This document shows positions 1 to 64,000 of a stretch of 64,000 nucleotides of DNA, one piece after another (within the stretch, counting starts at the first letter, position 1; the number at the start of each line of letters is the position of its first letter). This stretch comes from Diabrotica undecimpunctata (Eukaryota; Arthropoda; Insecta; Coleoptera; Chrysomelidae), in the NCBI RefSeq assembly GCF_040954645.1, contig NC_092804.1, positions 146,639,108-146,703,107 on the forward strand, written 5' to 3'. The notes beneath the pieces were generated by a model that saw nothing but the letters and a program-made list of their open reading frames with translations, was not told the origin of the DNA and did not search any database. The position numbers were made by a program, and so were the translations under genes.

Positions 1-895
1 ATGAGATATTACAAAAAGACTCTCATCTAGGGATTCATCAATTTATTAGTAGAAATATTTTTAAACGTCAAACTCATTGTTGTACTCATAACTTAAAAAC
101 TAAACTATTGAGAGATTTGACGTCAGCTGACAACTTTTTCAGAAAAGCAACTTTTTACACAAAATGTTTTTGCGAAATTTAATTTGTTTATAAGATTTTT
201 AAAAAATGTGCTAATTTCTAAGGCTGCTCCAGATAATTTGACTAAATGGATCTTAATAATCCGGAGCTTATTTATTTTTGAAGACGTACAGTAACAACCT
301 ATGGAAAAATGTTTAAATTACATTTACGTACATAAAATGATTTAATAATAAATAGCCTTTTTTAAGCTTATAAACATTTACAATAACTCCGTAGAATTTA
401 TTTCAAATTAAATGGCTAAGAAATAATTGGAAAACTGGTAAAAAACACAACTTTTAAAACCAAAAAAAAATGTTAGGCCTTCAAGAGTCAAGATAGCCCC
501 TTCTTGAATCACTCTCATTAATTGACAGCATTAATGACTGAAATTAATCAATCTTTTATAAGAAAAATCAAAGTTTATAACAAAACTTTTAGCAAAAAAA
601 AATTATTGAAAATTGTTTAAACAGAAGTGTTGTAAACAAAGAGTACTTTGCGTTCCGCCTAGAGATATGAGTGAGAGTAACCGACTGAAGTACCAGCCGC
701 GCCCTTCATAATATCCAACGCAGTTTCAAAATAGAGCGCTCGGAAAATGACATATCTTGGGTTATCCTGGACCTTTTTCGTTGCAAAATATTCCAAAACA
801 AAGCAGCTATTAACTACGGAATGTGCAAATCTTTTCTCAGGTCGCCTTTTTTTATTGATATTTTTTTATTTAACATAGTATTAAACGTATTATTA
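1..895. other. AT-rich sequence without a recognisable gene
   Basis: No long frame, exon-like segment or known repeat was recognised. A short less AT-rich patch at about 640-760 has several CpGs but no coding pattern. It is probably intron or upstream flank of the GATA gene. Confidence 0.5.
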
Positions 896-1816
896 CTTAC
901 AATGTACATTCATCATCATCATCAGTGGTGCTACAGCTCTAGTTGAGCCTTGACCTTCCCCAGTCTATTTCGCCAGTCGTTTCTGTTCATCGCCAACGGT
1001 TGCCAATTTGCCGCGCCGATTTTCCTTGCGTCCTCGTCCACACCGTCCCTCCATCTCAGTCGTGGTCTACCTCTACTCCTATTTCCCACTGGGACCGATA
1101 ATAGAGTTCGTCTGGGTGGGTAATTTTCATTTGCTCTTGACACATGTCCAGCCCATCTAAGCCTACCTATTTTTATGAAGGATATTACATCTCTACCATT
1201 TACTATTTTTTTATACTTCTCGTACAATTCGAAATTATATCGCCTTCTCCAAATACCATTCTCACAGAATGCGCCCATTATTCTTCTTAGTATCTTCCTT
1301 TCGAAGACGAGCAGAAGATTTGCGTCTGTTTTGGAGATGGTCCATGTTTCTGACCCATATGTCAGTACTGGTAGGATGAGTGTTCTATATATTATTAGTT
1401 TGGTTTTCTGGCTTAAATTTCTGTTTTTTAGCTGCTTGCTTAGTCCAAAATAACATTTGTTTGCTAGAAGTACCCTCCGTTTTACTTCTTCAGATGTGTC
1501 ATTATCGTTTGTTATGAGAGAACCCAAATATGTAAACTTATTTACTACCTCAAAATTATATTGGTCTATACTGAAGTTTTCTTCGGCATTTCTAGCTCTA
1601 TCTCTGTTATTTGGAAAAGATGCTAACATTTTGGTTTTTTCCTCGTTTATTTTAAGTCCCATATTTTGTGCGGCTGTCAAGAAGGTGGAAGTCATCTCTT
1701 TAAGTCCTCGTGTAGTACGTGCGATCAAATCCAGATCGTCAGCGTAAGCCATAATCTGCGTTGATTTATTAAAGATTGTTCCCCTATTGTGTAACTCGGC
1801 ATCTCTTACAATGTAC
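896..1816 (-). mobile_element. 5'-truncated RTE-like LINE with perfect target-site duplication
   Basis: The body is 908-1804. It is flanked by the 12-bp direct repeat CTTACAATGTAC at 896-907 and 1805-1816, the duplication made by target-primed insertion. The minus-strand frame is open from the truncation point and ends near 931. It carries the reverse-transcriptase box YADD just inside the 5' end, then KFTYLGS, LTYGSETW, RLRWAGHV and RGRPRLRW, which is the usual order in RTE-like LINE C-termini. The 3' end is a short (TGA)n tail on the minus strand, as RTE-type elements often have. No stop interrupts about 290 codons, so this is a fairly recent but dead-on-arrival copy. Clade assignment is by motif only. 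Confidence 0.85.
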
Positions 1817-2479
1817 TAGTGTAATTAATTTTACAAGATTTGTGCAAATAGAATAAGGAATAATATAGAGACTGTACAGATACAATCTAAAAGACCAAAA
1901 CCAGGTGCGTGATCTTTTAATGAAATACCTTGTTTAATATATTGTTACGTACTAATAAAAAAAAATTCTGACGCATCTGCTGATATTACTGTATATATAA
2001 TTGGTCTTATAATGTTTGTTGGCAGACCATAATTTATAAATTAATCAAAGCAAACGTAAACCCCTTCAACCACTAAAATTTCTCCAGGCTGACGGCAAAT
2101 TCAAATCGATGGGCCAGATAAAAGAAGATTAAATACAAGTTTTTTCGCTTGATAAAATTATTCCATGTGTCCAAGAAAATAGGGACTATCCGAAATTCTC
2201 TACAATTAAATTACGGAAACTTTTCAGACAGTTTAAGTGTCAAAAAGTAAGTAAAGAAAATAGACACATATAATATTATCTATACGAAACAGATAAGTAC
2301 AGACATATACAAATTTTAAATACTGACAAGACAAAAAAGCAGATAGGCAGGCATTCTTGGGAGTGATATCGACGGATCTGAATCCTCGATCAGAAAAGAA
2401 AAATGTTTATTATTTTGCATATCAGAAGTTCTGAAAGTATTGTGGAAGGTAGATTATTAACTTTTATTTCAAAATATCA
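1817..2479. other. AT-rich sequence, nothing recognised
   Basis: No coding pattern, repeat end or exon-like segment was seen. Confidence 0.4.
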
Positions 2480-3690
2480 TCATCATTATTCAGCTTTCTG
2501 CGTCCAAAGTTGAAAATGGACGTCCCCTAAATTTTTCCAGTTCTGTCAGTCTTGAGCTTCCTGCAGCCAATTCCCAGCGATTTTTTTTTGCCGTCGTCTG
2601 TCCATCATGTAGGTGGTTTACCTCTGCTTCTTTTATCAGCTCGTGGTCTCCACACTGTAGTTTTTTGTCTATTCTGGTCGCATGGCCACCCAGCGCCACT
2701 TCAGCCATGCTATGCGCTCTATGTTATCAGTGATGCCTGTTTTTATAATTTTTCGTTTCTAACCCTGTCTCTGAGAGCTAGTCCAAGTAGCGAGCGGTCC
2801 ATTCTTCTTTGGACTACTCTGAGTGTGGTTGCTGTAGCCTGGGTTAAGGAAAGTGTTTCAACGCCCGAAGTCATGACTGGAAGCACACATTCGTCGAACG
2901 TATAATAATATGGTAAGTGCACTGTGCCATCTTGTAGGTGTTTCACTTTGGTACAGACATAAGTTAAAAAATTTCTTTATATTCTCTAAAAGTTTGTCTC
3001 CTCCAATCTTCTATAACAATATTATATTCCCCCGGGGCTTTATTTCTTTTCATTTTCTTCGGTGCGTTCCTTATTTTGTCTGTTGATATGTCATCAATTC
3101 CGATCTGTGGTTGACTATCTTTTTCCTGAATTTTCTAACTTTTCTGTTAGTTGCTCATCCAGAATTTGTTTACTTCTGTATAATTCTGTAAATCTTCTAC
3201 TACCCTTAGTAATTAATTTATGTTGGTGATGATATTTTTACCTTTATCCTTTAATTTTATTACTTCTTTTTTGCCATTTGTCAATTTTCTCCTTAGAACA
3301 TTAAGACTCTTGTTATTTTCAATCGTTTGTTGGATTTCTTTACTTTTTTGCTTTCGGTTGTACCTACATCCTAATAGATTTTTGTATTCTTTTATCTATC
3401 TCTCTAAGTTCATGATGTTCTTTGCTTCTATTACTTTGCATTTTTCTCCCGTCTTCCATTAATGGGGGGACTTCGTTACATGAATTTTTTTGGCAGTGTT
3501 TCTTCTGGCTTTCCTCTATAGCTTCTATTATAATGTCATTTGGGTCTGTATTCTTATAGCTTTCGAGAATGCTGTTGACGTGTTCTTCAGGTAGGTGTAG
3601 CATTCTTTTTGTTCATGCGGTATCTCTCTTTCCCAAGGTCTATTTCTATCGGCGCTTTCACCATTCTGTCTTCCCTAGCTGTTGTTTCAA
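2480..3690 (-). mobile_element. RTE LINE remnant with reverse-transcriptase core deleted
   Basis: Read on the minus strand from about 3690, fragments in shifting frames give the linker upstream of the reverse transcriptase (EHHELREIDKRI near 3390, SKQILDEQLTEKLENSGK near 3150). The palm domain is then missing and the sequence jumps to the C-terminal part: VLPVMTSGVETLSLTQAT near 2870, RVVQRRMDRSLLGLALRDR near 2790, and a ragged WRWAGH-like region near 2700. These motifs match the HmRTE-type endonuclease-reverse transcriptases of insects. Several stops and frameshifts make it non-functional. It lies head to head with the next copy. Confidence 0.75.
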
Positions 3691-4260
3691 AACATAGATA
3701 AATATAAATACGTAGGACACGAAATTATGATAGGCAGGAATAAGCAGACCCATAAACTGACGAAAAGAATCGTTCTTGGGTATGGAAAACTGCATATGAA
3801 AAATTGCGAGAAACTTTTAAAAATAAGCTGCCCAAATGCCTCAAAACAAAAGTATTTGTTCAATACGTCCTTCCAGTATTCACAAACAGAGCAGAGACAC
3901 TTACCTTAACAAAAGTCTCGGCTACCAAACTAAGAGTTACACAGGGAAGAATGGAGCGATCCATATTAGGAATAACTCTGCGAGACAAAGTAAAAAACGA
4001 AGAGATCGGGAAAAGTACCAAGGCGACTGACGTTATCGAAAGCATAGCCAGACTAAAATGGAGATGGGCAGGACACATAGCTAGAATGACAGGTGGGCGA
4101 TTTACAAAGAGGTTATTGGAATGGAGACCAAAGGAAGACAAGAAAAGCGTCGGTCGACCACCTAAACGATGGGCTGACGATTTAAGAAGGCTTAATAAAA
4201 ACTGGATGAGAGCGGCGCAAGGTAGAAGTGGTTGAAAACTGGAGGAGGAGGAGTATGTTC
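3680..4260 (+). mobile_element. RTE LINE C-terminal fragment
   Basis: The plus strand encodes the end of an RTE-type ORF2. An early piece near 3690 reads YKYVGHEIMIGRNKQT. After a frameshift, an open frame runs at 3804-4235 with LPVFTNRAETLTLTK, RVTQGRMERSILGITLRDK, LKWRWAGHIARM and RPPKRWADDL. This is the standard C-terminal tail after the reverse-transcriptase domain. The catalytic domain is absent because of 5' truncation. It is the same family as the remnant at 2480-3690 in opposite orientation. Confidence 0.8.
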
Positions 4261-5339
4261 AACAGTGTACTTTTGAGGGTTCATAATGGTGATGATTTTA
4301 AAACCACGATGACATGAATGGGGATGGATGTTTTTGAATAATAGTTTATTCAAATGTTAGATCTGACTACGAAGGGGCTATCATTGTTATGCATAATTAA
4401 CATAAACATAATTTAATTTTTTTATATAACAATAATAAGTCTAAAAATATAGTCTTAAGTACTAAATATCTTAATACAGCTTCGTATAGCTAAGTATTAA
4501 GTTTATTTAACTATATATTGCTGTTACTTTTCTTCACCTAATAAAGTTTGTAATATAAACATGTAGGTAAATATTTAAAAAATATATTTACCGAGATAAA
4601 TTACTAAATTATAATTGTATAAAAACTTCGACCAACCGTGGTACCGTACTTTTTGCTGGTATTTTTAATCGTTATCCAGTTTGGCTTTCGGGAAGCGGCA
4701 TTTATATTGGCTTAATTTTGATAACAAAAACCTCAATAAAATAAAAGTCGCAGATAAGTCTTTAAGACACATTTATTATACATACAATACCACAAAAAGT
4801 ACATAAAGAGTTACTTCTAAACATTTTCTTTTAATTGTGATAACAAATATGTAATCATTACTCAGTCTTTACAATGGCCACTTCTGTTATAGTGATTGTT
4901 TATATTATTTCCTTTATATTCTTTCCGTTAATTATTTTTAATATAAATAAAACCAGCTCCACTTGAAGCTGGTTTAACTTTCTATAAAAATCTTGGTTTC
5001 ATCAGTGCTCTCATGAATCATATCTTATATGATAAAGTGTGTTTAAGGTTTTTTATTAAAAATAACCATTTTTAATAATCCCTTACAGGGTTTGGAATAC
5101 CTATATCTATGAGGATAAGTAGCGTCAATAACAATGAAGATACACCAATATTGTTCTTTCAAACAAGCTGAAACCGTTAGAACATTCGAGGTCTGTCAAT
5201 TATGTTAATTAAGAACGAAAGGGCGTGGTTAAGATATAAATTTCTCTCTTGGTCTTTGGAAAAAATTTTAAGCAGCTATAACAACTAGTCCCGTTGTAAT
5301 CATCTAATAACAAAGGTCCGTGTTTTTAAAGTTATGAAG
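4261..5339. other. AT-rich gap with one small perfect hairpin
   Basis: No gene was seen. At 4950-4975 there is a perfect 9-bp inverted repeat, AAACCAGCT and AGCTGGTTT around an 8-base loop. Its meaning is unknown. Confidence 0.45.
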
Positions 5340-6130
5340 CTTTGCAAAGAGATGATTGTCTATCGCGTGCTAGAGTTTTTAGATTCGCTTCGAATCTAAA
5401 AAGAATCGAAAAGAAGAGCGCTTTGGGCGTCGGGAAAAGTGATTTGAACGTTCAAAAAGTGACTGAATTGGTTCGAAAAGACCGCCAATTAAGAATTATG
5501 TCCAACAACAATGAAGAAACTTCGAGATATCTTTTGAATGAGGAATGTAAGGAAAGTATGGGCTAAGCTTGACTCAAACTCCTAACGGCGAAACATAAGT
5601 TGCATCCTAAAGACATTTGTTATGTATAAAAAAGGACTAAGATTTCTTGGTAAAGATCAAAACTTGTGACAAATATGCATTTTTCAATATGAGCCTAAAA
5701 CCAAGCGGTAATGGAGTGGAAGCGAGGATAAGCAAGGAAAACGTAATTCAAATGGAATGGGCACTACAAGTTTTTCGACAATTAATAGGTATTTACTAGT
5801 TCCGCTAACTGTGGAAAGAGAACTTCTGGATTCTCCATGACGACAACGTGCCCGATAACATCGAGCACTTTATCTCTCCGGATCTTAGATATGCTCTCAA
5901 GAACTGTTTGACCAAAAACCAGGCCACACTAATGCAGTAGCCACTCTTTTTGCCAGATTTAGCACCCTGCGACTTCTACCTGTTTCTAAAAATCAAATCA
6001 TTGCTGAAAAGAACTCGCCACGAGTCATTAAAGGACGTATAACAAAAATCGGCTCACTTTCTTAACAGCTTTTCGCAGGATGACCTGCAGTATTACATCT
6101 CACAACCAAAGGTTCTTATTGAGTGATCTA
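5340..6130 (+). pseudogene. mariner-type transposase remnant
   Basis: Plus-strand fragments follow the order of a mariner transposase. The N-terminal region at 5342-5560 reads DCLSRARVFRF and VTELVRKDRQLR. A middle piece reads FQYEPKTKR, which lies after the first catalytic Asp in the family. Near 5820 comes WILHDDNVPDN, the region of the second Asp. Near 5950 comes LPDLAPCDFYLF, the hallmark around the third catalytic Asp. It ends with HFLNSFSQDDLQYYISQ near 6090. At least two frame changes and several stops disrupt it. The cut-and-paste enzyme is therefore dead. Terminal inverted repeats were not resolved. Confidence 0.8.
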
Positions 6131-6804
6131 GGGATGCGAAAAGAGAGTATATTGGGGGAAAATGGGTGATAAGGGAAAAATGGAAAATTATAATAAATTG
6201 CCATATAAATAAAATTGTTATACTAACACTCTCAAAACTGAATTGTCAATTTGCTTTCTTAATTACCATTTTTAGAATATTCCTTTCTACCTTTCTAAAT
6301 GATTTTTTTTTAAATAAAAGTTTTTAATGTTGGTGTTTTTCGGTTGGTGTTTAATAAAAGTTTTTTATGTTGGTGTTTTTCGGTTAGATCGATTAACTAC
6401 TTGAGGGCTTTTATTTGACATATACATTGACTTTGACGGGTAATTATGTTTATTATAGTATAGCTACTAAGCATATTACCTAATATTCTTAGTATTACAT
6501 AAATTAGTAATCATAATAAATGATTACTTTCATTTACCAATAACTCAAATGTTTTTAAAATTATTTTGTGACCTTTTTGAAAGTGTATTTGCAAGAATAA
6601 CATTTTTAAAAGGTTTTCCGTCAGAATCCTTCTTAAATTACATTAATTACGTCTGTTTATGTTTTAACTCAAGTAAACAAACAATCAGGATAAAGGCGCT
6701 CACTAACATCTTATTTTATGGTTTTTTTTTGATAAATGACATTTTTGAAACATACATATCACTACTAAATATCAAATAATAAATATATATTTTATTATTT
6801 TCAG
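6131..6804. other. AT-rich gap with a 40-bp tandem duplication
   Basis: Two copies of a unit containing TGTTGGTGTTTTTCGGTT lie at about 6312-6345 and 6352-6385, with a period of 40 bases. The rest looks like intron. The polypyrimidine tract and CAG just before 6805 form the acceptor of the next exon. Confidence 0.5.
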
Positions 6805-7053
6805 GTGTTAACACAACAGGAGCCTTGTCCTTAGCAGAAGACTATCCTAAAGTAACCTCCTCATCTACATCGTTACCTGGTTTCAGTAGGTTGCCAACAA
6901 CTTTTACAAACAACCACAATCATCACCGAAGCACCACGTACTTACCCAATGCCATCTATGGCGAATGGCCGTCATACGCGACTGACCAGTATGGTCTTAA
7001 CTCTTCAGCACAAAGGAGTCGACCGATCTCAGCAGCAGCTTCGTTGTCAGCAA
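6805..7053 (+). CDS. srp: GATA factor, N-terminal region exon (serpent type)
   Basis: This exon encodes the linker N-terminal to the zinc fingers of a GATA transcription factor, a nuclear DNA-binding regulator. The acceptor is TTATTTTCAG at 6795-6804 and the donor is GTAAGT at 7054. The reading frame enters with the last two bases of a codon (GT) and leaves with the first base of the next (A at 7053). It encodes about 82 residues rich in Ser, Thr, Asn, His and Tyr, including YLPNAIYGEWPSYATDQYG and ending ISAAASLSAS. This low-complexity composition is typical of GATA activation regions. There is no start codon in this exon, so at least one upstream exon must exist and was not found. Coding status rests on matching phase with both downstream alternatives. 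Confidence 0.82.
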
Positions 7054-7477
7054 GTAAGTGATCGTTAGAAATATTAAGTTACGTTTTGTACGCTGGGGAA
7101 ACATTGTATACACTATATTTTTACAAAAATATGAAACTTTTTTTTATTAAGTATAAAATTTGAATTGTTTAAATATATTTATTTCTGCATGTTTTTACTT
7201 ATTTTAATTTGTATGTTGCATTTTTCTGCACTTTCATGGAAGCGTTTGATTGTTCTATGTTAATACGAATAAATGATGACACGACATATCGATAGCTAAA
7301 CTCTCCTGTAATGATGATACTGCCAATAATGCGAAACTTCGGGACTTGATTTGGCTCTTCTAACAAAAATTGAATGTTGTATAATTGTTCTGTTTAATGT
7401 TGGTGTTCATAGGTTAACTTATATTTATTATTTTTCCAATCTATCTGAAATATGACGCCCATTTTATTCCTATTCTT
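7054..7477. other. start of 25.9 kb intron, nothing recognised
   Basis: After the GTAAGT donor the sequence is AT-rich with no recognised element up to the LINE remnant at 7478. The intron runs to 32952 when the N-finger exon is used. Confidence 0.6.
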
Positions 7478-7985
7478 CTTCTTCTTCATCATCCTCGTTA
7501 TAAGCAATTCTGCTTGTTCAGTGGTGGATTAATAACTTTATGGAAGGTTCCATCTTTTGCGCGGTAGTCCGATACTTCTGCCGATTGGTGACTTATCTCT
7601 TGCTATTTTGATGACACGGGTCTCCTCCATTCTGCTTATTCCATTCTTTTTTTCTATTATGTGTCCATTCATTTCTACACTGTACGTTACATTTTCTTCT
7701 AATGTCTTCACTTCTCTTTCGATCTGTCAGCGTATTTCCTGTAATTCTTCTCAGTACTCTCATCTCCGCCGTTTCCAAGAGCTTTTGCGTTATGGCTTTG
7801 TCGGGCCTTGTTTCTGAAGCATGTCATTATTGGTCTCACACTGCCTTTATAAATTCTTGACTTCATCTCAGTGTTAATGTGTCTGTTTCGCCATATAGTG
7901 TTATTAAGGCATCCTGCCAGTCTATTTGCTTTTTGTACTTGATCTCTCACTTCTTTGTCCAGGTCTCCTGTTGATAGAACAAATT
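7478..7985 (-). mobile_element. RTE-type LINE 3' fragment
   Basis: The minus strand shows, in broken frames, VQKANRLAGCLNNTIWRN near 7930, DRKRSEDIRRKCNVQ near 7700 and a WNNHISRM-like stretch near 7650. It ends with a tail rich in CTT/GAA repeats at 7478-7490. The same motifs appear at 13351-13698 and 57119-57420, so all three belong to one family. The reverse-transcriptase palm is missing. Confidence 0.7.
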
Positions 7986-8994
7986 TTCTTACCTACTAAC
8001 CCAACAACCAAGATTTTACTGCCCCAATTGTAATTTTTTTATAAAATTATAAATCTATTTTTCTAACGAATTGTTGTGGAGGTTATGGACTGTAGTCGGG
8101 AACTATTCCTTCTTAATGTTTCGTTTGCAACTGCAGCAACATAATCAAATGCGTTGAGGCAATGGACCTAATTGTTTATCACTTACTGATGATCTTTTTC
8201 GAATATAATATGCGCTATTTATGGCCTTTGAGTACTCTCTAGAATTTGTATGTTGTTCCAAATTGGTACTATAATTTTTGGTAAGTCTGGGGAGAGATTT
8301 CATATTTTGTAGCGCTGAGATCCACATTCTGTTTATATAAAGACTCTCGCTTCAGGATTTAAGTTGGTCATGTCCGTGGATAGAAGTGGGATGTTCTGCA
8401 ACGTACCTGTTTGTCATCCAATAAAATTTGCTGGTTTTATTTTATCATGGTGGGTTCTGGAACAACTGATTCGTGAATCACAGCTACAAAAAGTACGTGA
8501 ATTCCTAGAGCAAAAAATTGTTGTCTTGGATTTTAGTCTGATCGCAGACTTTCTTGTGTCTTTCAGATGGAATTTAACGACAATTTTTGTCAGGATTTTA
8601 CCAATTCGACCAACGTGTTTTTAATACTCGGTAAGAAAGCTTAGTGTACGTTTTGGTTCCCGTTGGTTGAAAATTGTTCAATATTCCTATATTTTTTTTT
8701 ACCCTAAATTTTTGACCAATTCATGATTTCCGGTAGAATTATTAAAACATTATTAAATACATATTAATTAATAAGATTACAGACTTGAGTATTTAATAAC
8801 ATATCGTTAAATATTCCGGTAAAACCGGATCTATTTCGCTTTAACTTTAGGTATTAAAACTTAATACAATAAACGATGAAGCGATAAAGATAATAATAGT
8901 GTTCGTATGGTAAATATTTGTTGATTTTTTTTTAAATTAGGTAAATTAAGTACTTTAAAAATAATTTGTTATACTTTTTAATTTCTAAGAGTAT
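7986..8994. other. intronic AT-rich sequence, nothing recognised
   Basis: Short open frames on both strands at 8145-8624 show no recognisable protein pattern and are treated as chance. Confidence 0.45.
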
Positions 8995-9285
8995 TTTATA
9001 ATATTGTAAAAAATGTAATACGCCCAGTCCTAACATATGGTTCAGAGACCTGGACTCTAACAAAAAATAATGAAAACGTTAGGATGTTTCGAAAGTACTA
9101 AGGCGAATCTATGGAGCAGTGAATGACAATGGAGTGTGGAGAAGACGATGGATGCAACTTCGAAATTTATACAAAATACCAGGAACCTAATATCGTAAAA
9201 CATATTAAGATAGGACGTCTGAGGTGGATAGGACATATAATGCGGATGGAACAAAATGACCCAGCTAGAAAAACTTGAAAACCTG
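8995..9285 (+). mobile_element. RTE-like LINE C-terminal fragment
   Basis: The plus strand gives VIRPVLTYGSETWTLTKN at about 9015-9070, then a frame change, then IKIGRLRWIGHIMRMEQND near 9205-9265. A closely related but internally deleted copy lies at 22790-23070. Stops and shifts make it a relic. Confidence 0.75.
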
Positions 9286-9344
9286 TGGTTTTTCACATAA
9301 ACGACGGTTGCATTTGCTGCTTTGAGACCTGAATTTCTTTGATG

Positions 9345-10010
9345 AATTGGAGATGCAATGATATAGGTTGTATTGATCTCAAAAAACATGATCAAATAAC
9401 CCTGAAAAAACGTAGTTTTTGGGGAATTAAAGGTGTTTTGCCCGATTTTTGAATGTTCTCTAAAGGAGTCAGTGGCTTCAATTTATATATAACCTATAAA
9501 GAAACCTTTATTTCATATATTTTGAAGTATATAAAATGGGGAAAATTCCCAAAAACGATTAAAAAACAATTATTATGGTTTTTGAAGATGGTTTACGGAA
9601 AAATTCGAAAAAATCAACAATATATTTTTTGATAAAATACACAGAATACATAAAATTGACCTATATCTCAAAAAAAAAATAAATAAAAATCAAAAAATGG
9701 TTGGGATAGGGGAGGGAGTGACGGGGTAAAATTGCACTGTCTTATTTTTTATTCACATAAAACGTAAAAACACCAAAAGTTGATTAAGGTTGTATCGATC
9801 TCAAAAAATATAATTAGCCCCGCAAAAACTTCCTTAAAAACCCTGAAAAACAGTTTTTGAGGAGCCTAAAGGTGTTTCCCAATTTTTAAATGTCTTAAAG
9901 GACACGGTTAGTTCAAATTATATACAACCTATAAAAACGCTGATTTGATTTTTTTTAAGTCTATAAAATGGAAAAAATTCCCAAAACACCCTTAAAAACT
10001 AGTTTTTTTG
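9345..10010. repeat. diverged tandem repeat, two units about 425-435 bases apart
   Basis: GGTTGTATTGATCTC near 9366 recurs as GGTTGTATCGATCTC near 9788. ACCTATAAA recurs at 9492 and 9927, and TATAAAATGG...AAATTCCCAAAA recurs near 9530 and 9965. Order and spacing are kept, so this is a decayed duplication of a unit of about 430 bases. No coding frame was seen. Confidence 0.7.
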
Positions 10011-10149
10011 GGGTTTTGAAGGTTGCGATCCTGACGGAAAATCTGGGAAAATAGGAGATGTAGTTTTTGATTAAAAACACAAAATAGAAAAAAAAAACTA
10101 GACATGCAGCCATTTCCAAATAAAAGCTATACATTTTTTCGGAAAAAAA

Positions 10150-10879
10150 ATGTATTTATAGGTTATGTAATACATCTATCATTTGACTGAAATGTTCCTC
10201 AAAAACATCAGCAGTTATTTCTTCATGGTGGTCGTTTGTATAATTTGAAATAAAATCTAGCAAACTTTCATCAACAAATCCTTTATTTCTTCCAATGTCA
10301 GTGATAAACTACGACCTTTAGCATTTGGAATTTTTTTTTAGCATTTTAAGCCCAGTAGGCAAATCTTCTATAAACGCCTTACGAGCATTTGTTACCAGTT
10401 TATCTTGCCAAACTTTTTTTACAAAATACCATTCATTTATCCATTTTTCATCTAAATAAAAAATATTTTTGCCCTTGCTACTCAATTTTCGAATTTTCCT
10501 TAAATATTGCTTTCTCCAACAAATAATTTCTTCTTTCTCATAAACGAATCCTAATTCACGCAAAGTTTTCCACATTTTATCTATTTTAATGTTTGGCAAA
10601 GATTCGTCATCATTAATGTCCACTAAAAGTTTATCCAAAGTAGGAAACTTTTCTTCGAATCGATTGTTTCATAGTATCGTCTATATGAATGGGTTTTCTC
10701 CCTGTTGACGTTTTAGGTGCTTCTGTAAGACTTCCACTCTTTTGTTGCTTTAAAAGTCTATAAATCTCTTTAACTTCGGTTATATCTGAACACTTAGAAA
10801 CTATACTTCGAACAGTACTTGTAAAATGTTCATGTACAAGAGCATCATGTACATTTAACACTAAAGTTTTCATTGACAC
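10150..10879 (-). pseudogene. Tc1/mariner-superfamily (IS630-like) transposase remnant
   Basis: Two minus-strand frames overlap by eight bases. At 10631-10879 the N-terminal helix-turn-helix part includes LTEAPKTSTGRKPIHIDD. At 10318-10638 the catalytic part includes KIRKLSSKGKNIFYLDEKWI, where the Asp in YLDEKW fits the first acid of the DDE triad. It continues as VWQDKLVTNARKAF. A frameshift separates the two frames. Beyond 10318 the order breaks, and a short piece near 10170-10300 reads GFVDESLLDFISNYTND and EEHFSQMIDVLHNL before a stop. The second and third acids are absent, so it cannot be active. Family placement is by motif and moderately sure. Confidence 0.6.
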
Positions 10880-12339
10880 TTTAATTTCACAGGAGTAAAA
10901 TTAAATGTTTATGACATTTGTACAAAACAAGTTTATTATTAATATCGCTTTTTATGATAGAACTAACAATTTTGCTTGTTATAATTAAAGGACTTTACAA
11001 ACACAATCTGTTAATCTTAACTAAAATGATTCACAATCTGCAAAATACTTTCTGCCGCTTGGAAATTTTAATCCTTTCTAAGAAAGTTGAGGGCTTATAA
11101 ATTGACCCTTCCCTTTTTAAAAATTGTAAATATTTTGTACCTGTAGAGATTACATACTTATATCATTTGTTGATTAAAATGACTACAAAATTTACGATAA
11201 GAATTGAAATAAATTGGTATGTTTAAAAATTTTAGGTAAAACACAAACATTTTCAGAACAATGCTGAATATTTTATTTTAGAAAATCTCCATCACTGTTG
11301 GATGATGTTATATTGGATTTTATTTTACGTGTAATAAAATTTGTACTATCAATCATTTGCAAATATACTATAAATATGAATCTTCAATGAATGTAGAATA
11401 AGAGCCTAATCAATTCATTAATAAATGGATTGGCATAATAATAATTATCTGAGATCCTACATTATTAACTAACCATGGATACAATTAAAACAAAGAATAT
11501 TGCAGATCGTGGTGGAACAATATATCAGATGCAATGGCAAAATAGCAGAACGAAACCAATAGACCAAAAACATATAAAAGACGTATATAAGAAAAACGTA
11601 TATTGTAGAAGAAATGATAAAAATTAGATATCTGTAAGAATATAAGAATCAGTTGATCAACGGAAAAACGACAAAATTTGTCAAAAAGGACAAGATGAAA
11701 ACAGATAAGAAGAAACTCTTGTTTATATTATGTAAATGTCTTATTTATGTAAACTGCCTTTTAAAATATTACGAAGAAAACTGTCTGTTAAAAACTAGCA
11801 TGTAAAAATATATAAAACTAGCTATATGAATAAAGTTAAAATAAATTGGATTTTTTCAAAAATAATGTGTAAAATGGCAGTCCCTTTAAATTGAATTGTT
11901 TAAATCATTACCGAGTACCGCTCTTTAACAGGAAAGAAAGTGGGCCTTCCATCTATAAATTTTCTTTATTATTCAATCTATAATTTACAGGTATACCTGC
12001 ATGGTCTACCAATTGAGATTCTTTGGAGGAGTGGCTTGAATATATTATATCCTTTCTCTTTTGATATAAACCTTTGTTGGGTGTATAACGTACCGTTTGG
12101 TTGGTGCCACCGGCCATTTATCAAAGCGTTTCACCTGTATTGTTCAGTAGAGATGGAATTTTCTGTCGGATTCATATATAATCAAGCAGTTGGAGTTCAA
12201 ATAGCGTGACGAAGTATTGGTATCTTATTGGTTTGGTCAAATTAAAATAAAATAAAGGTTTGAGTATCTTTTGATATTCATTTTATGTACCTCATGTATG
12301 TATAGTTTTACGTTCTGTTTTTTATCTATCAGAATTATA
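10880..12339. other. intronic AT-rich sequence, nothing recognised
   Basis: Short frames at 10918-11100 and 11940-12209 lack recognisable patterns. No repeat ends were identified. Confidence 0.4.
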
Positions 12340-12480
12340 AAATTAGTCCTTGGCCAAGCGGATTAGTTCATCTACGTATAAGCAGTACAGTAAGAGATGG
12401 GGCTGAGGTCTCGGTGCTACTCATTCTATTTATCCCTACCAGAAAGGTGTGCCACTGCTGAAAAAAACCGGAAAATATAA
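12340..12480 (+). repeat. possible tRNA-derived SINE fragment
   Basis: TTGGCCAAGCGGATTAG at about 12352 resembles the start and A-box of a Leu/Ser-type tRNA. About 60 bases on, the expected B-box is only the degraded GAGGTCTCGGTGCTACTC. It is followed by a non-tRNA body (ACCAGAAAGGTGTGCCACTG) and an A-rich tail. No cloverleaf folds, so this is not a tRNA gene. Confidence 0.35.
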
Positions 12481-12894
12481 TATAATTGTAAAAAAACGCA
12501 ATACTAAAAATGCTGTACTAAACGTGTTATTGGTCATGTAATGTGCGATGAGTAGATGAAATTTTATTGTTTTGAAACTTTATTGATTACTATTTCTTTA
12601 CTCTTTAGTTATTGGATGAATACAGTAAATCTAAAAGTTATTTGGTTGGACTTTGCCAACTTACCAATTTATTTCACAATCTTTGATTATGGAAAATTGT
12701 TACATTAAAAAATATATTGGTATATATAGATATATAAAGTATATCATGTGTACCCATATAACAAGTTCTGGATAGTGTAAAGATTGTAGATTTCAAATGA
12801 CATTTCTGGCTACATGTGCATATTTTGGTACACGTAAACTCATCACTAATTAGCATAAATGAACTCGTAGATCGATCGAAAATATCTACCAAAA

Positions 12895-13715
12895 CAACAT
12901 AATAAAAGTAAAAGTAGAAGAAGAACTAAATGACCCTATTGAACCAATGGGCAATTGGATAAGACTCAGGATAGGGGAAATTCTCAGAGTCCTCCTATTG
13001 TTCAACCTGATTATGGATGAAATAATAAAAAAAGTAAGAACTAAAAAAGGACACCAAATGGGAGAAAAACAACTTAAAATAATCTGTTATGCAGACGTGC
13101 AGACGACTCCATACTACTCTCTCAAAGTGAAGATAATTTACAACGTATGCTGTACCAATTTAATATAACCGCCATAAAATTTAACATGTTAGTTTCCCCA
13201 AAAAAGACAAAATACATGGTTCTAATAGCAAATCGACTAAGATGTAAATTGGAGCTGGAAGGTCAGATAATAGAACAAGTGATGGAATTTAAATATCTAG
13301 GCATTACATTATCTAGCTACGGAAAGCTCGAGACTGAAATGGAAGATTAAGTGAATAGAGCAAACAGAACCGCAGGTTGCCTGAAGAAAACAATATGGAG
13401 AAATAAAAATATCGGAAGAGAAATGAAAGGCAGAGCTAGAAGTACAGATATACGAAGTAGATGCAAGGTGGAAAACATCAAGAACGGGGTAAGAAATAGA
13501 AGAGTAGAATATAACGATCATATAAGCCGAATGACAACAAATAGAGTAGTAAAGACAGCAAGAGACGGTTCCCCAATAGTAGGACGAACAGTAGAAAGAC
13601 CACGAAAACGATGGAACGACAACTTACTGGTCAGACAGACTGGCACATTGAAAAACAGACAGAGTCATGCCTACATAAAAAGAAGAACTCATAGATAGTA
13701 CCAACTTATACCGCA
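12895..13715 (+). mobile_element. RTE-type LINE remnant
   Basis: Plus-strand pieces read LLFNLIMDEIIKKVRTKKG (12998-13050) and a degenerate ICYADV at the catalytic box near 13080. They continue with EQVMEFKYLGITLSSYGKLE (13270-13330), NRANRTAGCLKKTIWRNKNI, RSTDIRSRCKVEN, HISRMTTNRVVKTARDGSP and ERPRKRWNDNLL, ending near 13700. Stops at the box and at 13348 and a deletion between the GRAR and STDIR parts show decay. A partial copy lies inverted at 15085-15660. Confidence 0.78.
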
Positions 13716-15084
13716 ATAAAAGCAGGATTTTAAAATAGATCTGAAGTGATTTGCAAACTGATCACTGGCCTACCTGCATCCGTGGCAGATAAAAACCATA
13801 ATCTGAAGGAATAATCCAAATCGGGATGTATGAAATTGTAAGCGTTGTGTCTTCAACATGGACTGTGAACTGATCATTGATTACATTCTGAGCCAACGTG
13901 TTGGGGACTATTTCTTTGCCGCTTGTGTTGAAGCACAAAAAGCCTTTCGTTTGACTTAACCTTCACCCCCATGATCCATTTAATTTTTTTATTGTATCTT
14001 CATTATATCTTTCATTTTCATTGACGTCACAGATCTCATGCATGCATTAATTGATAGTAATGTAAGTCCAAATACCATTTCCCAATTTTAAATAAAAATA
14101 TTCATTATTTCCTGAATTAGAGACTGTTAAAAACATCTTGGAACGCCCTGTATATAAATTACAAAATTTAAAAGAACGAAAACTAACAATTTGGTTGTGT
14201 TAAGAGAAATGATCTGTTTTTGACAGTTTATTATGACAAAAACTGACCCGAAAAATAAACAAAAATAAAATATATAATAAAAAATAGTATTTTATCCTAT
14301 GATAGTTAATGTATCCAAACAGTGTGTGTATATACTTTTTCCAAGCCTCTTAAACATATATTTTTTTTCTAACTTCGATTTCTATTTTACTCTTAGAGAT
14401 CATTCGATCATAAAAACATAACTGTACTATCACATGATCTCATAAAAATATTTAGTTACGCAAGATCACGACGAGCAGGTTGTAAATTTTTCCCTGCCAA
14501 CTTGAAAACACATTTCTCGGTTCAACAAGTCTCAGATGTAGCCACTTAGGGCATTTAACAAGTTGAAAGGAATGTTTTATAATTTGTAAGTGAAAGGGAC
14601 AAAAAACCACACACGCCTAGCCTGTAAAAGATACCGAATAAATCCCTGGAGCTTACGCCCCTTATCTGTTTTCTATCAGTTCGCACACATTCACATCGCC
14701 GCATAAATCGTGATAAAATATGTTCCCGGAAGATATAAGTAGGGATTTTGTTAAAAAACGTTCAAATTTTCAGTTAGGCATATTTTCGAAATACATTATG
14801 TTATGTTTGAATACACAACAATAATAAATTTTGAAGTATTCTTAAATAAACGACTTATGTGAAGGAAGAAACCGGGCTCAGTATTTAGCTGTTAATTCTT
14901 ATTAATGCAAGAAATGATAGTGAAATTCCAAGGTAATATTCTTTAATGCTTAATGACGTAATGATGGTGTGCAACCATTAAAGGAACTATTAAAGGGTAC
15001 TCAGAACAAAGCCTGCAACAGAAAAATCAGGCTTTCCAAAAACAGTTTAATTTGTAGAGCATCTAGAATGTTCATCTAGAAATG
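13716..15084. other. intronic sequence, one possible mariner-like end
   Basis: CATCTTGGAACGCCCTGTAT at about 14131-14150 matches, in reverse complement, the ACAGGGYGTTCC end typical of mariner-like inverted repeats. No partner end or transposase was found nearby. The rest is AT-rich and unassigned. Confidence 0.4.
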
Positions 15085-15660
15085 AGTTATTGTTCTTCTT
15101 GTTATGTAGACATTGGTCTGTTTTTCATTGTGCCTTCAGAAAGTTCTCTTGCCATCGTTTTCGTGATCTTTTAACTAATTGTCTTCTCTAATATTTGTTG
15201 CCACTCGGCTCATATGATCGTTCAATTTAACTCTACATCGTATATCTGTACTTCTAGCTCTGTTTCATATTGTCTTACCATCAATTTTTTAAGGTTTTTG
15301 TTTTTTTTGCCATGCAACCATGCATTTTGTTTTTTTTTTTGGTGAAATTATCATGTGAAATTTTCTGGCGGTTATATTAAATTGATGAAATATTACGTCC
15401 TAAATCATCTTCACTATGAGAGGGTTAGTATTGAGTGGCTTGCATAGCAAATTATTTTAAGGTGTTTTTATACCATTTGGTATCCTTTTTTTGTTCTTAC
15501 GTTTTTTATTATTTCATCCATGATCAGGTTGAATAACAGAGAGCTCAGATAATCTCCCTGTCTGTTCCCATTGCCAGCCTTAATTGAGTCGATTAGTTCT
15601 TCTACTTTTACTGTGTTGTTCTGGTAGATATTTTCGATCGTGTTCGTATGGTCACTTGGG
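15085..15660 (-). mobile_element. RTE-type LINE remnant, inverted copy of 12895-13715 family
   Basis: In reverse complement, 15480-15560 reads through TATTCAACCTGATCATGGAT and then ATGAAATAATAAAAAACGTA, closely matching 13000-13040. The segment at 15085-15280 matches the RSTDIR to C-terminal part. Many indels are present. The copy faces the one at 12895-13715, with about 1.4 kb between them. Confidence 0.7.
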
Positions 15661-15894
15661 ATGGTGAAATGATTGTAAAAAATAATAGTTTAATATATCT
15701 AGGACTGGTATTATTAATCTCTTAATAAGAAGCAAGTTCTTGATGAATATGTGAAGATTGTGTGAGATATGTATGATGGAGTACTAACTATTATTAGGAC
15801 AGGTATACGAGAAACTGATAAATTTCATTTGATAGTAAGATTGAAAGTAATCTTAAAGTATTGTTTATTTTCTCTGTGTGTCGCTTAACAATCT

Positions 15895-16340
15895 TGCTTA
15901 CTTACTTACTCCGTGGCGTTACAACCCTTTGTGGGTTTTCGCCGACTCGACAACATGCCTCCACTGTTTTCTTTCAGTCGTGAGCAACCTCTATCCAATT
16001 CTCCACGCCCATAGTGCTTAGGTCTCCTGCTATATTATCTCGCCACCGGAGACGACAGTTGGGACTTCCTCCCACACCACTCTTACTGTTCGTTCGTCAG
16101 AATGTCTTCTGAAGTGTCCTGCCCACTGGAGTCTTCTGGACTTTATTTCTTTTATGATTTTGGCGTCTGGGTAAAGTTCTTCGAGCTCTTTGTTAGTTCT
16201 TATCCTATATTGTCCTGATGCTTCATCCAGCACAGGGCCAAAGATCTTCCTTAGGATTTTTCTTTACCAAACACATAGTCTCTCTTCGTTTGCCTTTGTT
16301 ATCATCCACGTTTCGCTTCCGTAAAGATAGTTCAAACACT
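15895..16340 (-). mobile_element. LINE 3' fragment ending in a short AAGT repeat
   Basis: The minus strand gives LYGSETWMITKANEERLCVW near 16290, a frame change, then LDEASGQYRIRTNKELEELY and KEIKSRRLQWAGHFRRHSDE (16030-16233). The order is that of LINE C-terminal tails. The 3' end at about 15897-15912 is (AAGT)n on the minus strand. The reverse transcriptase is not present. Confidence 0.75.
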
Positions 16341-17284
16341 CCTGACCATGGAGCTGCGCGAAGGCGGAGTCAAATTCACGTAAAGGCAGAGAGGTTCTAT
16401 TGTAAGTGGAATTATACAGTGCATAATACAATGCGTTTCGAATGGAGGTGGGGACTAAACCAATTGCTAATTGCTTAATATTTTCACACAAAGAGACGTT
16501 CACATCAAAAAACTTATACAAGAATTTCAAACTTTGACCTAAATATATTTTCGAATCATTAATGACAAACATAGTAAGTATTTTCACTACTTTTTAAATT
16601 TTAATATTTTTTTTGTTAAACATCTTTGTTATCAACACTACATACTATATTAAAGAATTCACAAGTGTTGTGAAAAGTTGTGTTTCTTTATAACCTCTTA
16701 AACGATTGTAACTCTAAATAAATTATACACTTTCACTTATTTTTAACACTAATATCATCTTTTTTTTATAATACCAGAATAATCAACAAATATTTTCTTT
16801 TTGTTATTAACACCATACAGCAATTAATGTACGACGGTTCTTACTTTCCTTTAACGTATCGGGATATATGTTATAAGAAAAGTTATCGCTACGGTAAATA
16901 GACAAAATGTGTTATACAAAGTAAGCCATAATGCATAGATTGCTAAATAGTGTTTTTATTTGATAAGGTTTTTTCAGAAACTCTTACCATTTTAGCTGTT
17001 TATCTTTTTAATGGTACACATAAGAAAGTCGAAATGTTTACGTCCAATTAAAATAATGGAGTTTTAAATACTTTTCGATAACTTACTAGTATTTAAAATA
17101 TTAACTAGTTTTAATAGTTAATAGTATGAAATCTTAGCCAAATTTTTGGAGAAATATTATTTTTCTACAATAACTTAATACGTTACATGCTAATCACGCC
17201 TATGAGCCACAAAATATCGCTTCAGTCAAATGCTGATGATGCATATGTGAAATATTAAGATAGGTACCTATGTGTTGTGATGTC
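16341..17284. other. intronic AT-rich sequence, nothing recognised
   Basis: A frame continues antisense to 16587 but loses all LINE similarity. No other feature is supported. Confidence 0.4.
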
Positions 17285-17800
17285 TAACGTAAATACCCTT
17301 GTGTCTTCTTCGTTTGGTGCCTATCCGCTGTGGATGTTGGCAATCACGTTGGTCCATACAACGTCTCCAGTCCTTTCTGTTCTGCCATTCTCCATCTCTA
17401 AGGTCTCGTCTTTCCATGGCCTCGTCCACTTCATCCCTCCATGATCTTCGGGGTCTACCTCTTTTCCTCCTTCCTATTGGGCTCCAATCCGAAATTTTTG
17501 CTATCCACCTTGTATGATCTGTTCTTCTCACATGTCCATACCAAATTAAACGTTTTTCTTCGATGTAGCTGAGTATGTCTTGTTCTACTGTCATTCTTCG
17601 TTTTATCTCTTCATTTCTGATGCAATCCACTTTTGTCACTCTCCAGCTTCTTCTCTTGAACTCCATTTTAGTTGCTGTGATTTTGGACCTGTTTCGTTTA
17701 TTTATTACCCAATTCTCTGCTCCATAGGTCATTATACTACGTACCAAGGTGTTATAAATTCTCTACTTTGTATTTCTGGTAATCTGTCTATCCCACAATA
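17285..17800 (-). mobile_element. LINE C-terminal fragment with open frame
   Basis: The minus-strand frame 17268-17747 is intact and reads VRSIMTYGAENWVINKRN, RNEEIKRRMTVEQDILSYIE, EKRLIWYGHVRRTDHTRW and RGRPRRSWRDEVDEAMERR. The copy at 19955-21160 is close to it. Similarity extends upstream to about 17800 (GTGGGATAGACAGATTACCA), where this copy is truncated. It lacks the catalytic domain. Confidence 0.8.
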
Positions 17801-17984
17801 CAGTGAATATGATAATATTGTAGTTCTGTCAAACACATATGAAAACACAGGTATCTTTATTATAAAGTACAGATATGATTTCAATACGCGACTTGAAAAA
17901 TAAATTCGAAATTATATCATAACTTTATTTGTACACATGTATGTTTTGAAATCTTTATTTCTAATATCAGCCTTTTATAATATC

Positions 17985-18330
17985 AAAAAAGGCGGTAAAA
18001 AATGTTAAAGTATGCGGTACAGTAGTACTACTAAGTAGACTAGCGCAAAGCTATATTTTTAAAATTGAATAAAGTAATTTTATTATTTATATTTTAAACA
18101 AATTATATTATATTTAAATAATTCGATGAATTATTATGTTTGTTCCTAACGCCACCTGTTGACGTATTAACAAAGCATTCGTTGTTTACTTCTGACGTTC
18201 TGACAGAAATGTCAAATTCAAAAGAAATATTAAATTATAATAACATATATAAATAAATATGATTTGGCAGTAAATTTAATTATTATATAAACTAAATAAT
18301 ATGTTTAAAAATAATAATTGTATTTATACT
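17985..18330 (+). repeat. interspersed non-coding repeat, copy 1
   Basis: From AAAAAAGGCGGTA near 17983 to TATATAAACTAAATAATATG near 18290-18310 the sequence matches, in reverse complement, 25205-25552. Shared blocks include GCGGTACAGTAG, GACTAGCGC, AATTGAATAAAGTAAT and TAAATTTAATTATTATATAA. No frame or tRNA-like head was seen. It is probably a non-autonomous element of unknown class. Confidence 0.75.
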
Positions 18331-19954
18331 AATAAATACAATTTATTAGTACGAAAAGTAATAACCTCATTATTGATTCATTACCTAATTAATATATTTA
18401 ATGTTAACAATAAATTTTTATTATATTTATCTTTACTCTATCAAATTACAGAGGACTCATTACTCTTCTAGCTGCAAACATGACAGTCTTTCCTAAACAC
18501 ATTTTTGCAGATCAACGACTCAAAGATGAAATAAATCATCACGTCTACGAAATACCTCTGAGCGATATTTCTGCTTTGCATGTATCTTCTCGAGTGGTAA
18601 AACTCCGAAAGATTTATGGGGGTGCCTAAAGGCCGAGAACATCCCTTTCACATTGTAAAAAATTGACGAGGCGCCACCGTAAGGCGAGTTGGTGTCACGT
18701 TTCCAAATAAATATAAATTTTACAACGAGTCTGGGGATCGGAGAGTGTATTTCGTCTTATCGATTGACCACACAAGAACTGGGATATTAAAGTGAATGTT
18801 GACAGGTAGTAGAAATATTTTTCAGTCTGATGTATTTACTAAAACAAGGAATCGGATTACAGATCTTGTACAAGTGCAAATGTAAATTGAAAATATGTAC
18901 GTTAATAAATTGGATATAAAGAATCACCAATTTATTAATAATTTGTATGAAGTTACATAATTTCTTAACGTTTTTTGTCAAATTCTTGTTTTCACAAAAT
19001 AAATACACCGGCAATGTCTGAATACCAAAGTAGTGAGTCGACTTCCCTTCAGGTTTAGACCCTGCGACAAATTCATTAAAAAATAAACATTTCATTGTAT
19101 TTGACACTCTTATGTTGACTAAAGTATGTAGACAGGTTATTGAATCCCAATCAGAGGCGTAGCAGAAGTAAATGATTCTAAACTGAACTGCGAGGCATAA
19201 GTTAGGGATATAACTAAATATTAAATACACAATAATTATACAACTGTATAAATAAACTATAACTAAATTATAAGTGTCACTTATCTACATCAACAATTAA
19301 CACTATTTTTTTGATTTTTTTTATTCAAAGAAATAAATAATTAAATAAGTTGTTTATAGTTTATTATCCCATGAAATGAAGCCGAAAAATCAGTTGAAAA
19401 ATCGAAAAATTACTGGGCGCTATTTTTTAACTGAAATATCTGGGGGATGTCGATAGAAAGGGCGTATTATCTCGTGGTTATCGAAACTTTTGCTGCGTCA
19501 TGACATGACATTTCAGAAAAAAAGGGGACGTTTTTCATTCATTTCAATATTGTGAAAAAACTACGCATTCTAGATAAAAACGTTCAGCAGACGAATTTTT
19601 TGAAAATACTTTCTCTTTAAACTGAGATTTTCTAAATTAAAAAATATTTATAAACAAAAAGTTATTACAATTTAAACCCGAAAGTAAGCATGTCTTTCAA
19701 TTGTTTATAATTAATAAAATAAACAATAAAAATATTTAAAACACATTTCATAATATGAGTTTTTATGTAGTTATAGTAGAGTTAATATTTGTTTATCCCT
19801 TTAAGAGAACAAAGGTCATTTTCAAATGGCTGTAAAGGTACTTTGTCAATACTTGGAATGTTTTTTTTTGGGTTGATTATCTTTATAAGGTCTCAAATTT
19901 TCAAGTTTTTTTAAAACTATAATAATTGTTTATTTATTATTTATTTGTATCTCA
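18331..19954. other. intronic AT-rich sequence with one unexplained short frame
   Basis: A frame of about 50 codons starting with the ATG at 18480 (MTVFPKHIFADQRLKDEI) ends near 18630 and is not recognised. A longer minus-strand frame at 18787-19230 looks like chance in AT-rich sequence. Confidence 0.4.
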
Positions 19955-21160
19955 AATAAAATCGGAGAAGATCAGGCGGGGTTCACGGCAGGAAGATCTT
20001 GCATAGACCACATTTATACACTCCAACAATTAATTGAAAAAAAAAAATGGCAAAAAATAGACCAGAACACATGGCATTCGTAGATTTAAAAAAGGCATAT
20101 GACACGGTCCCCAGAAAACAACTATGGAACACGATGAAGGAAATCGGTATAACTCAGAGGTTAATAGAAGCCGTAAAAAACCTTTACAACAACAACAAGG
20201 TAAGAGTTAAAACCGGCAATAAATACTCCAACGAATTTAAGACCACAAAAGGCTTATTGCAGGGATGCTCTACATCTCCGACACTGTTCAAGATATTCCT
20301 CGAACAAATATTAAAACCATGGAAAAGGAAATGTGAAGGGATGGGAATACCAATCCGTGACAACTTCTTGTACACATTAAGCTTTGCAGATGACCAAGTG
20401 GTAACGGCTCAAGATGAAGAAGATCTGTGCTATATGCTCCGAAAATTAGAAAAGGAATACACAAAAAATGGACTGGAAATAAATCTAGAAAAGACTGAAT
20501 ATTTAACAACAGAGCAAAAACCAGTGAGAAACTTGGAAATGGACGATAATGGGGAAATTAACGGCACTGGCAAATTCAAATATTTAGGATTCATACTCTC
20601 AAAAAATGGAACCACCGAGCAAGAGATAACCAGCAGATTAGCACAGACAAGAACATGTATTAAACAAATGAACGGGGTACTGTGGGATAGACAGATTACC
20701 AGAAATACAAAAACGAGAATTTATAACACCTTGGTACGCAGTATAATGACCTACGGAGCAGAGAATTGGGTAAAAAATAAACGAAACAGGTCCAAAATCA
20801 CAGCAACTGAAATGGAGTTCATGAGAAGAAGCTGCAGAGTGACAAAAATGGATCGCATCAGAAATGAGGAGATAAAACGAAGAATGGCAATAGAACAAGA
20901 CATACTCAGCTACATCGAAAAAATGTTTAATTTGGTATGGGCATGTGAGAAGAACAGATCATACAAGGTGGATAGCAAAGATTTCGGATTGGAGCCCAAT
21001 AGGGAGGAGGAAAAGAGGTAGACCCCGAAGATCATGGAGGGATGAAGTTGACGAGGCCATGGAAAGACGAGACCTTGGAGATGGAGAATGGCAGAACAGA
21101 AAAGACTGGAGACGTTGGCTGAAAGAAGGAAGGCGGCGACAGCTGTAAAAATTCTTATAT
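19955..21160 (+). mobile_element. LINE reverse-transcriptase fragment, almost complete palm domain
   Basis: The frame begins near 19965 (EDQAGFTAGRSCIDHIYTLQ), slips one base in the A-run at 20036-20047, and runs open at 20047-21021. It shows MAFVDLKKAYDTVPR (palm A), KGLLQGCSTSPTLFKIFLEQ, the catalytic box SFADDQVV near 20380, and GKFKYLGFILSKNG. It then follows the tail seen at 17285-17800. A two-base deletion near 20930 shifts the frame, and the rest continues at 20945-21148 as MRRTDHTRWIAKISDW and RGRPRRSWRDEVDEAMERR. The endonuclease is missing, so it is 5'-truncated and inactive. The frame is otherwise well kept, so it is not very old. Confidence 0.88.
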
Positions 21161-22789
21161 AGATAGATAAAATAATTGTTAATTGTTTGCTTAGAAATAA
21201 TTGAAACAGAATGAAGTGCCAACTCCATTATATTGGCAATATCCTTAACTTATGCCGCGCAGTATATTTCCAATGACTGGCTGTCATTGGAAATTGGATT
21301 TTCCTGTAATTTTCCGTCTAATGTTATTTAAAAATCTAATTTTCATTAGAATCAATTGTGTATTAGCCCCATATAAATACAATATTTTAGTGGTTCATTA
21401 TTTATTTAATTTCTACAATTTTTCTTCGCACTTTTGCATGTGCCTGATTATTCTAGCTTGTGTTGTGTTTCTTGAACTCAGATATTGCTAACTTTTTTAC
21501 TTTTTAACTGCATTATCCTTTTTATTTTCATGGTCCCCGTAAGGTTTGTGTGCAGTTTCTTTCTGTAGCCAGAGACTCCATGCATATGTTTTTATGTTGA
21601 TATATAATACTTTTTTGGATTTATATTTATTTTTCTTTAACTGTTAACTGAATCTTGTATTTTTATTCCCTTAATTTATATTTTTGATTAACATAAATGC
21701 TCTTTTGCGTCGTTTTTTATAAAGTTACCCGTCACTGTAAACTTGTCTGATGGACAGGAAGCAGGTAATGTCCTGAACCCGACCAAACTCAAGGTATTCT
21801 CTTGAAATACCGGAAACGTCGAAGCGAGAGAGTAAATCAAGGAGATTCGATTCAATACCTATCCACTTCAACTCGAATTTCTTTATCAGTATTATCGGAC
21901 GGGAGCGTGCCGAGATGTTAAACATTCTTCTAATCTTAATTGTCGAGAAAGCTTCCGAGACGTAAGATGGATGAATGAAATCCGTCAATGAACTTGAGTT
22001 TATTTTGAGTTAAATTTGCAAATGTCAAGTCATTCATTATTATGAGATGATGATTTATTGAAACACGTTCTGTATTTTATTATTATTTTGAATGAACAGT
22101 AGAATGTTAATAATAAACATATACGTTTATTTTTTATAGATTTTCATTCGCAAGACCTATTAAAAATATTGGCAGAAGATAATCTAAAACCATTACGGGG
22201 TAATTATTTAGGGCCAATATCAAAGAAAAAGAGAATATGGTGGAATTGCAACAAAATTATCTTAGGTTCATATTATATAGAATACAAGAAACTTAATTAA
22301 TGAGAGGAACGTAGAAAAGGATAATTAATAACAACAGATGACTTATACTCCAGTCGTCAGAGACGAAAATACCACTAAACCTTTAAAAATCATAAGAACA
22401 AGCTGAATTTTGCTGAAAATTTCAATTTTGGGATCCCAAAAAAGATGCAAAAAGTGTATTACTCTGACTCCCATGTTTTCCCTTAAGATACCCCCTCGTA
22501 TGATGTGAAAAAAGGAAAAACATCGATTTTGTTCTCTCAGAAACAATGCTTGAAGTGACCGGCGATTTTGAATGCGCGAGGAATCTTTTAAATAAACTTT
22601 GTATCAACTCGACGGTAAAAATTCGATATCTTTTGATCGGAGTATCTTGTTGACAAAAAACAAAATGCGTTTTAAAGGTGAAGAGTGCAGAAAGCTGTTA
22701 AATAAATAAACGCTGTGCGATTTTTGTAATTTTTATGATCTAAAACGTTTAACTATATCGAGAAATACAAAGAAAAAACTGTACAAAAC
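21161..22789. other. intronic sequence, nothing recognised
   Basis: The segment at about 22350-22700 has a balanced composition and pieces such as AAAATTCGATATCTTTTGAT that look repeat-like, but no second copy was found here. No coding pattern. Confidence 0.4.
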
Positions 22790-23080
22790 AATAACACGCC
22801 CAGTCCTAACATATAGTTCAGAGACCTGGACCTGATCTCTCCACGTCTGAGGTGGGTAGAGCATGTAATGCGGATGGAACAAAATTACCCAGCTAGAAAA
22901 ACGCCCCTTAAAATAAGCCCATTGGTCAGAGAAGAAGAGGAAGATTCAGAACAAGGATCCATGATAACATCGATAAAGACATTAGAAATATGTGAATATG
23001 TGCTCAGGCAGATACACAGAGGGAATGTGGGAATTTTCCTGCCCCAAGAAGGTCCAAAATTAAATGAGTTAATTTGAGTT
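22790..23080 (+). mobile_element. RTE-like LINE relic with internal deletion
   Basis: ACGCCCAGTCCTAACATATA (22796) and TTCAGAGACCTGGAC match 9015-9055. The sequence then jumps to CATGTAATGCGGATGGAACA, which matches 9235-9255. The piece between (about 150 bases in the other copy) is gone. The frame at 22868-23077 reads RMEQNYPARKTPLKISPLV and then is not recognisable. Confidence 0.75.
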
Positions 23081-23249
23081 TATCTTTATATCTTTTGGTT
23101 GTGTGTTTAGATCCGCCACTGTACGTGTTGGCGGAGGAAGGCGATGGATAGGGACGACTGGACAGAAATTCGTGTGGAGGCTAGTACCCACGCAGTGTTG
23201 TAAAGCCAGAATGATGATGTTTCTGCCAGTGATGATCTGGTGCAGAAAC

Positions 23250-23620
23250 CATAACACTCACAAAAATAACAGTAAGTAAACTACAAGTTGCGGAGAGAAC
23301 AATGGGAAGAATATTGTTAGGGGATTCCCTACGTGATAGAACGCCTAATGCTACTATACATACGCAAAAGATCAGGAGTACCAGACGTTATTGAAAGAAT
23401 AACAATACTAAAATGAAACTGTAGCAAGAGCAGTTTATGGTCGGTGGATAAAAAGAATTTTTCGAATCGAGACTCAGAATACAAACAACAGAAACGGAGG
23501 TCCACCCCCGACGAGATGGAACGATGACATAAAAACAGTGACTACAAGTTACATTTAGATGGCACCAAATCGAAATGTCGAAAATCATGCAAGAGCTCTA
23601 TATTGATGCTAGGAGTTATT
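23250..23620 (+). mobile_element. RTE LINE C-terminal relic
   Basis: Broken plus-strand frames read KLRRTMGRILLGDSLRDR near 23290 and VIERITILK near 23390. Later pieces correspond to RIFRIETQ, RPPPTRWNDDIK and WHQIEMSK-like parts. This is the HmRTE-type tail with several frameshifts. Confidence 0.6.
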
Positions 23621-24719
23621 TTATGATTCTATAGTTCGTACATTTTTGAATATCTTTGCTTTTGTATATAGTTACTAAGATATGCTCCTTATGTGGTATA
23701 TATCACACTTCCAGAATTTTAGTGAACAGACCTTTCCACACTTTATTTTTGATATCATCTGGTAGAACTACTTTACTTCCTTTATCTTGGTTTTTTGTGG
23801 TGTTAGAGTAACTACCTCGTTTGTTATTTTGGGTACCATCTGAGCTGGTATGTCAGTATTCCGTCAACCGTTTCGTTCAGTAAGTCATCAAAGCACTCTT
23901 CCGCCGTCTTTTTGCTTTGTTTGCAGTATCGAAACAAAATTCAGTATCGAAATAGCCAGTAAAACATCTGACGTTGGATTTTTTAATTCATTTATCGGTG
24001 TGTCAGCTTACAGTTAAAATGGTTATCACTTAAAGTGTATACATATCATTTTCTTATTGATAATTATGTAATATTATCTTCATGTTATTTGAAACCATAG
24101 AGATTAGAAACCGTTTAAAACTTTTTTCCAATTCAAAACAATTAATACAGTTTATGATAGCATAATAATGTCGATGTTATGTTTCCTGTTGCATAAAGTT
24201 ATTGCCATGTTAAACAATAATTTTAATGTATGTATATGTATATCGATTTTACTGATCTAGACACAGCATTAAAAACGATTTAGCAAACAGGAGAAACAAT
24301 AATTTAATTAAAATATTAGTCTAGACATCATATATTATGTACAGCGGTCTAGAGAATTTGCTGTGCAAGGGAAATGTGTAATTGTCACGATTATACACTT
24401 CTTGGAATTGCTAAAGCTTGGAGATGCAAATGCCTGGGAATAAATATATGTATCTAGGTTACAATGTTCAAGTCTGATTGCATAGGAAATAATGACATAC
24501 GTTTGCTATAATTAATCAGTTGCGTTATTCACATTTTTGACGATTTTGGATTGATTTTGGATGATGTATCAATTTTTATACGATTTTTCTATGCAGATAT
24601 GATTAATGTTAATTATAATCGTTCGTTTGCTTCCTTTCTAGAACTCAATTCGATTTTTTAAATAAATAAATCTTTTTCAATTATAGAACTCAACATTAAA
24701 ACTAGTCTTACTATTCATT
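23621..24719. other. intronic AT-rich sequence, nothing recognised
   Basis: No coding pattern or repeat ends were identified. Confidence 0.4.
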
Positions 24720-24870
24720 TATCAATGGCGTTACAATTCTTCGTGAATTGCCGCGTCCGCTATGGCCTTCTATTCTTCAGTCCTGTGCCACTATTTCCCA
24801 TTGTCTCACTTCCATTTTCTCCAGATCCTCTCTAACTGCATCATTGCAGTTTTGTACGTTTGACTACGAA
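24720..24870 (-). mobile_element. LINE 3'-end stub
   Basis: The minus strand reads CNDAVREDLEKMEVRQWEIV, followed by a tail close to AQDRRI and AAIHEEL. This is the last part of many insect LINE ORF2 proteins. Only about 150 bases remain, consistent with strong 5' truncation. Confidence 0.6.
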
Positions 24871-25204
24871 ATTATTATTTTAACCGAAACTGGTCAATCC
24901 TTCTACAGTATTTATATGGCGGACGAGCTGTTGATTTCAGTAGTACATCCTTTGTAATCGCAAAACAAATGATATTAGGAAAATGAATATTTTAATTATT
25001 AAAAAGCGAATCATCTATACTATCGTTCTAGTACTTTTTCTCTATAGTAAAATGCTGAGGCGAACGTCACAGTACTGGCACAACGAGAAAGCGTCACGGT
25101 TAGCGACGCGAAATAGCGGTCTTCACATTCACATCGAATTACTACTCTTCATCAATTCGTTTCTAGACATCAAATTAGTAAATACCTTTTAAACTATACT
25201 CAAA
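24871..25204. other. intronic sequence with a CpG-rich patch
   Basis: At about 25055-25110 the sequence has several CpGs (GAGGCGAACGTCAC, GTTAGCGACGCG) in an otherwise CpG-poor area. No gene was recognised. Confidence 0.35.
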
Positions 25205-25552
25205 TTATATTTTTAAACATCTTATTTAGTTTATATAATAATTAAATTTACTATAAAATGATATTAATTTATATTTCTTTATTAATTTAATATTTAGTCT
25301 GACTTTGACGAGTCTGTCAGAAATAAACAACGTTTACCTTATTGATATGTTAGGAGGTGATGCTAAGAGCAAATTATAATAATTTATAGGGTTATTTTAA
25401 TATACTATAATTTGCTTAAAATATTAATAATAAATAAATAATAACATTACTTTATTCAATTTTTAAAATATTATTTAAATTTAAAAATATAAAAAACGTA
25501 GTATGAAGCTTCGCGCTAGTCTACTGTACCGCCTACTATACCACCTTTTTTA
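25205..25552 (-). repeat. interspersed non-coding repeat, copy 2 (inverted)
   Basis: This is the reverse-complement partner of 17985-18330. Matching blocks include CATCTTATTTAGTTTATATA, ACTTTATTCAATTTTTAAAA, CTAGTCTACTGTACCGCC and ACCTTTTTTATG, in mirrored order. The two copies lie about 6.9 kb apart in the same intron. Confidence 0.75.
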
Positions 25553-26019
25553 TGAATTTTTCACATCACTAAAGCCAATCATGCAAGAAAAGAAAGATAA
25601 AAGTTAAGTATTGTCAACACAGCCAGTATTTTTAGGGTGTGCAGCTTTTCCATCTTTTACAGTTTACGGTTCAATGCTAATGTACCTTTTACAAATTTAC
25701 TAATTTTTTTAGATTCTTTTTTTTGTTTCTTCGATTCAAGATCGTATAAATTTGTTGGTTTTTTTTCTTCTAAATACATGTTTTCCATATTTGTTAGCAC
25801 ACTAAGTGCCACCATACAAATACTAAAGAAGTCCATGGTGTACTCATGTGGCACTCAACGTGTTAAATGTATCACCGAACGACCATCAGTATAAATGGTT
25901 CCCTTTAAATATACCAACGGCTTCCTTGAGAAGGTGGAAGAGTGGTCTGAAGTAGAGATCCTCTTGCCATTGAGTGGATAAATCAACTCTAAAGACGGAA
26001 AAACCAATAAGGTCAACGG
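25553..26019. other. intronic sequence, nothing recognised
   Basis: Open frames exist on both strands at 25637-25894, but neither resembles a known protein. Confidence 0.4.
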
Positions 26020-26345
26020 CATCAGTATGCAAAAGCAAGAAGAAACTACTGCATTAAAGATCCTTTATGGATGTCTTAAGAAAATCACTCATCATGGCAA
26101 GTAAAATCAACAATTCTACTGAGTATCGGTTGCTTCTTAAATGAAGTAGAGGGCCGAAGAGTAGTAGGCGAAGAGCCACGTCATGGCTTCGCAATATCAG
26201 AACTTGGACAGGTATGAACATTTTGATGTAGTGATCTCAAACCTCCAGTAATGGAAAGCACCAGAAGAAAAATATTATTATACGGGCTTTCGTGTCATAT
26301 GTATTAAGTGCACCAGAAGAAAAAGATCATTAAACAGTCTTTCGT
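26020..26345 (+). mobile_element. LINE C-terminal relic with duplicated tail
   Basis: The stretch at 26150-26220 translates in broken frames to pieces like EGRRVVGEEPRHGFAI and SWLRNIRTWTGM, the GRR-SWLRNLRQW pattern at the end of some insect LINEs. The tail GCACCAGAAGAAAAA...TTTCGTGTCATAT occurs twice, at about 26258-26303 and 26310-26351. Confidence 0.5.
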
Positions 26346-26351
26346 GTCATA

Positions 26352-27687
26352 TCTCCCAACTATTTAGTTAACCCCATTTCATAGGTTGCCTTCAAATTAA
26401 AATTAAAATTTTACACTATTTTGTTTAGATTCCATATTTCTTATTATATTAACAACATTGTTAACTTAATCGGAAATTACTATTTTAGCATCAATAGATG
26501 TCATTTTTTTATATTATTAAATACTAATAAACAGTCATATTGTTTTTAAAAATGTTTGGGTATTTTTTGTTTAGTAACAACTCTTATCTGCAGAATATTG
26601 CGGCTTTAAAATAATTAAATCAGGATAAGAAATTTATTATCTTTTGTTGTCATCATATTATAGTTTATTTTTAAATTCTCATAAGAGCAATGTTTTAAGA
26701 GAAAAAGAGTATAAAAAGAAATAATTTAAAGCAAATGCACTTAATACCATTAAATTTCCCGCAATAATTTAAAACTAAGACTTAATGTGCATCTGGTTTG
26801 AAGAGGTTGGTTGTGAGTTATAGCGGCATCAGCGTTTGAAACAGTCGATGTCTGGCAGACCCGAACACGAAATTTATTCATGAAATTTAATATTTTGATG
26901 TGAATAATCCCATTTTAAAGTAGACCTATAAACATATCGGTTTCAAACTGGTATAATTTATGGATTTATTAGTTACAAATTAGTTAACGAATGTAGAAAA
27001 ACTATGATTTATGTAGAAATTTCTTGGTTTGTTAAAACTGTTAATAGTGTTTCTGTTAATTTGAATTGGTAAATAATTAAAACAAAATAGGGAAAATACT
27101 TCACGACTGACAAAAATTTATTGTTCTACCAATTCGAAAGAGATATAGGTATAGGCTACCTAGTACAGTTAGCATATCATACAGTGATTATCAGTCTAAT
27201 AATATTAATAATACAAAACGTGAACAGTAACATTTGACATTCGATTTTTGACAAAATATACGTTTTGATGTCTTAACCTAATTTCTTAATAGGTGAGGTG
27301 GAACTGCAACCAGTCAAAGTAATTTTTATAGCATCATGCACTGGTAAACTAAAACATATCATTATATTGCTTTGGCTTTTATCCCCGTATAGGATAGGTT
27401 CCCTATTTACATTTCTTAATAAATTTTTATCTTAGATCACAGTCAAGTCACATACATGTCTAAAGTCCCACTCGTCGAAAATGCATTCATTGTTTCGTTT
27501 CGTAATAATTTACCCACCCAAAGACACCATCTTATTTCTACTAGTAACTGCATCTCTAACTAAAGATAAACAGTCTAGATACTCTCTTTTTGTCATGCTA
27601 AGATTAAACCTTATTAACACTTTGTCATCGACATACATTAAGTGCCAAGAAATCTTAGACGGCAATTCCTTTTTATTCCACGAGAAT
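26352..27687. other. intronic AT-rich sequence, nothing recognised
   Basis: No coding pattern or repeat ends were seen. A short frame at 27481-27699 is taken as chance. Confidence 0.4.
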
Positions 27688-28070
27688 AGAGCGAACTAAT
27701 TCTACTATTCAAAAAAGGAGATAAAAAACAGACAGAAAACTACACAGGTATAAACTTGTTAAATACTACGCTAAAACTTACAACTAAAATTTAACAAGTG
27801 CTAATAATTTAGAGGATAGGTTTAGTAGATGAACAACAGGGTTTTCGTAGTGGAAGATCATGTACAGATGCAGTATTCGTTATAAAGCAAATAACTGAGA
27901 AATCACTAGAGTATAATAGACCAGCATTTCTGTGTCTGATTGACTAAAGAAAGTGTTTGACAGAGTCAGACTCAAAGATGTAATCCATCTTCTGTATAAT
28001 AGAGAAGTTCCCCTATGGGCAACTTACAGAACCTATAGAAATAGGTGGCGGAATAAGACATGGATAAAAT
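27688..28070 (+). mobile_element. RTE-type LINE reverse-transcriptase fragment
   Basis: Nearly base-for-base match to 56430-56830 in the same orientation. Shared blocks include TAGATGAACAACAGGGTTTT, AGTATAATAGACCAGCATTT and TAATCCATCTTCTGTATAAT. The encoded pieces include DEQQGFRSGRSCTDAVFVIK and RPAFLCLID (palm A region). Stops interrupt it. A short deletion follows the GAGAAGTTCCCCTA block. Confidence 0.8.
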
Positions 28071-28195
28071 TAAACAGCCGCTAACCACGTGAGTCCTGTC
28101 TTTCACAATCTTTATATATTTACCTTTTCCTTTCAGTTCACAACAGGAATTCTCGTATGATAATAAAATAAAATTTATAAACAAGATTAATATTA

Positions 28196-28366
28196 TTATA
28201 AAAATATTATTAAATAAATATAGTTCCAACTTGTCGAATTTAACTGTGTCAAGCTTTCGATGTTCTTTGTAGAGTCATCTGCAGCTAGCTCTAAGTTTGG
28301 TCCCGGACCAAAGTCTCCTGTGTTCCCAGTTACTTTACAAACACCACTAATAGCTTGCAGACACAT
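28196..28366 (-). CDS. unrecognised 56-codon open frame
   Basis: From an ATG at 28366 the minus strand reads MCLQAISGVCKVTGNTGDFG and later LELAADDSTKNIESLTQ, then a hydrophobic AT-rich end and a stop. The first 45 residues have mixed, protein-like composition and normal codon use for this AT-rich genome. I do not recognise a family. It could be a remnant of an element or an unrelated pseudo-exon. No splice sites or partners were established. Confidence 0.2.
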   Translation of the reverse strand: MCLQAISGVCKVTGNTGDFGPGPNLELAADDSTKNIESLTQLNSTSWNYIYLIIFL

Positions 28367-28370
28367 TCTG

Positions 28371-29103
28371 TGAATGTTTCTTTAGCTTTGACGATAACTA
28401 TGAGGAAAATATTATTTTCCAAACAAACTGGAGGCTTACAGGACTGACTATAAGACTAAGGATACCACTATAAATTATATTTCGTCTCCTTAGAGATTTA
28501 TTTATATTAAAATAGACTACTTGTAATCAATATTATCTTTTATTTTGATTTTATTGGTTTTTTAAATATTTATTTAACCATAATTTGTTAAAAAGATCAA
28601 CACAATGCTTATATATTTATGCCTTTTTTATTTCTAGTCTTAGAATAAACCATAAACAACAGTAAAATGAAGTAAAAGAATATGTAGGTATATCAATTTG
28701 GTTTTTTCAATTATTTCAATATTTCAATTCTTATTAGCAATAATAATTGTAACTATCCAAAACGAAATTTAGTGTATACAATGTTGAACCATTATATTTA
28801 TTTATAGTGTTTGCATTTTTAATTTAGCGAATCTATTTAAAATTGGTCGGAAATCTTTCAATTGCTTAAAAGTGCGCAATTTATACTGTATACAAGTATT
28901 AAAAAATAATAAAATAATAGCTGAAATATCGAAGAAAGATTGACCTTATAAAAAATTGGACATTAGATAAGCGACGAATATTTTTAATACTGCATGCAAC
29001 AGAAAAATTGAAAATTTCCATTTGGCACCAACTGTCTTGAGTACAGGTTGGTAAAATTTACAGAAAAAGCAAAACTATTATCATGCATTTGCATGAGTGC
29101 ATC
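28371..29103. other. intronic AT-rich sequence, nothing recognised
   Basis: No coding pattern was seen before the hairpin at 29104. Confidence 0.4.
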
Positions 29104-29141
29104 AGTGGATAACTATATGCCAAAACATATAGTTATCCACT
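29104..29141. repeat. perfect 16-bp inverted repeat with 6-base loop
   Basis: AGTGGATAACTATATG at 29104-29119 and its exact complement CATATAGTTATCCACT at 29126-29141 flank CCAAAA. It lies about 100 bases outside the pogo/Tigger element. It could be a snap-back repair scar or the end of an unknown element. Confidence 0.9.
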
Positions 29142-29245
29142 AAAAATAATCCAAGGCAGATAATATTAACGCTAGAACATCATAATAGAACTACCTACAA
29201 CAAAGAAATAAGAATATATAAACCATCGGTGGTCTGTATCAGATA

Positions 29246-32178
29246 GAGTAAAGTGTCCAAGAGTACGCACGTACGTTTTCTCATTATAAAATAAATGGTT
29301 AGGTTTTAGTTTACATCAAATAAGTAATAGCTGAAATATGTCATAAATTAGTCAGAAAAGTCTCAATACCTTTGACTGTAAAGTTGCACAAAACATAAAA
29401 AATTCAATAATATTCAAATGGTGCACATACGTACTCTTGGGAATACTTCGTTTTAAGAGTACACAGTAGGGTTCCTAAGAGTGCACATACCTTTCAAAAG
29501 CACAACAGAAAAATGTTTATTCATAATCAAAGTAAAGTAAAAATATAAAATTTAGAATCTCCAATTAATAAAGAAATCACAACAGAACTGACCAACTGAA
29601 TATGTGCACGCTTCATGCCACCAGGCTTTAGATTGAAAGCACTGGATCCAGCTTCGTCTGGTGGTTCCGCAAACATGCAGGACAAAATATGTCTTTCTCT
29701 GACATTTGGTTAAATTCCGATTTATTTTCTTTATCCTCAATACTTATTTTAGCAGATTTCGTTTTCGACAACACCTTTCTTTTCAACTTTTTAGGATTCA
29801 AACTTCAGTGTTTTCACTTATGTAACCATCTATTATTTGCCTTTTAATAACCTTCTATTAGTTTGAATTTTTTCTTTGAGCTTCTGCCTCTAATATCTCA
29901 AGAGTGTGATTAAAGGGCGTACTGGTTAAAATTTCTAATTTTTGAGCTCTTCTTTTTTGAACTTCAGAACATTCCATTTTTGGTAATGACCTAATTTTGG
30001 ATGGAGATCGAATGGAAGTTTGGCTCAATGTTGTCAATAGAAAAGTTAGTTGATATTGCCGAAACTTATTTAGCTTGATTGTTTCCTGGACCATATTTAT
30101 TGAATCATTATCAATGTTGGATCAGGAATATCTATTATTAGAACTTGATCCATACTGATTAAAAGTAGTGTAATCAAAAGATCAAATTTTAACTGAGCTA
30201 CTGGTTTTTTTTCATTATTGATATCTAGGAAAATTCACAATCTACGACTTCTAATTCACCATCAGAGAAATTTTTTTTACTTCCACAAACTTCCTCCCAT
30301 ACATTAACAGATTTTTTCTTCTTTTCGTTTTTTCTGTTTGAGGCAGATTTCGCTGCTTCCACCGTCAATATTTCTTGTTTAGGTTGCTTTTGGGTGTTTG
30401 GTCTATCATTTAGCATAGAAGGAAAGAAGTCTTATTCTGAAAATATTAGTGGGTTGAACGGAAAAATTCCGGTCGATTTAAAAGAGTTTACAGCCTTTTC
30501 AATGTTAGCAACTTTATAATAAGCTTTTAAAAACAAACCAGCTACATCAGTCTGGTTAATAACTTTACCAGGATGACTGACGAGCCAGCTGTTACAAAAT
30601 TGACTATAAGGCACAAAAATTAATGATCTGTAGGGTACGATGTGAAATATGATTAGGTATCAAAAAGAATCTAAACAGATATTTCTTGATTAGATCTCTC
30701 TGCCTTCTGAAAACGTTAAATCCATTAAAAGAACAGGTCTGCATTTATGAACCCTGCTTCTAAAACAAATTTTAAAGCTCCACTTGCAGCTTCTTTGTAG
30801 AGATCTTCGCGCAACCTTTGCTTGGGAAAAATAAATGCTGGCAATACGTATTCTCCGCTAGCGTTAAAACAACAAACTTCCGTGATTAACTGACCACGTT
30901 CTGCACTTGCGGCCTTTCCAACACTTCTTTTTTCTTTATATTTGTGATAACTTTTGGCAGTTTATTGGGAACCATACTTATCTGAGTTTCATCCATATTA
31001 TAAATACAGTTGGAAGGACAATTTTGGAAGGAACTTTTCATACAAGCATTTAAGGTTCTTAAAGATAAAAAATCTATCAATTTGAGGTTTACTAAAGCCC
31101 ATTATCCTCCCTATGGAACATTTTTCGGGTTGTCGAAGCGTTAATTTCTGTCGTAGACAAAAGTTCCTAACCCACTTGTCACCTGCAGCTTTCTTAGTTG
31201 CATTGACAGCGTAGTTTATGACAGCGTATTCAAATGCAAAATGCTTAAGAGCTTTTCTTGTCAATTCACAAAACCTTATATCAAGTTGCCTTAGGTGTTC
31301 TACTAGCTGAATTTCCATAGCATTAAAAAAGCACATTTGAATATACCTAAAGATGTAGGTACCGTGCCATATTTTAAGCTCTTGCGAATAGTGGCCACAG
31401 GAATATTCAGGTCTCTAAATATTTGCCTTATCGATTTTCCATTTATAATATCAGTCCATATTTGTTCTATCAGTTGCTCGGTAAAAATCAGCTTATACTG
31501 GGACGTTCTCTTGTAGGTGTGAGCACTCTTTTCTAAAAAAAAAACAATGCTAACTGTTAGCGCAGCAGAATGATTTCTTTAGATTATAATATACACCTAT
31601 TTTTCTATAAATAGTAGGTATAGTGCTCTTTAATGTACTTTAATAGTACACCGTTTCAACAATGCTAACTGTTAGCGCAGCAGAATGATTTCTTTAGATT
31701 ATAATATACACCTATTTTTCTATAAATAGTAGGTATAGTGCTCTTTAATGTACTTTAATAGTACACCGTTTCCAAGAGTACGCACTGCTTACTCTTGGGA
31801 ACTTTAGAAGGCGCACTTTTGGCATACTAACTGGTAAATAAAATCGTTTTTTTATTAAAACAAAACCGTAAAACAAGGTAAAATAAATAAGGACAAACAT
31901 AGTCTGTAGAATAATCATATCCAAGTGAAATAAATGTGCCTACTTACCAGAGAACACGTTATTTTCACTAAACAAAGATGTAACTTGTCAATTTGCCAGC
32001 AGAGGGTCTTTATTTCTAGGTAAAAGTTAAAAACGTATAGAATAGATGTCACGACCACTTCTAAAATATGATCGATATAATTTACTATATTATTACATCG
32101 TTGTAAAACATATTATATTTTAGTAAAAACAGGTGTGCGCACTCTGGAGCGGGTGCGTATTCTTGGGCCACTTTACCC
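29246..32178 (-). mobile_element. pogo/Tigger-type DNA transposon with both ends, dead transposase
   Basis: The ends are inverted: GTAAAGTGTCCAAGAGTACG from 29248 and, read inward from 32176 on the minus strand, GTAAAGTGGCCCAAGAATAC. TA dinucleotides at 29244-29245 and 32179-32180 fit the family's target duplication. The minus-strand transposase is in pieces: a pogo helix-turn-helix (IINGKSIRQIFRDLNIPVAT near 31430), then EIQLVEHLRQLDIRFCELTR and KKAAGDKWVRNF (31000-31320). After these come NCIYNMDETQISMVPNKLPK, with the first catalytic Asp (NMDET), near 30990, and FNASGEYVLPAFIFPKQRL near 30860. Later it reads HPGKVINQTDVAGLFLKAYY (30540) and a Cys/His-rich tail, SWIQC...WWHEACT (29600). The second Asp region is missing and several frameshifts exist. 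Confidence 0.85.
31543..31772. repeat. perfect 115-bp tandem duplication
   Basis: The 115 bases at 31543-31657, starting AACAATGCTAACTGTTAGCG and ending ACACCGTTTC, are repeated without a mismatch at 31658-31772. The duplication is inside the pogo/Tigger element, upstream of its transposase. Perfect identity in an otherwise decayed element means it is recent or an assembly artefact. Confidence 0.92.
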
Positions 32179-32952
32179 TATATGAGAGAGAGAGAGAGAA
32201 AGATAAAATGTTAGAGTTTAGAATAAGGTAGAAGAGAAGCCTGGCCAGAGATAGCTTATAGAGAGCTACACTAGCTAAGATAGAAATACATTGAGATATT
32301 AAACATTGTATTTATAAGGGATTGATTGTAATAAAAATTACATTTCACGTTTATTTTTGACGTTTCGATTTGCACTCGTTTTCAAAAAAGATTATTAACA
32401 AGGAGCTATTTTAACCTGTAGTTGTTTTTTCATCGGTAATTTGTTTCAGCCAATTTGACAGGTGACTTACTTGGTCTTGGATCTTGTAGACAAATAGTCA
32501 TGTTTGGAAGCCGGTAATTGAGTTGCCTTTAATAGCAGCTATATAGAAATATTTTGAAAATATACCACTTGGAATATTCTCAAAATATATAAAACTCAAT
32601 AAATAAGTGAAATGCTAAATACTTCAATTTTTTGTAAAGAGTATTAACTGCTAAAGAAAGTGGTTTGACTTTAGCAGGGCACAAAATATACATTTTCTTG
32701 ATAGTTGCTCTTAATTTGTAATATCTCGCAAACAATGAGCAACATCAGAAAAAATTTCGATTTCTAGCACTAACAATTATTTTTTACCATTCATTTAATC
32801 ATTATATATTTTATTTGTAATAAATATTTCTGTTTGTAGAGTAAAAACAATTCGTAATCCCATACTATTGCGATTTACCTTCCTTATGTTTTAGCTATGT
32901 TAATTTGCACGTTGCACATTTTATATTACTAAATTTGATATTTTGGCTGCAG
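32179..32952. other. end of the long intron, short GA repeat and LINE-tail-like motif
   Basis: A short (GA)n tract lies at about 32183-32199. At 32345-32390 the reverse complement contains AAATCGAAACGTCAA, a motif also seen near 57570 and related to LINE 3' ends here. The sequence before 32953 is a normal acceptor region. Confidence 0.5.
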
Positions 32953-33128
32953 TTGATCCACGCACAGCGGAATTCTTCACGGAAGGTAGAGAATGTGTTA
33001 ATTGCGGCGCAATTGATACTCCTTTGTGGCGCAGAGACGGCACAGGCCACTATCTTTGCAATGCGTGTGGCCTATACCACAAGATGAATGGCATGAACCG
33101 GCCTCTTGTGAAGCAGCCTCGTAGATTG
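32953..33128 (+). CDS. srp: GATA factor exon encoding the N-terminal zinc finger
   Basis: The exon is bounded by an acceptor ending CTGCAG at 32952 and a donor GTACTT at 33129. It starts with the last two bases of the codon begun at 7053 and ends on a codon boundary (phase 0). The product is a class IV GATA zinc finger: [20 protein letters not shown] with C-X2-C, 17 residues, then C-X2-C ([14 protein letters not shown]), followed by the basic stretch [10 protein letters not shown]. In GATA factors this N-finger stabilises binding to double GATA sites and binds FOG-type cofactors. The exon is 176 bases, not a multiple of three, and has the same phases as 34651-34769, so the two are alternatives. 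It is intact. Confidence 0.95.
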
Positions 33129-34650
33129 GTACTTTTTTTATTTATGAATTTTTTATTTTAATTTTTTCTCACCCAATCATTTTGCTTCTTCGTGGCCGAA
33201 CGGCAATGGTTGAGGAGAAGTTCTTTTTGTAGAAAGGGGAATTGATTTTGATTAACATATTTTCAAAACTTATGGGTTTTGCTTTTAATGCATGCAAAAA
33301 AACTAAAATTAACTATAGCAAAATTCATAATGTTTACTACCATTACTTTCATTTTTTCACGGATACTAATTATCCAAATTTATATAGGAATTGCTTCATC
33401 TTTACTTTTGTCTGACCTCGAAATTTCTTTTTCTATTTTTTCCGTTGTCACAGTTCTTACAGTCATACAATTTATTGCTTTAGCTTTTATCTTCAAAAAT
33501 TTTATTTATTAAATGGTTAGTTCTTCTTCATTTTTTCTCGTCCTTTCATAATACTGTTGGCGTTGCCACTATAAGAACTCTGAAGTTCATTTATCATATT
33601 TTAATTTACATATTAAGTCATCTTACATCTTGGTCACACATACATAGCTTCAAAAGTTCTAGATAAGTCAGCACTTGTCCAAAAAAAGACAAAGCTCACA
33701 GCGTGGTACTCTATCGTTTTCGGATATTCAGATTCAATGTTTACAGTTCAGCTAGAAGGTTCTATTGTAGTAGGTACTCTTTCCCGTTTTGGCACTAGTT
33801 TTTCTTGTCTTTTGACTTGACTTTTCCATATTCTTCCATCTCTTAACTGTCCCCTATCATATACTTCTACACCTATGTTTCTCAATATCTTATTTCTTTC
33901 ATTTTTATTACTTACCTATGATAGACTATAGGTACCTACTTCCACATTTATTATTAACCGACATTTTCAGTGCTTTTCCGAGAATTTATTTTTAGCCTCC
34001 ATTTTTCATTAGTTTTATTAATATTTTTTAACATGCTCTATGAAATCAATTTATTAATTTTCCTTTCCTAAGCTCTTCATTTGTACCACGTATTGGAGGT
34101 ACTCTTAAGCTTGTTTCCATCTTCTCTGCTCTTATTTTGTGTATTGGTAACCTTGATTAAGCCTTTAATTTTTAAATTTCTTTTTTTTATCATCGTCAAT
34201 TCTTACATCAAACGAATGCTATAATTATTTTTCTCTGATGACTAGTTTGCAACCAGAAAAAATTTGAAACCATTATAAAACGTGACATACTAATAATAAA
34301 TTATTATTTAATACTAAAATAGTAATAAAGTTAATGAAACTTTATATTTATATTTTGTTAAACTTTTATTACGAAAACTAACCAAATTGTTAAGGGATAT
34401 TTTTAACGTCCAATTTTAGGTTAATTTCTAATACAGAAAATATGTTGATCCCCCAAACTTTCTCTTCAACCAGTGCCGTTCGGTGTAGAACATCATTGAT
34501 TGAAAAAATACAAAAATGCTAAAACACCCCCGATGTGCGAGGCAAAGCTGCTACCAAAATGTCAAAATTCAAAATTTTTGAGCTAGTTCTTTGTTAATAA
34601 TATAAAATACTACTTAATTTGATAAGGTAACCCCCTATTTTGCGTTCCAG
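33129..34650. other. intron between the two alternative GATA exons
   Basis: AT-rich and 1.5 kb long. A short minus-strand stretch at about 33730-33905 reads NIGVEVYDRGQLRDGRIWK, and another near 34020 reads NKTNEKWRLKINSRK. These look like decayed LINE coding sequence, but no clear order of motifs supports it. The polypyrimidine-rich CCCCCTATTTTGCGTTCCAG at 34631-34650 is the acceptor for the next exon. Confidence 0.5.
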
Positions 34651-34769
34651 TGGCGGCAGAGCCGGGCCACGGGGGTGTTCCCGATTACTACAAGAACTAC
34701 TATACTGGGTACAATGGGGTTCGAAACCCCACCGTGCCGGGCCCTGAAGAAAAGTCAAATCGACGATTG
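34651..34769 (+). CDS. srp: GATA factor alternative exon without a zinc finger
   Basis: A 119-base GC-richer segment is bounded by a strong acceptor (TTGCGTTCCAG) and donor (GTAGGT at 34770). Joined to the A at 7053 it reads M, then AAEPGHGGVPDYYKNYYTGY, then NGVRNPTVPGPEEKSNRRL, all open. It ends on the same RRL and in the same phase as the N-finger exon, so it joins the C-finger exon directly (RRL-SASRR). It has no Cys pairs and replaces the N-finger by a Tyr/Gly/Pro-rich stretch. In Drosophila, serpent makes one-finger and two-finger isoforms from such a pair of exons, and this is the likely counterpart. Transcript evidence is not available here. The phase match and splice sites make it more than chance. 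Confidence 0.78.
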
Positions 34770-35089
34770 GTAGGTTCAATTTTATTTTCCAATAGCATTA
34801 CCTTAGAATCTCATTAAAAATATTGTCTATTGACGTTCTAATGTAATGATATTAATTGCTGTCTATCATTTCTTCAGTAGTAGCTTTTGAAACCTATCGC
34901 TTTTGTTGCTTCTTGATAATTCACATTTGAATAAACTTAGATCTTCTATTTCTTCTACTTTAATAACATTTTAGTAAGTAACTAAGGCATAAAATATGTA
35001 GATTTGAAACGTACACAAACTCGTACTAAAAGTTAATACACCTGAGTAATATTTTTATAAAAATTTATTTTTCTACAAAATTACTTTTT
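34770..35089. other. intronic AT-rich sequence
   Basis: Nothing recognised between the alternative exon and the hairpin repeat. Confidence 0.4.
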
Positions 35090-35215
35090 TTGGGAATACG
35101 CCACAATTAAGTTTAAAATTTTTAATTTATTTTAAACTTAAAATGTGGCTTATTCCCAACAAGAATAGTAATTGCATTAAGATGTCCCAAGAAAATAGCT
35201 TCAGAACATTATAAA
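35090..35215 (+). repeat. LINE 3'-end repeat with long hairpin
   Basis: TTGGGAATACGCCACAATT...AAGTTTAAAAT at 35090-35120 and its near-complement at 35129-35159 form imperfect arms of about 30 bases. They are followed by CCCAAGAAAATAGCTTCAGA at 35188-35207. The same 3' block follows the LINE at 53985-55110 (near 55230) and lies inverted at about 57493-57617. It is therefore a LINE 3' end with an inverted partner. Confidence 0.75.
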
Positions 35216-35484
35216 GATTTTTCTGAAATTTTACTATACTATAGTAAAATAAACATAGTTATCGCTTAAGTTCAAGACATGTGTGAAATAAAAGCTCCAA
35301 ATAAGAGGATTCATTTGGATGTATCCTCCAGTTTTTTCTAGTAACCTGTTCCTGAAATAATCGAAAAAAAGGGTAATTAGAATATCTAACTATAATAGTG
35401 AAATTTGGTTGCGCAGATTTTAGAAGAATTAGTGGCATTGTTAAGTATCTTAGCATTGCTATGCTTTGTGCCCTCCAAATAAAA

Positions 35485-36290
35485 TTTGGCAGGACCCTGG
35501 TCTACCTGGCCTGTCGGCTATACGACCGTTAACGAATCCACTGCCCCTACGAGTCCGATACCAAAGCGAAGGTGCCACGCCACGTATGCAAGAAACGTTT
35601 CGTGGGGCTCCACCTCCCCCGTAGTACCTGTGTTGCGATTACCTCACTTACCCGTTATCCCACCCACGGGCGGATAGGCGAAGCAGGCAGAGGAATTTCC
35701 ACCTCGCACGTAGACAGGTCGCCGCCGAGGATATCTTCTCTACCACTCTTGAATCTCCCGACAGGTACGTGCCGGGGCACCCACACCACGCCTGACACTA
35801 AGCCAGGAGAGGTATGTACGGGCCCAGCTCGTTCAACCTCGCCAGGTTCTTTTGGAATGAGAGTAGAGTGGTCCTACGAGAGTCTCGTCTCGGATACTAG
35901 GAGTGTAGACCGGTGACCGTGTCGCCTGAGCGACCGTGTGCGTTTCTACAAACCCGACATCTCAGGCGACGGCTCTCCACCTCTCGATTCCTACCCATTA
36001 GTCGCCTCTTACGACAGGCAGGCACTTCTGACCTCGGCCGTATTCTTATCTCCGCGAGCCGAACGGAGAAGTATCTTAGCAATCAAACAGAGGTGGGCTC
36101 AAGACTGTCTGAATATCAGATAACACCAGCAAATACTTACCAGTAAGTAACACATCACTGATCTGGCCACTGAATGAATGCCGAGCTTCCGATTGTTACG
36201 CCGGTCGGAGGAGCCCGATAACTCGGGCGTAAAATGCGTTATTTCGCACATCTCACCATAAACAACGTTTGCTGTAATTTATTATATTCC
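35485..36290. repeat. GC-rich interspersed repeat, long copy
   Basis: A block of about 800 bases is sharply GC- and CpG-richer than its surroundings. Overlapping frames exist on both strands without a recognisable product, so no gene is called. The part at 36165-36290 matches, in reverse complement, 39235-39430 (CCGAGCTTCCGAT, AAAATGCGTTATTTCGCA, CATAAACAACGTTTG). This shows it is a dispersed element, probably from a retrotransposon, but the class is not determined. Confidence 0.6.
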
Positions 36291-39234
36291 CACGGTAATG
36301 TGGAGAAGGTAGAGACTATGCTATAGTTACGTGAGAGGAATGGAGGACTAAATATTTTCGATAATTACGCTAGATCAAAAACTGACGGAAACTACAGGGA
36401 AGAAAAGTCGCCGATGAGATGAAGAGATAGTTGGAAATCTGCTTCCAAAAGGTTAACAGCTATGAATTGGTATTAACAGATCGAAATATTCTTAACAAGA
36501 AGACAAAGATATTGAAAAACCAAAGCGAAGGTTAGCAATTGCAGAAAATGACTGACAAAACAGAAAAGGAGGAAGGATCAAAAGAAAAAGCTGTTGGAAA
36601 TAGGCGAACACCTAACACATGACTTATTCAAGAACTCAACGAGCATTAAAGAATATCTACAACCGCAAGAAATGTATGAATATTTAAGCCCCGATATTAT
36701 TTTATATAGAATTAAACTAATTGATTAGGTATAATAAGGATTGATATTTCGATTCCCAACGCCAATTGTATACATTTACATGAAAGTTACGATCATCATA
36801 ACTTTACTATACGTAAGTGTGTATAAATTAGAACAAAATTATTTCAGTTGTGAATTAATGTGAACGCTTTATTGATATAGTGCGTTCACCTCATCTTTAT
36901 AAAAAATTAAATATTTTCTGAATTGGCTATGCAATGAAAACATAGTCAGCTTTAAAGAGCCATACATTGTTTTGCAAATTTATATGGTCAACAAAATTGA
37001 GTACAACAAAATATAGGTCTTATAGTATAGATGAAACTCAAAATTGTGTTTACTAATCTTTTCGAGTTTGTGTGGGTTTACTTAGAAATACCATGTACTG
37101 CTTTCCATTTACATAAAGATGCGTAAAACATTTCTACATTTCTGTAACTTTAAATTTACGGCACGAAGATTCTTATTTTAAAATAATTTAGAAATAATAT
37201 GTTTATATCTTTTATATTTAAAAAGACGTATTATAGAGGACCGCTAAAACTTTTTTTAGAGGAATCCACGAAAAGGTTTTCAATTAAATACGGCAATGTC
37301 GTATGTTAGCTCTTATATAGTGTCTTTCATATTTTGTATATAGAGCTAGAATGAAAGTAAAGCAGTAGATGGATTTTAAAGACTCTTTTAATTTTCGAAG
37401 TATTCTCCGAATATTAATACATTTTTTATTTCCTGTAACTAACTCTCGAAAAAGTCGTTTTATTATTTTTAAGATACATCTTAAAATTGTGGTTTTGAAG
37501 GTATTGTTTCTATTTTCTAACCACTGAAACCTTTTACCACTAATCAATCATTAATTTCTAAAAAATCAAAAAATCTTTGAGTTTTAGTTCGGGATTATGA
37601 AAAAGTTGGTTTGCAAGACTCATGGAAAAAGAATGTTTGTATGCAAACCACGAGAGACAGTGCTTTAATTGCGTAGAGAAATTGTTGCTGCATGATGTGC
37701 TTTCGAGAAAAATATCACGACAATATTTTTTGAGACAGTTTGAAACAGCAGGACTTTATAGTTGGAACACCAAAACAAAACACCCAAACTCTTCTTTATG
37801 TGCTGATTCGTATACATGCATTCACGATGTTGTATACGTTTTAGAGTTTGCTTTGAAGCAGTTTAGTTTTTGAACAAAAAGTGCAAACCACAAAAAATAT
37901 TAACAAAACCCAAAAAACGGGCAAAAATGTTCATGGTTTAATTTTATTCCTCGTTAGCTGATCAACTCTGTTAATTTGTTGTAGCTTCAACCCTTCGCGT
38001 ACTACAGGTACTTCGCGTTATATTACTTTCCAAAAAAAAGTTGAAATGTCCAATCTCAAGACTTTTTCATTTCTATAAAGTTAAAATTTTACTTCCTCTG
38101 CTGCTTTTTCTTTTAAGTATAGTGTTTTTTACAATAATACCATCATAATTCAGTGCTCTGTTTCTATGAAATATAGTTTAAAAGTTTAAATTAAAGAAAT
38201 TCTAACCTACTTTATTGATACATGCATTTTATTGCTATTTTTATAAAACAACATGCTTTATTATTTACACAACCTTGTAAAATTGTTGTAGTAACTATTA
38301 GAATTGGAATACTTAGATATAGCAAAAAGCGGAAATATTCTATAAAAAAAAATGAAAAAATAAAGAAAAATACAAATTATCCACACTAAACAGGTTTGTT
38401 TGGAAAGTGAAACTGACAGATGTCAATAAAATCTACGTCATCACTGCGGCAGTCCATTTTTAGTACTGATAATTGACGAGTGGCGCCATCTTTGTCGAAG
38501 TATGCAAAATATAAAAGACACTTCAGCTATATAAGTACCTCTTAAACAAATTGTATTTTTAAAAACAAAAATGTGAACTGGTTGTATGTAATAAAATATT
38601 AAAAGTAAGTTAAATAAAAATACAATGACTGGTATCCCAAAATGATTAATTTTTCACGACAATGTTTGTTCATATGTGAATTATCAATTGTTTTTATCGA
38701 GGTAATTATATGTAGTCTTGCAGTAATTATGTCATTTATCTATAATACGTTTATAGTTTTTCTTAGAGTACAATATTATTATAGTAGCTTATGTAATTGC
38801 TATAGCAAATTATTATTTTTTATTGGTCACCATTGACTGATTATGACTGGCTAAAAACCTGCTTTATAAACTAAGAAGTGAAAGATCAGAAAAACTATGC
38901 ACGTTTTATACTATACATTATTGTTTTGTATATATGTTTTGATTTGGTTTAAACCAGTAATTCTAGTTTGTAATGACGAGCAATGAAGTTCAAACAATGT
39001 TACTATTTATTTTTCCTAGAACAGTCAACCACTCGCACTATTTTTAACTATTTTATATCTTGTTTTAGTTTATTACATTTACCTTTTTAAGTTTTGTATA
39101 TTTTTAAAGTTGATCTTCTCCATAAACTTTGTCTTTTTTCTTTGGTTGTTCTGAACATTGTTCTGAAATTTTTTGCTCCTGGCAATGAAGTTTTCATCAA
39201 ATATTTCTTTGGTAATAAACCACAGATTTATAAT
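36291..39234. other. intronic AT-rich sequence, nothing recognised
   Basis: A plus-strand frame at 37622-37873 has no family resemblance. A patch at 38405-38510 has higher complexity (CAGATGTCAATAAAATC, GAGTGGCGCCATC) and may be a repeat. No gene is called. Confidence 0.4.
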
Positions 39235-39430
39235 AAATTAAAATAAATGTCGTTTATGCCGAGGATTGTGAAATGACGTATTTTCGCCTTGACTCGGATT
39301 TCTGCCACTACTTTAAGGATCGGAAGCTCGGTATTCATTTAGTTAGTGCTAAGTGTTACATCTTATATTCAGTTACCGTTCCTTGGGCCATAATCTACGC
39401 CACTAAAATTCTTTCAAGACCTGCTCATTG
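39235..39430 (-). repeat. GC-rich interspersed repeat, short inverted copy
   Basis: The reverse complement carries AATGAATACCGAGCTTCCGA, GGCGAAAATACGTCATTTCA and GCATAAACGACATTTATTTT in the same order as 36170-36285. Only the end of the element is present. Confidence 0.65.
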
Positions 39431-39499
39431 TCGAAATTTCACCATAATTCGCGTTTGCTTTATATGCCTGTTTTCTTATACCAGCTTAGATAAAGTCTA

Positions 39500-39795
39500 G
39501 GAAACGTATGTGTTTCTCCGTCATACTCGTATGTTTTCTCTATGACTTATAGCGTCTAACGTGGATCTTTCTTTTCTAAAACCGTACTGGTAATATCCGA
39601 TGCTTTGTTCTGTGTATATTGTTAGTCTAATTCTAATTATACAAGTCATTACTTTATATGTTACTTTTAGGTAATTAATTGCTCGGTAGTTTTTTACGTT
39701 TTCTATGGTCTCCTTGTTTTGGAATTGTCACTATAATTCCCTTCTTCCATTCTTCGGGCATTATTTCTTTACCGGGTTTAGACTAGTTTAAAAAC
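39500..39795 (-). mobile_element. LINE reverse-transcriptase N-terminal fragment
   Basis: The minus strand reads KEIMPEEWKKGIIVTIPK near 39770-39730, then with a frame change RIRLTIYTEQSIGYYQYGFR and KERSTLDAI near 39600-39560. This is the start of a LINE reverse transcriptase (W-x-I-P-KKGD block, then GFRxGRST). The palm catalytic box is not present. It lies just upstream of the C-finger exon. Confidence 0.72.
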
Positions 39796-39890
39796 TACTT
39801 TGTTCTTAAAGTAATCAGTTACCTAGTATTTCTTTATGATATAATTAACCTTACAAAATAGAATTAAATACTAAAAACACATATTTTCAG

Positions 39891-40055
39891 TCTGCTTCTC
39901 GCCGAGCTGGCTTGACCTGCACCAACTGTCATACAAGTACTACATCACTTTGGAGAAGAAATGCATTAGGGGAACCAGTTTGTAATGCTTGCGGACTCTA
40001 TTACAAATTGCACTCAGTCAACAGACCTCTATCGATGAAAAAAGATAGTATACAG
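39891..40055 (+). CDS. srp: GATA factor exon encoding the C-terminal zinc finger
   Basis: The acceptor is ATATTTTCAG at 39881-39890 and the donor is GTAAAA at 40056. Entry and exit are both phase 0. The 55 residues start [20 protein letters not shown] and contain the second GATA finger, C-X2-C, 17 residues, C-X2-C ([17 protein letters not shown]), then LSMKKDSIQ. This finger with its basic tail is the main GATA-binding module. TTSLWRRN and HSVNRP with MKKDSIQ differ from the TTLWRRN, HGVNRP and MRKDGIQ that I expect in pannier-type proteins. That favours serpent, though not decisively. The exon is common to both isoforms. Confidence 0.95.
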
Positions 40056-40869
40056 GTAAAAAACACGAATATATTTTAAAGCTTATGTTTAGTTACAGTT
40101 GAGAAAATTTCGTATGTAGAGAAAAGGATAATCTGCATCCGTTTCTTTTTGTTAGTGCTCATTTCTTTCGTAGCTCCATAAAGTATTTTTCTGAAATATT
40201 TTCAAGTAACCTACAAAAAATAATACTAGATTAAAATAAAGTTTTAAATGTTTGTTTAAGAGGAGAAAATATGCACAAGAATCTTTATTTGTTGCGAACT
40301 TTTTTGATTTCTTAGACTAGATCATATTCCACAATTTAAAATTTCAAGTGGTACGTTAATTCTCTCGTCTAATGTCGTTTTTTATTAAAATATTTCCAGT
40401 TACAGTAAAATATTAGCATAGTAAATCCGAGACGATTAAATGAAAACCGCGAGAGAACATAATTAAGAAACCTTTAGACATAAAGAGATACTGCCTGAGA
40501 AAGATTAATGCTTTATTTCTATTATAACATTGTGTAAAATCTATCTACAATCAGTAATAAAGTTTACGATTTGTGTCTAATTGAAGTCCAAAGCCAAACT
40601 TCTCGACCCCCTAACAAATATTAAAGTTCTAAAAGAAGAAACGTTTGTTTTAGTACAGGACTACTGTGACATATTTTAATACATGACATGCAAGATTATT
40701 GATAAATATAAAATATAAGACCTAGAAGTCAAAATAAAACGGAATATATCTGTTCGGGGAAGTAGTACAACGGAATCACTGCTTCAAAGCTTCAAAAAAT
40801 TACTTGTCTATAGTTACAAACTATCAGCAGTATTGAAATCAAAAAAGGGACATAAATAAGGAGAATCCA
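40056..40869. other. intronic AT-rich sequence
   Basis: Nothing recognised before the LINE remnant. Confidence 0.4.
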
Positions 40870-42065
40870 AAATCGTAGAATATCCTAATAACGAGAGAAG
40901 TTAGAAACGGTTTCATTTTGTTGTGATTACTATTTAATTTATGCAGTGAATGCTTTGGAAAGTGATATCACAAGTCAAGGTAAGGAATATCGAGCATGAT
41001 AAAATCGTAATTAACAAAAATTCGCTGATGACACTGTTATTATATGAGATAGCATTAATATCGCCAAATCGTTACACGGGCTTCTAAAGAAAATAAATAA
41101 GCAGAAACTAAAAATAATTGTTTTAAAAAAATTAAAGTGGAATCCCCAATGATAGAGCAAATCCAAATAGAAAAGGTTAATTGGTACATATGTATTAAGA
41201 TGATTAAACAAAACATAGCTGCTAGGGAAGCAAAGATTGTTCTTACCTTTGATAGTAACGCAGATTCAATAGCACAATCAACAGTAGAAGTTAAGAATGT
41301 TTTCTCCAGTTTTGAAGAAGCTGAAGAAAATACATGGCCGTTTTAAAGCAAGAAGAGGAAATAAGAAAGAATTCAAATATCTATTCAACATCTAATGAGA
41401 TCAAAACTTCCGTCACGAAGTACAAAATCCAAATCTACTAGAGCATAATACGACCAACAGTCACGTTCGGAAGCGAAATAAGCGGACACTAACAAAATAA
41501 CAAAAAACAGAAGTTAATAAATTACTGATGCGGAGATCCATAATCCTCGGAGTTATATATGTCCCTTGCAGAAAAACTAATGGAGACACATATTTAATAA
41601 GGAATAAAATACTTTGGAAAAGAAATTCCAGGAGAAGATACATAAAGACCAATAGATTAGTAATGGCAGAATATGTGATACGAAATAGGGGTAGCCGATT
41701 TTGGGAAAGTCTAAGGGTGCGTTCATTACGGAGACCATCGCATGGTATCTTCGCCTAGATCATACCACTAATACCAGGGTTCGACACCTGCTAGGCGCTA
41801 CGCTTTGACGACGGTGAACGCTGGAATTTTTAAAGCAATGCATTTATTTTACGTGGCGATGATACTATGATACCATTCTATGGTCCGACCGAGGGTCGGT
41901 GTATCGTTATGAATGCACACTAAAGAAGACAATGGAAATATTACTCCAAAGAAGATCTGGAGAAAATGGGGGGGAGACAATTGAAAATAGTGGTACAAAA
42001 TCTACAAGAGAAAAAAGCAATAGTAAGTGCTCCAGAGACTAACGAAGAGTTTTACCGTCGGTGAT
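40870..42065 (+). mobile_element. LINE reverse-transcriptase remnant interrupted by a MITE
   Basis: Plus-strand broken frames give a LFNLCSEC-like piece near 40935, VRNIEHDKIVINKN near 40985, and FADDTVII with a following stop near 41020-41045 (catalytic box). Later come RPTVTFGSEIS near 41455 and LLMRRSIILGVIYV near 41520. The C-terminal part resumes after the MITE at 41714-41921 with IWRKWGGDN and ends near 42065. Many stops are present. Orientation is the same as the host gene. Confidence 0.7.
41714..41921. mobile_element. 208-bp MITE, probably hAT-like
   Basis: The ends are imperfect inverted repeats: AGGGTGCGTTCATTACG at 41714-41730 and, from the right end on the minus strand, AGTGTGCATTCATAACG. 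The eight flanking bases are AAAGTCTA on the left and AAAGAAGA on the right, a weak 8-bp duplication (five of eight). Inside are a 7-bp stem (CGCCTAG and CTAGGCG) and GGTTCGACACC, which resembles a tRNA B-box. It interrupts the LINE coding region, which continues on both sides. Confidence 0.7.
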
Positions 42066-42249
42066 AATGATGGTCTACAGATATATGATAATCTAGATTG
42101 AAAATAACATTAACTAACAAAGCATGTACAGCATCCATATGATAAAGGTGTTAAACTTAAACAACTTAAATGCCTAAGCCATTTATAGAAAATTATAAGA
42201 GAGAGGTTACTTAAATAATTCCTGATGAGGAAGTCTGGAGACACCTGAA

Positions 42250-43130
42250 TAGAGGAAGGAATCAAGTTACAGATAAGAGTCGATTATTGTGTATATACAA
42301 GATCACCACTTTTCGTGATCGAGGCCATCAAACTAGGTGGAAATAAAATTATGCAGGCTTTCGCCAAGCTTTTTATCGAATGCATCTACCAAGGGACTAC
42401 TCCTTTTTTTATGGAATATTGCAGTCATTGTTTTAGTACACAAGCAAGCAGACATAACAGATCTAAAAAACTCCCGTCCTATCAGTTTGCTCTCACACAT
42501 ATATAAACTTTTCAAAAAAGTTATCCAAAAAAGACTGGACGCTACGTTAGACTTCCATCAGTCCAACGACCACTTACTAGTGATAAAGAACCTGATAGAG
42601 AAGTCTGCAGAATACAACAAACCATTCACACTGACATTCGTGGACTACAAGAAATCATTCGATAACATAAGCCAGTAGAAAATGTTAAAATTATTGAGAG
42701 AATGCCGAATAGACCATCGCTAACATAATCAAATCTATCTACCAAAATGCCACAGCTAGCGTAAGACTGTCAGAACAAAAAACAAATAAATTTTGTATAC
42801 AGCGAAGAGTACGACAAGGAAACACTCAATTGTGCAACGATAACCAGACATGCGAACTCCCATGTCGCATAAGATTAGATTAAATTAGATTAGGAGCTGG
42901 ACAGCGTTTGGCAAATTAAACTATGTATTAAAACCGATGGACAAAATGTATTATCGAGTGGAGACCCAGACAAGAAGCACTAAGGAGTAGGACACGCCCA
43001 CCAACCAGATGGACTGACGGCCTGAAGCCTATTAGCAGTAGCTGGATGCATTCCGTGCAAGACAGGGACAGATGGAAAGATCTGAGGAAGACCTATGTCC
43101 AGCAGTGGACGTATATAGGCTCATAATGAT
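42250..43130 (+). mobile_element. RTE-type LINE remnant with internal deletions
   Basis: The plus strand reads IMQAFAKLFIECIYQGTTPF near 42340, NIAVIVLVHKQADITDLKNS near 42420, RPISLLSHIYKLFKKVIQKR, and FTLTFVDYKKSFDNI (palm A) near 42640. The AGFR block is deleted and the catalytic FADD box is missing. After about 42840 it resumes at the C-terminal end: IIEWRPRQEALRSRTRPPTR near 42950, then SSWMHSVQDRDRWKDLRKTY and VQQWT near 43100. It is followed closely by a TA microsatellite. Confidence 0.8.
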
Positions 43131-43164
43131 GAATTTTGTATTGCACAAGCTCATAGTAGAAATC

Positions 43165-43165
<1 letters not shown>

Positions 43166-43216
<51 letters not shown>
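43166..43216. repeat. (TA)n microsatellite, about 25 units
   Basis: About 51 bases of uninterrupted TA repeat follow the LINE 3' end. It may have grown from the element's simple tail. Length is likely to vary between individuals and assemblies. Confidence 0.95.
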
Positions 43217-43220
<4 letters not shown>

Positions 43221-43582
43221 ATTGTCTTCTAGCCATTTTAATGAAAGAGTTGGTCGGAGAAATTTGTTAAATTAAAAAAAAGTAATATTGATCAATTACA
43301 AATACAAATGCTTTCATTATTATTTTAAGATTTTTTTCTACTTCCGAGCAATTATCAAAAAATGTTTGCCTGACAAACTGCTTCAATTGATGACGTTTTT
43401 AATTTATATATTTATATGTTTAGAATGTGCCCCTCCACTAGATTGATGTTAAAATATCATCAGAATTTTAGAATTTTAGACTAGAATTTTAAAACATTTT
43501 GGTTTAATTAAATACCCGAAATTTTAATTATAATAATAATTATAATTAACTCTTTAATAATTTCAAATACTTGTTCTTTCAG
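43217..43582. other. intronic AT-rich sequence ending in a splice acceptor
   Basis: CTTGTTCTTTCAG at 43570-43582 is the acceptor of the next exon. Nothing else recognised. Confidence 0.6.
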
Positions 43583-43715
43583 ACGCGTAAACGAAAACCA
43601 AAAGGAAGTAAAGAGTCTAATGCTAGTAGCACGCACATTCCAAGAAACATGAGCACATTACTACCAGGCATAAAAATGGAAGACGTTGGAGTCAAAATTG
43701 AACATACAACATTAG
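43583..43715 (+). CDS. srp: GATA factor exon, basic tail and linker
   Basis: The exon enters in phase 0 right after IQ of the C-finger exon and reads TRKRKPKGSKESNASSTHIP, the conserved basic extension that contacts DNA and acts as nuclear localisation signal in GATA factors. It continues as NMSTLLPGIKMEDVGVKIEH. IKMED and VKIE resemble SUMO-acceptor motifs (hydrophobic-K-x-acidic), a suggestion only. The donor is GTACGT at 43716, leaving one base (G) of a split codon. The exon is 133 bases long and intact. Confidence 0.92.
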
Positions 43716-44189
43716 GTACGTAACAGATGACTTCATTAATTATGTTGATCTAATTTCCATAAAAATTATTTATTTAATCGTTGAATACGTAGATATAGGG
43801 GGGAAATAGTTTCCATTCCTCTCTTTTCCCTTCAAAGTGTATATTTTTTTATAAATCTCATAAATTTGTTTCATTTATTTTCTTCTTTTGTCTCTAAGTA
43901 ATTTGGTTCTTTTTTAAATTGGATTTACCTATTGGTTATCTTCATATTCTTTTATTTATATTCACACTTCGATGTCACTATGTCTCTCTTCTCACAACTC
44001 GTATCAATTGTTTTGAGTAAATGATGGTCATGCGACCATAAATATAATAATTCATTGAGTGTAGTATTTCTTCCTGAAGTTCTGTTTGCAAAACTGCGGC
44101 AAACAATATCAAAGGTGATACCCCAAGGGTCTTAAGCTTCTTTTGCTCACTTAGGTGAGCCTAGCCAGATTATTTTCCTGATTATTATC
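43716..44189. other. intronic sequence, nothing recognised
   Basis: AT-rich with no recognised element before the LINE fragment. Confidence 0.45.
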
Positions 44190-44640
44190 TGTAGAAAAAT
44201 TTAAACATCTAAAAAAAGCGATGGCTACAGGAAAAATGGAGTGAAATAGAGATACTACAGGCAAAAGCATGACAGCTTCAACCTCCATAAGAAAATAAAA
44301 AGAATGGAAAGATACCATAGACGAAGTTCTGTAGCAATTTTGAACTCACACCACAGCATCATTACTGAAACTGACAAAATAAGATATATTAGGTCTAAAT
44401 TGGAAACAATAAATGGAGAAACTATTTTGAGTTGAAAACACCAATACTACGACGACAGAGAATGGTGAGGAAATGCTAACCATCATACGACAGAAGTGGA
44501 GCCAGCTATCGAAAAACTGAAGAACAACAAAGCTCCTAAATTAGAAGGGAAACATTTACGCTGAAGAAATGAGACTTTTGACCACCCACTTCAATAAAAT
44601 TCACATTAGCGGACAAATACCAAATCATTAGCTGTTACCA
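44190..44640 (+). mobile_element. RTE LINE fragment from the region before the reverse transcriptase
   Basis: Broken plus-strand frames read WLQEKWSEIEILQAKHDSF, then a HKKIK-like part, RYIRSKLETINGETIL near 44400 and PAIEKLKNNKAPKLEGKHL near 44500. This matches the linker between endonuclease and reverse transcriptase in HmRTE-type elements. No catalytic part is present. It lies inside the last intron of the GATA gene. Confidence 0.7.
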
Positions 44641-44817
44641 ACGATTATTCCAAAATGATAAGAAAAACATAATCGGCAAATTATACCAGTAATCTTAAAA
44701 TCTTGAAATATTGATACCAGTAATGTAAGCTAGAATTATTCGAACTTAAACTTAACTTAATAACATAATATATTTCTTGTTATACATTTTTATTAAAATA
44801 ATTCTTGTCTTTTTCAG

Positions 44818-45119
44818 ATAACTATGGTGATCTAAAAACAGTATCATCGCTTAACCAAATTCAGCATTCTTCTAGCTACGGTTATGCCACTCAAACCCAC
44901 CAAAGATTGAGCCCTTCATACACCGCTCAGTCCTCTCCACAATTATCTTCACAATCACATTACTATGACACTATTCTTCAACAACCAAGCCCCAGTCCTC
45001 CATCGGATGAGTCAAATAGCTCTATTAACAACAATAATATAAGTAACAACAATAATACCAAAGTTATTATTAACGGAGACCACTGCGACAGACCCACGGT
45101 AGTGTCGCTCTCATCATAA
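44818..45119 (+). CDS. srp: GATA factor last coding exon
   Basis: The acceptor is CTTTTTCAG at 44809-44817. The first two bases complete the codon begun at 43715. The frame reads DNYGDLKTVSSLNQIQHSSS, then a Ser/Gln/Tyr-rich stretch (SSQSHYYDTILQQPSPSPPS), an Asn run (INNNNISNNNN), and ends PTVVSLSS with TAA at 45117-45119. Such low-complexity C-terminal tails often act in transcriptional activation or repression in GATA factors. From 6805 the two-finger form adds 341 residues and the one-finger form 322, besides what is encoded upstream. No break is present. Confidence 0.9.
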
Positions 45120-45839
45120 ACTTGTAAATACTTTTAGTTAGATAGAGATTGTATCTAGTATATTAAACATTTGACTGTTGTGATTCCTTAACTTCATTAT
45201 ATTTTAAAATATTCGGTTCGTGTACCTACAAGTCTTGTTTAGAAATATTGAACGATTAGAAAACGGGCGGGTGCCTAAGTTGATCTGTTGGCATCTGCTG
45301 TTTTTTGATCGTCATAATGTGCGAAGAATAACTTCAATTTTAGGCGAGCCGGATAGCTGAAACGGTAGAATGTCTAACTATTACGCAGAAGGCCTGGAGC
45401 GTCGGTCGCTGAAAACATCTCTAAACATTTTTAAAATATCGACTTGTCGACCCAAGTCGACATTGTCTGCATATAGAATAAGATTCTTGAATAAAACTAC
45501 GAATAATCAATCATTCTCTTTACTTTCAACCCCATTCTGGATCAAATTTTAGAAATACTTTTCTCCAAAGTGTTTAGTTTGGGCCATATCAATATTAGTA
45601 ATCTTCATAGACTTTTCTATTCTAAGTCATACATTTGTTCTTTCAAATTACTAATTTAGTAAATTCACTATAATATCTAGTATCTGTTTCTTTCATTGGC
45701 TGTTATTTTCTGTTTTTGTTCTTGTATATGATCTTGATATCCTTTTTAGACTTCGATCATTTTAAAAGAAGAAAGTGTGATGTTTCTATACTACCTCACT
45801 TAATAAATTAAAAGAACATCTCATATGTAAAACACGCTG
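45120..45839 (+). other. presumed 3' untranslated region of the GATA gene
   Basis: It follows the stop codon directly. At about 45353-45425 a stretch GAGCCGGATAGCTGAAACGG...AGAAGGCCTGGAGCG resembles a tRNA-derived SINE head, but no proper B-box follows. The polyadenylation site was not determined. Confidence 0.45.
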
Positions 45840-46870
45840 TGCGGTCCATTACAGCACTTTCCAATACTGCAGAGACATTAAGAGGTTCCTTTTGATGTTG
45901 TCAACCACTCTTTTTCACGGACGACCCGATGAGCGCTTTCCCACTGACGTCGATATGATACTCTCTTCACCAAACCTCCGGACATGACCCATCCATGCAA
46001 GTCTCGAAGACCTGACTATGCTTGTTATTAGGTGTAATATAGACAGATTTCAAATTTTTGAGGGCGACACTTCAAATTATCTTCAGGATCTTGCTTGGGC
46101 CCTAGGATCTTTCTTAATATTTTGTTTTCAAAGGTAAGGAGGCGTTGTTGTTACCATGCATCGCAACCGTATAATACTACTGGTATTATGATAGATTTTT
46201 TTTCTGAGATTCTTAATTTCTTTTTACAGTAATTTTGATTTCAACATTTTATTATTAAAATTTTTATTGCAGCCTTATTTTTCGCTGTTATTCTCACTGA
46301 TATTTCCTCTTTAACTTCATTGTTGCTATTCAGTATTGTGACCAAGTACTTGAGTTCATAACCCTCTCCAAATTGTCCCTTTCCATCAATATCGAATTAG
46401 TATCAGAGATTTATCCAGTTTTTGCGCAATACTGTCATAAATTTGTTTTTTTCTGTGTTAACAATTATCACCATTTCGACAGCCGCTGATTTTAATCGAT
46501 GATAATTTACTTGAATACGGTCTATTGTGCTGTCGATAGTGTTTATTTCGTTAACATAAGTCAATATTTTGTACTGGGTGCCACACAATGAAATTGCCCT
46601 TGTGTCTGTTGCAGCTTATTAACGACCCATTCTAGTACAATTTTAAATAAGTGGAGATATAGGGTCATTGGATTTAGAGTTCTCGACACATGCTATTGTC
46701 ATATTTATCAGTTTTCGAAGGAAACCATAATCTTTCATGCTCCTCCATAAACTTTTTCTTTCAATACTATCGTAGGCTTGTTGACAATCCACGAATAGGG
46801 TGAGGACATGAATGGTATTAGTCGGTAAAGTTTATTACGGCTTTGCAATCGAGAATATTGTTTCATTTGT
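45840..46870 (-). mobile_element. LINE remnant, 3' half
   Basis: The minus strand gives, in shifting frames, a palm-A-like piece VDCQQAYDSIERKSLWRSM near 46780 and an INTEKNKFMTVLRK piece near 46450. C-terminal pieces follow: RSSRLAWMGHVRRFGEES near 45970 and VGKRSSGRP near 45930. Stops are frequent. The order fits an RTE-like ORF2, heavily decayed. Confidence 0.65.
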
Positions 46871-46874
46871 TTTC

Positions 46875-46930
46875 TTCTTAGCCTTCTGTCGTCCATGTTT
46901 GGACACAGGCCTCTCCCAACTCCTTCATTT
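46875..46930 (-). mobile_element. LINE 3'-end stub
   Basis: In reverse complement the stretch encodes GRGLCPNMDDRRL or, in another frame, ELGEACVQTWTTEG, the usual last residues of RTE-type ORF2. Only about 55 bases remain. Confidence 0.45.
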
Positions 46931-49869
46931 GTTTAAAAACACTTAATCAAGTAGTCTATGTTCAAATTTACGTCGGGACTTGAAGATGTGAATATTGACA
47001 TTGAAAGATGTGAAACAAGACCTTTCGAATTTTTAATACTCTATATTTGATATATCTAATACTAATATTGTTAAGGAATCGACACAGTTTTTAACATCGA
47101 ATTTGAATGTTAAAATTTATTAAAGATCTCGAAAGGTAGGTCTGATTGGGAAACAATACTTAGATAAGCCGCTTTATTAGATCTGATTATTTTCTTTTTT
47201 AAAAGAGTTATTTGTTTCGAAATATTTATTTTCGACTAGTATGTAATGTTTCAGATGTAGAAATTGATTGTAATTTCTTGTAACACATTTTAGTTGGGAC
47301 TGGCATAATTTATCAAAAGCACAAAATGAGCACAATATCTCTAATCGTATCAGTTTATTATTTGCTTAAGAATATTTGTATTACCCATTAGAAAATATTA
47401 ACACGAGTTTAATAGTATAATTAGAAAGTGTTAATATTTTTGGGGAATCTGTTACCAGTTTGTTTGTCAAGTGCTTCTATTCGCTATTGGTGTGATCAAG
47501 AGGTTGTTTAGCCTAGTAGACCTTTCTATACTGCGGCCAACATCTAAATTGATGGTACTGCTTGTCGTAGTACCTTAATCTATAGGAATTGCTTAAACAT
47601 ACACTTTCATCATCAGGAAAACGTTTTTTCTCCGCCCTCTCTCACTTACTTGATTCTTTCGGTTCTTCCTGATCTTCATTGCAGTCTTGCGCAATTTTCG
47701 GTACTCCCTCTTCAACAGGAAGTATAGTTTGTCGTTGTAGATCGCTAATACCCGATGTTGCGTCGTCCTTAGCTTCTACTCAATCTGTACTATATACTGA
47801 TCAAAATTTCCACGTCCACATTATCCATCTCGTACCTACTACACTACGCCAGACTAATTAAAAAGGTAACTTGTTACAATGTACCTACGCTTTTTTGGTA
47901 TTCGAATCATATGAAGGAGCGATACAAGCGCCACTGACGTTTGATTAGACTTTTGTATCGCGTCGCGTCATACGGTTTGCAGTGACAAAATCGTATGTAA
48001 CTTTGGACATATCGAATCGAATAATTCGAATCCATACCGTCTTAACTCCCAGATCTCTTCCACCACCAGGGTGTGATAGTTCTCGAAGTTGCATATTAGC
48101 GTTGGTGCGTTTTACCCGGTGCTATTTTTATTTACACATTGATTAAGACCAAACATATACGAAGTTTTGTAAAATAATTCAACTTTCATGAATTTTGTAG
48201 GAATTTTCCAATTTTTGATATTTTAAAAATTTTCTGTTTTATTGAAAGTTGAACTTTCATTTGAGATTCTCTAGTTTTTCTGCATTTATACAGATACATA
48301 CAGATTAATTATTTTCTCTCCTTGCTCTCTTATTCTACGGCTTCGAGGATTCACATTAACGATTTGTTACGTCTATAATAAAGTTAGTACTGTTTAACCA
48401 TGACATTGTTTTACTTACGTACGAGTATGCCATGTGCAAATGCTCCATTTTTCTATAGTTCATATTTCTCCTATTTAGCATTTTAAAGCCCAAAAATTGT
48501 TAGGTATTTGACAAAAACACAATTCCAATGCAAAAAATTATCCTAATTGTATTTTTATTTATTTGTCATACGTGCTTCACTTGTTATAGGAACTATTTAC
48601 AATTTTCATCACTATTATAATCCTGACCAAGACTAGAGATATTGTGGCATTCAAAAGAAATTTTTAATTATGGTTTTGTTAATCAGTTACACATTTCAAT
48701 GCTATAATTGGCTGAAGACTAAACTTCACTGACTTATGAGTTAAAAAATTCGTTTCATATGCCAAAATTATGCTTAAGCTTTTGGATAATTTATTTTATC
48801 ACGCTTTTACTGAACCGACTTTTGTAAGTTAATTATCAAATAAGATTGTGTAAGAAAATTTGATGAATTTTTCATCAAGAAATTAAACAAAATGGCTGTG
48901 GTAGACCATTTGGGAAGAATAAAGTTTCTTATTTAAGAGACTGTTGTTATGCTCAGTTTTTTTATCGAAATTGTTAGATTATTTTATTAGAATTAGACAT
49001 TTGAGGTAAATGTATAAAGTATAATTCCAAAACATTTAAGTTGTTATTGACAGTGAACGTGTTGAATATATACCTACTTTATTTCAATGAGCGATGACGT
49101 TTGTAAATTATAGTTTTTTCGTATACAAGTTCTTAACGCCTACGATTATTCATGACTATGTTCATATCTGAATAGTTACTCTATTACCCATTATTTTAAT
49201 TTACCAAATACTATCTTTTATCAGGAATTATACATTTAACAGTTCTCTCGTCTTCAAGGTTATTTCGTCCTCTTTTTTTCAATTCTTTTCAAGAATCCAG
49301 TATTTTTTACTATTCTTTTGAGGTAAATATTCAAAAATTTAAATTAATTTTTCTATTCCAGCTTTTAATTCTATAGTATCGCCATTGTTTTTAGTGCTGC
49401 AATTTTGACAATTATTATGAAGTTAGTTTATCTGGAACTGGAATATTCATATCAGAAATTAATTACAATGGACAGATCCAAAATAATAGATGATGCGAAT
49501 GACTAAATTTAATGATAATTAAATATCTGTGTGAAAGAATATGCAAAAGTCGATGACACTGGTCATTTCCATCACGAAGATTCCATCACATGGTACCACA
49601 TGATATCTGTGGCATCCTCTTTAAAGCTTATTGGAGTAAAATATATTTTACCAATTTTCATTACAATATTTTTAGAAACATAATTTCTTCTGGGTTTCTA
49701 AAGAAATCTATTAAATTTTTTAGATCAATTAACATTTTTTCTTATCGAAATTTGTTTCCTACCTACCTCCAGTGTAATTATCCTATAGTAGTTCCCTCAT
49801 TCTGCAGTACTTTGTGTTTTTATCTATAAATTTTCTGCCATTTCCCAATTCATTTTTGGTTGTTGACCT
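46931..49869. other. AT-rich flank with one unresolved acidic coding-like stretch
   Basis: At about 47640-47840 the minus strand reads YEMDNVDVEILISIYSTD and, after a stop, VEEGVPKIAQDCNEDQEEPK, an acidic composition not explained by AT content. I do not recognise it. At 47893-48036, TTCGAATCATATG and TCGAATAATTCGAATCCATA give a weak inverted-repeat pattern. The rest is unassigned and may include untranslated GATA sequence. Confidence 0.35.
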
Positions 49870-52010
49870 GTCCCACTTGGGGGACACCTTCAGACGGGAA
49901 ATGGGGCAGCTTCAGACACAATTGGAAAAGTGACAACCTCGTATAAATGTTTTAGAAATTATTTATTACAATATTTAAAACTATATTATGATACTTAATA
50001 AAACCCCTAATGCACATTGAAGTTTTCCAATGAAACTGAAAAAGACAATAATGATTTCTGTCTCTTTGTACCCTGCTCAGAAGGAGTTGGCACAAGGGCT
50101 ATAATTTATGATAAAGAAGCATTAGAGATATCTGGTACGATGGGCTATGATTCTCCCAACATAGTACACATCTTGTTTTATAGTCCCAAATTTAACCAGC
50201 ACAAAATCTTCAATTTTCAATTCACTCCTGTCAAAATTTTGGTGTGGTTCTTCTAATACTTTATCATCAGAGTTTTTGCCATTTTCATCATCAGTTGTCT
50301 TCTCATTCTTCTCATTTTCAAAAAGTAGTTTTCTATTCGTAGATTTAGTACGTTCAGCATTAGAGTTGGTGGTTTTCTTTGTTTTTTTATTGATCTGTTT
50401 TTCTGCCAGAAGAAGCTTTTCTGGGGTGTCAGTTATTATTCTGCTTTTCCCCTTTTCTTAAATCACAGCCAGGCTGTTGATGGAGTGTCTATTGGTTGCT
50501 AAAAGTTTTCTTGCTTGAAATTTGGGTAGATGAGGGTGGTTTTTGAGATTCTAAAGTTGGTAGACTTGCAGCTAGTTGACATGTTAGAGGTTCATCAGGA
50601 AGAGTTTCGTCTGGAAGATTAGGTCTCTCACTGATCAAACTGGAAGCAAACATATCGTTGGTGAAAATGTGCCTGTCAACTGGAAATATTCCTGTTTTTT
50701 TTTAAAGAATTTATAATGCTCTTTGGTAACATGGCACGGCCATGTGCTATTCCAACACATGCGGCCACGTGATAGATTCCAAAACGTTGGCCTGGGTTAG
50801 ACTTCAACCATAAATCAATTGCAGCATTATAATATGTTTTAAAAGGTTTCATCAATCCCACGTCCAGTGGTTGCATCATGTGGGTACAATGCATCACAAG
50901 AACGAAATTGGAAGTGGTCATCCAACCTGACTGATGAGCCAAACCCAAGGTCCCGTTTGGTGCTCCATTTATCATGTGGCTCTTGAAGTGCATTTTCGGA
51001 AATACTAGAGCAGGAGGTATTGTATTTCCAGCTGCATTTATAAACAAAACTGTAGTAACCAGAGTTTCTCTCTCACCACTTACAGCAGCTGCTACTTGTT
51101 TTTGGCCTTCTTGTGAAATCACACGAAAAGGTTCTTGCTTAGTTTCAGTTTTTGTTTCATCCATATTGCAAATTCTGGATGAGTCATAGAGTTCTGGGTG
51201 TCTTTTGATTAATTTTCCATAATTTGAGTAAATTTATTTAACATAATTTTCATAGTTTGTTAAAGGAAATTGCACGTGCAATACTGCATCCTTCAGCAGC
51301 ACGGAGAGATAATCTTGGGTGGCGTTTCGTAAAACCGTATAGCCAGTCCTTTCCTGCCATTCTTGGAGCTTTACAGTTTTTAGGACAATCAATATTGTTT
51401 ATTTTGGCCATCTCATGTGCTAGTTTTCGAGTTTCTAGATTGTGAAGACCATAAAACATTTTTGAACACCTTATTAAATATGCCTCAAGGTCGTCTTCCT
51501 GTTTGTCAGTAAAAACCTTTCTAGTATAGTTTCTAAATTTCATATCATGTTCGCCATCTGGGTTATCCCTAAACTTCTTAACGTAGATACCAACAGTTTG
51601 ATATTTTAATCCAAATCTTTTACCAGCATTTCTTATCGATTCACCATCTAGGATGGCCGCTACACATTCTTTCATAGATTCGGCATCGAAATTTCCTTTT
51701 GTCTTTTCTTTCTTCATATTTCTTACCATCTTCAGACAATCTGCAACAAAGAGAAACCTTTTTTAATAACTAATAGTAAATACCTAAATAACTAACTACT
51801 AATAGACTAGTAAAATGACTTTCAAACACCAAAAACTAACTTTTCACTTTATGACACGAACCCTTTACTGCACTGTTCTACAGACTGAACTACAATAGTG
51901 TCAGTAGTAATGGAATGTTTTGATGTCAGTGTTGCCAACCCGAGTCCTTAAATTTACCCACAATATCAATGTCTGAAGCTGCCCTGTCTGATGGAACCCC
52001 CTTCTCCCCT
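49870..52010 (-). mobile_element. second pogo/Tigger-type DNA transposon, deleted transposase
   Basis: The ends share GGGCAGCTTCAGACA (49904-49918) and its complement at 51970-51984, inside longer imperfect inverted ends. The minus-strand frame 51250-51729 encodes a pogo-type helix-turn-helix (AAILDGESIRNAGKRFGLKY) and a CENP-B-like segment (KDWLYGFTKRHPRLSLRAAE). The frame at 50676-51164 encodes ISQEGQKQVAAAVSGERETL, LVFPKMHFKSHMINGAPNGT and GWMTTSNFV, then jumps to CTHMMQPLDVGLMKPFKTYY. The stretch with the second catalytic Asp is deleted. A slip in the T-run near 50695 breaks the frame before GIFPVDRHIFTND, and a C-terminal piece near 50190-50240 reads KIEDFVLVKFGTIKQ. The enzyme is inactive. 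Confidence 0.82.
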
Positions 52011-53125
52011 AAACGGTAAAATAGGAACTATCAGTACTATTTCATTACTTAAAATTGTAGAAAATGTTAAGATGCGAATAGAAGCAACTTTTTTAATTGA
52101 ACAAACTGATGTTTTTGACCTGTTTCTTATATTTGATTCCTACATTTACATAATTCTCTCTTTCCTGTTCAAACCACAATTTCTTGTTTTATATTTTTAT
52201 TATCTTGAGCTTTCTGAGAATGCTTTTATAATTAAACTCTCAGTGAATTATTAAAATATAACAATAAAAACAATCTAGGGGATCAATTAAAAATATCTTT
52301 GACGGTGTAAGAGAAAAGTGTTAAATTTTCTTTTGTAACGATTTTTGGAATTATATTTTGATATATTATTAGCAGGAAATTATAAAAGGATCATAAGCAT
52401 AAGCAGCAAGTTGTGTAAATAATAAAAAATGTATAAAAAATAGTTTACTTTTTGCTTATGCTTTTTGGATTGTAGAGTCGTAGGTACCAAAGATAATATT
52501 TTATCTTAAGACTTAATGTTAAGTTACCAATATATTCTTGTAAATAGATAAAAATTTTCAAATAATTTGACTGACACAAAATATAATTCACATGAAATCC
52601 TAGTTAACAATATTAGGTAGAGTGTTTTTATTCTAATCATTAATTCTTTGGTTAATTGCATTCTTTGTAGTGGCTAGTTAAATTCATTGAAATGTTTTTA
52701 TATGTTTTATTTATATTAAACGAAATCATTCGAGAATGCATTCCATATTTCTCAAATAGTTAATATGTAATATTATATTTTATAGATAATATTTTTAGAA
52801 TATTCATTTGTTACATTTATCTATTTGTATGTTTATATTTTAAATTTATTTCATAGTAAAAATGTGTTAAATATTGGGACTGTCTTTATTATTTATTTTT
52901 TCACCTTCCTAAACATGCAATCAAAACTTGCATTCAATAACAAGTTTTATTTTATTTATTCACATTAATTTGGCTTCCGAAGAACTTCTGACGGACCTCT
53001 GCAGCATAAACGAGATACGTTAATAACACATTTTTTCCTCACAAAGAACAATACAAATACACTTATGAAAACCGTAGTGGACAAAGATCTATGATAGATT
53101 ATATTCTGTCGAATAGAACCCTCTC
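52011..53125. other. AT-rich sequence, nothing recognised
   Basis: No coding pattern. It may hold distal untranslated or intergenic sequence. Confidence 0.4.
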
Positions 53126-53389
53126 CTGTGACGCACCCAGGGGGGGTTTGGGGGGTTAAACCCCCTCCCCAGGGCATATAAAGTAAAAAATATATAAAGT
53201 AGGAAAATGTTACTTGTCTTTCACAAAAAATACAAAAAATCCAAAACGGTAATTGAATAATTAAATTAACACTTTAAATATGTAGAGCACTATAATTATT
53301 GTATAAATACACAATAATTAATAATATTTTTCATTATATTTAGATATAGATACCTAATATTAGGCTTATGACAAAAGTAGAAAAAACGA

Positions 53390-53890
53390 GTCTGTTGCGA
53401 GTAGCATGCGCCTACAGGACTGTACCTGCGGCGTCCTTGTGCGACGGGTTGTGTTCCTCTGCCTATGTTAGTAGTAGAAAAGAGACATCTTTATGAGAGA
53501 AGACAGCATTTGACAACAGCAAAAAAAAAGAGAAGAAAGAGAAAGATTAACGGAAAGATGGCAAGAAGAGTAAAAACAACAAGGAAGTGGACCAAGATGC
53601 TGATCCCGAGCCTAAGGGCCTAGATAGATTGTCTGTTTTAGGGCGTATCTTCATAGGTTCAGAAAGACAGATACAGATAAATGCCTGCCTATACTGCGAA
53701 TATTCCGACATTGTTACACAATTCTGGAGTGTAATAGATGTATAGTGGAGAGAAACAGAATAGGTATGAACCCTTTGACTGTAAGAGAGATGACGGGAAG
53801 TATGGAGGGATGAAATAGTGTTGACAATTACATCCGAGCAGTCATTAAAAAGAAAGAAGAAGAAGAGAAACAACAACCGGGCCAACGACA
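53390..53890 (+). mobile_element. R1-clade-like LINE C-terminal fragment
   Basis: Plus-strand frames read LRVACAYRTVPAASLCDGL near 53397, RERLTERWQEE near 53540 and FRAYLHRFRKTDTDKCLP near 53640. Then come ILECNRCIVERNRIGMNPLT (53720) and NYIRAVIKKKEEEKQQ (53830). The AYRTVS...W...F..YL..FGK...C..C order is that of R1/LOA-type ORF2 tails with a Cys/His end. Stops and shifts are present. It lies inside the composite element. Confidence 0.7.
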
Positions 53891-53891
53891 G

Positions 53892-55263
53892 AGATAAGAT
53901 CTAGTTACTATTTTAATGGGACTAAGCCGCAATTGAAGGTTAAAATAAATTTATTGACGTTTGAATCTTTGATCTTTCACTAATAACTTGTTTATACTCC
54001 AACAATTAATAGAAAAAAGAATAGTGGTTGGTACCGAAGAACATCTAGCCTTCATCAACCTAGAAAAGGCGTATGATACAGTTCCAAAGCTTAAATTGTG
54101 GCAAGCTTTACAACAACTCGACATTAGTCCATACCTTTTAGGAATAATCACAGAAGTATACAGGGGTAACACTACTTACCTAAAAATCGGAAATAGACTA
54201 TCAGAGCCAATAAAAGTAACTAAAGGAATAAAACAAGGATGCAGTATGTCACCCTTACTGTTTTATTTATATATTGAGACTGCCCTCCAAAATTGGAAAA
54301 ACTACTGTCAGGGAATGGGAATCCCCATAGGAAATGACGTACTGTTCTCCCTGAACTTTGCGATGACCAAGTCGTCCTAGCTCAAGATTCTTATGATCTA
54401 AAATTTATAATAAAGAGTTTATACCGAAAATATGTAAAATGGGGGTTACAAGTCAGCATGAAGAAAACAGAATATTTAGTTATCAATTTAGATGCAAGGT
54501 TTGAAGTGTTGATAGACGAGGACGTGGAAATCAAACAAGTGGAAAAATTTAAATATTTAGGTGCACTCATTGCTAAGAACGGCTTGGAAGAAAGCGAAAT
54601 TAAACATTGAACTAATTAGGGACGTAAAATTGTAGGATGTCTGAACTCCTTATGGTGGGATCGCAACATTTCCAAAAGGAACAAAAAAAGAATATGACAA
54701 ACCATGGTTGAATCAGTTCTTTGTTATGGCTCTGAAGTATGGACAATTAATGCAGACCTGAAGAGAAGATTGTTGGCAGCTGAAATGGATTATTTGAGAA
54801 GAAGTGCTAGAACATCAAGGCAGGAAAGGAAGACCAACGAATCTATAAGAAATAACATGAATGCTACAGAAACGGTCATTGACAGAATAGAAAGAAGAGG
54901 TTCAAAATGGTTTGGACACCTATTGAGAATGCCTGACGAACGTTGGCCCCAAAAACTTCACAAATGGAAGCCCCCTGGAAGAAGAAAAAGAGGTATACCT
55001 CAACGCTCATGGAATGAAGGAATTAGAAGAGCGATGGAATCGAGAAGTTTGGAGGAGGAGCATGCCTTGGACCGGGAGGATTGGCGGAGGAGAACGGGAA
55101 TACGGCGATAGCCGTCTCCAAAATGTATTGTATTTACAAGTTGGATTAATTTCAAATGTCAAGAAACTTATTTTAATCTTCAATTGTGGCTTATTCCCAT
55201 TAACATAGTAAAAACTTTGAAGTGCCACAAGAAAATAGCTTCAGAACAATAGATAAGATCTAG
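53892..55263 (+). mobile_element. LINE insertion with inverted 3'-end copy at its 5' junction
   Basis: The 13-bp direct repeat AGATAAGATCTAG (53892-53904 and 55251-55263) brackets the insertion. It starts with a segment of about 61 bases at 53905-53965 that is the inverse complement of the element's own 3' region at 55151-55211. The LINE follows at about 53985-55111: HLAFINLEKAYDTVPK (palm A), KGIKQGCSMSPLLFYLY, and a catalytic box FADD damaged by a one-base change of frame near 54358. Then come KFKYLGALIAKNG, VESVLCYGSEVWTINADLK, RGSKWFGHLLRMPDERWPQK and RGIPQRSWNEGIRRAMESR. It ends with the 3' block CCACAAGAAAATAGCTTCAG near 55223. It is related to the LINEs at 17285 and 19955. Confidence 0.85.
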
Positions 55264-55569
55264 ATACGAGAGGGGAGTGTTCCAAAAATGTCGTCAGCCT
55301 TACAGTGGCCACCCCACTTTCGGAGTACGGTACGTGCGACAGTAAACTGAGCACAAGTAAGAGAGGGTGGTTTTAGTTCGTAGTCAGGATAATAGATACC
55401 TGAACCTTTGGCACTGCTATCTTTAGTACTTTAAATTAAACTAAAACCCAAATTTTAGGGACTCAAAATGGAGATAGCACAAAAAAATTTCAAAATCCCC
55501 CCCTCAAACAAATTCTGGGTGCGCCACTGGCCCTCTCAATTATTGGATGTAATTGCGTAAAAAGCGATC

Positions 55570-57420
55570 CGTGTCAAAAAAAGTGCAAAATCCGAATGAA
55601 AACACATATATGTGATAACAAAACACCAGAATTCACCACAAAGAGAAAAGTCGAAAGCTTACAGGGTAGCTCCATAAGAAACCTATTCCAAAAAAGAATA
55701 ACCGAAAAAAGCTGAAACACATATATCATAGAAGTGAAGTCCAAGAAAGCTGGGCAAAAATTAATTCTAATATCTTAGCCTCGGCCAAGGAAGTTCTTGG
55801 TGAAAGAAATATAAATAAAAATAAATCATTGCCAAGGCGAATAACTCCATGGTTTTGTACATAAGTGAAGGAAAAATGTAAAGAAAAAAAAACCTACCTG
55901 AAATACATCAACCAAACGAAACCAACCAAACCAAACCAAAAAGTGTCAACCAAAACACAAGAGCCGTACCATAATTACAAGACAATTAAAAACGAAATAC
56001 ATGCACTTGTAAGAAAAATAAAAAATGATCACTGGGAACGCTTTTCGAAAGAAATGGAACATAATTTTTACGGTCTGCAAAAGGAAATATGGCGCTTCAT
56101 AGTCCTTTACCTCCGTTCTTCAAAGAACGGAGGTAAAGGAACTAATAGAACCAAAACACGTAGAAAAGGATACGTGGATTGACTACCTAAAAAAGCTCTA
56201 TGCAGAGAAAGAACAAACGACGCTAGAAACGGAAACATCAGAAATGACCACAAATGAAGAACTTAATATAAATTTACAGGAAGTTCGGAAAATCTAAAGA
56301 ACAAAAAAGCTAGTAGAGCTGGTAAAGAAGGAGTACTGAAATATTGTGGAGCAGCAATGACAGAACAATTAACAACATTAATTAATAAACTTATAAAACA
56401 CAATAAAATACCGAAAGAATGGAGAACGAGCGAACTAATTCTAAGTATTATTCAAAAAAGGAGATAGAAACCAGCCAGAAAACTACAGAGGTATAAACTT
56501 CTTAAATACTATGCTAAAACTTACAACTAAAATTTTACAAGTGCTAATAAATTAAAGGAGAAGTTTAGCAGATGAACAACAGGGTTTTAGTTGTGGAAGA
56601 TAGTGTACAGGTGCAATATTCGTTATAATGCAAATTACTGAGAAATCAATAGAGTATAATAGACCAGCATTTCTGTGTCTGATTGACCTAAAGAAAGCAT
56701 TTGACAGAGTTAGACTCAAAGATGTAATCCATCTTCTGTATAATAGAGAAGCTCCCCTAAATATTATAAAAACTATCGAAAACATCTACCAAAACAACAA
56801 AATGAAAGTCAGAATAGATGGATAACTTACAGAGCCTATAGATATAGGCATTTGAATAAGACTAGGGGTCTCTTTTAACCCCATGCTCTTCAATTTGATC
56901 ATGGATGAAATCGTCAAAAGCATTAACAAAGGAAGAGGATACAGAATGGGAAACAAAGAAATAAAAATACTCTGTTAAGCATAAGACGCAATATTGATAG
57001 CCCAAGAAGAAGATAGTCTGCAAATACTGGTCCACAAATTTAACATAAGAGCAAAAGAATTTAATATGATAATCTCATCTCAGAAAACTAAAACTAGAGA
57101 AGATTTATAGGAAATACGCTAAGAGATCGAAGGAGAAGTGACGACATTAGAAGAAAATGTAACGTACAGTGAATGCACACAAAATAGAAAAAAAGAATGG
57201 AATAACCACATAAGCAGAATGGAGGAGACCCGTGTCGTCAAAATAGCAAGAGATAAGTCACCAATCGGAAAAACGTGTCGAAGAAAAAGTGTCGAACGAT
57301 CGCACAAAAGATGGAGTGACAACCTTCCATAGAGGTATTATTCCACCAATGAACAAGCAGAATTGCTTATAAAGTGGAAGAAAAAGAAAGAAGAAGAAGA
57401 AGAATTCGACTTTCAGGGCC
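55570..57420 (+). mobile_element. RTE-type LINE, long degenerate copy
   Basis: Pieces follow ORF2 order on the plus strand: the endonuclease end and linker (KRKVESLQGSSIRNLFQKRI near 55660, EKCKEKKTYLKYINQ near 55870) and KIKNDHWERFSKEMEHNFYG near 56020. Next are a palm N-part (DEQQGF near 56575, RPAFLCLIDLKKAFDRVRLK near 56660) and MKVRIDG near 56810. The catalytic YADD box is reduced to a stop-containing remnant near 56975. The C-terminal end reads NRKKEWNNHISRMEETRVVK near 57190 and HKRWSDNLP near 57310, and a GAA-rich tail ends it. A perfect small inverted repeat CCTCCGTTCTTC/GAAGAACGGAGG near 56110-56135 interrupts the linker. Confidence 0.8.
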
Positions 57421-57492
57421 CGAACGGTGACGTCGATGCTTTGTCAATAAATAAGAATAAAAGCATAAGTGATTTCTTATAATACCTAATAT

Positions 57493-57617
57493 TGTTCTGA
57501 AGCTATTTTCTTGTGGCATTTTAAATTAATTACTATTTAAATATGAATAAGCCACAATTAAATGTTAAAATACGTTTATTGACGTTTTAATTTCCACTTC
57601 GGAAATCGTTCTCAAAA
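57493..57617 (-). repeat. LINE 3'-end repeat, inverted copy
   Basis: In reverse complement it reads GATTTCCGAAGTGGAAAT, ACGTCAATAAACGTATTTTA, TTTAATTGTGGCTTATTC and CCACAAGAAAATAGCTTCAG. It matches the 3' block at 55155-55250 and at 35129-35210. The first block is a small hairpin (ATTTCC/GGAAAT). No coding part of the LINE is attached. Confidence 0.75.
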
Positions 57618-57996
57618 TACAAACATTAGTAAATTAAACAAATTTTGTTTTTTGTTACTTAGTGAAAAATTCTACTAATAATTTAATTTTATCTGACTCA
57701 TCTATATTGACAATTCAGACATACATTATACATTTTAAAGTAGACGACTTTAAAATGATATTGCCAATATTGTTGAGTTGCGTTCCTGGGACGACTTTAC
57801 TTATAAGATAGTTCATTCGATTACATGAAATCAACTTTAACTTGAGAATATCCGTCAGAAAAGATCATAACATGTAATTCGTCTTTAAAAAGACAAATAC
57901 ATGCCACGATGACAGTAAAATTCTCCTGTTAGTGATTCCATAAATCGGAATTTGGTGTTTATTGAAGGTAAACTAAATGCACGATCAAATACTTAC

Positions 57997-58317
57997 CATG
58001 TCGTGATAGTATAATGAGGTTTTTTTCCTGGTTTTTCCCTCATAATTTACTATGGAACAATATAGTCTGTTTTTCGTAATACTTCCAGACAACCATTTGT
58101 AGACATCATACCCAGAGCAATTAAAAGTACCCACCTTTTTCCCATCTTTTTGGTCAATACGCAATGTTAGAGTAGGCCTTTCATTCATAATAATTTTTTT
58201 TCTATCAATTTCAGTTCTTCTAGATATTGGTGATTCCAATAGTGAAACAACAATGTCCAAACACTCACTATCAACATTACTATTACTGCAACTTGGTAAA
58301 GCGTCATAAAAACTCAT
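57997..58317 (-). pseudogene. hAT-type transposase N-terminal exon (zf-TTF-like), tentative
   Basis: From an ATG at 58317 the minus strand is open for about 107 codons up to a consensus donor (GTAAGT at 57996-57991). It reads MSFYDALPSCSNSNVDSECL, later ERPTLTLRIDQKDGKKVGTF and GYDVYKWLSGSITKNRLYC. The last block resembles the start of the TTF-type zinc finger (YxKxxWLxGSxxxNxLFCxPC) of hAT and ZMYM-related transposases, but the second Cys pair is not kept. About 630 bases upstream, at 58943, is an end starting CAGTGGCGGC, typical of such elements. The rest of the enzyme was not found. Status as pseudogene or truncated first exon is inference. Confidence 0.42.
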
Positions 58318-58590
58318 TTTTATTGTATCAGTTATAAAACAATCTCACATATATAAGTTGCATACAATCAGGCGATATAGAAATCATGCAAATGGGATTT
58401 TTTTCTTCGAATTTTACGAATTTTTTAAAATTTATTTGGGCAATCGTGCACTTGTTTGCAATTGTGTTGTTTGTTTAAAAATATGTTACAATTATAGATT
58501 AGGTATGTTACATATTTTTTTATCATAATTTAAAAGAAAATTTATATTACAATTCGATAATTACATTACAAGTGACAACGATGGTCGACA

Positions 58591-58728
58591 TAGGCCCGAT
58601 CGTCTGGTGCCTAAACAGCAAGCATAAACACGACAATATAAATCGTTGGCTGGCAAGCTGCTTAACTTCAAACGCGTTTTGTACAGGGATCTTATGTGAG
58701 CTGGGTCGGCCAGTTCCGATCGGGCCTA
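58591..58728. repeat. 138-bp segment with perfect 12-bp inverted ends
   Basis: TAGGCCCGATCG at 58591-58602 and its complement CGATCGGGCCTA at 58717-58728 flank a less AT-rich core. It lies between the tentative hAT exon and the element end at 58943. It may be a small MITE or a subterminal structure of that element. Confidence 0.6.
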
Positions 58729-58899
58729 TTAATGATATTTAAAATGCCTGAATACAATTCGATGCTTTCTGTGGTAATATAACATAGTTGTTTTACCGGC
58801 GCTAATGTATTGAGTGATTTAGTACATTTAAAAGTTATTTACATGTATTAACCTAATTTTTGAATATATATTTTTCAATTTTAAAGCTCTTAAAATTAT

Positions 58900-58943
58900 C
58901 GGGTAGGCCCGGCCTATCCTGCCTACCCCAAAAGCCGCCACTG
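58900..58943. repeat. terminus of a hAT-like element
   Basis: Read on the minus strand from 58943 the sequence is CAGTGGCGGCTTTTGGGGTA followed by GGCAGGATAGGCC. CAGTGGCGG starts are common in hAT-superfamily ends. It abuts LINE sequence at 58944, so the element is inserted at the edge of that LINE copy. The opposite end was not found. Confidence 0.5.
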
Positions 58944-59395
58944 CCTCAAAGACTGCGAACCAAAGTGTTAATTCCTGTATTCTATTTGTACTTACATATG
59001 GAGCTCAAACCTGGACATTCACTAAAATAAACATGGAGAAGATCAGAAAAACTCAGAGAGTTATAAAACGACAGATGCTGGGTATCTCACTCAAAGACCA
59101 TAAAACCAATGAAGACATTCGTAATAGAACAACAGTTAAATATGCTGTCGAACAGGCAGCTAAACTGAAATGGAAATGGGCTGGACATAACGAACGTCGT
59201 AAGGATGGAATAAAGAAATCGGGAATTGGCGGCCATATAAGCCAAAAGACCACGAGGAAGACCGCAAATGCGCTGGAGCGACGATATTAAAAGAACTGCA
59301 GGATCAATGTGGAAATGTCTTACAAACAACAGAGATGAATGGCGAGAATTAGGAGAGGCCTATATTCGGCAATCCGAATAGAGAGAAAGGCTTAA
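58944..59395 (+). mobile_element. RTE LINE C-terminal fragment
   Basis: The plus strand reads FVLTYGAQTWTFTKINMEKI near 58985, then the frame 59033-59290 with RVIKRQMLGISLKDHKTNED and LKWKWAGHNERRKDG. After a shift near 59215 come RPKDHEEDRKC and RWSDDIKRTAGSMW-like pieces. The tail is the HmRTE type. It is not functional. Confidence 0.75.
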
Positions 59396-59399
59396 AAAA

Positions 59400-59835
59400 A
59401 TTTGCCATATATGCCTAGTAGCAATCAGACATTGCTCATATTTTAATCCCTATTTGTTCATATTACTTTTCATAAATACTTGAAAAGGAGCTCTCCAGGA
59501 AAACTGTTCATCAATGCATTGGTCTTCAGATAGTTTATATGACTTTTTTTCAGTTTGTATCAAAATTATCAAAAACTTCCCTAAATTAGAGCTAATGAAT
59601 CAATATGTTTCCTTTCTTCTCTTCTTTCAAAGTTGCCAAATTTTAGAAAGTACATAATATGCTTGAATCTATTGTTTGAGAGTGCAGCTGATACTAGTGG
59701 TCGACAAAAAGATATATTTTGGCTCTATAGTACACATATCTACTGGTTCCTTAGCAGCAAGGAGTGCTCCAAATATGATAAGTAAAAGTAAATCAACAAA
59801 TGGTTCTGTTTCTTGCAAAATACAAAAGTAGGATT
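59400..59835 (-). pseudogene. piggyBac-type transposase remnant
   Basis: Three minus-strand frames give consecutive pieces. PFVDLLLLIIFGALLAAKEP near 59800 corresponds to the LLLLAGVxxSxNEP block. RPLVSAALSNNRFKHIMYFL and KFGNFERREERKHIDSLAL near 59620-59700 correspond to the MSxNRFKxILRFLRFD block. YKLSEDQCIDEQFSWRAPFQ near 59510 corresponds to VTVDEQLVxFRGRCPFR, where the Asp in DEQ is a catalytic residue. Frameshifts join them and the rest is lost. Recognition is by motif order. Confidence 0.62.
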
Positions 59836-59983
59836 AAAGATCATTCCTTTTTCAGAATAATAAATATTAGCTTTTCATTATTCGCTATTTGTTTCAAATA
59901 ATATTAGATCCATAATATATTGTGGCAAAACAATTCAACAGCTTCCGTTATGCTTGAAAACTGGAATGGAATTTTTAGTATAT

Positions 59984-60404
59984 TGTTACGTAAAAATATG
60001 AGTCATAGTTTTAACCTGTAAACATGTTTTTATTCACTAATATGTTTTAGATTATACGAGACCTTTCGACCATAAACCCCAAGTAATAAAAAACTGGTTC
60101 CATTCGAATCTTCCGGAATTAGGCCTGTCCATTCGAGGCGAAACCAGGTCAATTGAGGTCAACATCCATGCAGTTCTAGAGCAGCTGTTTTCGTATAAAT
60201 ATGAGGGAACTTTTATTTTGAAAACAGTTAATAAAGAAGATTCGCGCTCGCGATATTGTTGTTACGCTCGCCTACTAATAAATTATGTATATTTAGTGAT
60301 AAATAAATTAATATCAGTTATTGTGCTTTTTAATAAATTTAGATAAGAACCTTTAGAACAAGACATTATAAATTAAAGACTTAACAATTAATAAATTCAC
60401 AACA
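59984..60404 (+). repeat. 5' LTR of Ty3/gypsy retrotransposon
   Basis: The segment begins TGTTACGTAAAAATATG and ends CACAACA (TG...CA). It contains a TATAAAT box at 60194 and AATAAA near 60230, as expected for an LTR promoter and polyadenylation signal. A primer-binding-like site TGGTGTCAGAAGTG starts at 60407, two bases after the LTR. The 3' LTR is beyond the window, so the LTR borders cannot be confirmed by comparison. The priming tRNA was not assigned. Confidence 0.72.
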
Positions 60405-60406
60405 AA

Positions 60407-60424
60407 TGGTGTCAGAAGTGAGAT
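60407..60424 (+). promoter_or_regulatory. putative primer-binding site
   Basis: TGGTGTCAGAAGTG directly follows the LTR. It starts with TGG, the complement of tRNA CCA, as primer-binding sites do. Confidence 0.65.
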
Positions 60425-60481
60425 CGAACATAAATTAGACTTATAATAATAATACAAGTGAATATAAAATAAATTGTGAAA

Positions 60482-61786
60482 ATGACGACGATTTATGAGC
60501 TCACAGTGACGAATTTAAGAAGACATCTCGAAGACAGAGAATTAGCTTCTACCGGAAAAAAGGCTGAGTTAGTCCAACGACTAAAGAACGCTTTGCTAGA
60601 AGAAGGTCTAGATCCAGAGACTTATATATTTGAAGATGCTGTCCTCTCGTCGATTTCGAAAGTTTCCTCTGATGTAGCCAAAGTTTCCGGCGACATCGCA
60701 TCATTGGAGAACAAAGTTTCTGACGATATTTCGAAAGTTTCTTCTGATGTAGCCAAAGTTTCCGGCGACATCGCTTCGTTGGAAGACAAAGTTTCTAACG
60801 AGATTTCTTCGCTGGAAAGCAAAGTCTCTGCTAACATCTCTTCGGAAATCTCTAAAGTCACTTCTGAGATGTCTGCCCTGGACGATAGAATATCTTCGTT
60901 AAAAAACCAAGTTGCTGCCGATATGTTGGCCTTCGAAGAAAAGATATGGAAAGAGATGGAAAAGAAGCTGGAGGAAACAGGGACAGCAGAGAGAGGAAAC
61001 AATCCGATTACAGTGGAGATAAAAGAAGACGAGACGAAATGTAAGTTGGAGACACGGCCGAAATTTGAAGGAAGTGGAGGTTCTATTCATGTTAAAGTCC
61101 CAACTTTCGACGGAAAATCATCATGGAACAACTACATTAAACAGTTCGAATCAGCCGCAAGAGCAAATGGATGGTCTGAAAAAGAAAAGGCTGTAAACCT
61201 GACTATCGCTCTTCGAGGAGATGCCTTAGATGTGCTTCAGACCATAGCCGTAGAGGAGACCGATGATTTCGAACAACTGAAGAAGAGGTTAAATATGCGA
61301 TATGGCCACGAACATTTGGAGCATGTATATCAGTCACAGCTTAAAAATCGTAGACAGAAGAAAGATGAGGCTCTTCAAGAATATGAGGTGGATATTGCCA
61401 GATTAGTACGATATGCTTATCCAACAGCTCCCGAAGACATGATGGAAAAATTGGCCGTTCAAACGTTTATTGATGGTCTTCGTGATCATGAAATGCAGAG
61501 AACACTGCGATTAGCTCGTCACAAAACGCTGGTTGATGTCTTATCCGCCGCCCTCGAATACGAGTCAGCTACGCAGGCCTCTGGCGGGTACAGTAAAGTT
61601 AGAACTGTAAAAGAGGAAGGAGATGAAGATAAACTTGACCAGCTCGTTAATATGATAAAAAGCATGACATACAAGAAAACGAAGACCATCAGATGCTGGA
61701 ATTGTGGCGAAATAGGACACGTACGAAGTTCCTGTAAGCACCCTAGGTACGACGCAAATCAAGAAACTCACCATCAGGAAAACTAG
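60482..61786 (+). CDS. gag: gag polyprotein of Ty3/gypsy retrotransposon, with SAP domain
   Basis: The structural protein forms the particle and packages RNA. The first ATG of the frame is at 60482 and the frame of 434 codons is intact. Residues 5-40 resemble a SAP motif (LTVTNLRRHLEDRELASTGK). Residues 55-165 form a Ser/Val/Asp/Lys heptad-like coiled coil with two copies of a 25-residue unit (SKVSSDVAKVSGDIASLE), from a 75-base repeat at 60656-60805. Residues about 195-370 are the retrotransposon gag domain (VKVPTFDGKSSWNNYIKQFE, LTIALRGDALDVLQ, TFIDGLRDHEMQRTLR). A CCHC zinc knuckle follows (RCWNCGEIGHVRSSC). The stop is at 61784-61786. pol overlaps in the -1 frame. Confidence 0.92.
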   Translation: MTTIYELTVTNLRRHLEDRELASTGKKAELVQRLKNALLEEGLDPETYIFEDAVLSSISKVSSDVAKVSGDIASLENKVSDDISKVSSDVAKVSGDIASLEDKVSNEISSLESKVSANISSEISKVTSEMSALDDRISSLKNQVAADMLAFEEKIWKEMEKKLEETGTAERGNNPITVEIKEDETKCKLETRPKFEGSGGSIHVKVPTFDGKSSWNNYIKQFESAARANGWSEKEKAVNLTIALRGDALDVLQTIAVEETDDFEQLKKRLNMRYGHEHLEHVYQSQLKNRRQKKDEALQEYEVDIARLVRYAYPTAPEDMMEKLAVQTFIDGLRDHEMQRTLRLARHKTLVDVLSAALEYESATQASGGYSKVRTVKEEGDEDKLDQLVNMIKSMTYKKTKTIRCWNCGEIGHVRSSCKHPRYDANQETHHQEN

Positions 61787-64000
61787 AACGGGTCAGCCTT
61801 AGGGGGGCAGCTTCGACCCAGAACTTTTCCAAAGACCCTCTCATACTAATAGCTTCTTTGAAATGTCGTGAAGATAGTGTATATGTAGATGGAGACATAA
61901 ATGGTAAAAAGCATACGTTGTTGGTGGATACCGGAGCGACCAGAACCATTATACGCCCGACAGTTATAAACAGCCGAAAGAAACTGTTACCAACGAGGTT
62001 ACGACTTCGGACAGCTACAGGTGAAAATGCCAACATTCATGGAGAAATCCAGGTACAATTGGGAATTGGGGCAGAAAAGTTTGTCCATACTGTTATAGTT
62101 GCTGACATCGAAGAGGATGTTATATTAGGAATGGACGTAATGAATATGCATGGATTCCAATTGGATTTTAAGAATAAGGTAATCAAAGTTGGCAACGAGG
62201 AGGTATTTCTCCATCCACATAATGACAACACTGTGCAAGCAGCCATTACAGAAGATACAGTCGTGCCTGCGAGAAGCGAAACGATCATAGTAGCGCGACT
62301 ACAGGGAATTGTAGACGAAGGGAGACCTGTTATGATGGAGCCTTGGAACCACGACGATGAGGTTGGCCGTGGAATCATAATTGGAAAGGAATTGGTGACT
62401 TCGGCTAAAGAAATTCCTGTGAGACTTATCAATGTCAACGACTACCCAGTGACCATAAAGAAAGAAACAAAAGTAGGAACTTGTGTACCTGTGACATCCA
62501 TAATCCGTCAGGCGACAACATCTGATAATTCCAACGACAGATTCGACCAAATGGTTGCAGTTGCAGGACAGTCTCTAAATCAGATGGAGAAAAGGAAATT
62601 AAGGGAATTTCTTCGGCAGTATCGTGATATTTTCGTACCGAAAGGAGGAAAGACGGGAAGAACTACGGTTGTTAAGCATAAAATTGATACTGGTAATGCT
62701 AAGCCAATTCGTCAAACAGCTCGACGATTACCACAGGCGAAAAGAGAGGAAGCTGAAACGATTGTCCAGGAAATGAAGAAAGACGGGGTGATAGAACCTT
62801 CTACGAGCCCATGGGTCTCTCCGGTGGTCCTGGTTAAGAAGAAAGATGGAACGACGAGGTTCTGTGTGGATTACCGTTTGCTGAACAACGTTACCAAGAA
62901 AGATAGTTATCCTCTGCCTCGGATCGATGACACATTGGACACATTGGCTGGAAGTAAATTGTTTTCTACTTTGGATTTGAAGTCTGGATACTGGCAGGTA
63001 GAAATGGACCCAGTAGATAAAGAAAAGACAGCCTTCACCACAGGATCTGGATTGTGGCAATTCAACGTTATGCCATTTGGACTCTGTAATGCTCCTGCGA
63101 CATTTGAGAGGCTTATGGAAAATGTGTTGAGAGGGTTATCTTGGAAAACATGCCTGGTTTATTTAGATGACATAATCGTCTTGGGGGAGACATTCGAAGA
63201 TCATTTGAGGAATTTAGAAAACGTTTTTAATCGACTTAAAGCTGCCCAATTGATGTTAAACCCCAAGAAGTGCCAGCTATTTCAAGGTAAAGTCAATTAT
63301 CTGGGTCATATAGTCAGTAAAGAAGGAGTGGCCGTGGATAAGGGGAAAATCGATTCCATTAAGGAATGGCCAAAACCAACTGACAAACATCAAGTGAGAA
63401 GTTTTCTTGGACTATGTACTTACTACCGGAGGTTTATTAAGAAGTTTGCAGATATCGCTAAGCCATTAACGCGACTTACGGAGGAAGCAAGAGATTACCG
63501 CTGGGATACAGACTGCCAAAATGCCTTTGAGACCTTGAAAAAGCATTTAATAACAGCACCAATTTTAGGGTATCCACTGCCAGAAGGAGAGTTCATCTTA
63601 GATACAGATGCAAGTAATGTGGGAATTGGAGGAGTGCTGTCTCAGATTCAAGGAGGACAGGAACGAGTCCTCGGATATTTTAGTAAAGTTCTTTCAAAAC
63701 CTGAGCGGAATTATTGCGTCACGAGAAGAGAACTTCTGGCAGTAGTGAAATCAGTAGAGCACTTCTATCAATACCTCTATGGAAGGAAGTTTTTAATCCG
63801 AACCGACCATGCCGCCCTTAAGTGGTTGATGCAGTTTAAGAATCCAGAGGGTCAGATAGCCAGGTGGATCGAACGACTCCAAGAATACGATTTTAAGATT
63901 GAGCACCGAGCCGGAGTTAGCCACAGAAATGCTGATTCTCTTTCCAGAAGGCCATGCCCAGCAGAGTGTTCCCACTGCAACAAAACGGAATCCAAGGAAG
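61747..64000 (+). CDS. pol: pol polyprotein of Ty3/gypsy retrotransposon, partial (runs off window)
   Basis: Open in the -1 frame relative to gag from 61747 (after a TAG) to the last base, about 751 codons without a stop. Order: an aspartic protease with DTGAT at 61927; the reverse transcriptase with SPWVSPVVLVKKKDGTTRFC near 62810, FSTLDLKSGYWQVEM near 62965 and the catalytic YLDDIIV at 63160; RNase H with DTDASNVGIGG at 63601, TRRELLAVV and IRTDHAALKWL; and the start of the integrase zinc region (CPAECSHC) at the edge. Protease, reverse transcriptase and RNase H residues are kept. The 40-base overlap with gag implies -1 frameshifting or read-through by another route. An env gene and the 3' LTR, if any, are outside. 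Confidence 0.93.

Follow-up and report, generated by a model that had tools for sequence, protein, structure and literature searches.

The window analysed here is a stretch of 64,000 nucleotides from the leaf beetle Diabrotica undecimpunctata (contig C2, positions 146639108–146703107) and contains the serpent locus. Its exons and related features are listed below, with positions counted from the first nucleotide of the window.

6805–7053, + strand: exon 3 (common), with the donor CAA/GTAAGT; the translation matches database protein P0001.
32953–33128, + strand: exon 4A, 176 nt, N-terminal GATA finger; GATA-family match.
32985–32986, + strand: predicted internal donor of exon 4A, AAG/GTAGAG, in frame with the 4B acceptor.
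33129–34650, + strand: inner intron from 4A to 4B, 1522 nt.
34651–34769, + strand: exon 4B, fingerless alternative, 119 nt, 40 residues.
39891–40055, + strand: exon 5 (common), C-terminal GATA finger; GATA-family match.
43583–43715, + strand: exon 6 (common), basic tail past the C-finger, from the joined frame.
44818–45119, + strand: exon 7 (common), C-terminus and stop, from the joined frame.

Joining exons 3, 4B, 5, 6 and 7 gives an open protein of 321 amino acids if counting starts at the first complete codon in exon 3, and all 321 are identical to P0001 (100%). This D. undecimpunctata database protein has 514 residues and is named isoform X2 by its source, although it may be a prediction. 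Exon 4B corresponds to residues 276–315 of P0001 and is identical to them apart from the junction codon, which exon 3 completes. Residues 12–74 and about 74–156 of P0001 match locus L016 and residues 157–192 match locus L011, both about 23 to 78 kb upstream of the window; no location was found for residues 1–11. The 5′ part of the gene therefore lies upstream of the window and serpent spans more than 120 kb, with exons 3, 4B and 5 spread over 38 kb.

Remnants of mobile elements are found in and around the gene. Three reverse-transcriptase frames (931–1815, − strand; 20038–21021, + strand; 53973–54380, + strand) match Pfam RVT_1 above the cutoff and are LINE-like remnants, the second of which sits in the 26-kb intron that precedes 4A. 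Past the serpent stop, a 437-residue open frame (60473–61786, + strand) has Retrotrans_gag, SAP and CCHC zinc-knuckle matches above the cutoffs, and a Tc5-type transposase DNA-binding match just above the cutoff is located at 30998–31414 (− strand). A pair of frames at 50676–51762 (− strand) gave no Pfam match but reads like a pogo/Tigger-type transposase. The intron between 4B and exon 5 is AT-rich and includes a GC-rich stretch at 35300–36499 (GC fraction 0.40–0.58). An Rfam scan of the whole window returned no matches at the gathering score.

Exon 3 ends with one codon base left over, which 4A and 4B each complete, and both exons exit in phase 0 after the residues RRL (…KQPRRL in 4A). Exon 4A is preceded by CAG and followed by GTACTT, 4B is flanked by CAG and GTAGGT, and the acceptor of exon 5, which starts at 39891, is TTTTCAG. 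The 4A product is an entire GATA finger of the N type and matches the N-fingers in the solved GATA-1, GATA-3 and GATA-4 chains. The 4B product, MAAEPGHGGVPDYYKNYYTGYNGVRNPTVPGPEEKSNRRL, contains five tyrosines, six glycines, five prolines and no cysteine. Two features of serpent are present: the N- and C-terminal GATA fingers are encoded by separate exons (4A and 5), and a fingerless exon of like phases lies between them. The coordinates, entry phase and phase 0 exit after RRL given for the two exons in the original prediction are all exact to the base, and the translations agree with its description of 4A as the N-finger exon and of 4B as a Tyr/Gly/Pro-rich segment devoid of cysteine.

Because 4A and 4B are each 2 mod 3 in length (176 and 119 nt), transcripts with both exons or with neither are non-productive: the frame shifts and a stop is reached in exon 5 upstream of the C-finger cysteines. 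U1 pairing is weak for the 4A donor (−4.1) and good for the 4B donor (−8.8). The pyrimidine fraction before the acceptor (0.59 for 4A and 0.82 for 4B) says little about exon choice, since the common exon 5, at 0.53, falls below 4A. Two possible causes of exclusivity were set aside: a steric block, as the 1522 nt inner intron is too long, and a minor-spliceosome mismatch, as both donors are ordinary GT sites when judged against the U12 consensus.

We conclude that serpent of this beetle very probably uses exons 4A and 4B one at a time, the predicted products being SrpNC, with two fingers, and SrpC, with one. The choice between two exons that had been proposed is upheld by the phases and the frame test, by the identity of the 4B form to P0001 and by the occurrence of 4B-type segments across insect orders. 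Both mRNAs would be made in this beetle, with the choice leaning to 4B because its donor looks stronger, and wrong choices, with both exons or neither, would be lost through the frameshift and premature stop. Contact with the FOG cofactor U-shaped would be mediated by a valine of the N-finger, which is kept by 4A (presumably the valine of its CVNC motif) and absent from 4B, and SrpC, lacking this residue, would escape U-shaped. Going by fly genetics in excerpts of Moussalem 2022 (PMC8844375), it is SrpNC that would act together with U-shaped. The locus provides a base-exact beetle case of a conserved splice switch by which one GATA gene could heed or ignore a FOG cofactor.

The choice might be enforced by competing long-range pairings between introns, for which the fly provides a precedent: two intron pairings have been proposed for fly srp (Yue 2016, as cited in PMC6071210 and PMC6027157). 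For the scan, the 1500 nt that precede 4A and the 1500 nt that follow 4B were each compared with the 1522-nt inner intron, with 12 shuffles as reference. The best duplex between the inner and downstream introns (−30.9 kcal/mol) lies just below all of the shuffles (−30.5 to −23.1), but the margin is 0.4 kcal/mol over 12 shuffles and the downstream partner sits in a GC-rich stretch. The best upstream duplex (−24.3) falls inside the shuffle range (−29.4 to −23.3). Within the 1500 nt scanned on either side in this one species, no convincing pairing was found, and we consider the fly mechanism a plausible candidate for this beetle that falls somewhat short of an even chance.

The choice may also not be strictly two-way, because an internal 4A donor opens a third in-frame path. 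Two in-frame donors within 4A, at 32985 and 33120, could join 4B. Use of the former (32985/32986) would place the initial 11 residues of 4A ahead of 4B without loss of frame; the resulting one-finger protein would be longer, and the choice three-way. Its U1 pairing (−6.5) is better than that of the donor at the end of 4A (−4.1), and precisely the same junction, IDPRTAEYFTE-VAAEPGHGG, is present in P0011, a Leptinotarsa protein that bears the name isoform X2. However, the pattern is matched by only one of 194 proteins, the P0011 record may itself be a prediction and the GGT AGA codons at the site supply a GT by coding need; we regard this third path as unlikely. Separately, the junction of another database protein, P0019, fits a C/GT within an arginine codon close to the 4A end; the equivalent position in the window is 33120, with a U1 pairing of −1.6.

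The predicted alternation of 4A and 4B was followed through 194 database proteins, classed from the best 120 of 1397 and the best 120 of 2097 matches. In the best 60 of the first search, the segment before the C-finger is 4B-type in 35 proteins, an N-finger in 21, both in three and neither in one, a fragment. A further 74 proteins divide into 36 4B-type, 34 N-finger, one with both and three with neither (two fragments and a third without 4B). The combined 134 mostly insect proteins thus comprise 71 with a 4B-type segment, 55 with a finger, four with both and four with neither. The other 60 of the first search (P0061–P0120), which are largely vertebrate, include 58 two-finger proteins, one with both segments and one other. 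The 4B-type segment is present in beetles, wasps, ants, bees, mosquitoes, a sand fly, a planthopper, a katydid, a stick insect and a termite; the one lepidopteran protein looked at, P0065, is two-finger. Judged by names and classes among the matches listed, both forms occur in at least 13 other insect species: Diorhabda sublineata, Anoplophora glabripennis, Cylas formicarius, Aethina tumida, Psylliodes chrysocephalus, Lasius platythorax, Nicrophorus vespilloides, Zophobas morio, Dendroctonus ponderosae, Hypothenemus hampei, Rhynchophorus ferrugineus, Coccinella septempunctata and Onthophagus taurus. The suggestion that the switch is old is borne out by this spread across insect orders and by published work across hexapods: according to excerpts of Moussalem 2022 (PMC8844375), both isoforms exist not only in D. 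melanogaster but also in 12 other hexapods, one of which is Tribolium.

Contigs of 923–3,947 bases are the source of 13 of the 4B-type proteins. In 11 of these proteins (P0013, P0017, P0021, P0028, P0033, P0041, P0122, P0126, P0135, P0137 and P0172), from contigs of 1,268–3,947 bases, 4B is joined to exon 3 on one side and to exon 5 on the other. These most likely represent spliced RNA, because the same exons span 38 kb in Diabrotica. The other two are P0054, which begins at 4B, and P0176, which has an unrelated stretch before 4B. Five proteins containing both an N-finger and a 4B-type segment (P0019, P0037, P0057, P0174 and P0062, the last from outside the 134-protein set) are probably gene-prediction artefacts.

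Exon 4B is well conserved. Among 23 beetle proteins, the mean pairwise identity is 0.71 for 4B and 0.88 for the C-finger exon, compared with 0.39 for exons 1–2, 0.38 for exon 3, 0.39 for exon 6 and 0.44 for exon 7. For P0001 and 18 other insect proteins, the corresponding values are 0.53 and 0.83, compared with 0.19, 0.30, 0.29 and 0.25. The firmest part of 4B is its end, EEKxxRRL (0.89 in the beetles and 0.82 in the wider set); the middle shows no such firmness (0.45 and 0.30). The comparison covers the exons other than 4A; the 23 beetle and 18 other proteins were hand-picked from the 71 with a 4B-type segment, at about one per genus and without fragments, with P0013, P0028, P0033, P0041, P0122 and P0126 grouped by likeness. 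The proteins were found with 4B-bearing queries, a bias that favours 4B. This bias should be small in the beetle-rich top matches: of the 39 proteins among the best 60 that lack a finger immediately ahead of the C-finger, 38 have a 4B-type segment and the remaining one is a fragment. The original prediction had looked to conservation of the alternative exon among other insects, and 4B is indeed conserved in the beetles and in the wider set aligned. Such strong conservation among beetles is hard to square with a remark in excerpts of Moussalem 2022 (PMC8844375) that 4B is poorly conserved except at either end and at four to five residues close to the start; for specialists, a fingerless exon far better conserved in beetles than this remark suggests provides a motif worth testing.

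It is highly improbable that the locus makes the two-finger form alone, with 4B as a pseudo-exon or chance open frame: the exon is present in P0001, its identity among the 23 beetle proteins (0.71) exceeds that of exons 3, 6 and 7 (0.38–0.44), and the matching fly exon is described as required for viability in excerpts of PMC8844375.

The nearest relative named serpent by a source is Tribolium castaneum P0015, which has 59% identity over the full query and is among the top matches (best 120 listed); the other GATA loci are separate. Nine GATA-finger matches are listed in the genome, two of them in serpent and one on contig C3. Three further pairs are located about 80 and 97 kb (L008/L004) and about 352 and 357 kb (L007/L002) downstream of the serpent C-finger on the same contig, and near 69.3 Mb of C2 (L001/L003). 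Judged by sequence likeness, these pairs are presumably GATAe-like, pannier-like and grain-like, respectively. The full-length match to P0015 and the separate loci presumed to be pannier-like and GATAe-like argue for the gene being serpent, as first proposed, and not pannier. There is next to no chance that it is pannier or another GATA gene: the finger sequences are common to all GATA genes, but P0015 matches over the full query, the genome holds the other finger loci that we presume to be pannier-like, GATAe-like and grain-like, and the 4B exon itself is a described serpent feature (excerpts of PMC8844375).

An origin of 4B by duplication of the finger exon is suggested in excerpts of Moussalem 2022 (PMC8844375). 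We advance only tentatively, as a doubtful proposal, that 4B is no filler: it would be a gutted duplicate of the N-finger exon, deprived of its cysteines early in insect history and since then kept by selection for a motif of its own, roughly [DE][FYL]YK..YGY.G..R....EEK..RRL, with the third splice form in addition. If this were true, one-finger Serpent would gain a working part besides losing the FOG-binding finger. The 4B tail weakly resembles the 4A tail (the termite 4B tail is YYGFNGITRSPLEEKSNRRL), which would fit a duplicate that lost its finger. Comparison of 4A with 4B by hhalign was not significant (global P 0.33, local P 0.041). In column shuffles, the observed 4A/4B score was attained in 4 of 300 trials for the whole exons, 27 of 300 with RRL removed and 2 of 300 with RRL fixed. 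In single-sequence shuffles of the 4B of each species against Diabrotica 4A, with RRL fixed, the values are suggestive for Timema (0.0020), Zootermopsis (0.0045), Tribolium (0.0085) and Photinus (0.0095), marginal for Microplitis (0.0375) and Diabrotica itself (0.0515), and negative for Anabrus (0.12), Lycorma (0.12), Aedes (0.17), Ampulex (0.19) and Phlebotomus (0.30). With RRL removed, the values are weaker for 8 of the 11 species, or about equal. The test does not single out 4A, because control exons (the N-fingers presumed to be pannier-like and GATAe-like, and the serpent C-finger) give similarly small values in several species, which might reflect homologous fingers or composition. At the level of sequence, the case for shared ancestry of 4A and 4B is suggestive only.

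The exon pair is a further instance of a switch whose kind is already known. Drosophila serpent reportedly has exons 4A and 4B that yield SrpNC and SrpC, in work of 2002 attributed to Waltzer. Excerpts of Moussalem 2022 (PMC8844375) use the names 4A and 4B for the fly exons, and those of Gillis 2008 (PMC2383905) describe serpent splice forms without the first finger; the portions of the open-licence literature covered yielded no separate description of this exon pair for any leaf beetle. The Diabrotica locus resembles that of Drosophila in the identity of the gene by sequence, in its exon order (N-finger, then fingerless) and in having the C-finger in the next exon, whereas its introns are large and contain transposon frames. 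Diabrotica 4B has about 40 residues with a GHGG insert that is mostly lacking from non-beetle forms. The Tribolium protein P0015, at 59% identity over the query, has the 4B-type segment MAAEPGHGGVPDYYKNYYHGYNGANRAPALHTTEEKSSRRL and differs in sequence only, in the less conserved exons. Exon pairs governed by competing pairings are ascribed to fly srp, Dscam and 14-3-3zeta (Yue 2016, as cited in PMC6071210). In contrast to these, no convincing pairing was found in Diabrotica, and 4A and 4B differ in length and content; in common with them, Diabrotica serpent has two adjacent exons of like phase, of which one is predicted to be used per mRNA.
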